From positions 1-37,393 of the IMG/VR virus record IMGVR_UViG_3300033553_000509: a stretch of DNA of 37,393 bases; one strand, 5' to 3'. A program made the position numbers and the translations under genes. This DNA is from a virus. Under the pieces are notes generated by a model. The model saw nothing but the letters and a program-made list of their open reading frames with translations. It made no database searches and was not told where the DNA came from. Below, piece after piece: positions 1 through 37,393 of this stretch. Position 1 is the stretch's first letter, and every line of letters begins with the position of its first letter.

Positions 1-318
1 CTCTTACAGATAATTTCTCAAAGCCAACCGTAACCATTTTTTAGGCTGGATTTAAAAAAATATCAGGGAAACCTGAGGGGTCGTTGTGCCTTATGTTTGA
101 ACTGTTCACTACTTTTACCCCAAAATGAAGGGCGCCAGAAAATAGGCATAGGCAAAACTGATTTCCGCTTTATATCCGAAATTATTGGAAGATGGGGTAC
201 GTTTGAGATGGTACAGTGAACATCCACATATTGCCTGATTATTTAGCCGCATGTGCAGTGAATGCAAAAGTTGCAAAAAAAAGGTGTTGTTACAGCTATC
301 GCGTGATGGCTTTGATTT
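1..318. other. Left host flank, no gene recognised
   Basis: This is host DNA that lay downstream of tRNA-His before integration. I find no convincing coding region. All frames are short and broken, and the frame entering from the tRNA repeat is only a shadow of the tRNA sequence. No clear terminator hairpin with a T-run for the tRNA operon is visible here. Confidence 0.5.
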
Positions 319-366
319 AATGGGGTGAACGACGGGGCTCGAACCCGCGACAACAGGAATCACAAT
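319..366. repeat. attL: attL core, duplicated tRNA-His 3' end
   Basis: These 48 bases are identical to 36913-36960. Allowing one mismatch the repeat extends leftward to 312 (right copy to 36906). It covers the 3' part of tRNA-His from the CCA end to the anticodon stem. Beyond 366 the match stops, so this copy is a truncated tRNA fragment and not a functional tRNA. It is the displaced original 3' end left at the far side of the prophage. Confidence 0.95.
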
Positions 367-408
367 TATATGTTCAACAAATAAAAATCAATAACCTGAA
401 TGATTTTT

Positions 409-470
409 ATTGCAACCATTTATGCAAATTGATGTGTTATTAATCAAACACTTGAAAATCAATTGCAACC
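409..470 (+). other. Left-arm integrase binding sites (predicted)
   Basis: Two copies of ATTGCAACC lie at 409-417 and 462-470 in an AT-rich, gene-free stretch just inside attL. The same word occurs twice just inside attR (36848-36856 with one change, and 36860-36868). Short direct repeats on both sides of the core are what arm-type sites of a lambda-like integrase look like. The assignment is inferred from position and repetition only. Confidence 0.5.
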
Positions 471-480
471 AGGTTTTTAT

Positions 481-663
481 TTAATTCAATCTCTTTTCCA
501 AAACTGGCCAGCCTGCGTTAATGCCGTTTTTACAGGCCCAATCAATCGCCATGCCGAGCGGTGAATTCAAAGTGCGGTAATCCCTGTTTTGTGCCAATCT
601 TTCCTCGGTCACGCCTGCCGCATAGGCTAAAATCATCAGCTTTTTCTCACGCGCAGTGATCAT
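481..663 (-). CDS. Small phage protein, 60 aa, unknown function
   Basis: I do not recognise this protein. It has a helical, charged N-terminus (MITAREKKLMILAYAAGV) and a tryptophan-containing C-terminal half with no visible membrane segment. It is the last leftward open frame before attL, in line with the late operon, but it is separated from the tail fibre gene by the plus-strand HNH gene. A weak GGTTAGG-like ribosome site lies upstream of the ATG. It may be the final late gene, cut off from its neighbours when the HNH gene arrived. Base use resembles the phage and not the AT-rich HNH gene. Confidence 0.5.
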   Translation of the reverse strand: MITAREKKLMILAYAAGVTEERLAQNRDYRTLNSPLGMAIDWACKNGINAGWPVLEKRLN

Positions 664-730
664 GGTATAGCCTAACCATCAGGTGTCTGCCGTTACCCGG
701 ACGATATCGGTTCCATTAGCAATTTTGCTG

Positions 731-736
731 TATAAT
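731..736 (+). promoter_or_regulatory. TATAAT -10 box for the HNH gene
   Basis: A perfect TATAAT lies seven bases before the ATG at 743. No good -35 hexamer is seen at the usual distance. If used, transcription would start at or next to the start codon, giving a leaderless message. This agrees with the absence of a ribosome binding site at 743. Confidence 0.4.
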
Positions 737-742
737 TTCATT

Positions 743-1459
743 ATGTCTATATATATTGAAGTCTCATGTTCTCAGTGCCTAAAAATTTGGCAAAAAGCCA
801 AACACGGTCTTTATGGGTGGTCTGGTCTATGTCAATCATGTGCAGCAAAAAATAGGGATAGACTTCTACAATATACCCTTGTTTCCTGTAAAAAATGCGG
901 AAATAAAAAGCAATTGCCAAAGAATGTTGCTCCTCTTTATGGCGGATATTGTAGAAACTGCGCCCCCTATGAAACTGTTTATGTAAGTTGCAAACAATGT
1001 AAAAAATCTTGGGAAAAAAGAAAGAGCAACTTATCAGTATGGAATGGATATTGTCTCTCATGTTCTTCCAAAGATAGATTCCTAGATTCTGAATATTTGG
1101 AGAATGCAAGAGAAAACTCTAGGAGACAAGTCTTATCTATGGGCGGTATTCCTAACGCTAAACACTTCACTTCAGATGATGTTAGAGGCCCAGCTAATAA
1201 CAATTGGAAAGGCGGAATAACTCCTGCCGTCATGAAAATAAGAAACAGCATCGCTTATAAAAATTGGAGAACAGAGATATTTGAAAAAAATGATTATACT
1301 TGCCAGCATTGCAAATGTAGAGGGGGTTATTTGCACGCACATCATATAAAGTCATTCTCCAAATTTCCAGATCAACGGCTGGATATATGCAACGGAATTG
1401 CATTGTGTATTCCATGCCATAGAAAAGAACATAAAAGATTGGCTAAACATCAGAAGTGA
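743..1459 (+). CDS. HNH endonuclease with zinc-ribbon repeats
   Basis: The 238-residue protein has three successive Cys-x-x-Cys pair modules of about 40 residues in its N-terminal half (SCSQC, SCKKC, SCKQC, each closed by a second Cys-x-x-Cys). A classic HNH fold follows at the C-terminus: CQHC, then HAHHI, then CIPCH. Such proteins nick or cut DNA and often act as free-standing homing enzymes. I start at ATG 743 rather than an upstream codon at 683 because the TATAAT box lies between them and the extra 20 residues look unrelated. The gene is clearly more AT-rich than its neighbours, points against the late operon, and overlaps the convergent fibre gene stop by 17 bases. These are signs of a late insertion. 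Confidence 0.85.
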   Translation: MSIYIEVSCSQCLKIWQKAKHGLYGWSGLCQSCAAKNRDRLLQYTLVSCKKCGNKKQLPKNVAPLYGGYCRNCAPYETVYVSCKQCKKSWEKRKSNLSVWNGYCLSCSSKDRFLDSEYLENARENSRRQVLSMGGIPNAKHFTSDDVRGPANNNWKGGITPAVMKIRNSIAYKNWRTEIFEKNDYTCQHCKCRGGYLHAHHIKSFSKFPDQRLDICNGIALCIPCHRKEHKRLAKHQK

Positions 1460-2096
1460 TTCTATTAATATTCACTCCATTAGCATAAACAATCGCCCGC
1501 TTGCCGGTGGCGACGGTTACGCCGGTGCCGGAAGCACCGATAAATTGCAAAGACTGGCCGCCGGTGGTGTTGTTGAACACGGTGTAATGTTTAGCCGCCA
1601 GCGGCAATACCACGTCGCGCGTGGCGGTCAGGCTGACGGCGCTGGTGAATTCCAGGATATCATTAAGCGCTTCGGCATGAGTCAGCGTGATGTTGGCGTC
1701 GGCGGCGATGCTGCGGGCCAGTATGCCGGTGGCGAGTTTGGTGAATGGCCGGTGATCCTCGTAGGACGTAACTGTTGATGCCCCTGTCACGACCTTGTAC
1801 AACGCGATGGCGCCCGGCGTGAAAGCGGTGGTGTTTTTGCTAACGACGCCAGCCCTTGTGCATTCTACGTAATTCGTCGAGCTTGCGGTGAGCGTAGTCG
1901 AACCGTTGGCGATCGCCGTCGATACGCCGTCCACCGGAATCCGGCCGCCGAAATAGTCCCAGCTTAAGCCCGACGAGCTTTGCCGCCTGCCACCGAATGA
2001 AGGCTTGCTGACTGCGTTGAAAAGTTCGTTTACGGTAATTTCTTTTCCCGCTTGCGCAGTGATCAGCTGCGTTAAAAGTGAAGTGCTGTCGCTCAT
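1443..2096 (-). CDS. Phage tail fibre-like protein, 217 aa
   Basis: The protein follows the tail hub gene with a 12-base gap and is rich in Thr, Ser, Ala and Gly, with beta-strand repeats such as GSTTLTASSTNYVECTRAGV. The C-terminus (TGVTVATGKRAIVYANGVN) matches a pattern I know from many phage tail or collar proteins that end with an 'AI-Y-DG-N' strand. It probably forms a distal tail or fibre component that contacts the host surface. The end looks natural even though the HNH gene overlaps it by 17 bases on the other strand. The exact family is not certain. Confidence 0.65.
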   Translation of the reverse strand: MSDSTSLLTQLITAQAGKEITVNELFNAVSKPSFGGRRQSSSGLSWDYFGGRIPVDGVSTAIANGSTTLTASSTNYVECTRAGVVSKNTTAFTPGAIALYKVVTGASTVTSYEDHRPFTKLATGILARSIAADANITLTHAEALNDILEFTSAVSLTATRDVVLPLAAKHYTVFNNTTGGQSLQFIGASGTGVTVATGKRAIVYANGVNINRITSDV

Positions 2097-2108
2097 TTTA
2101 TTTCCTGT

Positions 2109-5100
2109 TCAAAATTCGCTTGTTGCAGGTGTGAAGTTGCCTACATATTTTCCCTCGCCAACAACCACGGTAACCTCATCGAGATAACCGTTGATATATT
2201 CGCCGGCATTATGCGCACTTTTACCGATAATGAGTGCCGCATGCGGGATCGATGATGTCGTGGCGATATCCGAGCCGACTTGAACGCCATTCAGGAATGC
2301 GCGCAATACGCCTGAACTTCTGCACAGCGCGCAATGCACCCAGGCCCCGGTAGGCACTGTGCAAGAGAAGGTTTTCTGCACGCCGAGCACATAGGCTTCA
2401 ATACGGTTTGACTGCAATCTGAATAAAATGCCGGTGGTGTAACTGCCGATATTCAGAATGGTTTGCAGGCTCGGGCTGAATGAACTGATGTAGACCCAGG
2501 CTTCCAGGGTAAAATCATCCGTGCCGATTTCAAAATCGGTGCTGTCGGTGACGGTCAGGTATTGCCCTGATCCGCTGATGACCAGACTCGCCCCACCAAA
2601 TTTGCTTTGCGCGGTGCTGGTTGTGGCCAAGGTTGGCGTGACCGTTTTCTGATTGGCGGAACTATCGATAAACGTCGTGCCGCCATTCGCGCCGTTGCAA
2701 TGCAAGAGCAAGGCATAGGCATAAATGTCAGGAAATCTCACGGTCAACGGATAGCCACGGCCAACAATAGCCGATAATTGATAAATTTTGACATACAAAG
2801 TGCTTTGATTCGAGCCGAAATCTGCGAATTGCTGCGCGCTGGTATAAGCCGCCGTTGGTGCGCTAACGGACAGAGTGCGCTTCAATGTCGCATAGGTGTT
2901 GCTTGAGAATATATCGATTTCATACGCTTCCGAAGCTTCCGCCAGATCCGCATCCACATAAGACCGCCAGCCGGCATAACGGGACCGCCGCGTCCAGGTT
3001 AGCGTCCAGTCGTTTGTCGTTGGGTGCCGTGATCCAGTCAACGCGCAAGGGCTCAAAGGCTCAAGGTTAACCGCATTATAAGTAAATTCCCTGTCTTCAT
3101 CGCTATCGATCAACTTGCCCTGGGTAATGCCGCGATAGGTCCTGGAAACGCCGATCAGGGCGGTATTGGTCAGAATGAATTCCAGCTCCGTGCTGCTGAG
3201 ATGCACAAGCGCATCGCCTACAGCGTGCAAACCGGTCGCCCATTCCGTGCCCATCTGCCCGCGCAGGAAATCGGACAGGATATAGGTGCCATCGCCCTGC
3301 AATACGCAATTCTGGGCAGCTATGACCTCGTAGCGGCCATTTACGCCATAAGCGAACCAGTTGCTGCCCGCAAACATTTGCGCCTCTGTAACGCTCGATA
3401 ATTCGCCGTGATAGAGCCGCACCGTCAACAGACTGGATTTATCCAGCACCGTTCCTCCATGAGCGCCAAGCGCAGTCGAAGCAAAGCCCATCGTCGCCCC
3501 CGGCGGCTGCACGGACTGTAAATAAATCCAGCTCTGCCCGCCGTCATCGGTCACCAGCAATTCGCCGCCCGTCCAGCCGGCCAAACGCCCAGCCATCGCC
3601 AGCGGATAACCGGCGTAATCATAATTGTCCTGAAGCAGCGGAATATCCAGAATTTCATAGACAGTCGGCCCCGGCAGCAGCACATGCACGCCGGTCGATT
3701 GCCCCGGCTCGCCGGTTATTTGCGCCTGGCTGTAGAGCGCAGCGTGGTTCAGCTTGGCCTTGCAGTCCAGGCGGCCGTCGCTGGTGTAATGGATACTGGT
3801 CAGGCGCAGCTCGAAAACGCCATTTTCGGTCGTGATCGTAATGATGTCAACCGGCTCCAGATACGCATAAACAGGCGGCAGGCTGAAGGCCAGATCGTAG
3901 CGCTCCAGCCAGTACAGATACAGCAAGGTTGCGGCCTTTTGCGCGCCTTCCGCCGTGGTCAGGCAAATCGCCAGATCAACTTCGTTGACATTGACCGCGC
4001 CGGTATTGATGCGCTCCGCATATTGATTGCCGGTGTCGTATTCGCGCTCGACATCGTAAAATTTGACGGAAACTTTAGCGGGTAAAATAGTTTCCATTTC
4101 CCTTGAAGTCAAAAACTGTACGCCCGGCGCTTTGCCCGCTTCCCGCGCGTCCAGTTCTTCATGACTAATGCTGGCGATAGAGCTTAAGCCTCGCAGAATG
4201 TATTTTATCTTATAACCGCTCTGCACCGCGTCGAAAAACCACGACGCCTGCAAGGGTTCGATGACCGAGCGGATGGTGCTGACCTGGCCGATCTTGTAAC
4301 CGCGCACCATCGGCACCAGGCTGGTTACATCGATATCGCCAGCCGTTAAAAGATTGCTTTGCAGCGTTTCGGCGCTGACGATTTCAGACAGCGGGATTTG
4401 ATTAGAGGCTATCGTGGGTTCGATGAAAAAGAAAGTTTGCAAGCGGTCATTGACATAACCATCTAAATAACTCGATCCGGCGACATAAATCCAGGTATCG
4501 CTGGCGGCTATCGACATATCGCCATAGGTGAGTCCTCCGGCAATCGCAATGGAGCCCACAAAAACCGGATCAATAGGCGTTTCCAGCCGGAAAACCTTGA
4601 GCAGACCGCTGCCAGCGACATAAAGATGATTATTAACAATGGCCAGGTCTTTAATATCGCCAAAAACGCCCGCCAAAATTGCGGAGTTGAATACTGAAAC
4701 CGGGCTTGCCGGTGTACTGATGTCGAAAATTTGCAAATTACTATAGTTACTGATTACATACAAATAATTGCCGTCAATCCGGCATTTCGTGACACCTGTT
4801 GCATCTTGAAGTGATACTGTGGTCACAATAACCGGATTACTGCTATTCGCTATATCAACAACTATCAAGCCAGAAGCGCTGGTGATAAAAGCATAATCGT
4901 CAAACAGTTTAATATCGCGGGCGGCTACCGTGTTTAAAGACAATTTTGCGGCAGCAACCGGATGCTTAATATTGCCTGTATCGATGATATGCAGATAAAG
5001 TAAAGTCAGACAATATACGTTTAAACCCTTGACGGCGATTTTCAAAGGGCTATAGCCATCATTCAGTATCGTCGTACTGACCAGGGACGGCGCCGCTTTG

Positions 5101-6095
5101 ATCGCCACGTTATAAATAAAAATCCTGTTATTCCAATCAATACCAATGTACGCATAATTATCAACCACGATAATACTGTCACCGTAACGTGTAGGCAATA
5201 TAGTAGACGATACCAGAAGGGGTTTCACGGGATCGCCTATATCGAATATTTTAAATACAGCAGCGTTGTCAAGGTTGAAGTTTTCTTCCAGATTAGTGAC
5301 GACATAAAGGTAATTATTTTGTAAAAATATATCCGCAGGACGATATATATGATTTGATTCTTCTTTCAGCTCCAGCAAATAATCCAGCGCCCCGTCCTTG
5401 ACCACCTCCACCTTGATCTGTGCAACCGGCAGGGAATTGCCGTAATCGCCCAGCCCCAGATCGGAAAACACGATATACGCCAGGCCGCGATAAGCCGGGA
5501 CATTGGCAACGCCCAGCGTGGCCTGCATGCGCGGATCGGACAATTGGTCTTCAGTGCCCAGATACAGCTTGAAATTTGCGCCGAATTCAATGCTGGCGAT
5601 TAACTCCTGTTCATCGCTGCTGCCGATATCGTAAACCAGTTTGGGTCCGATCCAGATGCGCCGGATCCCGGTGATCGGGCCCTCGCACAGGCCCACGGCG
5701 ATTGTCGCCGAATAGCTGTAAACGCGCGTGGACGAGCCGCCGCCGACCAGGCTGCTCAAGCCCTTGCCGCCCCCGCCGCTGGATTTCTGGGTTTTCTCGG
5801 TTTCCTTGAGCTGGTTGTTTTCCAGCCAGAAGATATTGCCCCAGACCGCGATCGTGCCGTACACGCGCTGGATAGGCGCTCCATAGGTCGCCGTCTGCAC
5901 CGATAAATCCGAAAGCCGGGGCCCTCCGGTGAAAGGCTTGCTGGATGAGTTTAAAGCGTCATAGATGCCGCCGCCCAGGCCGCCGATTTGAGCGCCCAGC
6001 ATCGCGCCATTTACAACACCGATGGCCGGCACGAAATAGCCAATGACCGCGCCGATAACAGCACCGGCGACTACGCCAACGGTTTTGCCGCTCAC
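2109..6095 (-). CDS. Tail tip hub protein with beta-propeller and LamG domains
   Basis: This 1328-residue protein is the hub at the tail tip, equivalent to gene-transfer-agent gp15. The glycine-rich hydrophobic N-terminus (VGVVAGAVIGAVIGYF) and following 240 residues are typical of the family. The PF13550-like core resumes near residue 560 (LLTAGDIDVTSLVPMVRGY). Between them, about residues 247-560, lies a block of repeated strands ending in phrases such as LIVVDIANSSNPVIV and LQIFDISTPASPVSV, the signature of LVIVD-type beta-propellers. Residues about 1120-1328 form a LamG/concanavalin-like domain (DDFTLEAWVYISSF). The extra domains suggest carbohydrate or surface binding. The propeller DNA (about 4400-5355) looks more AT-rich than the rest. 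NlpC/P60 lies directly upstream in the operon. Confidence 0.9.
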   Translation of the reverse strand: MSGKTVGVVAGAVIGAVIGYFVPAIGVVNGAMLGAQIGGLGGGIYDALNSSSKPFTGGPRLSDLSVQTATYGAPIQRVYGTIAVWGNIFWLENNQLKETEKTQKSSGGGGKGLSSLVGGGSSTRVYSYSATIAVGLCEGPITGIRRIWIGPKLVYDIGSSDEQELIASIEFGANFKLYLGTEDQLSDPRMQATLGVANVPAYRGLAYIVFSDLGLGDYGNSLPVAQIKVEVVKDGALDYLLELKEESNHIYRPADIFLQNNYLYVVTNLEENFNLDNAAVFKIFDIGDPVKPLLVSSTILPTRYGDSIIVVDNYAYIGIDWNNRIFIYNVAIKAAPSLVSTTILNDGYSPLKIAVKGLNVYCLTLLYLHIIDTGNIKHPVAAAKLSLNTVAARDIKLFDDYAFITSASGLIVVDIANSSNPVIVTTVSLQDATGVTKCRIDGNYLYVISNYSNLQIFDISTPASPVSVFNSAILAGVFGDIKDLAIVNNHLYVAGSGLLKVFRLETPIDPVFVGSIAIAGGLTYGDMSIAASDTWIYVAGSSYLDGYVNDRLQTFFFIEPTIASNQIPLSEIVSAETLQSNLLTAGDIDVTSLVPMVRGYKIGQVSTIRSVIEPLQASWFFDAVQSGYKIKYILRGLSSIASISHEELDAREAGKAPGVQFLTSREMETILPAKVSVKFYDVEREYDTGNQYAERINTGAVNVNEVDLAICLTTAEGAQKAATLLYLYWLERYDLAFSLPPVYAYLEPVDIITITTENGVFELRLTSIHYTSDGRLDCKAKLNHAALYSQAQITGEPGQSTGVHVLLPGPTVYEILDIPLLQDNYDYAGYPLAMAGRLAGWTGGELLVTDDGGQSWIYLQSVQPPGATMGFASTALGAHGGTVLDKSSLLTVRLYHGELSSVTEAQMFAGSNWFAYGVNGRYEVIAAQNCVLQGDGTYILSDFLRGQMGTEWATGLHAVGDALVHLSSTELEFILTNTALIGVSRTYRGITQGKLIDSDEDREFTYNAVNLEPLSPCALTGSRHPTTNDWTLTWTRRSRYAGWRSYVDADLAEASEAYEIDIFSSNTYATLKRTLSVSAPTAAYTSAQQFADFGSNQSTLYVKIYQLSAIVGRGYPLTVRFPDIYAYALLLHCNGANGGTTFIDSSANQKTVTPTLATTSTAQSKFGGASLVISGSGQYLTVTDSTDFEIGTDDFTLEAWVYISSFSPSLQTILNIGSYTTGILFRLQSNRIEAYVLGVQKTFSCTVPTGAWVHCALCRSSGVLRAFLNGVQVGSDIATTSSIPHAALIIGKSAHNAGEYINGYLDEVTVVVGEGKYVGNFTPATSEF

Positions 6096-6097
6096 CC

Positions 6098-6240
6098 TTC
6101 GGCTCCGCTCAGGGCAGGCCCTTTTGTTTTATTCATATAGCTCGCAACTGACTTATTTTTTAGTGCTTGCACTGAGCGGCCTGTCCTGAGCGGCGTCGAA
6201 GGAAGTCGAACGGCTTGCCGTGAGCGGAATCGAACGGAAG
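6098..6240. repeat. Cluster of dispersed TCGA-type repeats
   Basis: Several degenerate copies of a host-type repeat lie here: a CTTCGGCTCCGCTCAGGGCA-like copy at about 6099-6120, others at 6170-6210, and 6212-6240. The last matches, in reverse complement with about two changes, 29407-29434 inside the primase gene. A further relative is at 6612-6655. The copies form the C-terminal coding end of the NlpC/P60 gene and the gap before the hub gene. Confidence 0.6.
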
Positions 6241-6680
6241 CGATAAATGCGGATAATGCGCTTGTTCCAGATATGATCAAGCCGATGCTCGCAAACCTTG
6301 CCGACCGCCTCATAAGCGTGGATGATCGTGTTGTCCCCGGTATAAACCGCCAGATGCTGCGGCTCGCGGCCGACGCGCATCATCAGGATATCGCCAGGCT
6401 GTTTGCTTGAAACAACTTCAAGGCACGGCTGCGCATCCATGACCGCTTGCAGCAAGCCGTTGCAGGGCACGCGGCCATAGCCCGGCCATTCGTTGAAGTC
6501 CACGCCCAGCTCGGTGGCCACATAAGCGGCCAATCCCGCGCAATCCAGCGCCAGACCGGGAACTCTCCCCTGATGTTTAAAAGGTGTTCCGAGTTGCGAG
6601 CGGGCGACGGCAATAATGCTTGCACTGAGCAGTTCGGCTGCGCTCACTGGAACCGGAGTCGAAGTGTCATCGGCTGTCAT
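6153..6680 (-). CDS. NlpC/P60 tail assembly peptidase
   Basis: This is a cysteine peptidase of the NlpC/P60 family, the lambda gpK and gene-transfer-agent gp14 counterpart, which sits at the tail tip and cuts peptidoglycan stem peptides. The catalytic Cys is in LDCAGLAAYV (near residue 47) and a catalytic His in PQHLAVYTG. A second His lies in NTIIHAYEA. Both ends are odd: the first about 20 residues (DTSTPVPVSAAELLSAS) and the last about 25 (TASRSTSFDAAQDRPLSAS) are encoded by copies of the dispersed TCGA repeat, so repeat DNA has been taken into the reading frame. The start overlaps the zinc-ribbon gene by four bases (ATGA). Confidence 0.88.
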   Translation of the reverse strand: MTADDTSTPVPVSAAELLSASIIAVARSQLGTPFKHQGRVPGLALDCAGLAAYVATELGVDFNEWPGYGRVPCNGLLQAVMDAQPCLEVVSSKQPGDILMMRVGREPQHLAVYTGDNTIIHAYEAVGKVCEHRLDHIWNKRIIRIYRFRSIPLTASRSTSFDAAQDRPLSASTKK

Positions 6681-6880
6681 GTTATTTCTTGCCTGGGTTC
6701 AAGTTCAATTTCGCCGGTTTTAAGCACGTCCGGATCCGATGCTAACCTGATATAACTGCAATCAACACAGCTGCACCATTCATCGCCGATTTGATTGCCT
6801 AACAATGAAGCACCGCAGTTCGGGCAGCTTTTGTGTAGGCTATTGCCGGCATAACAGCCGTCTTCAGAGAAATGATTCAT
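6677..6880 (-). CDS. Small zinc-ribbon protein, 67 aa
   Basis: Two Cys-x-x-Cys pairs (SCPNCGA and SCVDCSY) spaced by about 17 residues form a likely zinc ribbon. There are no other domains. The gene sits between the DUF2163 and NlpC/P60 genes and overlaps the latter by four bases, so the two are probably translated together. It is too small and lacks catalytic residues for an enzyme. It may be an assembly factor or a regulator carried in the tail operon. I do not know a named family for it. Confidence 0.7.
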   Translation of the reverse strand: MNHFSEDGCYAGNSLHKSCPNCGASLLGNQIGDEWCSCVDCSYIRLASDPDVLKTGEIELEPRQEIT

Positions 6881-6884
6881 AACA

Positions 6885-7715
6885 TTATTTTAAGCCCCTG
6901 TCTTCGTATTGCGAACTGGTCGGTATGTAACTGAAGCCGCCAAAATTTACATGATTCGCCCATTTATCCCGGCAATCCTGCTGCCGTTTCCGGCAGCCCG
7001 GAATCATCGTATAAGCGTCGCCGACAGCCACCGGGTAATGAAAAGCCTCATGGACGGTGATCGAGCCATCGGCCAGATAGGTTTTAATTTCCAGCGGCTT
7101 TAAACCGGCATTCTGCCCCGTCGTAAACGCAATGGTGCCTTCGCCGAAATAATCCTCAGCTTCGGTGCGAATATTATCCTGGAACTGGGTTTGGCTAGTT
7201 ACCGAAGTCAGCGTCCCGGTTACCGTGAGCGGTCCCAGCGCCACCTTGCAGCCGGCGAATTCCTGGCCGCCGAATTTCTTCTGGCAAGCGGGCATATAGG
7301 TCTTGCCAATCGCTTGACCCAGCAGGTCGATCGCCATCATCAGTTCGGCGATGTAGCGCTTGTCCTGAATCGTAAACTTGCCCATGAAGGCCATGCCCAG
7401 CGGTTCTTCATCAACCACCGGATTCAGCCAGGTGGTGGCGAAACAATAAACCCGCGCGTTATCAAACGTGCCGGAGATGATCTCGTCGTAATCAATGCCG
7501 GCAATGTCCGCTATGCCGGTTAAATCCATCACGCCGGGCGTCAGGTTGGCCTCGGATGCCTGGCCGCTGAATTCATAGCCGCTGCCGGTCAGATAGGTAT
7601 TGGCGCCGATGACGACATCGCGCACGTGATCGGTCAGATACACCACCTCGCCCCACAAGGGAATTATTCTCAAACAGTGAATCTTATAATCGGGATTGGC
7701 GAGCGCGGGTTTCAT
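6885..7715 (-). CDS. DUF2163 / BR0599 tail tip protein
   Basis: The 276-residue protein starts MKPALANPDYKIHCLRII and ends with the diagnostic C-terminal block PGCRKRQQDCRDKWANHVN followed by FGGFSYIP, the PF09356 (phage BR0599) region. Family members, including gene-transfer-agent gp13, form part of the siphovirus tail tip hub. Cysteines in this block probably bind metal, as in related hub proteins. The order DUF2460, DUF2163, NlpC/P60, hub is the same as in gene transfer agents. It overlaps the upstream 63-residue gene by four bases. Confidence 0.9.
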   Translation of the reverse strand: MKPALANPDYKIHCLRIIPLWGEVVYLTDHVRDVVIGANTYLTGSGYEFSGQASEANLTPGVMDLTGIADIAGIDYDEIISGTFDNARVYCFATTWLNPVVDEEPLGMAFMGKFTIQDKRYIAELMMAIDLLGQAIGKTYMPACQKKFGGQEFAGCKVALGPLTVTGTLTSVTSQTQFQDNIRTEAEDYFGEGTIAFTTGQNAGLKPLEIKTYLADGSITVHEAFHYPVAVGDAYTMIPGCRKRQQDCRDKWANHVNFGGFSYIPTSSQYEDRGLK

Positions 7716-7903
7716 TTGGTCAAGGTTTCGACTTCGATATCCGAAAGAACAAAGCGCTGCTCATCCGGGCCAGACACATTAATCCAGTAGAAATGCACGT
7801 TTTTAATGCAGATGCCGTGGGTTTCCCAGACTGTTTCCGCAATTTGCCGCAGCGAATCATGGATGACTTTTTCGACAGGGATGACTATTTCGGATTTTGC
7901 CAT
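7712..7903 (-). CDS. Small tail-operon protein, 63 aa
   Basis: I do not recognise a family. The protein starts MAKSEIVIPVEKVIHDSL and contains mixed helix and strand with no cysteines or membrane segment. It overlaps the DUF2163 gene by four bases (ATGA), which supports a real, translationally coupled gene. Its position within the tail tip cluster suggests a minor structural or assembly role. Confidence 0.65.
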   Translation of the reverse strand: MAKSEIVIPVEKVIHDSLRQIAETVWETHGICIKNVHFYWINVSGPDEQRFVLSDIEVETLTK

Positions 7904-7920
7904 TGCTGATCCTCAAAGCT

Positions 7921-8037
7921 TCATAAATAAAACACCAGAACTAAAACCAGCACAGCGATGGCGATAAGAATCGCCTTTTCCAGACCATTGAATTCGGGTT
8001 CATCATCCGAATAGCGGAAATTATTGTTTTTGCTCAT
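7921..8037 (-). CDS. 38-aa single-span membrane protein
   Basis: The frame runs from ATG 8037 to TGA 7921 and encodes a polar N-terminus (MSKNNNFRYSDDEPEFNG) followed by one strongly hydrophobic segment (AILIAIAVLVLVLVFYL) at the C-terminus. The start overlaps the stop of the upstream gene by one base (TGATG), a coupling arrangement used throughout this operon. It is too short for most gene finders. Possible roles are a small holin-like or membrane-anchoring peptide; nothing proves one. Confidence 0.55.
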   Translation of the reverse strand: MSKNNNFRYSDDEPEFNGLEKAILIAIAVLVLVLVFYL

Positions 8038-8360
8038 CAGCCGGGGAATATGCCGTGGCGGGTGCAGGTCAAAAATTGCATGGCCAGTTTATTATCCAGG
8101 CCCGATGCCACGTTTTGAACCGCTCGCACCCGTGTTTCAACGCGCGAAAGCGGCATGTTTTTCAGATCATGTTTTTTTAGCCAGGCAAGGGCTTTGGCCT
8201 TGTCGTAATATTTGATTTTACGTTTGCCTGTCATCACCGGTTCCGGGAAATGATAGTGTTGTTCACTGCACACCAGATAAATTTTGCCCTTGGCGATGCC
8301 GGTTAACTGGGCCAAATCATTGCGGCTGATCAATTCGATTTCTTCTGTTTTTATTATCAT
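8037..8360 (-). CDS. Putative helix-turn-helix protein in tail operon
   Basis: The N-terminal half (SRNDLAQLTGIAKGKIYLV, then FPEPVMTGKRKIKYYDKAKA) follows the pattern of AlpA/MerR-type winged helices, in which a 'fPeP' turn is followed by a basic strand and a residue that closes the wing. This suggests DNA binding. The C-terminal 40 residues are not recognised. It overlaps the DUF2460 gene by four bases and the 38-residue gene by one base. A DNA-binding protein among tail tip genes is unusual. Confidence 0.55.
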   Translation of the reverse strand: MIIKTEEIELISRNDLAQLTGIAKGKIYLVCSEQHYHFPEPVMTGKRKIKYYDKAKALAWLKKHDLKNMPLSRVETRVRAVQNVASGLDNKLAMQFLTCTRHGIFPG

Positions 8361-9232
8361 GGCGTCAGTAATTCAATGATTTCAATTTCCGAGGTTTCCC
8401 GGACGCCTGGAGACAGCGACTTGACATCGATGCGGCTGTTAAAGCGGCAGGGGATGTCGTATTCACAGCCGCCATAAACGACTTCGCCGGTCTGCGGTTG
8501 GGTGTTGACGACGCCGCCGCTGGTGTAATCGCTGTAGGCGGATGAATTGATCGCCACGGTGATATCAGTTGCGCCCACGGCGGTAATCAGGCCGCGCTGG
8601 CTGTTGATCTGCGTCATGCCCGCCACGCCGGAAATATACACCGACTCGTTGAAAACGAAACCGTGCGCCGCGCCGACCGTAATGACCGCGCTGGCGGCTT
8701 TCGTTATTCCGGCAACGGCGGCGGTCTTGTTGGCGTTAAAGGTGATCAGACCGGTATTGATATCGCCGTTCCACATCGTTAAATAAGGCGTTTCGACCGA
8801 AGCTATGCCGATTTTAATTGAACCGGACACAGGCTTGAAGATCGTGCGCACCGGAGCGCCGATGCTAAGCGGCGTGGACCCCAAACCATAGGCGACTTGC
8901 AATTGATAAACGCCGGCGGAAACCGGCTTTAATACCTGATCGAACGCGGTGGGGACGCCGGTGCGGTTGTTGGTTGAGTAATCGTCCAGCGCCTTGACCC
9001 GGAAACCGGCAAACATGCCATAGGCCCGGTGATAGAGGGCCATGATCTGAGCCCAGAGTTCAGCCGTGACCTGCGTATAGAAAATGCTATAGACGCGCAC
9101 CGGATAAGGATGCACCAGATGACGGTATTCCTGCCCGGCGGCGGTCTGCGTGATCTCGACATTATACTCGTCAGAATAAGACGCCCCGGCCCGCACGCCG
9201 ATGGGCAAGCGTTCTTCCAGAAATTGACCCAT
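8357..9232 (-). CDS. DUF2460 distal tail protein
   Basis: The start (FLEERLPIGVRAGASYSDEY) and end (EYDIPCRFNSRIDVKSL) are characteristic of PF09343/TIGR02217, the gene-transfer-agent gp12 family that forms the distal tail ring. The ordinary family is about 210 residues; this one has 291. The extra piece is at about residues 165-245, where ITKAASAVITVGAAHGFVFN leads into VYISGVAGMTQINSQRGLI, a small beta module of the FCCH-like type seen in other phage tail proteins. It precedes the DUF2163 gene in the operon. Confidence 0.9.
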   Translation of the reverse strand: MGQFLEERLPIGVRAGASYSDEYNVEITQTAAGQEYRHLVHPYPVRVYSIFYTQVTAELWAQIMALYHRAYGMFAGFRVKALDDYSTNNRTGVPTAFDQVLKPVSAGVYQLQVAYGLGSTPLSIGAPVRTIFKPVSGSIKIGIASVETPYLTMWNGDINTGLITFNANKTAAVAGITKAASAVITVGAAHGFVFNESVYISGVAGMTQINSQRGLITAVGATDITVAINSSAYSDYTSGGVVNTQPQTGEVVYGGCEYDIPCRFNSRIDVKSLSPGVRETSEIEIIELLTP

Positions 9233-9252
9233 ATTTTACGCCCGATAAGGAT

Positions 9253-9345
9253 TTACAAAATCACGTAATAAACAAAAGTTATGATGGCCGCCCAGCAAAG
9301 AACGTCAGCCAATAGCACCCATCTAAGCCCGCTAAAATTAGTCAT
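9253..9345 (-). CDS. 30-aa membrane micro-protein
   Basis: The frame from ATG 9345 to TAA 9253 encodes one hydrophobic span (WVLLADVLCWAAIITFVYYV). The start lies three bases after the tape measure stop, and the GGGTGA spanning that stop can act as ribosome site. The tight spacing supports a gene. Function is unknown. It is the second very short membrane peptide in the tail cluster. Confidence 0.45.
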   Translation of the reverse strand: MTNFSGLRWVLLADVLCWAAIITFVYYVIL

Positions 9346-9348
9346 AAA

Positions 9349-11571
9349 TCACCCATAGCGCTGGGACATGGCCATCAGGGATAACGCTTCGCGGGCGCCT
9401 TGTCCCGCTGCGCGTCTGACGTCCGGGGCATTGTTATTGCCCTGCACGATAACCGTGACGTTAGGCCGGTTATCCGGAACAGATTTAATATTATCCGGTT
9501 TCTGCACAGTTACGCCCAATTGTCCAGAACTTGTGCGGGACAAAGGCATGATCGCTTCCGGTCCTGCTTCGCCCATCAAGCCCATTTTCCCTCCTGGCAA
9601 AACAAAGTTGGTAGGTTTTTGGACCACTTCCCCACCTTTGGCGAAAGGAACAATTTGACCTGCATCAACCGCTATGCCTTTAGCCGCGAACGTAAACGAG
9701 GAATCCAGATAGGAGCTGGTTGCCGCCGTCGAAGCGCTGGAAAAACCCGAATAACCCGCTCCGGATGAACCGCCATACAAACTTGCCGCCGCGCCTAAAA
9801 TACCCACGCCCGCATCAACCGCGCTGCTGGAACCGGACGAACCGGACGAGCTGAAGCCATTCTTGAGCAGGTCGAACAACTGGGAGGATATATAATCAGC
9901 CGCCATCCGGCGCAAAGCCGTAGCGAAATTTTCTATCATGCCGCCAACGCCGTCCTTGAACGGATCGAACAGGAAATCGGCAAAGGAGGTTTGCATATTG
10001 CGCGCCGCCTGGATCGCGTACTGGCTTAATTGATCCTGCCCTTCCATCGCCGGTTTGATGTATTCATCGTTCCAGGCTTTGCCCAGTTTGTCGAATTCGG
10101 CCTTCGCCTGGTCGGCGTTTATATTGCCGGCCTGCAATTGATCCTGAGTCCGGGCCAGCGCCTCGTTAAAGCCTTCCTGAATGCCGCCGTATTTAATCAG
10201 ATCGTCATTGCTCTTGCGCAGGTCATAATATTCGTTCGCAGACTCGATCAGCGCCGCCCATTTCTTGTCCTGCAATTCCAGCGCGTCTTTTTCCCTGGCT
10301 AGCGCCAGCAGATTGGCCGCTTGAGCGGGCGCCAGGCCTTTTAAATTGCCGTTGATGATTTCATATTCGAGTTTTGCAGTTTCGCCGTTGGCGTCGCGCA
10401 GCGCTATCTCTTTTTCCAGACTGGCCAGCATCGACTGGTAAGATTGCTGCAATTGATCGACAGCCGTGCGGGCGGCGCTGTGGGAGCGGCCCGCCGATGA
10501 TTTAGACCCGCCGCCAGCGCCGATAAACTTTTGCACGGCTTCTGAGGAAGGAGCCGCCAGGCTGGCCACCGGCTTTTTCCGGCTTTCGCTTTGATGGATT
10601 AACAGCTGATCGCGTTTCAACAGCAAGCCGTTCAGTTTTTCGTTAGCTGCAATAACCGCCGTATCAGCGCCAAATACCGGCTTGAACAGGGCCGAGCGGT
10701 TCTTTAGTTTTTCCAGCCGTTCCCGCGAAGCCACAATATCATCATTAAGCGCGTTGACTTCCTTGGATATCGTGCCGATATGCTCGACATCATCGTAGAC
10801 GTTCTGAAAGGCGAAATCCCCGATGCCGCGCATGACGTTGTTGAACGTGACGCCGGATTGCGTGGCCGCGCCGATTTTATCAGCCAGCTGGTTAAAGCCC
10901 TGCAGGATCGGCCCGGCAATGCGGATTGACAAGCTGGCAATGCGCTCCTGCATGGTCGTCAACTGATCGTTAAAGTCGGCCGCAGCCTTTGCCTGTTCCT
11001 CCGTGATGCCGGACATTTCCTTGCCGACCCTTATTTGTTCCCGCAGTGCGGCGCTGCCTTGCGAGATAAGCGGCGCCATATCGGCATAGGCCCGGCCCAG
11101 AACCTTGGCGCCGAAAGCGGCTCTATCCTGAGAATCTTTTATTGAATTGAAAACATCGGCAAATTGCAAAAACGCTTCAACCGGGTCTTTTGCCGTAATG
11201 CCCAGTTTGGCAAACTCATCGCGGTTTTTGGCAATATTGATGCTTAACTTGTTGGACGCATCAGCAAAGGACTGGATATTGGTATCGGCCAGCTTGGTCG
11301 CATGATCAAGCCCGGATAATGCCTCCACAGTGATGCCGGTCTTGTCCGCCAGTTTGGACAGAGCATCAGCCGCATCGATGCCGGATTTAAGAAAAGCGCC
11401 GATACCCGCAATGGAAACCCCGATGCCGATTGCGCCAAAAGCTTTGCTGACGCGGCTGGACATGGTTTCAGCGCGCTGCTGGAAGCGATTTAAATCGCCA
11501 GTCATGCGGTCAACCTGAGAAGAGAACCGGGCTATGTTGGCCGTGAAATCGACCGTTACGCCTAATGCCAT
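9349..11571 (-). CDS. Tail tape measure protein
   Basis: The 740-residue protein sets tail length and is packed inside the tail tube. It has a long helical N-terminal part (VDFTANIARFSSQVDRMTGD), a hydrophobic segment (AIGIGVSIAGIGAFLKSGI), extended coiled-coil regions and a lambda gpH-like C-terminal part with a GGEVVQKPTNFVLPGGKMGL stretch followed by GEAGPEAIMPL, a hallmark of tape measure proteins. If each residue adds about 1.5 angstrom the tail would be about 110 nm. In most phages it directly follows the chaperone genes. Here several small genes and a reversed five-gene cassette lie between them. Confidence 0.93.
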   Translation of the reverse strand: MALGVTVDFTANIARFSSQVDRMTGDLNRFQQRAETMSSRVSKAFGAIGIGVSIAGIGAFLKSGIDAADALSKLADKTGITVEALSGLDHATKLADTNIQSFADASNKLSINIAKNRDEFAKLGITAKDPVEAFLQFADVFNSIKDSQDRAAFGAKVLGRAYADMAPLISQGSAALREQIRVGKEMSGITEEQAKAAADFNDQLTTMQERIASLSIRIAGPILQGFNQLADKIGAATQSGVTFNNVMRGIGDFAFQNVYDDVEHIGTISKEVNALNDDIVASRERLEKLKNRSALFKPVFGADTAVIAANEKLNGLLLKRDQLLIHQSESRKKPVASLAAPSSEAVQKFIGAGGGSKSSAGRSHSAARTAVDQLQQSYQSMLASLEKEIALRDANGETAKLEYEIINGNLKGLAPAQAANLLALAREKDALELQDKKWAALIESANEYYDLRKSNDDLIKYGGIQEGFNEALARTQDQLQAGNINADQAKAEFDKLGKAWNDEYIKPAMEGQDQLSQYAIQAARNMQTSFADFLFDPFKDGVGGMIENFATALRRMAADYISSQLFDLLKNGFSSSGSSGSSSAVDAGVGILGAAASLYGGSSGAGYSGFSSASTAATSSYLDSSFTFAAKGIAVDAGQIVPFAKGGEVVQKPTNFVLPGGKMGLMGEAGPEAIMPLSRTSSGQLGVTVQKPDNIKSVPDNRPNVTVIVQGNNNAPDVRRAAGQGAREALSLMAMSQRYG

Positions 11572-11618
11572 GACTGAATCCTTTTAATAATTTTAAATTA
11601 TCGTAAAAAATGGAAACC

Positions 11619-11704
11619 GCGTAGGTTGGGTTAGGCGAAAGCCGTAACCCAACATAACAAACGCGCAAATGTTGGGTTGCGAAAAGAAGCAACCCAACCT
11701 ACGC
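11619..11704. repeat. Dispersed GTAGGTTGGGTT inverted repeat
   Basis: Outer arms GCGTAGGTTGGGTT (11619-11632) and its exact reverse complement (11691-11704) enclose two inner hairpins (GGGTTAGGC/GCCGTAACCC and GTTGGGTTGC/GCAACCCAAC). It could fold as a three-way junction. This repeat type is widespread in bacterial chromosomes. It sits upstream of the tape measure start and of the plus-strand cassette, so it may insulate the two transcription units. Confidence 0.75.
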
Positions 11705-11716
11705 AGGCTTTTTGTC

Positions 11717-11746
11717 TTGACTGTTACCGGTAATTGTGAAACAATA
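11717..11746 (+). promoter_or_regulatory. Candidate promoter of the plus-strand moron
   Basis: TTGACT at 11717-11722 is a good -35 box. An ACAATA at 11741-11746 is a weak -10 box at 18-base spacing. It is followed by GGAGAG (11771-11776) and a TTG start at 11781. A promoter is expected because the cassette opposes the late operon. Confidence 0.4.
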
Positions 11747-11780
11747 AACGCATCCTGAAAAAGCTCAACTGGAGAGTAGC

Positions 11781-11963
11781 TTGAAAAAAACCAACGCGCA
11801 ACGACAAGCGGAAAGCCGCGCCCGGCTGGCGCATGGCGGCTTGTTTAAACGCCGCGATTTCTGGCTGCATCCAGATGATGAGCCGGTATTGAGAGCGCTT
11901 GAGCTGGAATTAAGAAAAAAAAGATTAACTGGAGCAGAAAATAATGACAACGATAACTTTTGA
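11781..11963 (+). CDS. Small basic regulator-like protein, 60 aa
   Basis: First gene of the reversed cassette. The start is TTG with a strong GGAGAG ribosome site nine bases upstream. The sequence (TNAQRQAESRARLAHGG, then RRDFWLHPDDEPVLRALELE) has a basic N-terminus and a ribbon-helix-helix-like pattern in which a short strand is followed by two helices, as in many small phage and plasmid DNA-binding proteins. It overlaps the DUF1640 gene by 20 bases. It may regulate the cassette; this is an inference. Confidence 0.6.
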   Translation: MKKTNAQRQAESRARLAHGGLFKRRDFWLHPDDEPVLRALELELRKKRLTGAENNDNDNF

Positions 11964-12186
11964 CACCTTAAAATTTGTCGAACGGCTTAGAGCAGGCGGT
12001 TTTTCAGATGAGCAGGCCAAAGCCGAAGTAGAAGCATTAACGGCGGCTTTTAATGAAGCCATCGCAGTGCGCGATCTGGCCACCAAGTTTGATCTTGAAG
12101 CCTTGAAAGCCGAACTTATCAAATGGATGGCCGGTTTGCTATTAGCGCAAGCGGCTATCGTAGCCGCATTGGTAAAACTGTTATGA
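11944..12186 (+). CDS. DUF1640-like coiled-coil membrane protein
   Basis: The 80-residue protein begins with a conserved motif (FVERLRAGGFSDEQAKAEVE) seen in the DUF1640/CCDC90 family, continues as a coiled coil (VRDLATKFDLEALKAELIKW) and ends with a single membrane span (LLLAQAAIVAALVKLL). Family members are common in proteobacteria, often next to phage or plasmid genes, with unknown function. The stop overlaps the lipoprotein start by four bases (ATGA). An envelope role at the inner membrane is likely from topology. Confidence 0.8.
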   Translation: MTTITFDTLKFVERLRAGGFSDEQAKAEVEALTAAFNEAIAVRDLATKFDLEALKAELIKWMAGLLLAQAAIVAALVKLL

Positions 12187-12611
12187 ACGCCCTGAAACAA
12201 ATCCTGCAACTATCAACCCTGATGCTTTTGCTCGCCAGCTGCGCCTTGCCCATTGAAATCAGGCCGCCGCCAGCAGGCACGAAAATAACCGAACTGTGCA
12301 TCATCGACAACCCCAAAGTGCTGATGGACGGTTTTTTGCCGGAACTGAAAAAACAGATACGCAGCCACGGCATTAAAACCCAGACCTGGAGCTCTTACAA
12401 CCCGGACGGTTGCCGCTACTGGCTGGACTATACCGCCAACTGGAAATGGGATTTGGTCATGTACATGATCTATGCCGACCTCAAGCTTTACGACCGGCAA
12501 ACCCTGATTGGCGAAGCCACGTTTGACAACACAGGCATCGGCCCGCGCCGCTATGGTTCAGCCGATGAAAAACTGAAAGCCTTGACCGGGCCTTTATTTG
12601 CGCAACACTAA
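12183..12611 (+). CDS. Sbal_3080-family lipoprotein
   Basis: The start at 12183 gives a lipoprotein signal peptide (LQLSTLMLLLASCALPIE) with lipobox LLASC and Cys near residue 20. An upstream ATG in the same frame (12123) would bury the signal and is rejected. The mature part (ITELCIIDNPKVLMDGFLPE, then HGIKTQTW, then CRYWLDYTANWKWD) fits the Sbal_3080 lipoprotein family. It would be anchored in the envelope. In a prophage such a gene is a moron, possibly altering surface properties or blocking infection by related phages, which is inference. It is coupled to the DUF1640 gene by an ATGA overlap. Confidence 0.8.
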   Translation: MNALKQILQLSTLMLLLASCALPIEIRPPPAGTKITELCIIDNPKVLMDGFLPELKKQIRSHGIKTQTWSSYNPDGCRYWLDYTANWKWDLVMYMIYADLKLYDRQTLIGEATFDNTGIGPRRYGSADEKLKALTGPLFAQH

Positions 12612-12623
12612 CCAGGAAAAGAA

Positions 12624-12842
12624 ATGGATAATATACCCGTCGTTAACAATCTAAAATTTGATAGCGTGGAATACCGGCAATCAATGAGCAAAATCTATGC
12701 GTTTGTCACCTGCATCGATGTTCAGAAAAACGGCAAGGGAACTAACAAAAAACGCTATTGGGGTGAAGTGGCCAGTTTTAACGATGCTGAGGAGCTGCTT
12801 AATGTCATTTCCTACGGTGCAAAGTGGGACCATCTGCCATGA
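12624..12842 (+). CDS. Unknown moron protein, 72 aa
   Basis: I do not recognise this protein. It starts MDNIPVVNNLKFDSVEYRQS and carries a basic middle (KNGKGTNKKRYW) and a C-terminal helix. There is no signal peptide or membrane span. A good AGGAAAAG ribosome site lies before the ATG. Its stop overlaps the next start (ATGA), placing it in the same transcription unit as the lipoprotein. Confidence 0.6.
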   Translation: MDNIPVVNNLKFDSVEYRQSMSKIYAFVTCIDVQKNGKGTNKKRYWGEVASFNDAEELLNVISYGAKWDHLP

Positions 12843-13075
12843 CTGACACTATTGAAAATCTTATCATTGAACAACTTCGCCACATCAGGAAAGCGGTTGA
12901 CCGGAACGCGGAGGAGATGTCGGATGTAAAAATGCGCTTGTCATCACTGGAGCGCTCAACCGCAGGTCTGCACGTTGACCTGGCGCAGATGAATTACCGT
13001 CTCGATATGTTTGACCGCCGCCTCGATCGAATCGAACACCGGTTGGAATTATCGGAAAATCCGGGAGAAAATTAA
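12839..13075 (+). CDS. Coiled-coil protein, 78 aa
   Basis: I start at ATG 12839 because it overlaps the preceding stop (ATGA); an upstream start at 12824 adds only five residues. The protein is almost entirely helical with heptad spacing (MRLSSLERSTAGLHVDLAQM, then RLDMFDRRLDRIEHRLEL), a pattern found in many small proteobacterial and mobile-element proteins of unknown function. It is the last gene of the plus-strand cassette, and its stop meets the convergent late gene stop with a three-base overlap. Confidence 0.65.
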   Translation: MTDTIENLIIEQLRHIRKAVDRNAEEMSDVKMRLSSLERSTAGLHVDLAQMNYRLDMFDRRLDRIEHRLELSENPGEN

Positions 13076-13218
13076 CCGCGCAAATAGTCCCGTTCGGTGA
13101 TCGGCGCCACTTCCGCGCCCTGGTAGACTTTCTTTACTTCCAGCAGCGTATAGCCGCCGCTTATGTACAGCTTGAACACTTTGCCATCGACTTTAACGCG
13201 CCAGAAATAATAAATCAT
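13072..13218 (-). CDS. 48-aa late-operon protein
   Basis: The frame from ATG 13218 to TAA 13072 encodes a short basic protein (MIYYFWRVKVDGKVFKLYI) with beta character and no membrane span. Its start overlaps the stop of the gp10-like gene by four bases (ATGA), strong support for a real coupled gene. Its stop codon overlaps the stop of the reversed cassette. Function unknown; probably minor in tail assembly. Confidence 0.6.
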   Translation of the reverse strand: MIYYFWRVKVDGKVFKLYISGGYTLLEVKKVYQGAEVAPITERDYLRG

Positions 13219-13667
13219 CGCCGGTTAATCTCGCCAAGCAATTGCCGCCCGCCCGTTTCGATGGCTGCAAGAATCAAATCCAGCGCCGCCTGCTTGTTGG
13301 CGTCAAAGGTATTGCGCACAAACTTGCGGCCAGGCACTTGCGTTTGCCCGCGCTTGTAACCATTCTCAACAAATTTGCCGTACCAGGCGCCTTTCATATC
13401 GGAGCGGCTGCGGCCCGGCTTGACGCGCAAATACACGCCGACCTTGCCGTTCCTGCGCCGCTGGTGGATTCTGGAATTGGCGACCACCGTTGCGCGTTTC
13501 AAGCGGCCGGTTTTTACCGGAGCGGCCGCGCGCACTTTTTGCAAGATCATCTTGGCGCCCGTGCGCAAGGCCAGCATCGTCACGCGGTCGCCCAGGCGCT
13601 CGCTGAACTGGTAGATAGCCCGCTGGGTTTCTGCGAGTCCACGGATATCAATATTAATTTCAGACAT
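13215..13667 (-). CDS. HK97 gp10-like tail/connector protein
   Basis: The 150-residue protein contains AAAPVKTGRLKRATVV and, near the end, YGKFVENGYKRGQTQVPGRK, the two conserved blocks of the HK97 gp10 family (PF04883). These proteins help join head and tail or complete the tail. I start at ATG 13667; a TTG one codon upstream is less likely. The gene normally lies before the tail tube gene. Here it lies after the chaperones, so module order is altered. Confidence 0.85.
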   Translation of the reverse strand: MSEINIDIRGLAETQRAIYQFSERLGDRVTMLALRTGAKMILQKVRAAAPVKTGRLKRATVVANSRIHQRRRNGKVGVYLRVKPGRSRSDMKGAWYGKFVENGYKRGQTQVPGRKFVRNTFDANKQAALDLILAAIETGGRQLLGEINRR

Positions 13668-13860
13668 CAACTATTTTCGCATTAAGTACTTTCAAATCCT
13701 TGCTCAACTCGATCAGAATACCGTGCAGCAAGGTCATATCCTGATCTAATTGTTCAATATGAATTTTATGCAGGTAAACGGCCTCGTGAGCAGCGTTTAA
13801 CCGCAAGATGATATGCTTGATTTTCAGGTTCAAATCGGCCTGCAATTGTTTATCAATCAT
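13660..13860 (-). CDS. Coiled-coil late protein, 66 aa
   Basis: The start at ATG 13860 (MIDKQLQADLNLKIKHIILR) is preferred over an upstream TTG that has no ribosome site. The protein is predicted to be all helix with heptad spacing in its C-terminal half (IELSKDLKVLNAKIVDV). Its end overlaps the gp10-like gene start by eight bases. There are no recognised motifs. It may be a small assembly factor. Confidence 0.5.
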   Translation of the reverse strand: MIDKQLQADLNLKIKHIILRLNAAHEAVYLHKIHIEQLDQDMTLLHGILIELSKDLKVLNAKIVDV

Positions 13861-13929
13861 CTTCACGATTTGTTTATTATTTATACGATTTAACAAAATT
13901 TGTTTGTCGGCAACAGCTTAAATCCCGGC

Positions 13930-13988
13930 AATGACCGCAGCACACAGGCTTATCCACAAAATTTGTGGACAAGTCCGTTGTGGTCATT
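13930..13988 (-). other. Long hairpin with DnaA-box-like arms
   Basis: Outer arms AATGACC (13930-13936) and GGTCATT (13982-13988) and inner arms CTTATCCACAAA (13949-13960) and TTTGTGGACAAG (13962-13973) make a long imperfect stem. The inner left arm contains a perfect DnaA box TTATCCACA (13950-13958); the inner right arm reads TTGTCCACA on the other strand. It begins at the stop of the 70-residue gene, so it could be a terminator-like or processing stem in the late message. There is no T-run. Confidence 0.5.
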
Positions 13989-14196
13989 CAATACCTTCTT
14001 TTTGCTCCAGGTCAATTTGTTTTAGCCAGTTTTCTGCTATGACCGCTGCGCTGATTAATTCCCGGCCGTGTTGCGCCATTTCATTGATCAGGCCCTGTTG
14101 CTGCATGAGGCATCCCAATTCGCGCATATCACTGACCAGTTTTTGCAGCTTGCCGGTAATTTCGTCACTATCAACAACAAAATTATCATCAACCAT
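13984..14196 (-). CDS. Helical late protein, 70 aa
   Basis: Unrecognised protein, acidic at the N-terminus (MVDDNFVVDSDEITGKLQ) and helical throughout (LGCLMQQQGLINEMAQHG). The start lies inside the end of the frameshifted chaperone frame, an eight-base overlap. It is transcribed with the chaperones and precedes a long hairpin. A role as an additional tail assembly factor is possible but not shown. Confidence 0.55.
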   Translation of the reverse strand: MVDDNFVVDSDEITGKLQKLVSDMRELGCLMQQQGLINEMAQHGRELISAAVIAENWLKQIDLEQKEGIE

Positions 14197-14733
14197 TTTG
14201 AAAATCCCTGATTAAAACAAGCTGGCCGATCAGCAATTCAATATCATCGACGCCAAGCAATTCGACAATAAACGGCAAGGCGGCAAAGTCGATCTGCCCG
14301 GCCATTAAATTCCATGCCTGAATGGCCGCCAAAAATTCGCTTTCAGCCGGTTTTTGGCCGACAGGCAGGCTTTGGTATTCTAACCAGGTTCGGGCTTTTT
14401 TAGCGCGTCATCCTGCCGTTTCTGGGGGTCGTCGTAGGCTTTCAGGATGGCCTCGGTTAAAGGCGCCCACAAGTCCGGCTGGTCGGCCGCCCAATCCAGG
14501 AATAAAGCAGTCTCGAAAGGAACAGCCACGCCATCGCCGCCAGGAATGATATCCATTTCCCTGACGCCGGACCAGCCGGTGACATAGCGCGCCATGATAT
14601 CGCCCTGCGTGAGCGGCTTGCCGCGCATTTCCACCACTTCCAGATCGGTCGGGCGGCGCACGGTGAATGTGAAGCCGCCCGCTTCGACATGGGTCTCGCG
14701 GCTTTTTTTGAGTTTTTCCAGCAGCGCGCTCAT
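14189..14733 (-). CDS. Tail assembly chaperone, -1 frameshift fusion product
   Basis: The upstream chaperone reads through A AAA AAG at 14401-14395, slips back one base, and continues in a frame that stays open for 68 codons (ARTWLEYQSLPVGQKPAESE, then IELLIGQLVLIRDFQNG) to TGA at 14189. The product is about 181 residues. This is the counterpart of lambda gpG-T, made at a fixed fraction of the short form and used to load tail tube subunits onto the tape measure. The extension has no start codon or ribosome site of its own, and it ends just inside the next gene. The slippery heptamer is the same as in E. coli dnaX. Confidence 0.8.
14380..14733 (-). CDS. Tail assembly chaperone, short form
   Basis: The 117-residue protein (LKKSRETHVEAGGFTFTVRR, then PTDLEVVEM) resembles lambda gpG-type chaperones encoded between tail tube and tape measure genes. 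Zero-frame translation ends four codons after the slippery site (KKPEPG, then TAG). The start overlaps the Ig-like gene by four bases. Most ribosomes would make this form; a fraction make the longer fusion. Confidence 0.82.
   Translation of the reverse strand: MSALLEKLKKSRETHVEAGGFTFTVRRPTDLEVVEMRGKPLTQGDIMARYVTGWSGVREMDIIPGGDGVAVPFETALFLDWAADQPDLWAPLTEAILKAYDDPQKRQDDALKKPEPG
14395..14401 (-). promoter_or_regulatory. A AAA AAG slippery site
   Basis: The heptamer A AAA AAG is in the correct phase (CTA AAA AAG) of the chaperone frame. A -1 slip joins it to the downstream open frame. I could not define a downstream stimulatory stem with certainty. Confidence 0.8.
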
Positions 14734-15020
14734 AGTAGCTTTGCGCTAAGTTCAAGGCACAAAGCCTGGTCGGCAGCTTTAACCTGCACTTCCAGTTTAT
14801 CTGCGATCGTGATCAGGCCCTCGCCAGGCACCGCATCGGCGGTGACGTTGATCGTCGCCAGGCCCGGCGAAACCGGCGTAATGACGCCGTTGCAGTCAAT
14901 AATTGCGACGGCTTCGTCTGAACTGGTGAAGGTCCAGCCGTCGCTATGTATCTCGAATCCCAGCGAATCAATAATTTTGACAGAAACCAGCGCTAATTTG
15001 TTGGCGGGCAGTATGAACAT
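14730..15020 (-). CDS. Ig-like (BIG2-type) tail protein, 96 aa
   Basis: The sequence (SDEAVAIIDCNGVITPVSPG, then LATINVTAD) is the core of a bacterial Ig-like group 2 domain, where 'V-A-I-D-x-xG-x-I-T-x-x-x-xG-x-A-x-I-x-V' recurs. Such domains decorate phage tail tubes and capsids and bind surfaces weakly. Usually they are fused to the tail tube protein. Here the domain is a separate gene between the lysozyme and the chaperone, overlapping the chaperone start by four bases. Confidence 0.72.
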   Translation of the reverse strand: MFILPANKLALVSVKIIDSLGFEIHSDGWTFTSSDEAVAIIDCNGVITPVSPGLATINVTADAVPGEGLITIADKLEVQVKAADQALCLELSAKLL

Positions 15021-15046
15021 AAGTTTTATCCAGATTTTTATTGAAG

Positions 15047-15550
15047 TTAATCTTTAAGCAAATTATTGGCGATACGCCGCACCCAGCCACGGCCGAAGTC
15101 TGCGAAGGTTTTCAGCTCGCATATATATAACAAACGCAGTGCGCTTAAGCGCTTGTCCAGCATTTCCGGATCAGACAGAAACGCGGCTTTTAACGTGACC
15201 GGGCCCATAATGCCATCGGCCTTGACGCCCAGCGCTTTTTGCAGCATCAGCTTGGCGGTTCCAACGCCGGAATTAACCGCCATATCGAACATATCGAAGC
15301 GGATAGTTTCCGGCAATGCGTCTGCCTTTACCAGTTCCCAGTAATCGCGCTTATAGATCGCCTGCGCATCAGTGAGGGACAGGTTTCTAATATCCAGTTG
15401 AGGATAAGACGCCGCGCTGATGCCGTACTTGGTGCCTTTCAGCAAACCATGCCCGCATTTGCCGCCAGTCCAGTTGCCGGGATCCTTTTTCGAAATAGTG
15501 AAACCTTTCTCGACAAGGAGCAGATGATTAAACGCCTGTTCAAAAATCAT
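15047..15550 (-). CDS. GH108 lysozyme (endolysin-like)
   Basis: The 167-residue protein has the glycoside hydrolase 108 layout. The N-terminal catalytic block VEKGFTISKKDPGNWTGGK is followed by GTKYGISAASYP, with Glu14 the likely catalytic acid. The C-terminal peptidoglycan-binding part (GVKADGIMGPVTLKAAF) is of the PG_binding_3 type. It cuts the glycan strands of peptidoglycan. No signal peptide or membrane span is seen, so release would need the holin or use on the tail. Its place between tail tube and chaperone genes, far from the holin, is unusual and may point to a virion role. It overlaps the tail tube gene by one base. Confidence 0.88.
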   Translation of the reverse strand: MIFEQAFNHLLLVEKGFTISKKDPGNWTGGKCGHGLLKGTKYGISAASYPQLDIRNLSLTDAQAIYKRDYWELVKADALPETIRFDMFDMAVNSGVGTAKLMLQKALGVKADGIMGPVTLKAAFLSDPEMLDKRLSALRLLYICELKTFADFGRGWVRRIANNLLKD

Positions 15551-16212
15551 TACGCGCTGTAATACGTCGGCGTGCCTTGTGCGTCGATCGATGATTTGGT
15601 CTTGATAACCTGAAGAGCGCTGGCATTAGGCAAAGCGGAATGGCCCACATAACCGTTAAACACCATAATCGCTCCACCAACGCCAAAAGTAAATTTAAAC
15701 GCCAGTTTCGACTGCTCAATCGAAGCGTCATGCAAGGCAATTTGCCCGGCATCGGTAACATCCCATAAATGCTCGAAATCCATGCTGAACGGATTGGCTG
15801 CGCCGGGTATCGTCGTTTTTACATTGCTATGGATCACCGTCGTATCGAGCTTGTCGAATTCGCCGCCGGTCATCTGCACATCGGCCATCGTCGTTATCGA
15901 CGTGCCGAAGGTGATTTTTTGCACGGTGCCGCTGGTGAACGTTTCAAAGGCGCTGGTATCGATACCAGCGCCGCCAGTAACATCCTCAAGTTGGAACGAA
16001 ACGGTGGTCGCTACATTACAGACGCGAAACACGCGGTCATCCAGCTGCCACATGCCCTGCACCGACAGCACGACGTAATCGCCGTTCGCAAAATCATGGG
16101 TGGCGGTTACGACGCCAGGCGCCGCCTTGCTGATGCCGGTGATGATTTTGGCGTCGCCCAGCGCGGATTGCATCGCAACCGCCACGTTCGACATTTTACG
16201 TATAGTGCTCAT
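15550..16212 (-). CDS. Major tail tube protein
   Basis: The 220-residue protein is in the canonical tail tube position, after the tail completion gene. It contains strand-rich segments (SVQGMWQLDDRVFRVCNVAT and SMDFEHLWDVTDAGQIALHD) seen in siphovirus tail tube proteins. A conserved C-terminal strand (FKFTFGVGGAIMVFNGYVGH) closes the ring-forming fold. The message is preceded by a factor-independent terminator at 16236-16257. Confidence 0.85.
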   Translation of the reverse strand: MSTIRKMSNVAVAMQSALGDAKIITGISKAAPGVVTATHDFANGDYVVLSVQGMWQLDDRVFRVCNVATTVSFQLEDVTGGAGIDTSAFETFTSGTVQKITFGTSITTMADVQMTGGEFDKLDTTVIHSNVKTTIPGAANPFSMDFEHLWDVTDAGQIALHDASIEQSKLAFKFTFGVGGAIMVFNGYVGHSALPNASALQVIKTKSSIDAQGTPTYYSA

Positions 16213-16235
16213 AATATTATCCTGAAATTTTGGTC

Positions 16236-16257
16236 AAAAAAACCCGCCGAAGCGGGT
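16236..16257 (-). terminator. Factor-independent terminator before the tail tube gene
   Basis: The leftward transcript has CCCGC-TTCG-GCGGG-type stem pairing (ACCCGC 16242-16247 with GCGGGT 16252-16257) with a UUCG-type loop followed by seven T residues. It would reduce read-through from head to tail genes unless antiterminated by the Q-like protein. Confidence 0.8.
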
Positions 16258-16287
16258 ATAAAGTGCAGCACCGCTGAGATAGGGGAA

Positions 16288-16713
16288 CTAGGAGGCCGGG
16301 CTGTGTTCGGTGGAGGTGTAAAAAATATGATAAGTCAGCGTGATAACGTGGATTTCGGGATCCATTTCATCGACGTTAAAATCTGTGGCGACCAGCAAAA
16401 TATCATCAGCCGCCGCCGGTTTGGTCATCACCGATTCGATTAACACCGCCGCGTCGTCCATATCCTGCTCGGCTTTCTCATCATCGACGGTGCCGCGAAT
16501 CCAGGCGCTGACCGCGACAGTCAGCACGCGGTCTTGCGGCCGGGGTTGCGGGTGTATGGTCAAGGTGGCCACGGTTTCGGCGTCGGCAAACAGGGTCACG
16601 CACGGAAACGCCAGCCGTGACGGCCCAATGCGCTGAATCCAGACGCCGGCAAAACCGCCAAGGGTTTTTAATTGCGTTTGCAGGGCTTCAAGCAGGGCAT
16701 GGCGCTTGTGCAT
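16288..16713 (-). CDS. Tail completion / terminator protein
   Basis: The 141-residue protein (KTLGGFAGVWIQRIGPSRLA, then FPCVTLFADAE) has the size, position and strand pattern of the lambda gpU-like tail terminator family. I start at ATG 16713, which overlaps the connector stop (TAATG) and has GGGAA about nine bases upstream; an ATG at 16722 is also possible. The protein would cap the growing tail and allow head joining. Confidence 0.7.
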   Translation of the reverse strand: MHKRHALLEALQTQLKTLGGFAGVWIQRIGPSRLAFPCVTLFADAETVATLTIHPQPRPQDRVLTVAVSAWIRGTVDDEKAEQDMDDAAVLIESVMTKPAAADDILLVATDFNVDEMDPEIHVITLTYHIFYTSTEHSPAS

Positions 16714-17294
16714 TAAAACCATTCCCGCATATCGACATAATTATCCAGCAGTTGCTTGGCCGCATTCGGAATCGTGAACGGGCGCATGACGCCCTCGATG
16801 CTGCTTTGAAAAACTTCCCACTGGCCGACGATGAATTTGATGGCTTCCTTGATCGATTCCGGCACGTCTTCAGCGTCTTCACCGAAGCCGCTGCTGTATT
16901 CCACCTGCACCGAATTCAGAAACGGCAGCGCAACAGGCCATTGGGCGTTATAAGCAGGTATGACGCCGCCCTGTTCCAGATCGGCGGCATAATCATCCAA
17001 AATAAGCGTTTGCAATTGATTGTTGCTATCCCGGTATTTGATGCTGTTGACGCTAAGCAACGGCATTTTCAAGCCCATTCGTTCACTGGGAAAAGCCACT
17101 GCGTAACCGGTCCAGGTTTGTTTGATGAAGGCAATGCGGGTATAGGTTTCGGCCCATTGCCGGGCGCTGATGATGCGCCCTTTGATAACGCCGTCCCGGC
17201 TGGTGTCGGCAGCCTGGGCTATGCCCAGATGCGCGCGCATTTCCGCAAGCGTCACCGGTTCAATATCCGGCGACGTTATGAGTTTGTGAAACAT
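16713..17294 (-). CDS. Head-tail connector, gp6-like
   Basis: The 193-residue protein starts with a block (IEPVTLAEMRAHLGIAQAAD) and contains ISARQWAETYTRIAFIKQTW, both typical of phage gp6-like head-tail connectors (PF05135 and TIGR02215, the phiE125 gp8 group). It would form the ring below the portal. The start overlaps the upstream adaptor gene by one base. Length agrees with the family (about 185-200 residues). Confidence 0.88.
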   Translation of the reverse strand: MFHKLITSPDIEPVTLAEMRAHLGIAQAADTSRDGVIKGRIISARQWAETYTRIAFIKQTWTGYAVAFPSERMGLKMPLLSVNSIKYRDSNNQLQTLILDDYAADLEQGGVIPAYNAQWPVALPFLNSVQVEYSSGFGEDAEDVPESIKEAIKFIVGQWEVFQSSIEGVMRPFTIPNAAKQLLDNYVDMREWF

Positions 17295-17599
17295 CAGCGC
17301 TCCCTGATCTTCAGATAAAAGGTGCGGTCATCGGTGCGCCCGCCCGTTGAGTTAATGCGCACGGTGAAGGAGGCCAGCTCGCCAACTGTGCCGCCCGACA
17401 ACCAGACGGTGATAACCCCTGCTAACTGGGTGCTGGAATTCTCGACCAGGCCGCCGGTTAAATCCTCGATGGAGTGGCTGGCATAGGTGTCTTCAATATC
17501 CAGCAGCCAGGCGGCGAAGCTGATCGGGTAGTCCAGCACGGCGTCCGGGTCTTTGATGCCGGTTGGTTTTTTCGGATTGGTAACATCCCAAAAGCTCAT
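17294..17599 (-). CDS. Fibre/adaptor beta protein, 101 aa
   Basis: The sequence (DPDAVLDYPISFAAWLLDIE, then GVITVWLSGG, then RTDDRTFYLKIRER) matches a small Ig-fold phage protein found between fibre and connector genes, sometimes called fibre-tail adaptor. The closing 'GRTDDRTF-LK-RER' phrase is highly conserved among them. It overlaps both neighbouring genes and is likely part of the neck or head fibre attachment. Confidence 0.7.
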   Translation of the reverse strand: MSFWDVTNPKKPTGIKDPDAVLDYPISFAAWLLDIEDTYASHSIEDLTGGLVENSSTQLAGVITVWLSGGTVGELASFTVRINSTGGRTDDRTFYLKIRER

Positions 17600-18339
17600 G
17601 GGTAATTCCTGGTTTCAGCGTCAATAAGTAAACTTCTGGTTTCAGCGCTGACGCTGTAAGAGCGGTCAACGGATTGCGAGCGCTCCGGGTAGCCGGACGC
17701 GGCGAAACCATCAAACCCGGTTTCGTTGGCGGCAAATGTTCCGGAAATCAGTATCAAGCCTGTTGCCAATGCCAAATCCTGGACGCTTTCAGTGAGTGCA
17801 AAGCCGCCGGTAATAATGATATAGGCGCTGGCTGCAAGCGTATCCATGCCGGTTTCGGCTGCATTCAGGCTGCCGGTGATTGCAGGATAAACAACCGTAC
17901 CGGACGCTAACAGCGCATCTATGCCGCTTTCGATAATGGCAAAATTGGCGGTTATTAACATATCGCCGCTGGCAGCCAATGTATCCATGCCGGTTTCGGC
18001 TGCATTCAGGCTGCCGGTGATTGCAGGATAAACAACAGTTCCTGTCGCTATCAGCGCATCGATTCCGCTTTCTATAATGGCAAAATTGGCGGTTATTAAC
18101 ACAGCGCCGCTGGCAGCCAATGCGTCAATACCGGTTTCGGCTGCTGCAAATGTGCCTGAACTTGCCCCGGAATAGCGGGCATATAGCACTTCAACCGCTT
18201 GCTGAGTGACGCGGGCCTTGGGTACAGCTGAACTTGTGTAGAGAACCTCAACCGCTTGCTGAGTGACGCGGGCTTTTGGAACCGCCGAACTTGTGTAGAG
18301 AACCTCAACCGCTTGCTGAGTGACTCTTGCTGCGGTCAT
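17596..18339 (-). CDS. Repetitive head fibre-like protein
   Basis: The 247-residue protein starts with three 19-residue repeats (ARVTQQAVEVLYTSSAVPK), of a type known in phage head or neck fibre proteins, then about three degenerate copies of a 47-residue unit rich in Ala and Gly (ESGIDALLASGTVVYPAITG, then SLNAAETGMDTLAAS). It ends with a Tyr/Arg-rich tail. Repeats of both sizes are also clear in the DNA, so copy number may change by slippage. It is probably an elongated surface fibre. Confidence 0.7.
   Translation of the reverse strand: MTAARVTQQAVEVLYTSSAVPKARVTQQAVEVLYTSSAVPKARVTQQAVEVLYARYSGASSGTFAAAETGIDALAASGAVLITANFAIIESGIDALIATGTVVYPAITGSLNAAETGMDTLAASGDMLITANFAIIESGIDALLASGTVVYPAITGSLNAAETGMDTLAASAYIIITGGFALTESVQDLALATGLILISGTFAANETGFDGFAASGYPERSQSVDRSYSVSAETRSLLIDAETRNYP
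17838..18335. repeat. Tandem repeats inside the fibre gene
   Basis: A 141-bp unit beginning near 17841 recurs at 17982 and partly at about 18123. A 57-bp unit recurs three times with TCAACCGCTTGCTGAGTGAC at 18191, 18248 and 18305. Both periods are multiples of three, so gain or loss keeps the frame. Confidence 0.85.
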
Positions 18340-19359
18340 TTAAGGAATTTCTAGTGTGGATAGAAGCGAATTAACCGTTGTTGGCGTGAAAGCCGTGCTT
18401 GCTCCATCAGAGGTTTCAAACAGATCGATGAAATTAGCGTAGCCGACGCCTAGCGCGTGAACTACTTGCTGATCGGTTGCGCCGGACTTGATGCCGGTTT
18501 TCAATGACAACGGGTTAGCGTCGTCTTTCTCAGCGCGAGTGACCAGTTTAACTCCGGCAACGGCATTAACTCCGGTCAGGTCGCTGAGACCGTATTCGTC
18601 TTTTTGCGCTGACGTGCTGGAGGAAACATAAGTGGTATCGTCATCCGGTGCGCCGATAGCGTCATCAACCGCGCTGAAATTACTGGCCCCGGTGTTGCGC
18701 GCCCAGGCCACCGTGCTGTCTGAGGTGGGCGTCATGATTTCGCAGCGTTGTTCGCCAAGATAAGTGTTGTTGGCGGTGCCGTCCGAGTTCAACAGATAAA
18801 AATCGTCTATTAAAATAGTCGTTGCCCCCTGCCAATTCTCCAAAGCAACACTCGCCACTTCATCGGTACTCTGTTGTTGCGTATCCCCTGTAAATGTAAA
18901 TTCAGAAGCGCCATTTAACCGGCAATCAAAAATTCCTCCCGTGTTAGCGACCAGTAATTTCAGCTCTACGTAATACCAGGTATTATTTTGCAGCGCGGTT
19001 GTGCCTGTTGCAAGGATAGTTGACCTGTTGCCAGCCAAGGCTTGCAGAAACCCCTCCGCAGTAATATTCAAGGCAATTTGCACCGCTAACGCGGCATTAT
19101 ACAGCGCGAACACATTGGTCGCTATGCCGCTCGATCTATTAACAGCGAACCCTGCAAATAAGGTCTTTGCGGTTTGCACCGGATTCATAAGATAGCGCGC
19201 TTGTTTATTAGTCCCGGAATTTATCTGTATGGATTTGCCGCTACCCACCCTGACAGTAGAACTTATCGCCATAGCAGTCTGGGATATCCACCCGCCAAAA
19301 TTAGTTAAATCCGCCGCCGCATCATAGCCGTCGAAGCCATCAAAAAATAATAAACTCAT
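18340..19359 (-). CDS. Lectin-fold structural protein, 339 aa
   Basis: The protein begins MSLLFFDGFDGYDAAADLTN and has an N-terminal domain of about 200 residues with jelly-roll pattern (NTWYYVELKLLVANTGGIFD, then CRLNG), as in concanavalin-like phage proteins, followed by a second domain (EQRCEIMTPTSDSTVAW). Proteins with this 'DGFD-Y' start are encoded in many siphoviruses among capsid decoration or fibre genes. It probably binds carbohydrate on the host or stabilises the capsid. It lies one base from the fibre gene and directly after the 125-residue gene. Confidence 0.65.
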   Translation of the reverse strand: MSLLFFDGFDGYDAAADLTNFGGWISQTAMAISSTVRVGSGKSIQINSGTNKQARYLMNPVQTAKTLFAGFAVNRSSGIATNVFALYNAALAVQIALNITAEGFLQALAGNRSTILATGTTALQNNTWYYVELKLLVANTGGIFDCRLNGASEFTFTGDTQQQSTDEVASVALENWQGATTILIDDFYLLNSDGTANNTYLGEQRCEIMTPTSDSTVAWARNTGASNFSAVDDAIGAPDDDTTYVSSSTSAQKDEYGLSDLTGVNAVAGVKLVTRAEKDDANPLSLKTGIKSGATDQQVVHALGVGYANFIDLFETSDGASTAFTPTTVNSLLSTLEIP

Positions 19360-19363
19360 AACT

Positions 19364-19741
19364 TCATGAATGCGTAATGGTTGGCGAAGCGTTAATCGTG
19401 ACGTTTTGACCGATGGCGATATTGGTATTATCCAGAATAATATCGGTCCCGGATGTCCCCACAGTCAGGTCAGTAATTTTGTCGGTATTGGCGCTGTCGC
19501 GGATTCTGGCCGCCGCCGCCGCGCCCGCCCCGGTAGCCGCTACGGTTTTCGGGAAGCCCGCCAGCGTCAGCACCGCACCTGAAATACTGCCGGATGGATC
19601 ATCGAGCGTGACTGTCGCTAACACAGCCGCCATTGCCGCCGTGCCGATTTCCAGGATGCCTGCGCCGATACCCGCGTCAATTTGATCGCGTACGGCGGTC
19701 ATACGGGCCGTTTTTACTGCGGTTGTGTAAGTAAGTGGCAT
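19364..19741 (-). CDS. Structural protein, 125 aa, unknown
   Basis: The N-terminus (YTTAVKTARMTAVRDQIDAG) is helical and the rest is Ala/Gly/Thr-rich beta strand (IAIGQNVTINASPTITHS). Similar short proteins occur next to major capsid genes in siphoviruses and are taken as decoration or fibre components. No enzyme motif is visible. It follows the capsid gene after a gap that holds a dispersed repeat. Confidence 0.55.
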   Translation of the reverse strand: MPLTYTTAVKTARMTAVRDQIDAGIGAGILEIGTAAMAAVLATVTLDDPSGSISGAVLTLAGFPKTVAATGAGAAAAARIRDSANTDKITDLTVGTSGTDIILDNTNIAIGQNVTINASPTITHS

Positions 19742-19833
19742 TTTTTAATCCTTGGGTTGCAAATGTTGCTTATGAATCGGTGACGAATGGTCGTAATTTT
19801 TCTCGATCTCAGCCGCCGTCGGTAAAGCCTGTA

Positions 19834-19860
19834 GGGTGGGCAACGCTTTTCTGCCCACCC
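19834..19860. repeat. Dispersed GGGTGGGCA hairpin repeat
   Basis: GGGTGGGCA and TGCCCACCC flank a nine-base loop (acgcttttc), a repeat type common in bacterial chromosomes. It lies just after the capsid stop. There is no T-run on the leftward strand, so termination is doubtful; message stabilisation of the capsid transcript is possible. Confidence 0.7.
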
Positions 19861-19869
19861 CACTATTCA

Positions 19870-21030
19870 TCAAATCGGAGTCAGGTCGCCCGCACGGATC
19901 GCGGCCGGAACCTCAACTGCCAGAGCCAAACGCCGTTCGGCGCGGATCGTCACCAGGTTCTTGGTGAAGTTGTCGCCGTCGGATTCCGACAAATCAATAT
20001 TCACGCCCTGCCGGTTGTAGACGGTGCAAGCCTGACGGAAAGCCCCTACCGCGAAGGTGTCCGCCGCGACGCCGATGGTCTGGATGACCGGCAGACCGAA
20101 CAGCCTGGGCGTGCCCATTGCATCGACGCTGATGCGCGTTTGCATGCCGACGGTGGTCAGCAGCTCGATATCGAGAGCCGCCCAGTCGCCCGGATTCATC
20201 AGAATGGCGTCGGCCGGATAGCCCGCCGTCCAGAGATCGGCGATGACTTTGCGGATCAGCACGAATTTCTTGAATGAAGCGCCCAGGTTGGCATCGGCAT
20301 AACCGTGCGCAGTGAAATTGCCGGCATCGAATATGCCGCTGACATTCGGCGCAACCCCGTCACCGACCGCCAACTGGCGTTCCACACGGAGATTGACGCC
20401 GTAAACCATGCGCGTGTTGACGTAAGCGGCCAAAGCCGGTGCGTCGGCCGCCAATTGTCGGCTTATCTTGATCCAGTGCGCAACCGTGCTGACCGGCATA
20501 GGCACCAGCTCCCAGGTCAGTACAGATTCAGGTTTGGCGGCCCCTTCGGCCACTTCGGCGGCATTATTGGTAAAGCTTAACTCTCGGGTAAACTCGATGG
20601 CGTTGCTGGTAGTCGGCAAAGAGGGCAGGAACGATTCCAGGGTCAAGGTCTGAAACGCTCCGGGCACGATGCCGGGCTTGCGGTCCGGAACAACAGTGAC
20701 ATCCGAACCGGTCAGGGTATTATTCTGCACCTCGAAGCGGGCTTTCTGGGTGTTGCCTGCCACGTAACTCTGGTATTGCGCCGAGGCGGTGAACTGCTTG
20801 CCCCAGGAAGCGCTTTCCGGATTCCCGCCTTCTGGACTGCCGCCTTTTTGCTCGATAGCCAGCAGGCGGTCAGCGATTTCGCGCTGCTGTTCGCCCAGTT
20901 TGTCGATCGCGTTTTTGGTTTCGGTGCTGATTTTGCCGGTGTTTTCGATATCGGCTTTGGCCTGGTTCTGGAATGAGTTCAGGGCGTTTTCAATGCCTTC
21001 TACCTGTTTGAGTATGGCTTCAATGGACAT
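19870..21030 (-). CDS. HK97-fold major capsid protein
   Basis: The 386-residue protein has an N-terminal coiled-coil scaffold-like delta domain (residues about 1-70, IEAILKQVEGIENALNSFQN), a linker (EQKGGSPEGGNPESASW) where the protease probably cuts, and the HK97 fold: a strand (SFLPSLPTTSNAIEFTREL), then the spine region (PMPVSTVAHWIKISRQLAAD), then the A-domain (VIADLWTAGYPADAILMNPG). It forms the icosahedral shell. Protease and portal genes lie immediately upstream, the standard order. A separate scaffold gene is not needed. Confidence 0.95.
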   Translation of the reverse strand: MSIEAILKQVEGIENALNSFQNQAKADIENTGKISTETKNAIDKLGEQQREIADRLLAIEQKGGSPEGGNPESASWGKQFTASAQYQSYVAGNTQKARFEVQNNTLTGSDVTVVPDRKPGIVPGAFQTLTLESFLPSLPTTSNAIEFTRELSFTNNAAEVAEGAAKPESVLTWELVPMPVSTVAHWIKISRQLAADAPALAAYVNTRMVYGVNLRVERQLAVGDGVAPNVSGIFDAGNFTAHGYADANLGASFKKFVLIRKVIADLWTAGYPADAILMNPGDWAALDIELLTTVGMQTRISVDAMGTPRLFGLPVIQTIGVAADTFAVGAFRQACTVYNRQGVNIDLSESDGDNFTKNLVTIRAERRLALAVEVPAAIRAGDLTPI

Positions 21031-21041
21031 GATGGTTCCTT

Positions 21042-21854
21042 TTATGTGTTTAATGTGGTTAATGATTGCGGGATTTTCATGCGCGTCAACCGCGCCGTCA
21101 GCTCCGCCAGTTTTTGGCTATCGACATCATTACCAGCATCGCGCTGGAACACTGTTTTAACCCTGCTGACCACCGCCGTGGCCTGCGTGCGTGAAAGTCC
21201 TGTATCTCGCAGGAATCTTTCCAAATCGCGTTCATTGTCGATGGCCACAATGGCATCCTGGTTGCCGTTGCAGGGCATCGCCTTGAAATGTTTGTTGAAT
21301 ACGGCCGCTTTTGCGGCCACGCCGATGGCGCCGGTGACATGATCGATAAAGCCCAGTTTTCCGGCCTCTGCGGCAGTCATCCAGGTTTCCGCCGCCATCA
21401 TTTGGGCGATATTTTCCGGCTCCAGGCCGCTGCGCTTCTGGTAGATGTTGACGGCCGACGCTTGCAGTTTGTCCATGATATCGGCCATGTCGCGCAAATC
21501 GTCCGAATCGCCGAAAGCGCCGCCGTAGGCGTTATGAATCATCAGGTAAGAATCTTCCGGCATGTCGATAAAATCGGACGCCATCAGCACAATCGACGCG
21601 GCCGAAGCGGCGATGCCTTCAACTTTTCCGAAGATTTTCGCCGGGTGCGCTTTCAGGGCGTTGTACATCGCCAGGCCATCGAGCAAATTCCCGCCTGGAG
21701 AGTGTACTGACAGGTCGATTGTCTGAAAGTTGGACTGAGCCCTTAGCTCGGCGATAAAATCGCCCGCAGTGACTCCCCATAGGCCGATTTCGTCATGCAA
21801 GGAGATATGGCCGGTATCGGCGCTTTTGTTTTTGATGGTGTACCAGGATTTCAT
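21042..21854 (-). CDS. ClpP-type prohead protease (S14)
   Basis: The 270-residue protein has the ClpP fold with the HSPGGNLLDGLAMYNAL strand, the nucleophile Ser84 in GIAASAASIVLMAS and His107 in YLMIHNAYGG. It removes the capsid delta domain during maturation. The C-terminal 90 residues (TGLSRTQATAVVSRVKTVF) form a helical extension usual in phage members. It lies between portal and capsid genes. I did not assign the third catalytic residue. Confidence 0.93.
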   Translation of the reverse strand: MKSWYTIKNKSADTGHISLHDEIGLWGVTAGDFIAELRAQSNFQTIDLSVHSPGGNLLDGLAMYNALKAHPAKIFGKVEGIAASAASIVLMASDFIDMPEDSYLMIHNAYGGAFGDSDDLRDMADIMDKLQASAVNIYQKRSGLEPENIAQMMAAETWMTAAEAGKLGFIDHVTGAIGVAAKAAVFNKHFKAMPCNGNQDAIVAIDNERDLERFLRDTGLSRTQATAVVSRVKTVFQRDAGNDVDSQKLAELTARLTRMKIPQSLTTLNT

Positions 21855-21863
21855 GGCATTGCC

Positions 21864-23108
21864 TTATTGCTTGATGGGATCGGGCGGCACATTGCCGCCG
21901 GTATTGACTTGTGTGCCCAGTTTGTCGAGCGGCAGCAGGTTGGATTGCGCAGTGAGCATTTCGCCGCCTGCCAATGGCTCCAGATTCTCGCGCCGGCGGC
22001 ATTCATTGCGGGTGTAAACGCCGTTTTGCGTGCCTTTTGCGTAGATTTCCATGCGGTCATTCAGGCTGGAGCGGAGCAAGGCATCGAGATTGAATTCGAT
22101 CACCACGCCTTTTGCGCGCTGCGACGGAGTCAGAACGCGCTGATAAAGCGCCTGCTCGATGCGTTCGAGCAGCGGCCGCAGTTTCAGTTTGTGGAAACCG
22201 TCGATGATTTGCTCGACGCTGGAGCCCAGCGAGGTGGTTTCGGTGGTGTCGTTGATCAATACCGACGGCACGCCGAACCAGCGGGCCAAATCCTGCACGG
22301 AAAAGCGCCGGGTTTCCAGTAACTGGATGTCTGCAGGCGACATGCCCAGCGGCTCGAACTTGAACTGCGCCTCCAGTACGTACAGCTCGCGTCCGTTACC
22401 GGAGGCAATATCGCCGAAATTCTTTTTGACGGCATCTTTCTGGATGGGCGTCAGCACGGTATCGGTCATCAGCATGCCGGGACGCCGCGCGTCTTTCCGA
22501 AAAGTTTTAGTGGTATGGTTTTGCGACGAGATCGACAAGCCGACGCTGGAGCGCATGTATTCCAGCGTGGACAGGCCGACAACGCCGTTGCCCATGCCCT
22601 TGATGTGCAGTATTTGCGCTGCGGCGTATTCAAGAATTTTGTTATCGAGTAAATATTTATACTTAAGCGATCCGTTATCCTCGATAACCACTTCCATCTG
22701 ATCGGCCGCGAGCGCCCATAAAGCCAGCACTTCGCCTTTGCTATCGCGCTCGATGCGGGCATAGCCATTGCCGCGCAGCACTAGATTGAGCAGTATCTGC
22801 TCCCAAAACTCGATAGAGGTCTGCCAGGCGTTGGGCGTATCGTGCAGTATTTTGTAGGTCCGGCTGTCCCGGTCCAGCGAGCGGCGTCCTTCCGCATCGG
22901 TCTGATAGACCATAAGCGGCAATGAGGCGATGTTTTCCACGATCAGCGTCACGCAGGCCCACACCGTCGAAATCTGCAACGCCCCATCAATGCCGCCGCT
23001 GTAATTGTCGTCATGGGCGGAAGCCGACGGCGAATTATCCTGCGAGCCCTTGCGCTGCTCGGTCGCGTTGCCCCTGAAAAGCCGGTAAAACCTGGAAAAA
23101 ATCGTCAT
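21864..23108 (-). CDS. HK97-type portal protein
   Basis: The 414-residue protein follows the PF04860/TIGR01537 pattern: an early helix (LQISTVWACVTLIVENIASL), a middle region (EFWEQILLNLVLRGNGYARI) and a conserved block (RRFSVQDLARWFGVPSVLIN). It forms the dodecameric channel through which DNA enters and leaves the head. The start overlaps the large terminase stop by four bases. Confidence 0.95.
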   Translation of the reverse strand: MTIFSRFYRLFRGNATEQRKGSQDNSPSASAHDDNYSGGIDGALQISTVWACVTLIVENIASLPLMVYQTDAEGRRSLDRDSRTYKILHDTPNAWQTSIEFWEQILLNLVLRGNGYARIERDSKGEVLALWALAADQMEVVIEDNGSLKYKYLLDNKILEYAAAQILHIKGMGNGVVGLSTLEYMRSSVGLSISSQNHTTKTFRKDARRPGMLMTDTVLTPIQKDAVKKNFGDIASGNGRELYVLEAQFKFEPLGMSPADIQLLETRRFSVQDLARWFGVPSVLINDTTETTSLGSSVEQIIDGFHKLKLRPLLERIEQALYQRVLTPSQRAKGVVIEFNLDALLRSSLNDRMEIYAKGTQNGVYTRNECRRRENLEPLAGGEMLTAQSNLLPLDKLGTQVNTGGNVPPDPIKQ

Positions 23109-24784
23109 AGCATGATGGGGTCGTTGAGGAAGTCGTCGAGGTTGCCAATGTATTGCTGCATAATCATAGCCCGGCCAACCGCCATGATTAACGCCACAGC
23201 AGGGTCAATTTTTTCAGAAGATTTGTTTTTTGCAGGCTTGATGTTGCCTGCGGCATCCTGATCGGCGACAACATTGGACATCGCCCAATTCAGCACCGGG
23301 TCATTCGGGTGCAGAATTTCTTTCGCCAGGTAGCGGCGCTCCAGCTCTTTCATCGGCGCATTCATCGACGCGTAGCCCATGCCGAAGGCGACCATCGGGG
23401 CATTAAGTTCCATCAAATCATTAACCAACTGGCTTGAATTCCAGCGGTCGAAGGCGATTTCCTTGACGTTAAAGCGCTCCATGTAGGTCAATATATCCGC
23501 CTTTATCCAGTTAAAATCGATGACATTGCCTGGCGTGAGCGTCAGCCAACCCTGCTCGTGCCAAAGCCGGAATGGCACGGTGCTTTTGCGGATGTTGTTA
23601 TCGACGGCATCCTCGGGCAGATAGTGCTTGCCAAAAGTCAGCCAGCGGCCATCAGGCATGATCGCCACGCCGCCGATGCTGGCGATATCGGAAACCGAAG
23701 CCAGGTCGAGGCCCAGATAGACTTCGACCGGATCGAGGATCTCATCGGGTAAATAATCGGCTGCACATTGATTCCAGAATTCGATATTGCACCAGGCAGT
23801 TGCGCCGGTAACCCAGATATTCAGGTGTTTGGTGAAAAAGTTTATTTTCGCTGTGGGCATCACTACAGCTTGCCGGGCCTGCTCGCGCAGATAATCCAGG
23901 CTAACGCTCACATTCAGGTTAGGATTGGCTTTGATCCAGTTGTCCTCGTCGGCCCAGTCGTCGCCATCATCCAGGGTGTAGATCACCGAGAAAAAACTGT
24001 CGTCATCGATAATGCCTTGCAAAACCTTGATGGCGTAATCCCGCACTTCGTAACAAATGCCGTTTTTGTTAAACCCGGCCGTGGTGATCGCCCAGATCAA
24101 CGGCTGGGAGCGAGCGCCCAGGGCGGATTTCAGCACATCCCAGACGGCGGCGGTTTTGTGCGCATGCAGCTCGTCCACCAAAGCCATGTGCGGATTGAGG
24201 CCGTCCATAGTCTGACCGTCAGCGCTAAGCGGCTCGAACTTGCCGAAGTTGGCCGGATTGACGATCCGGTGCTGCTGCACATCCAAACGCCTGTGCAGCG
24301 GCCGGGATTGCTTGACCATGCGGCAGGATTCGTCGAACAGAATCCGGGACTGGTCGCGCTTGGTCGATGCTGAGTAAATTTCCGGCCCGCCTTCGTCGTC
24401 TTTAGTTAAACCGTAAAGGCCAATGCCCGCAAGTTTGGTGGTCTTGCCATTTTTGCGGGCAATTTCTTCGTAAACGGTGCGGAACCGGCGCTTGTCGGTT
24501 TCCTGATTTTTCCAGCCAAACACGCAGGCGATAATCCAGGCTTGCCAGGGATCCAGCTCCAGCTGTTGCCCGGCCCATTCGCCCTTGGAATGTTTCAGGA
24601 ACGAGAACAGGGTCAGGGCCCGCCGCGCGGAATCCTCGCAAAAAAAAAGGCCCCGGTTGGGACCCTCTTTTAAATCCTTGTCATGGCGCTTGACCGCGAG
24701 TTTGGTCAGTTTGCCGGTAATTATTTTGCCGGTCAGGACATCGCGGCCGTATTGGGCGGCAGCCTCAAGCGGATCGGCGGTCAA
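23105..24784 (-). CDS. terL: Terminase large subunit
   Basis: The 559-residue ATPase-nuclease packages phage DNA. The deviant Walker A is RKNGKT at residues 110-115, Walker B is ALVDE at 201-205, and the nuclease begins with the metal-binding Asp in YLGLDLASVSDIASIGG near residue 360. The upstream phrase ELDPWQAWIIACVFGWK is diagnostic for Terminase_1 (PF03354). It overlaps a small membrane protein gene at its start and the portal gene at its end. Confidence 0.95.
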   Translation of the reverse strand: MTADPLEAAAQYGRDVLTGKIITGKLTKLAVKRHDKDLKEGPNRGLFFCEDSARRALTLFSFLKHSKGEWAGQQLELDPWQAWIIACVFGWKNQETDKRRFRTVYEEIARKNGKTTKLAGIGLYGLTKDDEGGPEIYSASTKRDQSRILFDESCRMVKQSRPLHRRLDVQQHRIVNPANFGKFEPLSADGQTMDGLNPHMALVDELHAHKTAAVWDVLKSALGARSQPLIWAITTAGFNKNGICYEVRDYAIKVLQGIIDDDSFFSVIYTLDDGDDWADEDNWIKANPNLNVSVSLDYLREQARQAVVMPTAKINFFTKHLNIWVTGATAWCNIEFWNQCAADYLPDEILDPVEVYLGLDLASVSDIASIGGVAIMPDGRWLTFGKHYLPEDAVDNNIRKSTVPFRLWHEQGWLTLTPGNVIDFNWIKADILTYMERFNVKEIAFDRWNSSQLVNDLMELNAPMVAFGMGYASMNAPMKELERRYLAKEILHPNDPVLNWAMSNVVADQDAAGNIKPAKNKSSEKIDPAVALIMAVGRAMIMQQYIGNLDDFLNDPIML

Positions 24785-25001
24785 GTGTTTTGACGGTCAC
24801 ATGATTGAACCAGCGGCGCAAAACATAGGACCGGACAATGCTGATTATTGTGAACCATGCGCCGATCGCGATATTGTCCGACAGCGGAATATGAATTCCG
24901 TATAACGGGAATATTAACAATTGCGAAGCCAATGCCACGCCATAACCAATTGCCACATTAGTGAAGCTTTCGATTAAGCTGTGTTTTTTGGTTTGACTCA
25001 T
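24765..25001 (-). CDS. DUF7220-like small membrane protein
   Basis: The 78-residue protein has two hydrophobic segments (VAIGYGVALASQLLIFPLYG and IAIGAWFTIISIVRSYVLRR) and a 'SFTNVAIGYGVA' pattern that recurs in small proteins encoded near terminase genes (DUF7220). The gene lies between the terminase subunits and overlaps the large subunit start by 20 bases. A holin-related role has been suggested by position for such proteins, but the 118-residue gene upstream is the better holin here. Confidence 0.75.
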   Translation of the reverse strand: MSQTKKHSLIESFTNVAIGYGVALASQLLIFPLYGIHIPLSDNIAIGAWFTIISIVRSYVLRRWFNHVTVKTLDRRSA

Positions 25002-25475
25002 TTAGAAATCGTCAAAACTATCAAAAAGATCAGCTTGCCCGATTTGCATACCACGTTCGGCAGCAGGCGCAAGACCGAACTCGCCAACCAGTGAGCGCCA
25101 TTTTCTCCAGTCGTCATTAAGCTGGGCTACTTCGGGACGGCTTTTGTGCTGTTGGCCATTGCGGCCGGTTATGACATAAGTCCATTCAGATTCATCCAAT
25201 ATCGCCCTGGCATCAGCCAACCGACGCACTACGCGGCAATATTCGCAAAAGGCATCGACAAAGTGCGGCTTCAAGCGTCCCAGCATGGCCAGTTGAGGCG
25301 CATTTCTATCCCAGATTTTCAACTCGGATTCAGTCAGCAGATCATCAGGCCGTAAAGAATTAGCACGCGCATAATGAATCGACTGCGGTTCATCATGCAG
25401 CGGAAGTATTGATAATTTACCCTGATTATCGACTAACTGTGGTTTTTTACCTCTCATAACACTAACCTGCCCCAT
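25002..25475 (-). CDS. terS: Terminase small subunit, P27 family
   Basis: The 157-residue protein contains the P27-type start MRGKKPQLV, the middle block LTESELKIWDRNAPQLAMLG and the conserved DDWRKWRSLVGEFGLAPAAE end (PF05119). It recognises phage DNA at the packaging site. P27 proteins usually begin with 'M-RG-KP', so ATG 25457 may be the true start; 25475 is the longer option. It lies between the HNH gene and the large subunit, as in HK97-like phages. Confidence 0.85.
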   Translation of the reverse strand: MGQVSVMRGKKPQLVDNQGKLSILPLHDEPQSIHYARANSLRPDDLLTESELKIWDRNAPQLAMLGRLKPHFVDAFCEYCRVVRRLADARAILDESEWTYVITGRNGQQHKSRPEVAQLNDDWRKWRSLVGEFGLAPAAERGMQIGQADLFDSFDDF

Positions 25476-25523
25476 TATCTGACTGGGTTTTTTCTATTTA
25501 ATTTAACACCCGCACACACAAGA

Positions 25524-25925
25524 CTAGGGCGACGCAAAGGAAGGGCTAACCGGTAGAGATTTGCCCCCCCCTATGCCAGCGCGACCTTTGCGTTCATGGC
25601 ACGGTTTGCATAGAGACTGAAGGTTTTCTAAATCCAGTTTGGCGCCGCCTTCAGTGATCGGCAGTATGTGATCGACCACACTAGCAGCGACCAGCTTGCC
25701 AAGCTTGCGGCACTCACGGCACAATGGTTCCAGTTGCAATTGCAGCGAGCGAACCGACTTCCATTCCTTGCGCTGATAGAAGCGGTTACGCTCCTTGTAA
25801 TCATCCGTGACCAAAAGCTTTTGAGCTTTGAATGCTTGTCGTCTATGAGCCTCGCAGAACCCCGGCTTATCAACCAGCCTGGTGCAACCGGCATGACGGC
25901 AGGGCGACTTAGCTCTAACCGGCAT
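25524..25925 (-). CDS. Terminase-associated HNH endonuclease
   Basis: The 133-residue protein has an N-terminal zinc motif (CRHAGCTRLVDKPGFCEAH), the CRECRKLGKLVAASVVDHI block with the first HNH His, and the closing SLCKPCHERKGRAG. Such HNH proteins sit beside terminase genes in many cos and pac phages and help cut DNA during packaging. The start overlaps the holin stop by one base. It is not related in detail to the AT-rich HNH at the left end. Confidence 0.93.
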   Translation of the reverse strand: MPVRAKSPCRHAGCTRLVDKPGFCEAHRRQAFKAQKLLVTDDYKERNRFYQRKEWKSVRSLQLQLEPLCRECRKLGKLVAASVVDHILPITEGGAKLDLENLQSLCKPCHERKGRAGIGGGKSLPVSPSFASP

Positions 25926-26281
25926 TATTTATCAGCATCAGTTTTTTCGACAGATTCGGGATTGACCAGCTTAAATAATTTATTTTGAAAGATCAAGGCT
26001 TCCAGCGCAAAGACCAACCTCGCACCCATGTGCGATCCGATCGAAACAAACGCAGCGGTTTGCATCTCACCAATGTTTGTTGCATTGCACAAATAGAAGG
26101 TCACGATGCCGCCCATCAGACAATAGGTTAAATCCTTGAAAAACGTGATTATCGGATGTTTGATCTTTTCGCCTAGACACAAACGATTCAGATAGGTCGC
26201 CACCGCCGACAGCATCGAAATAAGATATATCCAGACATAAGTGATAATGGGTATTTCGGTCGGCGGAATATTATTCATCAT
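25925..26281 (-). CDS. Holin (LydA/holin_3-like)
   Basis: The protein from ATG 26281 (118 residues) has three hydrophobic segments: IITYVWIYLISMLSAVA, LTYCLMGGIVTFYLC and a weaker C-terminal one (FVSIGSHMGARLVFALEALI). This matches phage holin family 3 (LydA-like). I reject a start at 26362 because the added residues are encoded by the terminator hairpin. It would open the inner membrane and release the lysozyme. It is the first late gene after the Q-like gene, as with lambda S. Confidence 0.8.
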   Translation of the reverse strand: MMNNIPPTEIPIITYVWIYLISMLSAVATYLNRLCLGEKIKHPIITFFKDLTYCLMGGIVTFYLCNATNIGEMQTAAFVSIGSHMGARLVFALEALIFQNKLFKLVNPESVEKTDADK

Positions 26282-26324
26282 GCGTTTGAATTCATCCGGG
26301 TCAGTAACCAAGTCAACAGGCAAT

Positions 26325-26356
26325 AAAAAAGCCCGCGCTGATAACAGGGCGGGCTT
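26325..26356 (-). terminator. tR'-like terminator between Q-like gene and holin
   Basis: Eight-base stem AAGCCCGC/GCGGGCTT (26329-26336 with 26349-26356), then six T residues on the leftward strand. A CATAAT box lies at 26361-26366 just upstream, a possible late promoter with a poor -35. The order Q gene, terminator, holin matches lambda Q-pR'-tR'-S, so this is probably where the Q-like protein acts. Confidence 0.8.
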
Positions 26357-26395
26357 ATGCATTATGGGAAATCCTATCGTTAAATGAGTCAGATA

Positions 26396-26950
26396 TCAAC
26401 AACTTTTTTCGATTATTCTATCGGCAAAGCCAATCACCCGATTCACTGTGGCGTCAAGCCCTTGCACATAAGCCATCACATCAGAATAGCGCTGCTTCCA
26501 TTTGCGCCGATAACAGCATTCATCAACCCCGATAGCATCAGCGATCTTGCGCCCGGACAGCACTTTATAACCTGAACCCGTGCAGACCGGACAGAGACGA
26601 TTGGCAACAAAGCCCCGGCCGGAACACCGGCAGCAGCGATTAGGACGCACCGATTCAAACACCGCCAGCGCCGACATGTTAACGATGGTGGGACGTCCTT
26701 TGACGACCTCCCAGTTCTGATTAACCGCAACGCCAGCCGCCCAAACGCGAACCTGCGCAATCAGAATGCGTTCGGCAGCGATATCCAGCGCATATTTGGC
26801 CAAGGCGAAATTCATCGCCGCCGGATTCAGCCCGGCCAATAAGCCCGCCAGCTCCGAACGTGTCAGCCGATCCACGCCGCTCCCGCCGCCATATTCGTGA
26901 TAGCGGGTGGAACCCGCGCACAACAAGCCGATCATCTCAACGCTGGCCAT
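26396..26950 (-). CDS. Q-like late antiterminator
   Basis: The 184-residue protein carries a DnaJ-like zinc motif (CCRCSGRGFVANRLCPVCTG) in the middle and a helix-turn-helix-like C-terminal part (GRKIADAIGVDECCYRRKWK), the layout of phage antitermination Q proteins. It would modify RNA polymerase at the late promoter so it reads through terminators. I start at ATG 26950, which overlaps the upstream stop (TGATG); a GTG one codon earlier is possible. It is the last early gene and precedes a terminator and the holin. Confidence 0.8.
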   Translation of the reverse strand: MASVEMIGLLCAGSTRYHEYGGGSGVDRLTRSELAGLLAGLNPAAMNFALAKYALDIAAERILIAQVRVWAAGVAVNQNWEVVKGRPTIVNMSALAVFESVRPNRCCRCSGRGFVANRLCPVCTGSGYKVLSGRKIADAIGVDECCYRRKWKQRYSDVMAYVQGLDATVNRVIGFADRIIEKSC

Positions 26951-27237
26951 CACAAAACCTCCCTGGAATGTAAATCTTTCATCATTTGACGGCGTTTTTC
27001 TGCAATATCCTCAACGATCTTTCTTTCCGAGGGTGATAGTAGCCCTAATTCTTTTTCGCGCCGTAAACGCCGTGTTTTGGCGGTTAATTTGCGGTGTTCA
27101 AATAATTCGCATTGAAGCGCCGTGCACGCTTCGACCTGTTCCACCCAGGTCCCCTTTTCTTTTGGGTCATAGATACAGCCCTTGCAATGCGCGTAAATCG
27201 CCTTTTGCGCTGATAATTTTGGTTTTTCCGAAGCCAT
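26950..27237 (-). CDS. Cys-rich early protein, 95 aa
   Basis: The start at 27237 has a strong AGGGGGA site eight bases upstream; an earlier in-frame start at 27306 lies in repeat DNA and is rejected. The block HCKGCIYDPKEKGTWVEQVE followed by CTALQCELFEHR holds four cysteines for one metal and is common in small proteins encoded between replication and late-control genes. The C-terminal half is a charged helix. Function unknown; a DNA- or RNA-binding regulator is plausible. Confidence 0.75.
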   Translation of the reverse strand: MASEKPKLSAQKAIYAHCKGCIYDPKEKGTWVEQVEACTALQCELFEHRKLTAKTRRLRREKELGLLSPSERKIVEDIAEKRRQMMKDLHSREVL

Positions 27238-27280
27238 AGCCAATCCCCCTAAAGAATATTCAATAAAAATATAAAACCTA

Positions 27281-27619
27281 CCTGGCACACCTGGCACACC
27301 TGGCACAGGCCGCGTAAATAACAGGTTTCAATAATCGGCTTTACCCGGATGCCTGCGACAATTTGTCGCTAACCTGGCACACCTGGCACAACCTGGCACA
27401 CTTAACTAATTGAAAATAAAAACTATTATTTTACTGATCCAGGTGTGCCAGGTGTGCCATATAGAATTATGGTAATAATACATGTGTGTATGCATGTCTT
27501 TATAAACCCATAGGAAAAACAGGCGCTCGCGCGCGCACGCGAGGGAATTTGTATGGCACACCTGGCACACCTGGCACAGGCCGCTAAATCCGCGACTTTT
27601 CTGTGCCAGGTGTGCCAGG
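27281..27619. repeat. Origin-like array of 9-bp CCTGGCACA repeats
   Basis: Direct units CCTGGCACA lie at 27281, 27290, 27299; at 27373, 27382, 27392; and at 27561, 27570 (with a partial unit at 27554). Inverted units TGTGCCAGG lie at 27444 (with a partial unit at 27453) and at 27602 and 27611. The last two groups can form a stem of 18 bp. An AT-rich stretch (27403-27437) and a GCGCGCGC-type tract (27527-27541) lie among them. No gene fits this 390-base stretch. It resembles an iteron origin next to the primase operon. Confidence 0.8.
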
Positions 27620-27628
27620 TAAAGTCGT

Positions 27629-27901
27629 TTAGGAGTCGGATTTGGTTAATTTTTTTAAAGGAGGCAACGGTATCACTATAGGTTGCCAGCAGATGATTTC
27701 GTAGTCGTCATCAAATTCTGCCTCTCCAAACACATTGCCGTAGGCATTAGCCCAAAACCAGAAGTCACCTTCAATAAATAATGCAACAACCAGAATATTT
27801 TTCCCGTCCCAACCCCAAACATTCATTGAATAATTACGCCCATCAACTAATGGTGGGCGTGATTCCTCCGTATTTATCCAGCCATTCAACACAACATTCA
27901 T
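27629..27901 (-). CDS. DUF551-like protein, 90 aa
   Basis: The start at 27901 overlaps the primase stop (ATGA). The layout (GWINTEESRPPLVDGRNYSM, then an aromatic middle, then IICWQPIVIPLPPL) follows DUF551-type phage proteins, which open with 'W-S-E-LP-G' and close with 'HW-PLP-PP'. Family function is unknown; it is often encoded in early operons of temperate phages. Confidence 0.65.
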   Translation of the reverse strand: MNVVLNGWINTEESRPPLVDGRNYSMNVWGWDGKNILVVALFIEGDFWFWANAYGNVFGEAEFDDDYEIICWQPIVIPLPPLKKLTKSDS

Positions 27902-30471
27902 TCCCATTCCTCCATCGGAATCGAACAAATCAGTGAAAACAATTCCCGGCATTCCTGCAATGTCGGGAAAACAAAGGAGCGCTTTTGGTCATTTTTACGA
28001 GTGCGCCGGGTGCCAACCCCCCAGCTCGCCAATTTCCTCCCCACCACGCAATCAATCTCCGGATGCATAACATTCAGCTTTTTGCAATAGCCCAGATAAT
28101 GATTATAAACATCGCCCTTGATCGCCTCATCGGGCCAGCAGCATCCCGGATCCTCCGCATAGCCCACCGCTTCCCACAAATAACCCTCGGCCAGCACCGA
28201 ATACCACCATTGCACGATCGACCCCCCCGACCTGATCTTCAGTTCCCAGCCAATCTCCTTCAAATGCACCGGCACCGTGCGCGGTTCAAAGTCTGACAGG
28301 TCCAGAGCCAGCAATTCAGCCATCAGCGCCTGATAGCCGCCGTTGATCAGCTCTTTCTTGATGCGCGCAAAATAGGGATGGTTTTCCTTGAAATCGTCCG
28401 ACACATCGACAATGATGAAGCGCCGGTCATCCAGCCCGCGCGGGATCACCCAGTCTTCGTTGGAGGCCGCAATCAGCCGCTTGTAATTATTCATCGCGAT
28501 AATATCGCGGCCCTTGCGCTCGATCGCCGTGATCGGATCGGTCACCATGTGCTTTAATTGACCCTCTGCGGTCTTGTCACCGCCCCAGATCGCCTCGTTT
28601 GCAAAGACCAGCAGGCAATCAGCCAAATGGCCGGAAAAACGCCCTGTCACCTGCAAAATATTGGATAATTGGATATAGTGGCCGGAACCGACCAGCATGC
28701 CGATCGCCTCGACAAAGGTATTCTTGCCGACGCCCTGCTTGCCGCGAAGCACAAACGCCGTTCCCGGCAGCTCGTCAGGCTTTTGAAACAAATGCGCCAG
28801 CCACAGCCACATATACTCGAACAATTCCTGAACTTCCGAGCAAATGACCTCGAACACAAACTGCTTGAAATACTTGCATGAGCCAGGCTTGGCCTCAATG
28901 CCGAAGCCCTGGAACAAATTGAAATACTCGGGAACATCCTTGCGCGGCGCAAACACCACGCCCTCATACTGGCGGCGCTGAGGATGCTCCAGCCAAACGG
29001 AACCGATATCGCACAGCTTGCCCTTGGTCCAGGTCTTCCGGTTGAAGTAGCGCAGCTGCAAGTCCTGAGCGCTGGAGAAGGTAATCATGTTCCTGGCCAG
29101 CGCCGGATCCCATTCCTGATTCAGCACCAGCACCCGCCCGGCAATCGGCACAATGGCATGGCGGTTGTTCAGTTCCTCGATATAATGATCCGCATGGGTT
29201 TCGCCGCCCTCGGGGGGAGCGCCCCGGCGATTATTTTTCAGCGAATTGACCGGCACGCCCAGCGTCTTGGCCGCCTGTTTCAGCAGCAACTCAATCTCGG
29301 CCGCATGCAAAGCCGACAATTGCAGGCTTGAGCAAATGCGCAAAACCGCGTCGATATCCGTTCCCGCCGCTGTCAGCTCATCTTCAAAAGTTTGCCGGGA
29401 AATGGGCTCCGTTCGACTCCGCTCACGGCAAGCCGGCATCTCCAGCTGCGTAAACGAACGCGCGTTCGTTTTGATGTAAGCCTGCAAAGTCAGGCCGTGC
29501 AAACCTTCCGCCAGCGCGTCAACGATATCCCAGCCGCTGACTTTTTCGCCAGGTTGAGGAACCGTCATTAACCATACCCGGCAGGACATCCCCAGACAGA
29601 TATCGGCAATCTCCAGCGCCGCCTTCATGCCGGGTTGTTCAAGATACGGCAAATAATCGCCGGCTTTATTTTTCAGCGAATCGCAATCAGGCCAGATGAC
29701 CACATCGCGGCCCGCCAGCGGCAGCCAGTCAGCCTTGGCGGCCGCTTTGGAGCCGCCCGGCCAGGTTATGCAGGCAAAACCCGGCAATTCGCACATCCCG
29801 GCATCAGCGCACTTTTCGCCCTCGACGATTAACACCGGCAAATCCGGCTTGGCGGTTAAACGATCATGGCCATACAGCCAGCGCGGCACGGCGAACGCCA
29901 TCCAGCGCCATTCCTCGACGCCGGTTTTCTTATTTTGGCACCACGACAGCGGCAGCGTAACCTTGCCGCCGTCCGGCGTTTTGAAACGGTAAACATAACC
30001 CAGAGGCGGCCCGGAGGCGGAGTGATAACACCAGACTTGCTCGGGAAAGCCGCGCTTGATATGCGCTCGGTGCGGCGGCGGCGCATTAAGGGGTGGGATG
30101 ATCGGATACCAGTCTGATTTCTTGCTGGATGTTGACGGTTTGGCTGCGTCAGGTAAAACAGCAGGCCCGGAAAGCCCTAACACACCGGCTAATTCTCGGG
30201 CGGCGGCGCCCTGATCGTTGTGATGAAACAAATAAGCGTAGAGCGAAACCGGATCGCCGCCGCTATCCCCGGTGGCAAAGTCTTTCCAGACCCCTTTGTC
30301 AGTATTGATGGTAAACGAGCCGGCATGACCATCGGATCGCGTCGGATTAACCGCCGAATATTCAGCGCCGGAGCGCTTGCCGGCAGGAAGCCATTGCCGC
30401 AAGAGGGATTCAAAGCTGGACAACGCAAGGGCATTAATTGCGTCGAAATCTATTTTTGCCTGATTATTCAC
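27898..30471 (-). CDS. Primase-helicase (Toprim plus D5/DUF5906-type)
   Basis: The 857-residue protein starts with GTG at 30471. The N-terminal part (TRSDGHAGSFTINTDKGVWK, then DFATGDSGGDPVSLYAYL) resembles the DNA-binding region of phage primases, without visible zinc cysteines. A Toprim domain follows (VLIVEGEKCADAG, then VVIWPDCDS). The helicase part has Walker A GKQGVGKNTF and the D5/DUF5906 blocks (LADCLLVFANEAIWGGD, RRFIIVDVSDD). It would prime and unwind phage DNA. A dispersed repeat is inserted in frame at 29407-29434 (PACRERSRTEP), between Toprim and helicase. The repeat array downstream is a likely target. Confidence 0.92.
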   Translation of the reverse strand: MNNQAKIDFDAINALALSSFESLLRQWLPAGKRSGAEYSAVNPTRSDGHAGSFTINTDKGVWKDFATGDSGGDPVSLYAYLFHHNDQGAAARELAGVLGLSGPAVLPDAAKPSTSSKKSDWYPIIPPLNAPPPHRAHIKRGFPEQVWCYHSASGPPLGYVYRFKTPDGGKVTLPLSWCQNKKTGVEEWRWMAFAVPRWLYGHDRLTAKPDLPVLIVEGEKCADAGMCELPGFACITWPGGSKAAAKADWLPLAGRDVVIWPDCDSLKNKAGDYLPYLEQPGMKAALEIADICLGMSCRVWLMTVPQPGEKVSGWDIVDALAEGLHGLTLQAYIKTNARSFTQLEMPACRERSRTEPISRQTFEDELTAAGTDIDAVLRICSSLQLSALHAAEIELLLKQAAKTLGVPVNSLKNNRRGAPPEGGETHADHYIEELNNRHAIVPIAGRVLVLNQEWDPALARNMITFSSAQDLQLRYFNRKTWTKGKLCDIGSVWLEHPQRRQYEGVVFAPRKDVPEYFNLFQGFGIEAKPGSCKYFKQFVFEVICSEVQELFEYMWLWLAHLFQKPDELPGTAFVLRGKQGVGKNTFVEAIGMLVGSGHYIQLSNILQVTGRFSGHLADCLLVFANEAIWGGDKTAEGQLKHMVTDPITAIERKGRDIIAMNNYKRLIAASNEDWVIPRGLDDRRFIIVDVSDDFKENHPYFARIKKELINGGYQALMAELLALDLSDFEPRTVPVHLKEIGWELKIRSGGSIVQWWYSVLAEGYLWEAVGYAEDPGCCWPDEAIKGDVYNHYLGYCKKLNVMHPEIDCVVGRKLASWGVGTRRTRKNDQKRSFVFPTLQECRELFSLICSIPMEEWE

Positions 30472-30509
30472 ATCGCTGCCAATTTCCCATCAGAACATCC
30501 AGAATTTAC

Positions 30510-30746
30510 TCATGGCTTAGCTCCCGCTACAGCCCCAGCCACAACAGCCTGCACAAATTGATTGATCTGTTGCATGGCGTTGGTCTGGTTTTTATCCAGG
30601 CCCTGCATTTGCAGCTGCACCCTGTTGCCGTCGGTCTGATAGGCAAAACCGTCTAACGCCGTATCTGTTCCGAGTGCGTAACCGTAAGCCTCCACGCTGC
30701 CATCCGGATGCCGGACATAATGGGCAACGCTGCAACCGCTTAACAA
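30510..30746 (-). CDS. Small lipoprotein with frame-disrupted start
   Basis: From TTG 30746 the frame encodes LSGCSVAHYVRHPDGSVEAY and a helical C-terminus (NQTNAMQQINQFVQAVVAG). A full signal peptide is lost by one base: ATG at 30769 reads MGFVFF and then stops, but adding one T in the T7 run (A7 at 30753-30759 on the plus strand) gives MGFVFFLVLLSGCSVAHYV with lipobox LLSGC. The gene is either recently broken, phase-variable, or affected by a sequence error. It lies between the Cro-like and primase genes. Confidence 0.6.
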   Translation of the reverse strand: MLSGCSVAHYVRHPDGSVEAYGYALGTDTALDGFAYQTDGNRVQLQMQGLDKNQTNAMQQINQFVQAVVAGAVAGAKP

Positions 30747-30785
30747 AACCAGAAAAAAACAAAACCCATTGGACAGGTCTAAAAA

Positions 30786-31160
30786 TTACGAAGTATCGCT
30801 TTCTTGATTCACAGCTTCTAAAACCTGGACACTGGATGCCGGTTTTAGCGCACGCCGTTCGGCATTTCGTCTTTCACTTAACCGCTGTTCTGCGGTTCTG
30901 CGTTCAACAAACTTTTCGACAATTAACTGCGGCTTTGCAGAGGCAAAAATATGCGGCGCAAAATCATAAGGCGTCAATTCTCCACCTACAGCTTTGCTCA
31001 AAACAATGGCCGTCTCGCCTCTCGGAAGCGTTTCACCCCGCACATATTTGCCCACGGCGCCCTGCGTTAAGCCTGCTTTTTTGGCAAGCTTAGCCTGGCT
31101 GCCGCAAATAGCGACAGCTGTCGCAACCGACTTGATAACAATTTCTTTAATTTCAGACAT
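30786..31160 (-). CDS. Cro/YdaS-like regulator
   Basis: The protein has a helix-turn-helix (GSQAKLAKKAGLTQGAVGKY, then VRGETLPRGETAIVLSKAVG) of the YdaS/Cro type near residues 22-60 and a charged C-terminal tail (RRTAEQRLSERRNAERRA). It would repress or balance the divergent repressor and open the early operon. ATG 31160 or 31166 (two codons longer) may be used. It is the first gene of the leftward early operon, and promoter boxes lie just upstream of the start, so the message may have almost no leader. Confidence 0.85.
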   Translation of the reverse strand: MSEIKEIVIKSVATAVAICGSQAKLAKKAGLTQGAVGKYVRGETLPRGETAIVLSKAVGGELTPYDFAPHIFASAKPQLIVEKFVERRTAEQRLSERRNAERRALKPASSVQVLEAVNQESDTS

Positions 31161-31169
31161 TTTCATGGG

Positions 31170-31243
31170 AATATATACTACTAGCGTAGTTCAAAAAGTC
31201 AAGACGTTCGTAGTTTGCAATTTAATACTTTTGTATTAGATTG
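31170..31243. promoter_or_regulatory. Divergent cro-like/repressor promoters and operators
   Basis: Leftward: -35 TTGACT (31197-31202 on the minus strand) and TATATA/TATATT around 31170-31177, spacing somewhat long. Rightward: TTGCAA (31215-31220), 16 bases, TAGATT (31237-31242). Operators: ACTAC-TAGC-GTAGT at 31177-31190, TAATAC-TTTT-GTATTA at 31223-31238 and a degenerate one at 31204-31214. Each operator overlaps a promoter element, so both directions are repressible. Confidence 0.65.
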
Positions 31244-31249
31244 ATACTT

Positions 31250-31705
31250 ATGAAATACGGCGAACGTTTGCGCTTGGCGCGAGAACACAAAGGACTTAAA
31301 CAAGATGACCTGGCAAAGCTATCAGGTGTTAAGCAGGGAACTATTTCAAAAATAGAGCGAGGTGATCAAAATTCATCAAGCTTTGACGCTGAACTGGCTC
31401 ATGCCTTGGACTTGGAAGCCATGTGGTTAAAAACAGGTAAACAATCATTTGCACCGGACTGGCTCAACGGACATTCTAAAGATCATATTACGGAAAGCAC
31501 TGCCGATTATATGCAAACACCCGATGCCGGACGTTCAATACATATTGCAAGAATATCAGCAATAGACGACGACATCTGGAAATCGTTGGCTCCGTTAGCC
31601 AGAGCATTTATAGAAAACGTTATCAGCAAAATGCACAGCGGAAAATTAACCCAGGAACATATCAAAATATTGCAAAGCATGATTGACGCTCTTAGCAAGG
31701 ACTAA
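31250..31705 (+). CDS. CI-like phage repressor, short form
   Basis: The 151-residue protein has a canonical XRE helix-turn-helix at residues about 5-60 (RLRLAREHKGLKQDDLAKLS, then GVKQGTISKIERGDQ) and a C-terminal helical tail (WKSLAPLARAFIENVISKMH) but no S24/LexA-type peptidase domain. It would maintain lysogeny but could not be inactivated by RecA-stimulated self-cleavage. I start at ATG 31250; a TTG upstream is rejected. The transcript may be leaderless, as lambda cI is from PRM. A terminator follows. Confidence 0.88.
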   Translation: MKYGERLRLAREHKGLKQDDLAKLSGVKQGTISKIERGDQNSSSFDAELAHALDLEAMWLKTGKQSFAPDWLNGHSKDHITESTADYMQTPDAGRSIHIARISAIDDDIWKSLAPLARAFIENVISKMHSGKLTQEHIKILQSMIDALSKD

Positions 31706-31736
31706 AAAGAATCATTCCAAAAAAAGTTACTTCTAC

Positions 31737-31761
31737 TAAACCCGCCTTAAGCGGGTTTTTT
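31737..31761 (+). terminator. Terminator after the repressor gene
   Basis: AACCCGC-CTTAA-GCGGGTT with a T-run lies 30 bases after the repressor stop on the rightward strand. It separates the repressor message from the Rep operon. Confidence 0.85.
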
Positions 31762-31813
31762 ATTGCCTGAAATTATGAAAACGGGCCCGAATAATTTATT
31801 ATTTGTAAAAAAT

Positions 31814-31854
31814 ACTACGTGCGTAGTTTACATTTAAAAATACTAGCGTATTAT
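31814..31854 (+). promoter_or_regulatory. Repressor-controlled promoter of the Rep operon
   Basis: TTTACA (31827-31832), 16 bases, TATTAT (31849-31854). Two operator-like inverted repeats, ACTAC-GTGC-GTAGT (31814-31827) and AATAC-TAGC-GTATT (31839-31852), overlap the -35 and -10 boxes. They match the operators at the repressor/cro-like region, so the same repressor probably controls transcription into the origin and the rep gene. Confidence 0.7.
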
Positions 31855-31920
31855 GTAATTTATTCAGAATTCATGCTTTTTTTAAACAAACCCATGAGCC
31901 TATTAATACCAATTTTTCCT

Positions 31921-32103
31921 TTTTTCTTGTTTTTTCTTGTTTTTTCTTGTTTTAAGGGCGTGAATTCGCTTTTAGATTCAAAGTGTTACAAGGGTATATC
32001 TGGAGGAATTGCGGATTTCAGGTGGAGGAATTGCGGATTTCAAATGGAGGAATTGCGGGCTTAAGTGGAGTAATTATTCCAATGTATTTAGAACTTATCC
32101 ACA
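31921..32103 (+). other. Plasmid-type iteron origin of replication
   Basis: Three perfect tandem 10-mers TTTTTCTTGT (31921-31950) give an easily melted element. Three 20-base iterons TGGAGGAATTGCGGATTTCA-type start at 32001, 32023 and 32045, spaced 22 bases apart, with a partial fourth at 32066. A perfect DnaA box TTATCCACA lies at 32095-32103, ten bases before the rep start. This is the full layout of an iteron plasmid origin. A short open frame that crosses it (from 31873) is a shadow of the repeats. Confidence 0.85.
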
Positions 32104-32112
32104 GGCGTCAAA

Positions 32113-32898
32113 ATGAACACTGATTTAGTCGTGACAAAGGACAACAAACTGATCCAAAGCTTTGGCTTTGAGTTGTCGTTGTATGAGCAGCGCGTCCTGT
32201 TGCTGTGCATAGCCAAAATGGATTCACGGAAAAAACCGCCCTGCAATACTTTCACCTTGCATGTGGATGAATTTCATCAGGAATTGGGACTTAGCAAAAA
32301 AGCTGTTTACGATTATCTGGATGACGCAATTTGCCGACTGTTTGAACGCAGTATTTATCTCGATCCCAATGAACGCAAATCAAAAATGCGCTGGCTGATG
32401 CGGAAGGAATACAAAACGGGTCAAGGGCAAATTACCATCAGCTTCACGCCGGAAGTAATGACCTATTTATCGGATTTAAAAAGCCGCTTCACCAGCTACA
32501 AGCTGAAACACGTTAGCCGCTTTAAAAGCGCTTATAGTTTCCGCTTTTACGAATTGTTTTGCAGTTGGAACGGCAGACAGGAATTAAAGCTGGAAGTAGC
32601 CTGGATCAGACAGGCGCTGGAACTTGGAGATAAATATCAGGATATCAGTGATTTAAAGAAAAACGTCATCATTCCTGCGCTTGACGATATTAACTCCTCT
32701 AGCGATTTGAACGTGACATTTACCCAGGTGAAAATAGGCAAGTTCATCACCCATTTCATATTTACCTACGTACCCAAGAACCCGGTAAAAAAGCCGAAAA
32801 AGCTTACCCATGCGTTTATCGAAAAGAACGCCAGACCTGGAGAAACTTGGCAACAAGCGCATGATCGTTTAAAAAATGACAATTTAAAGTATGGATAG
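32113..32898 (+). CDS. Rep_3-family plasmid replication initiator
   Basis: The 261-residue protein has the Rep_3 (RepB-type) pattern: SFGFELSLYEQRVLLLCIAK at the N-terminus, LGLSKKAVYDYLDDAICRLF, and the second winged-helix block (KHVSRFKSAYSFRFYELFCS). These proteins bind iterons as monomers and melt the adjacent origin. Iterons and a DnaA box lie directly upstream. Length fits the family. The C-terminal tail (KNARPGETWQQAHDRLKND) is basic. Such a protein suggests plasmid-like replication of the phage, or a captured plasmid origin. It overlaps the next gene by eight bases. Confidence 0.92.
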   Translation: MNTDLVVTKDNKLIQSFGFELSLYEQRVLLLCIAKMDSRKKPPCNTFTLHVDEFHQELGLSKKAVYDYLDDAICRLFERSIYLDPNERKSKMRWLMRKEYKTGQGQITISFTPEVMTYLSDLKSRFTSYKLKHVSRFKSAYSFRFYELFCSWNGRQELKLEVAWIRQALELGDKYQDISDLKKNVIIPALDDINSSSDLNVTFTQVKIGKFITHFIFTYVPKNPVKKPKKLTHAFIEKNARPGETWQQAHDRLKNDNLKYG

Positions 32899-33115
32899 TG
32901 ATTTAATGTCAACGATCGTCACCATCACCGAAAACACATACATTATCGTTTACACCAACGATCCTGTAAGACAGCGCAAATCCGCGCAGATAAAAGCGGA
33001 ATCCAATAAAACGGCGAGAATCCTGTTTATCGAGCAAGCCACGGAGCCTGACAAACCGATAAAAATCATTTCCTGCCGAAAAAGGAGCAACGGGTATGAC
33101 CTTCCACGTCCCTGA
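32891..33115 (+). CDS. Small protein after rep, 74 aa
   Basis: Unrecognised protein with a strand-rich N-terminus (STIVTITENTYIIVYTNDPV) and a basic middle (RQRKSAQIKAESNKTARILF). The start at 32891 overlaps the rep stop by eight bases; ATG 32906 is an alternative. Its end overlaps the next gene by 20 bases. Position suggests a small partner or control factor of the Rep module. Confidence 0.55.
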   Translation: MDSDLMSTIVTITENTYIIVYTNDPVRQRKSAQIKAESNKTARILFIEQATEPDKPIKIISCRKRSNGYDLPRP

Positions 33116-33452
33116 AAAATACCGGATAAAAACCGGACCCATGCGCAGTGATGCCAGCTATGGCAATAACGGCCAATTCATGGTGGCCAGTCTTAAACTG
33201 ACAATAAATCTTCATTGCCAGGCAAGCGATGGCGATTTCTGGGAACACGTATCAGTCAGCACCCATAAACGCATCCCGACCTGGGAGGAAATAAGCTTCA
33301 TCAAGGATTTATTCTGGAATGAGGAAGATTGCGTCATTCAATACCACCCGCCGATATCCGATTATATCAACTGCCACCCCAGATGCCTGCATCTCTGGCG
33401 GCCCATCGGCGTGGAAATCATCAGACCGCCGAAAATACTGGTAGGGATTTAA
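33096..33452 (+). CDS. DUF7694-like phage protein
   Basis: The 118-residue protein has conserved phrases WEHVSVSTHKRIPTWEEISF, then FIKDLFWNEEDCVIQYHPP, then CHPRCLHLWRP, which I know from DUF7694 proteins widely encoded by temperate phages. The pairing of 'YHPP' and 'CHP-CLHLW' suggests a metal site. An AAGGAG ribosome site precedes the ATG. Function is not established. It overlaps the next gene by one base (TAATG). Confidence 0.8.
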   Translation: MTFHVPEKYRIKTGPMRSDASYGNNGQFMVASLKLTINLHCQASDGDFWEHVSVSTHKRIPTWEEISFIKDLFWNEEDCVIQYHPPISDYINCHPRCLHLWRPIGVEIIRPPKILVGI

Positions 33453-33727
33453 TGAAAACTCATCGCCACATTGTATCTTCATGCCCGGTTTGTAAAGAAA
33501 AACTGGATGCCGCAAGCAATGCTGAGGTTTCCGTTCAATCACCACCGAAATGCGGCGATGTATCTATCTGCTTGTATTGCTCATCGTATCTGATTTTCGA
33601 TGAAGATCTCACCCTTCAATTATTGTCAGAAGAAGATTTGCTGGAGTTGCCTGATGAGACATTTCACTTGTTGTCAAGAGCGCGAAAAGAAATAAAAAAG
33701 CTAAAGCAAAAGCGGAATAAAAAATGA
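33452..33727 (+). CDS. Zinc-ribbon protein, 91 aa
   Basis: Start at ATG 33452, coupled to the previous stop (TAATG). Cys pairs SCPVCKEKLDAAS and SICLYCSSYLIFD form a zinc ribbon; an acidic region and a Lys/Arg-rich tail (ARKEIKKLKQKRNKK) follow. A nucleic-acid-binding role is likely. The stop overlaps the next start by four bases. Confidence 0.7.
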   Translation: MKTHRHIVSSCPVCKEKLDAASNAEVSVQSPPKCGDVSICLYCSSYLIFDEDLTLQLLSEEDLLELPDETFHLLSRARKEIKKLKQKRNKK

Positions 33728-33936
33728 GCCCAATCATCACCACAGCAGAATTGAAAGCAGCCTATAACTGCAAGCGCACCAGCGAGCTCGAAGAGCGTTT
33801 GCGGAAAAGCGGCGTGCGTTTTCTTTACGGTAAAAACGGCCCGTTTACCACGCTGGACGCGATTAACCTGGCGATGGGCATCAGCGCCGGGAAAACGGAA
33901 GAACCACAGAAACCGCTTAAGATTGATGTAATTTAA
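33724..33936 (+). CDS. Small DNA-binding-like protein, 70 aa
   Basis: The pattern ELKAAYNCKRTSELEERLRK followed by SGVRFLYGKNGPFTTLDAIN resembles small winged-helix or DUF4224-type phage proteins. It lies in the Rep-to-integrase operon, where excisionase-like proteins are often found, so a recombination directionality factor is one possibility. I cannot confirm it. Confidence 0.6.
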   Translation: MSPIITTAELKAAYNCKRTSELEERLRKSGVRFLYGKNGPFTTLDAINLAMGISAGKTEEPQKPLKIDVI

Positions 33937-33950
33937 CCTTGGGAAATAAA

Positions 33951-34190
33951 ATGAATGCGAATATAGAATTGACAGCCAATCTGCCGGATATTTTAGAGCA
34001 AATGGCACAGCAGATCCGCACCGATATGCGATCGTTCACGTTGAGCGAGACGCCGGAAGGCCCTGCGATAACCTGCCACGCTTGCGGAATGACCTGCGCT
34101 ATGTGCGCGCCGACCTTGTGGCTGCTGCGCTGCCCGCGAATTGGAAAGAGGACAAGGAATGGCGAGCACTTGCGGAAGCTCTTGGACTGA
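33951..34190 (+). CDS. Cys-rich protein with disrupted C-terminus
   Basis: The N-terminal half (IELTANLPDILEQMAQQIRT, then AITCHACGMT) looks like a zinc-binding phage protein. After GMT the frame turns into a low-likelihood sequence (CAMCAPTLWLLRCPRIG), while the alternative frame encodes a plausible helical end (RNDLRYVRADLVAAALPANW, then LGLTPNAELTGRGSES). A small deletion at the shared word GCGGAATGACC would explain both. The stop lies one base before an attC-like site, as in integron cassettes. Start ATG 33951 is preferred over a TTG at 33939. Confidence 0.5.
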   Translation: MNANIELTANLPDILEQMAQQIRTDMRSFTLSETPEGPAITCHACGMTCAMCAPTLWLLRCPRIGKRTRNGEHLRKLLD

Positions 34191-34191
34191 C

Positions 34192-34280
34192 GCCCAACGC
34201 AGAGCTAACCGGGCGCGGCTCGGAAAGCTGAAAAACAACACCGCATTATAACCGCGCTCCGGTTGAGCGCAGGGTTAGAT
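34192..34280 (+). repeat. attC: attC-like integron recombination site 1
   Basis: Ends are GCCCAAC (fits RYYYAAC, 34192-34198) and GTTAGAT (fits GTTRRRY, 34274-34280). Internal arms AACCGG-GCGCGG (34207-34218) and CCGCGC-T-CCGGTT (34252-34264) pair over 12 bp with T34258 left unpaired, the extrahelical base expected in attC. The loop is about 33 bases. It lies one base after a stop codon and is followed by GGAG and a short gene. Confidence 0.8.
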
Positions 34281-34294
34281 ACTGGAGACAAAAA

Positions 34295-34489
34295 ATGACA
34301 GAATTTGAACAGGGTGTACTTTACGCAGCAGCACTTGTGGTTGCATTGCGCGATGAACCCGTAATAGCAGCGTCAATAATACGCGAAGCTGGTCTTGCTA
34401 ACGCCGATATAAGCAGTCTTGATGGAATTGACCAACGCAATTTGATGAAACTTATCGGCGAAAAGGGAATTAATTTTCGCGGTGTCTAA
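34295..34489 (+). CDS. Cassette-like gene, 64 aa
   Basis: The gene starts 15 bases after an attC-like site with a CTGGAGA ribosome site, the normal spacing for an integron gene cassette. The protein (LYAAALVVALRDEPVIAASI, then IREAGLANADI) is small and helical, with no recognised domain. Its stop lies inside GTGTCTAACGC, a sequence fitting the first box of an attC, but the rest of that site is missing and the integrase start copy follows. Confidence 0.6.
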   Translation: MTEFEQGVLYAAALVVALRDEPVIAASIIREAGLANADISSLDGIDQRNLMKLIGEKGINFRGV

Positions 34490-34503
34490 CGCAATATATA
34501 CGA

Positions 34504-34576
34504 CAATGAAAAAACCCGGCCGTAAACGCTTCAGCAAAAACATCCCGGCGCACATCGATGCCGCCAAGCTGCCAGA
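34504..34576 (+). repeat. Duplicated integrase 5' end, left copy
   Basis: These 73 bases match 35186-35258 with two changes. The right copy is the start of the integrase gene; this copy provides the ATG and first 24 codons of a different gene. The two copies bracket a 609-base AT-rich insertion. Confidence 0.9.
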
Positions 34577-34802
34577 GCATATTGATGATGGGAAATGCGA
34601 TTGTCTAAATTATTACGGGGATGATCCAAGAATTGAGAAAGGGATTGTTGAAGCTTGTCCCAGTTTAAAAGCTGATTTTAAAAGACGAGAAGAACATAAA
34701 GTTTTCTTAAAATCAGTAGATTATTTAGTAATAGATGCAAAGTTGTCTGGATCAGTTACTTTAACATATGACCAAATATCAAAGATTAGAAAATATTTAT
34801 GA
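34506..34802 (+). CDS. Chimera: integrase N-terminus fused to unknown protein
   Basis: The first 23-24 residues (MKKPGRKRFSKNIPAHIDAA) equal the integrase start. The remaining 75 (HIDDGKCDCLNYYGDDPRIE, then KADFKRREEHKVFLKSVDYL) are unrelated and AT-rich in DNA. The gene appears to borrow the integrase start codon and ribosome site. It overlaps the next gene by four bases, so the pair forms a unit. The function of the foreign part is unknown; a two-gene defence or toxin-antitoxin unit is possible by context only. Confidence 0.6.
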   Translation: MKKPGRKRFSKNIPAHIDAAKLPEHIDDGKCDCLNYYGDDPRIEKGIVEACPSLKADFKRREEHKVFLKSVDYLVIDAKLSGSVTLTYDQISKIRKYL

Positions 34803-35191
34803 GTCAAATTAAACATCCAATAGACTACAGTTCACACCTAAAAGAAGTAATGGCTGAAATAAAGGCAGTTTTGAAAAAACATGATATCGCCGCTTATATT
34901 TTGCTTCAAAAGCCTGGATTTAGCGAATATCTGATAGCAATTGAACCAACTTGGTCAATATTGAGAATTGAAAAAAACGGCATCCGTATTCGCTCCAAAT
35001 TGGCCGATGATTTTGCTGGCGATATAGATGCAAAACACAAAGCTGATGAAAGTACGGCATCACTTGTCCGACATTTCGCAGACATACTCAAACGTGATGC
35101 TAAGCTTTTTGAAGATATTCACTCAATATTGCTAGAGCATTGGAAAATTACCCATACTGCGGGAACTCATACACCTCATCGGCCCCAATGA
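34799..35191 (+). CDS. Unknown AT-rich gene before the integrase, 130 aa
   Basis: The protein (SSHLKEVMAEIKAVLKKHDI, then AIEPTWSILRIEKNGIRIRS) has no recognised domain; it reads as an alpha/beta core with a helical end (LVRHFADILKRDAKLFEDIH). Its stop codon TGA is formed by the integrase ATGA, so the last bases come from the 73-bp repeat. GC content is clearly lower than that of the integrase. It is coupled to the chimeric gene upstream and to the integrase downstream. Confidence 0.65.
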   Translation: MSQIKHPIDYSSHLKEVMAEIKAVLKKHDIAAYILLQKPGFSEYLIAIEPTWSILRIEKNGIRIRSKLADDFAGDIDAKHKADESTASLVRHFADILKRDAKLFEDIHSILLEHWKITHTAGTHTPHRPQ

Positions 35192-35258
35192 AAAAACCCG
35201 GACGTAAACGCTTCAGCAAGAACATCCCGGCGCACATCGATGCCGCCAAGCTGCCAGA
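35186..35258 (+). repeat. Duplicated integrase 5' end, right copy
   Basis: This copy contains the true integrase start (ATG 35188). It differs from 34504-34576 at two positions, both silent or conservative in coding terms. The small divergence suggests the two copies came from related but not identical phages, or that the duplication is not recent. Confidence 0.9.
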
Positions 35259-36303
35259 TCGCGTCTGGTTTAATGTCTCGGGATCAGGCAAATGGATGCT
35301 CAATTACTACGATGAAACCGGCAAGCGTTTAACCCGAAGGCTTTGCGGCCCGGATGCCAAGCTTGCGGAAATCTGGCAGGCCGTCGAAGCTAACCAGGTC
35401 AAGACCATCGCCACTTTCGCCACGCTGTCAGCCGAATTCCAGCAAACCCACCAATGGCACAAACTCAGCCCGCTGACGCAAAAGGATTATTTATTCTGCC
35501 GCCAGGCCATCATCACCCGCGACACCACCAACGGCAAACTGGGCGACGTGCCGCTGAGCCAATGGACGATCGGCCTGATCAGGAAGTACAGGGACAAGCG
35601 GGCGGAAGATTCCGAATCCAGAGCCAACAAGGAATTGAGTTACATCAAGCGGGTGTTCTCATGGGGCTATGAATACGAAAAAATTAGCGTCAACCCGGCC
35701 GCCGGCATAAAAAAGATTGCTCTGCCGCCGCGACAGCATTACGCCGAGGATCGGGATTATTACTTTATGCTGAATGTCGCCAGGCAAAGCGGTTATTACT
35801 ACGTATATCATGCGATGGAACTGGCTTTTCTTTGCCGGATGAGGCTTTGTGAAGTGTTGGCACTGAACGACGCCCAGGAACTTGAAAACGGGCTTTTGAT
35901 AAAACGGAGGAAGGGCAGCCGGACCAATATTGCCGAATGGAATGACCGTCTGCGCACAATCTGGGACGATTTGAAGCAAAAACGCGCGGCAATCCTCCAG
36001 GATCGCCGCCAGCCATCGCCAATCCGGGCGGAAGACCGCTATCTGTTTGTTAGCGAACATACCGGAGACCGGATAAACGAGCATACCTTCAAGACCGCCT
36101 GGCAGCGGGTCATGAAACAGGCGGAAGAACAAGCAGCAAAAGATGGCGTGGAATTTACAAGGTTTACTTTCCACGATTTGAAGAAGAAGTCGATATCGGA
36201 TTTTAACGGCGACAAAATGGCCGCATCAGGACACAGGACTCAGGCAATGGTTAATCTGTATGATTTGAGTATTGCTGTCGTACCACCTACAAGAGATAAA
36301 TGA
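35188..36303 (+). CDS. int: Tyrosine site-specific integrase
   Basis: The 371-residue recombinase carries an N-terminal arm-binding part, a core-binding SAM-like domain (TFATLSAEFQQTHQWHKLSP) and a catalytic domain with Arg in AFLCRMRLCEVLAL, His in FTFHDLKKKSISDF, a second His in ASGHRTQAMVNLYDLS and the nucleophile Tyr in NLYDLS. The usual second Arg of His-x-x-Arg is Lys here (HDLK), a variant I know from one phage integrase group that ends in 'Y-x-V-P'. It integrates the phage at tRNA-His. Start ATG 35188 overlaps the upstream stop (ATGA). attR lies 0.6 kb downstream. Confidence 0.93.
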   Translation: MKKPGRKRFSKNIPAHIDAAKLPDRVWFNVSGSGKWMLNYYDETGKRLTRRLCGPDAKLAEIWQAVEANQVKTIATFATLSAEFQQTHQWHKLSPLTQKDYLFCRQAIITRDTTNGKLGDVPLSQWTIGLIRKYRDKRAEDSESRANKELSYIKRVFSWGYEYEKISVNPAAGIKKIALPPRQHYAEDRDYYFMLNVARQSGYYYVYHAMELAFLCRMRLCEVLALNDAQELENGLLIKRRKGSRTNIAEWNDRLRTIWDDLKQKRAAILQDRRQPSPIRAEDRYLFVSEHTGDRINEHTFKTAWQRVMKQAEEQAAKDGVEFTRFTFHDLKKKSISDFNGDKMAASGHRTQAMVNLYDLSIAVVPPTRDK

Positions 36304-36307
36304 AAAT

Positions 36308-36463
36308 ATGAAATTGACATTATTAAACAGACTAAAACTGTGTTTTGAGATACTTACAGCAAGAAGCGGACATGCTCATACTGCACAAGAAAAAATGTTA
36401 TCAACTTTTCTTCGCGGATATGAGGCAGGCATGAAAGACGCGCGGTTTAATATTGATTTATAA
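36308..36463 (+). CDS. Small cassette-like protein, 51 aa
   Basis: Start at ATG 36308, five bases after the integrase stop. The protein (LTLLNRLKLCFEILTARSGH, then STFLRGYEAGMKDARF) is a short helical protein of a type often found in phage accessory regions and gene cassettes. Its stop codon lies inside the first box of an attC-like site, as is typical for cassettes. Function unknown. Confidence 0.6.
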   Translation: MKLTLLNRLKLCFEILTARSGHAHTAQEKMLSTFLRGYEAGMKDARFNIDL

Positions 36464-36554
36464 CGCCGTGTTAAGCGGAAAGCCGCCCGGCACGGAACTT
36501 TGAAAACACGAAATGCTTAATGGGCGGCTTGTCCGCTTGAACTAAGAGTTAGAC
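36458..36554 (+). repeat. attC: attC-like integron recombination site 2
   Basis: The right box GTTAGAC (36548-36554) fits GTTRRRY; the left box TTATAAC (36458-36464) fits RYYYAAC only in part. Internal arms AAGCGGA-A-AGCCGCCC (36473-36488) and GGGCGGCT-TG-TCCGCTT (36522-36538) pair over 15 bp with an asymmetric bulge. The loop is about 33 bases. The stop of the preceding gene is inside the left box, and GGAG plus a short gene follow the right box. Confidence 0.7.
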
Positions 36555-36567
36555 ACTGGAGATTGAA

Positions 36568-36798
36568 ATGAACGAAGAAGTCCCCGATTGGATGATAGAT
36601 GAATCGAATAAAATGCGAGCAGACAACGCGCAGTTGCAATACGCACTGGAACATTCTGAAAATGTAGTGGGCGACTTGGCGTACTTGGTAAAACAATTAG
36701 TCCACTCGATTAAAAATGACAGGGCGGACAAGGTATTGTCAGAAAGAGCAATGGACTACCTAAAACGTAAAGAACTTTTAGGATCACCATTGCGATAA
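36568..36798 (+). CDS. Cassette-like gene, 76 aa
   Basis: The gene begins 14 bases after an attC-like site with ACTGGAGATTGA as ribosome site, almost the same leader as the gene at 34295. The protein (EVPDWMIDESNKMRADNAQL, then LAYLVKQLVHSIKNDRADKV) is helical, acidic at its start, with no recognised domain. GTGTCTAACGCA follows the stop directly, the same sequence that ends the other cassette-like gene. Confidence 0.6.
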   Translation: MNEEVPDWMIDESNKMRADNAQLQYALEHSENVVGDLAYLVKQLVHSIKNDRADKVLSERAMDYLKRKELLGSPLR

Positions 36799-36847
36799 GT
36801 GTCTAACGCATGATATATGACAAAATCTAATCACATTAGGACTATTA

Positions 36848-36868
36848 ATTGCAACTACCATTGCAACC
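36848..36868 (+). other. Right-arm integrase binding sites (predicted)
   Basis: ATTGCAACT (36848-36856) and ATTGCAACC (36860-36868) lie 12 bases apart, about 45 bases from attR. The same word is found twice inside attL in the same orientation. This fits arm-type sites for the integrase. Confidence 0.5.
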
Positions 36869-36912
36869 AAAGAGCAATTTCCAGCAATTACAAAAATACA
36901 ACTTATTGATTC

Positions 36913-36960
36913 AATGGGGTGAACGACGGGGCTCGAACCCGCGACAACAGGAATCACAAT
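36913..36960. repeat. attR: attR core in the tRNA-His 3' part
   Basis: Identical to 319-366. It covers the tRNA from CCA through the T arm and into the anticodon stem. The intact tRNA continues beyond 36960, so integration restored the gene. Confidence 0.95.
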
Positions 36961-36991
36961 CCTGCACTCTACCAACTGAGCTACGCTCACC
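36915..36991 (-). tRNA. tRNA-His (GTG)
   Basis: The 77-nt transcript has an eight-base acceptor pairing that includes the His-specific extra G-1 opposite C73, anticodon loop TTGTGAT (anticodon GTG) and an encoded CCA. It is the last gene of the Pro-Arg-His operon and the phage insertion target. Confidence 0.97.
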
Positions 36992-37013
36992 ATAATATGG
37001 AAAATTCAAGAAA

Positions 37014-37090
37014 TGGCGCGCTTGGCAGGACTCGAACCTGCGACCCCCGGCTTAGAAGGCCGGTGCTCTATCCGGTTGAGCTACAAGCGC
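37014..37090 (-). tRNA. tRNA-Arg (TCT)
   Basis: Cloverleaf with acceptor GCGCTTG/CAAGCGC, anticodon stem CCGGC/GCCGG around CTTCTAA (anticodon TCT), T loop GTTCGAGT and encoded CCA. It lies 22 bases upstream of tRNA-His in the same operon. Confidence 0.97.
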
Positions 37091-37095
37091 AAAAC

Positions 37096-37172
37096 TGGTC
37101 GGGGTGGAGGGATTCGAACCCCCGACATCCTGCTCCCAAAGCAGGCGCGCTACCAAACTGCGCTACACCCCG
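37096..37172 (-). tRNA. tRNA-Pro (TGG)
   Basis: Cloverleaf with acceptor CGGGGTG/CACCCCG, anticodon stem CCTGC/GCAGG around TTTGGGA (anticodon TGG) and encoded CCA. First gene of the operon, five bases from tRNA-Arg. Confidence 0.97.
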
Positions 37173-37223
37173 ATTCTCTTTAATGGCTTGTTAAACTTCT
37201 CAACCACCCTTGAAGAGCTGATA

Positions 37224-37252
37224 ATAATAACGATATAACTAGCCGTCGTCAA
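37224..37252 (-). promoter_or_regulatory. Promoter of the tRNA operon
   Basis: On the leftward strand TTGACG (37247-37252), 17 bases, TATTAT (37224-37229). It lies about 50 bases before tRNA-Pro. This is a near-consensus sigma-70 promoter as expected for a stable RNA operon. Confidence 0.8.
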
Positions 37253-37281
37253 TTGTTTTTTATGCTGTGTTAGCGCAAAAT

Positions 37282-37393
37282 AGTAATGTCCGCTTTCTCC
37301 CAAATAGAAATGTCCGCTTGTGATTAAATTCACCCCTTGTTAATACAAGGTGGATATTTTGGAAATGAAAAAGCTGATGAGTCAGAAAGAAGC
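37282..37393 (+). mobile_element. Start of an insertion sequence, cut by window end
   Basis: AATGTCCGCTT occurs at 37285-37295 and again at 37309-37319, a double-repeat end I associate with ISNCY-type elements. A short open frame follows from ATG 37365 (MKKLMSQKEA) with an in-frame GTG a little upstream, like the N-terminus of such transposases. Only 29 coding bases are visible, so the family call is tentative. Confidence 0.45.

Follow-up and report, generated by a model that had tools for sequence, protein, structure and literature searches.

Integrons are viewed mainly as bacterial devices, and the locus described here raises the question of whether a phage can carry genuine integron recombination sites and, if so, which enzyme could work them. 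The DNA analyzed (the window, 37,393 nucleotides of IMG/VR virus record IMGVR_UViG_3300033553_000509) contains terminase, portal, head protease, major head, tape-measure, and tail genes, and its bacterial side is 88% identical to contigs of Methylobacter and other Methylococcales. Judging from sequence alone, we identify the phage in the window as a prophage of a methane-eating bacterium (a Methylococcales host). The prophage is likely integrated at tRNA-His; in two related phages, L022 and L023, the 3' part of this gene is found again downstream of int, from which we infer that it is the phage attachment site. An Rfam search of the window returned tRNAs only, and blastn against annotated phages gave matches mainly to tRNA genes. 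Just outside the prophage, AAATAGWAATGTCCGCTT occurs in two tandem copies (37278-37319), possibly an insertion sequence end.

The attC sites and their direction

A preliminary description of the window had proposed that two hairpins, one on each side of the phage integrase, are attC sites. The boxes, arms, bulges, stop codons, and downstream GGAG-ATG on which the proposal rested are all present (Table 1). Both sites have the R''/R' boxes (RYYYAAC and GTTRRRY), paired inner arms, and the bulged base that define attC, with the left box of attC-2, TTATAAC, matching at five of the seven positions. When boxes and arms were scored by a finder, no strict site other than these two came up in the window, and 300 dinucleotide shuffles yielded none. 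In addition, a covariance model (R1) was trained on 34 attC sites, none from phage, taken from arrays adjoining IntI genes in Methylococcales genomes. The R1 helices are well supported, with 91.8% of cells paired as compared to 25 to 45% when the partners were slid. Over the whole 37-kb window R1 matched exactly two places, attC-1 and attC-2, both on the minus strand and both far above chance, and thus the absence of any attC-model hit, which would have refuted the proposal, was not encountered. attC-1 is matched in 47 of 151 Methylococcales genomes, where the best-matching host attC sites are 90 to 95% identical to it, with 94 to 95% at the top, and one attC-1-like site in the Methylobacter genome G004 sits in an array beside IntI (L036). 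Because of the covariance model, the identity to host sites, and the context (attI-like cores and arrays in relatives, see below), we assign both hairpins as genuine integron recombination sites.

The direction of the sites had been read from the plus strand, and here the preliminary description has to be corrected. With filters off, R1 gave plus-strand scores of 12.5 and 14.6 bits at the two sites, and the minus strand scores 30 to 43 bits higher. Two further features, the bulged base and the R' box found at each end, fit the minus-strand direction; under the bulge rule, the extra base is located in the left arm when host attC sites are read in the direction leading away from IntI. The rule, which is set by the host arrays, fixes a direction opposite to that of the genes, and a plus-strand orientation is therefore ruled out. 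In this orientation the bottom strand of attC, the one that IntI recombines in folded form, corresponds to the plus strand of the window.

The two attC sites are 2.2 kb apart with int between them, as had been described. The search for an integron integrase (TIGR02249) gave no match in the window, again as described, so that the intI required of a complete integron is missing. The window meets the definition of a CALIN, namely at least two attC sites close together without intI, and departs from a typical cassette array, in which genes run in the same direction as attC, in that its genes run opposite to both sites. Read on the minus strand, the order is attI-2, cassette gene 2, attC-2, the 51-aa ORF, int, attI-1, cassette gene 1, and attC-1. 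No credible homologue of cassette gene 2 was found in 151 host genomes. As a separate observation, the first 24 codons of int are present twice (34504-34576 and 35186-35258, 97%), flanking ∼610 bp of AT-rich DNA with two ORFs, and the int reading frame is complete despite this insertion.

Table 1 Features of the cassette region and the adjoining tRNA gene (window positions)
Feature	Position	Strand	Remarks
xis, phage excisionase	33724..33936	+	phrog_1266, E 4e-10; left flank of cassette region
Small ORF, 79 aa	33951..34190	+	Stop codon just before attC-1 box; possibly a further cassette gene
attC-1	34192..34280	-	R1 55.5 bits, E 5e-11
Cassette gene 1, 64 aa	34295..34489	+	GGAG before ATG; stop TAA inside recombination box; antiparallel to attC-1
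attI-1-like core	34482..34506	-	Minus strand TTGTCGTATATATTGCG^TTAGACAC
Duplicated first 24 int codons fused to AT-rich ORF	34506..34802	+	73-bp direct repeat, 97% identity
AT-rich ORF, 130 aa	34799..35191	+	Between the two int-start copies; no Pfam or PHROG match
int, phage integrase (tyrosine recombinase)	35188..36303	+	phrog_1, E 4e-36; no TIGR02249 match, so not an integron integrase
Small ORF, 51 aa	36308..36463	+	Stop TAA inside attC-2 box
attC-2	36458..36554	-	R1 44.5 bits, E 1.9e-8
Cassette gene 2, 76 aa	36568..36798	+	GGAG upstream; antiparallel to attC-2; weak phrog_660 match, E 2e-7
attI-2-like core	36799..36823	-	Minus strand TTGTCATATATCATGCG^TTAGACAC; 88% identical to attI-1, same motif class
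tRNA-His	36915..36990	-	3' part likely the phage attachment site

Landing sites and arrays in other viruses

Two attI-like cores, which the preliminary description had not noticed, are located at the 3' ends of the two small cassette genes and form a 25-bp repeat (D3) with the minus-strand consensus TTGTCrTATATnnTGCG^TTAGAC. The core TGTCGTATATATTACGTTAG is found 136 to 138 bp upstream of intI, where attI belongs, in seven Methylococcales genomes. The core pattern, with one mismatch allowed, occurs at 39 places in 26 of 311 Methylococcales genomes, as compared to one place for the reversed control pattern. The window cores therefore fulfil what is expected of attI in that a crossover core adjoins the first cassette and is of the sequence type that lies beside intI in hosts. 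The upstream direct repeats of host attI are absent from both window cores, for which reason we name them attI-like cores only and regard their efficiency as uncertain, and a model of 21 host attI sites gave no score on either. Still, the presence of attI-like landing sites makes the unit more than loose attC sites. The host attI core was also seen away from any nearby intI in many Methylococcales genomes (L185, L189, L192, and others) as stray copies, some beside a gene.

The 21-site model matches the int-proximal array end, in the correct direction, in the related virus records G003 (E 1.6e-5) and G002 (E 0.004), and likewise the array ends of contigs G161, G163, and G168. The weaker of these matches rest on position as much as on score; that of G003 to the host model is longer than the bare cores of the window. 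From these matches we deduce that the attI types of related phages differ from that of the window but likewise belong to the same hosts. An exact scan of the viral contigs for the D3 repeat found nothing.

attC arrays recur at the same locus. Among virus records with relatives of the window integrase, G003 carries six attC sites between xis and int, G002 three, and the truncated G001 one, and none of the three has an integron integrase (TIGR02249). In G165, whose terminase is 70% identical to that of the window, a diverged integrase is closely followed downstream by eight attC sites. Siphovirus relatives therefore have one to eight sites at the xis-int junction or just past int, with different genes between them, which removes the second objection that had been foreseen, that the sequences are ordinary intergenic DNA conserved in many phages. 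In relatives L024, L025, and L026, xis and int are adjacent without an array, and 16 virus records with related terminases contain no attC; because of the latter, we consider the cassette modules accessory. Cargo with a family match includes a Dam-type methyltransferase, an N6/N4 methyltransferase, a phosphoadenosine-phosphosulfate-reductase-like protein, an RNA ligase, a dATP/dGTP-hydrolase-like protein, and an HNH endonuclease. The xis-int gap was also seen filled in int relatives without attC, with a DHH-phosphoesterase-like ORF (L092 5914-7000) or with PAPS-reductase-like and Dam-like ORFs (L094 4064-6890), as judged by eye, and appears for this reason to be a general cargo spot.

Arrays are not confined to siphoviruses. 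Five contigs unrelated to the window phage (G157, G159, G160, G161, and G164), labeled podovirus-like from their gene order and sizes, also have attC arrays, and no relative of the window integrase was found in them. It should be noted that the viral sequences are metagenome contigs without isolates, mostly found through one attC subtype, and do not give a frequency among phages. No near-identical phage pair differing by one cassette was found, a scan with the xis protein gave no relatives, and the GTTAGAYACTGGAGA-ATG pattern occurred in 19 viral records, none of them a recognizable relative.

Gene direction and cassettes common to phages and hosts

Without exception, the bulge rule gave a direction leading away from IntI in host integrons, and gene direction can be stated relative to attC. 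Direction was scored from cassette-filling ORFs and from ORFs that stop inside the box; the longest ORF between sites judged direction poorly. Cassette-filling genes in viral arrays run opposite to attC in 19 cases and in the same direction in 4, whereas a first set of host arrays gave 9 opposite and 55 same (Fisher 5e-9 versus viral). A second host set, chosen by similarity to attC-1, gave 4 opposite and 49 same, for 13:105 over both host sets. Genes with a stop codon inside the recombination box divide in the same manner (viral, 15 opposite and 0 same; host, 4 opposite and 22 same), and every family-matched viral cassette gene runs opposite to its own attC. Arrays of these methanotroph viruses thus nearly always carry their genes reversed as compared to bacterial integrons. 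We also considered that reversal is a trait of the attC-1 subtype, which is ruled out by the normal polarity (49:4) of the hosts picked by attC-1 similarity.

One exception, the viral-labeled contig G156 (L044 8535-10399), was found through attI and has a full attI and normal polarity downstream of antirepressor-like genes. The gene upstream of its cassettes also runs in the cassette direction, which by inference fits with cassette genes following the direction of phage transcription.

The minority of reversed genes in host arrays is where homologues of viral cassettes were found. Among the 118 direction-scored host cassettes, homologues in viral arrays were detected for 4 of the 13 reversed (L134 5591-5905, L134 493-972, L098 3424-3623, and L140 5157-5398) and for 0 of the 105 normal cassettes (p 9e-5). 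The clearest shared cassette, in a G004 array, encodes a 94-aa protein with 78 to 82% identity to the products of cassettes on the viral contigs G162 and G166. Cassettes are also common to unrelated viral arrays, for example those of G003 and G160. The best reading of these homologies is that a reversed cassette pool is exchanged between phages and host integrons, although the direction of transfer is not shown.

Proposed mechanism, alternatives, and known systems

Our current hypothesis, which we consider highly probable, is that these phages carry integron platforms that lack an integrase, are worked in trans by host IntI, and exchange a reversed cassette pool with host integrons. The prophage would carry two one-cassette modules flanking phage int, each with an attI-like core, a gene, and an attC on the minus strand. 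The IntI would be supplied by the Methylococcales host, the attI and attC of which match the phage sites; IntI scores over the family cut-off in 85 of 151 Methylococcales genomes and is present in the Methylobacter genome G004, the tRNA region of which is 88% identical to that of the window. Once phage DNA becomes single-stranded in a host that has IntI, the enzyme could bind the folded attC strands and recombine them with phage attI or with other attC sites, by which genes would be gained, lost, or shuffled. Since the genes have the direction of the phage operon (xis to int), opposite to that of attC, expression is presumed to come from phage transcription and not from an integron promoter. 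Phage cassettes may then enter host integrons with their reversed orientation kept. What was observed is the identity of the sites, the match of attI, the arrays of relatives, the bias in polarity, and the reversed cassettes common to phages and hosts; the action of IntI on phage DNA and expression from phage promoters are inferred, and no recombination was observed. The involvement of host IntI is inferred from the site identity, the presence of IntI in hosts, and the shared cassettes. The suggestion that phage DNA carries and could spread integron cassettes is largely supported: site identity and arrays with different genes in relatives support the carriage, and recombination remains an inference. 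A more specific version, in which the phages keep a separate reversed pool on host-derived attI that is loaded by host IntI, expressed by the phage, and leaks into host integrons, is favored with less assurance.

Alternatively, a piece of a host integron, with real attC and attI, could have been gained by ordinary recombination and now be unused. The window attI sites being cores only, the partial duplication of int beside attI-1, the lack of an integron integrase, and the single cassette per module would all fit with such a relic. Against a relic stand the intact boxes and arms of the window sites, the recurrence at this locus in relatives, and also in unrelated phages, of arrays that have as many as eight sites and differ in their genes, and the cassettes common to host and viral arrays. 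We regard this explanation as unlikely. It could also be that the phage's own tyrosine recombinase moves the cassettes, as the siphovirus arrays adjoin int. This is very improbable, given that Int falls among ordinary phage integrases without an integron-integrase match, that its attachment site is the tRNA-His end, and that several array-bearing contigs have no match to the window integrase family. Lastly, the small phage genes could be separated merely by chance hairpins, terminators, or attenuators, and the folding of attC-1 does exceed that of shuffled sequence only modestly (z -1.7), as compared to z -4.4 for the plus strand of attC-2. This reading can be dismissed with near certainty, being refuted by the E-values of an attC model trained on host sites only, by the absence of the box and bulge pattern from the shuffles, and by near-identical copies in host integrons.

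If host IntI does act in trans as proposed, a phage group with host-type landing sites, and with cassette arrays inside its lysogeny module or next to it, would turn phages into habitual users of the host gene-capture machine. Viral origin of a cassette would then show in its polarity in any integron dataset, and would help account for the reversed minority of cassettes in bacterial arrays.

Phage-borne attC arrays are already known, having been first reported in 2023 as sporadic cases of CALINs, that is, attC clusters without an integron integrase (Qi et al. 2023, PMC9892861), and of six phage attC sites tested in that study, five were recombined by IntI1 (PMC9892861). What appears to be new is the reversed polarity, the presence of host-type attI at phage int, and the signature of exchange; no report of reversed phage cassettes was found in the open-licence literature, which is not proof of absence. 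The phage CALINs (PMC9892861) resemble the window group in being phage-borne attC arrays without intI and in having methyltransferase cargo, and differ from it in that here a host-type attI or core lies at the array end and the arrays are found repeatedly next to phage int in one group of siphoviruses. In the published phage TJE1 (PMC9892861) the genes and attC run in the same direction, whereas here they are opposite. The Shewanella prophage M16-3 likewise combines a CALIN with an attI of its own, but it also has an intact intI, and the prophage is described as inactive (Qi et al. 2023, PMC9892861). Integrons of Treponema, in which intI faces the array, also have an unusual direction (PMC3607928). 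The element reoriented in that case is the integrase gene, whereas here, without intI, genes are turned relative to their own attC. Also close are the sedentary chromosomal integrons of Methylococcales (L036, L095-L114), which have the same attC subtypes and attI types and share the reversed cassettes with the phage arrays, but which, unlike them, encode IntI and carry genes predominantly (105:13) in the direction of attC.

Follow-up and report, generated by a model that had tools for sequence, protein, structure and literature searches.

The 73-bp repeat of the integrase start in this prophage is probably the scar of one illegitimate junction between the cargo slots of two related phages. The two genes that the repeat encloses are most likely ordinary passengers in a hotspot, between the excisionase and integrase genes (xis and int), that also collects integron gene cassettes. 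The window, which is the whole stretch of 37,393 nucleotides analysed here, is a complete prophage in the tRNA-His gene of a methanotrophic Methylococcales host, because it carries an att repeat at tRNA-His, encodes terminase, portal, protease, major head, tape measure and tail families, and is ∼88% identical at and to the right of attR to Methylobacter and Methylococcales contigs (L005 and L006). The tRNA-His gene (36915-36990, minus strand) is overlapped by attR and followed by tRNA-Arg and tRNA-Pro genes, and an Rfam search of the window gave only tRNAs above the gathering score. The protein encoded at 33724-33936 is called DUF4224-like after the annotations of related Pseudomonas phages. 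Features of the region are collected in Table 1.

Table 1. Coordinates of the prophage ends, the xis-int slot and the cassette-like regions in the window
Feature	Position	Strand	Remarks
attL, left prophage end (3′ part of tRNA-His)	312..366	.	55-bp direct repeat with 36906-36960, 98% identical
DUF4224-like excisionase (xis), left border of cargo slot	33724..33936	+	phrog_1266 excisionase, E 4e-10; directly 5′ of int in 17/29 distinct loci
attC-type site of integron gene cassette	34189..34284	+	two-bulge hairpin; 24-site alignment; close match in 102/301 Methylococcales genomes
Cassette ORF, 64 aa, then truncated attC end (GTCTAACGC)	34295..34489	+	relatives in 0/301 Methylococcales genomes
Left copy of int start (probable scar)	34504..34576	+	71/73 identical to 35186-35258
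Gene one, 98 aa, putative chimera of 24 int codons and AT-rich headless gene	34506..34802	+	start and first codons from left copy; no credible relative found
Gene two, 130 aa, orphan	34799..35191	+	predicted all-helical, low confidence
Right copy, real integrase start	35186..35258	+	aligns with int starts of relatives
Tyrosine integrase (int), right border of slot	35188..36303	+	PF00589 and phrog_1
Second attC-type site, 3′ of int, between two small ORFs	36455..36558	+	62.7 bits (training sequence); fold z -3.8 and -4.0
Cassette ORF, 76 aa, then truncated attC end resembling that at 34482	36568..36798	+	repeat
attR in tRNA-His	36906..36960	.	55-bp repeat partner of 312-366

Three further features of the window were recorded. 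A Rep3-type plasmid replication initiator (PF01051, E 1e-35) is encoded at 32113-32898 of this integrating phage, which is possibly a phage-plasmid relative. Tandem repeats with unit lengths divisible by three lie in a phage gene region at 17784-18065 (141 bp x2) and 18182-18352 (57 bp x3). The host flank at 37278-37319 contains a short direct repeat, AAATAGNAATGTCCGCTT, in two copies 24 bp apart.

The initial annotation had described a 73-bp segment repeated with two mismatches at a distance of 682 bp, and the repeat was confirmed at these values. The runner-up ungapped match to the right copy within the preceding 5.2 kb reached only 33/73, which excludes a chance origin. The two differences, at repeat positions 17 and 35, change codons 5 and 11 synonymously, an outcome with a chance of ∼0.045 under neutrality; the longest exact run shared by the copies is 38 bp. 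Codon 24 is GAG in the left copy and GAT in the right, so that the 24 shared codons of the initial annotation amount to 23 identical residues followed by a diverging codon. The right copy supplies the stop of gene two and the real start of int, as had been proposed, and the int open reading frame is intact. The copies are 97% identical to each other and about 76-82% identical to any relative fetched.

The DNA enclosed by the copies (34577-35185) has a GC content of 35.8% versus 51% for the prophage, and the break marks a drop in GC, the left copy having ∼55% and the gene-one tail 30%. The two AT-rich genes first annotated there were upheld. Both frames look genuinely coding. For the gene-one tail, an open frame of such length had a frequency in base shuffles of 0.0004, and third-position GC is 0.17; the values for gene two are 0.0001 and 0.29, and third-position GC in int is 0.63. 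Gene one would be the N-terminal 24 residues of the integrase fused to a headless foreign protein. Its tail was also considered as a diverged duplicate of the integrase and this was rejected, the tail scoring 37 against the rest of int where shuffled tails gave a mean of 28 and a maximum of 47.

Relatives of gene one and gene two were sought widely. None were found in peptide scans of IMG/VR or by tblastn against phages at E≤1, and a plasmid search and a PDB sequence search with gene two gave none. The 301 Methylococcales genomes yielded one weak match for each gene: that of gene one contains internal stops, and that of gene two covers part of a long frame unrelated to it and was rejected as chance. 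Three weak gene-two matches were obtained from 369 genomes of the class. Pfam, PHROGs and NCBIfam gave no match, or chance-level ones, for both genes. PADLOC at E≤1 gave nothing for either; known toxin, antitoxin or defence homologues were sought there and in the other family collections, whose matches were weak and at chance level. Structures predicted with AlphaFold2 without an alignment had a mean pLDDT of 66 for gene two and 47 for gene one, and Foldseek searches of BFVD and PDB with the gene-two model returned nothing at E≤0.001. Promoter-like matches equalled the shuffled expectation (4 found, mean 4.0). No transposase match was found in either ORF and no inverted repeat bounds the insert, which is therefore not assigned to the transposons with target-site duplication. 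A defence or toxin activity of the gene pair is possible and has no support.

Gene one and gene two overlap by ATGA, and the stop of gene two sits within the ATGA of the int start at 35188. The initial annotation had taken this as the insertion tying its own translation to int. The overlap stands, but it is not peculiar to the insert, since a 4-bp overlap between xis and int is already present in 6 of the 17 loci that have no cargo between the two genes (L022, L023, L024, L025, L076 and L077). As a working view, the gene pair is a passenger operon whose translation may still be coupled to that of int by the ATGA overlap.

The interval between xis and int was compared in integrase loci gathered from IMG/VR, GTDB contigs and the 301 Methylococcales genomes. 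The counted set comprised 29 distinct xis+int loci, window included. Eight duplicate loci, eight entries without xis on the stretch and two partial integrases were left out, as were integrases below 45% identity (for example L088); the entries without xis include L002, L040 and L074, which are one contig, and L051, from the L004 contig. The slot is empty in 17 loci (-4 to 31 bp) and filled in 12 (128-3091 bp). On the int tree these states require 7 changes by parsimony, at least 4 of which are forced by starred branches. Contents are almost all different between loci; the common ones are attC DNA (window and L004), one gene (L009 and L010) and three stretches (L084 and L085). Nine slot proteins from relatives were scanned against Pfam: four had no match, and the matches include Dam-type and D12-type adenine methyltransferases, a PAPS-reductase-like protein and a DHH/DHHA1 protein. 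The same flanking genes thus enclose slots that are empty or differently filled, and the xis-int interval is a variable slot in this integrase family, whose hosts are Methylococcales.

This bears out the variable slot suggested initially, along with its proposed check, a search of prophages with the same integrase for empty sites. The description of the pair as accessory genes also holds, and the question of whether the two genes are always present in the integrase family could be answered: relatives of either are absent from the other integrase loci examined, bar one chance-level match to L008. The suggested defence role found no PADLOC match to stand on. Other contents enclosed by two int-start copies were also looked for and the repeat was present in 0 of the 11 other filled slots, where the int-start repeat score was ≤10 versus 67 in the window.

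A mirror image of the window arrangement was found in L010. The integrases of L009 and L010 are sisters (branches 0.021 and 0.017), but their slots measure 257 and 1215 bp, respectively. The last 28 bp around the xis stop of L010 have a second copy (27/28 identical) 411 bp downstream, and this copy begins exactly where the homologue of the single cargo gene of L009 is cut off. The xis-end repeat score was 25 in L010 and ≤13 elsewhere. In the window and in L010 alike, a conserved border meets a truncated cargo gene at a single junction. Of the ORFs in the L010 slot, which lies on the minus strand at about 2611-3825, the first two are enclosed by the xis-end repeat and the third, a 267-aa orphan, comes after the second copy; the large L010 cargo gene had no relatives in IMG/VR.

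Because the int-start copy is unique to the window (1/12 filled slots) and L010 carries the mirror scar, a junction between two slots is favoured over an insertion that copies the integrase start in order to enter at a fixed spot, as had been proposed from the window; that proposal is not sustained. The ancestor would have arisen where two related genomes met, either in a double lysogen with both prophages at one tRNA-His or during co-infection of a cell. The first parent would have had a cassette-filled slot running up to the int start, and the second an AT-rich operon of gene one and gene two immediately 5′ of int. A single illegitimate junction that linked codon 24 of the first int with an internal point of the second phage's gene one would give a product with xis and the cassette of the first phage, a 73-bp int remnant, truncated gene one, gene two and the whole int of the second phage. 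The right end of the repeat would then be the break, and its left end the point at which the slots of the two phages begin to differ. In L010 an internal point of a cargo gene would have been joined to the xis end. The outcome of one such junction would be two stacked cargoes.

A deletion across a tandem double lysogen could produce the arrangement of the window in a single step. Sequence matching the tRNA-His end of the window was found downstream of int in L002-L006; the double lysogen itself is inferred. The existence of two parents and the order of these events are likewise our reconstruction, as is a gene pair that travelled as a passenger and would still be translated with int. The copies should be able to recombine with each other, which would excise 682 bp and keep int whole. 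Three points count against the junction between two slots. No donor phage with gene one or gene two 5′ of int was recovered in any search, so that the second parent is hypothetical; the mirror case was seen once only; and the gene-one tail being in frame with the int start is a 1-in-3 coincidence unless it was selected.

The 97% identity of the copies, closer than to any relative fetched, would also fit a local event in one genome, in which template switching or slippage produced a second copy of the int start during capture of foreign DNA and two mutations followed. We consider this unlikely, as the insert is the end of an operon of foreign composition that runs straight into int, the L010 scar is easier to derive from two slots, and both changes are synonymous; the last point mildly favours two working int parents over one duplicated, drifting copy. 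Some islands insert at the 5′ ends of host genes and restore them with their own copy of the start. A site-specific mini-element of this kind, entering the 5′ end of int with a recombinase acting in trans and leaving the copies as its attachment ends, would fit the geometry, with the right copy rebuilding an intact int. It is nevertheless very unlikely: the 682 bp contain no recombinase match, the repeat is confined to the window among the filled slots, and the left end is crossed by the open frame of chimeric gene one instead of forming an intact element edge.

The virus record was built from sequence reads, and a repeat is the natural place for a false join, here of two phages at a common int start. 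Such an assembly chimera is very improbable, because a false join at the repeat cannot make the int-start/gene-one junction at 34576/34577, which leaves the repeat; the shortness of the longest exact run and the open, coding state of both frames also argue against it.

The initial annotation overlooked xis, as well as the attC-type cassettes that flank int on either side. Regions with R and L boxes and two extrahelical bases, as in attC sites, were found at 34.2-34.5 kb and 36.3-36.8 kb, and the cassette regions of the window span 34189-34489 and 36304-36823. The folded strand formed a two-bulge hairpin in most of the attC-type sites folded; one L004 site did not fold so alone. In the alignment of 24 sites (phage and chromosomal copies) 94.5% of cells were paired, and 6 pairs were changed on both sides versus 2.0 expected in shuffles. 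An attC model was run on the plus strand at E≤1e-5 over the window and 28 phage loci and found sites in six (window, L002, L003, L004, L077 and L081). Its training alignment includes seven of the matched sites (two from the window, three from L004, one each from L002 and L003); the matches outside the training alignment are L004 4220, L077 7344, L081 5614 and L003 3418. Sites lie 5′ of int in the window, L002, L003, L004 and L081, and 3′ of int in the window and L077. Among 11 chosen Methylococcales genomes, 5 encode an integron integrase above the curated cut-off, and the model finds sites at 3/5 of these integron-integrase loci scanned. Judged by sequence, the phage sites appear to be of the Methylococcales chromosomal-integron type, so that the slot family would also hold putative integron cassettes.

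Placement of the gene pair itself as a cassette, by a host integron integrase, was weighed in view of the attC-type cassettes directly upstream and of the integron integrases that the host order has beside such sites. This is extremely improbable: the attC model, applied to the whole window, finds no site within 34577-35188, and the boundaries of the pair are int-start copies, not attC boxes. As it lacks an attC, the pair is not a cassette.

Several details of the cassette regions were noted. A 25-bp sequence at 34482-34506 and 36799-36823 (88% identical), with the attC-like GTCTAACGC first, terminates both regions and may be a preferred end or insertion site. Similar truncated attC ends lie immediately 5′ of int in L002-L004. 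The ORF after xis (33939-34231) seems split over two reading frames ahead of the first attC, and this cassette gene is probably broken. The 64-aa cassette ORF was tried as a known host cassette and rejected on its count in the 301 Methylococcales genomes (Table 1).

Phage morons and mosaic cargo regions arise by illegitimate recombination. As in these, the accessory genes of the window are AT-rich, foreign in composition, set between conserved phage genes and variable among relatives. The window differs in that the break lies inside the start of a conserved gene and has left a readable border repeat and a chimeric gene. Overall, the repeat is best read as a clear scar of recombination within a phage cargo region of a known kind, whose integron surroundings are of interest, and the gene pair by itself is unremarkable until a function or a relative turns up.

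Clusters of attC sites and integrons in phages have already been reported (Qi et al., 2023, PMC9892861). Compared with the available part of that report, the window shares attC sites and cassette ORFs in a temperate phage, with no integron integrase noted in the window; here, unlike there, cassettes flank int, lying in the xis-int slot as well as between int and attR, in several related Methylococcales phages, and the gene pair is no cassette. In the excerpts available of the literature on integrons and phages, no description of a repeated attC position on both flanks of a phage integrase was recognised. Tha and Ith of S. aureus phages are prophage defence genes in the lysogeny region (PMC11087260), and the accessory genes of the window, also in a temperate phage, share this location; as far as the accessible part of that work allows comparison, a sequence or fold relation to the gene pair was not detected.

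At the level of sequence, the two loci give a picture of slot growth, in which each border copy (the int start in the window, the xis end in L010) documents one illegitimate join and can serve as a search target for scars of slot joining. Integron cassettes are placed in a defined slot of temperate phages, and since the chromosomes of the host order carry integrons, this is a plausible route for cassettes between hosts. More speculatively, and on balance doubtfully, the xis-int interval could be a standing cargo dock, in which host integron integrases load attC cassettes on either side of int, after which illegitimate joins stack the slots of phages resident in the same cell. If so, chromosomal-integron cassettes would travel in these phages, and chimeras such as gene one would form as a side product open to selection, for instance as a decoy at integrase arm sites.
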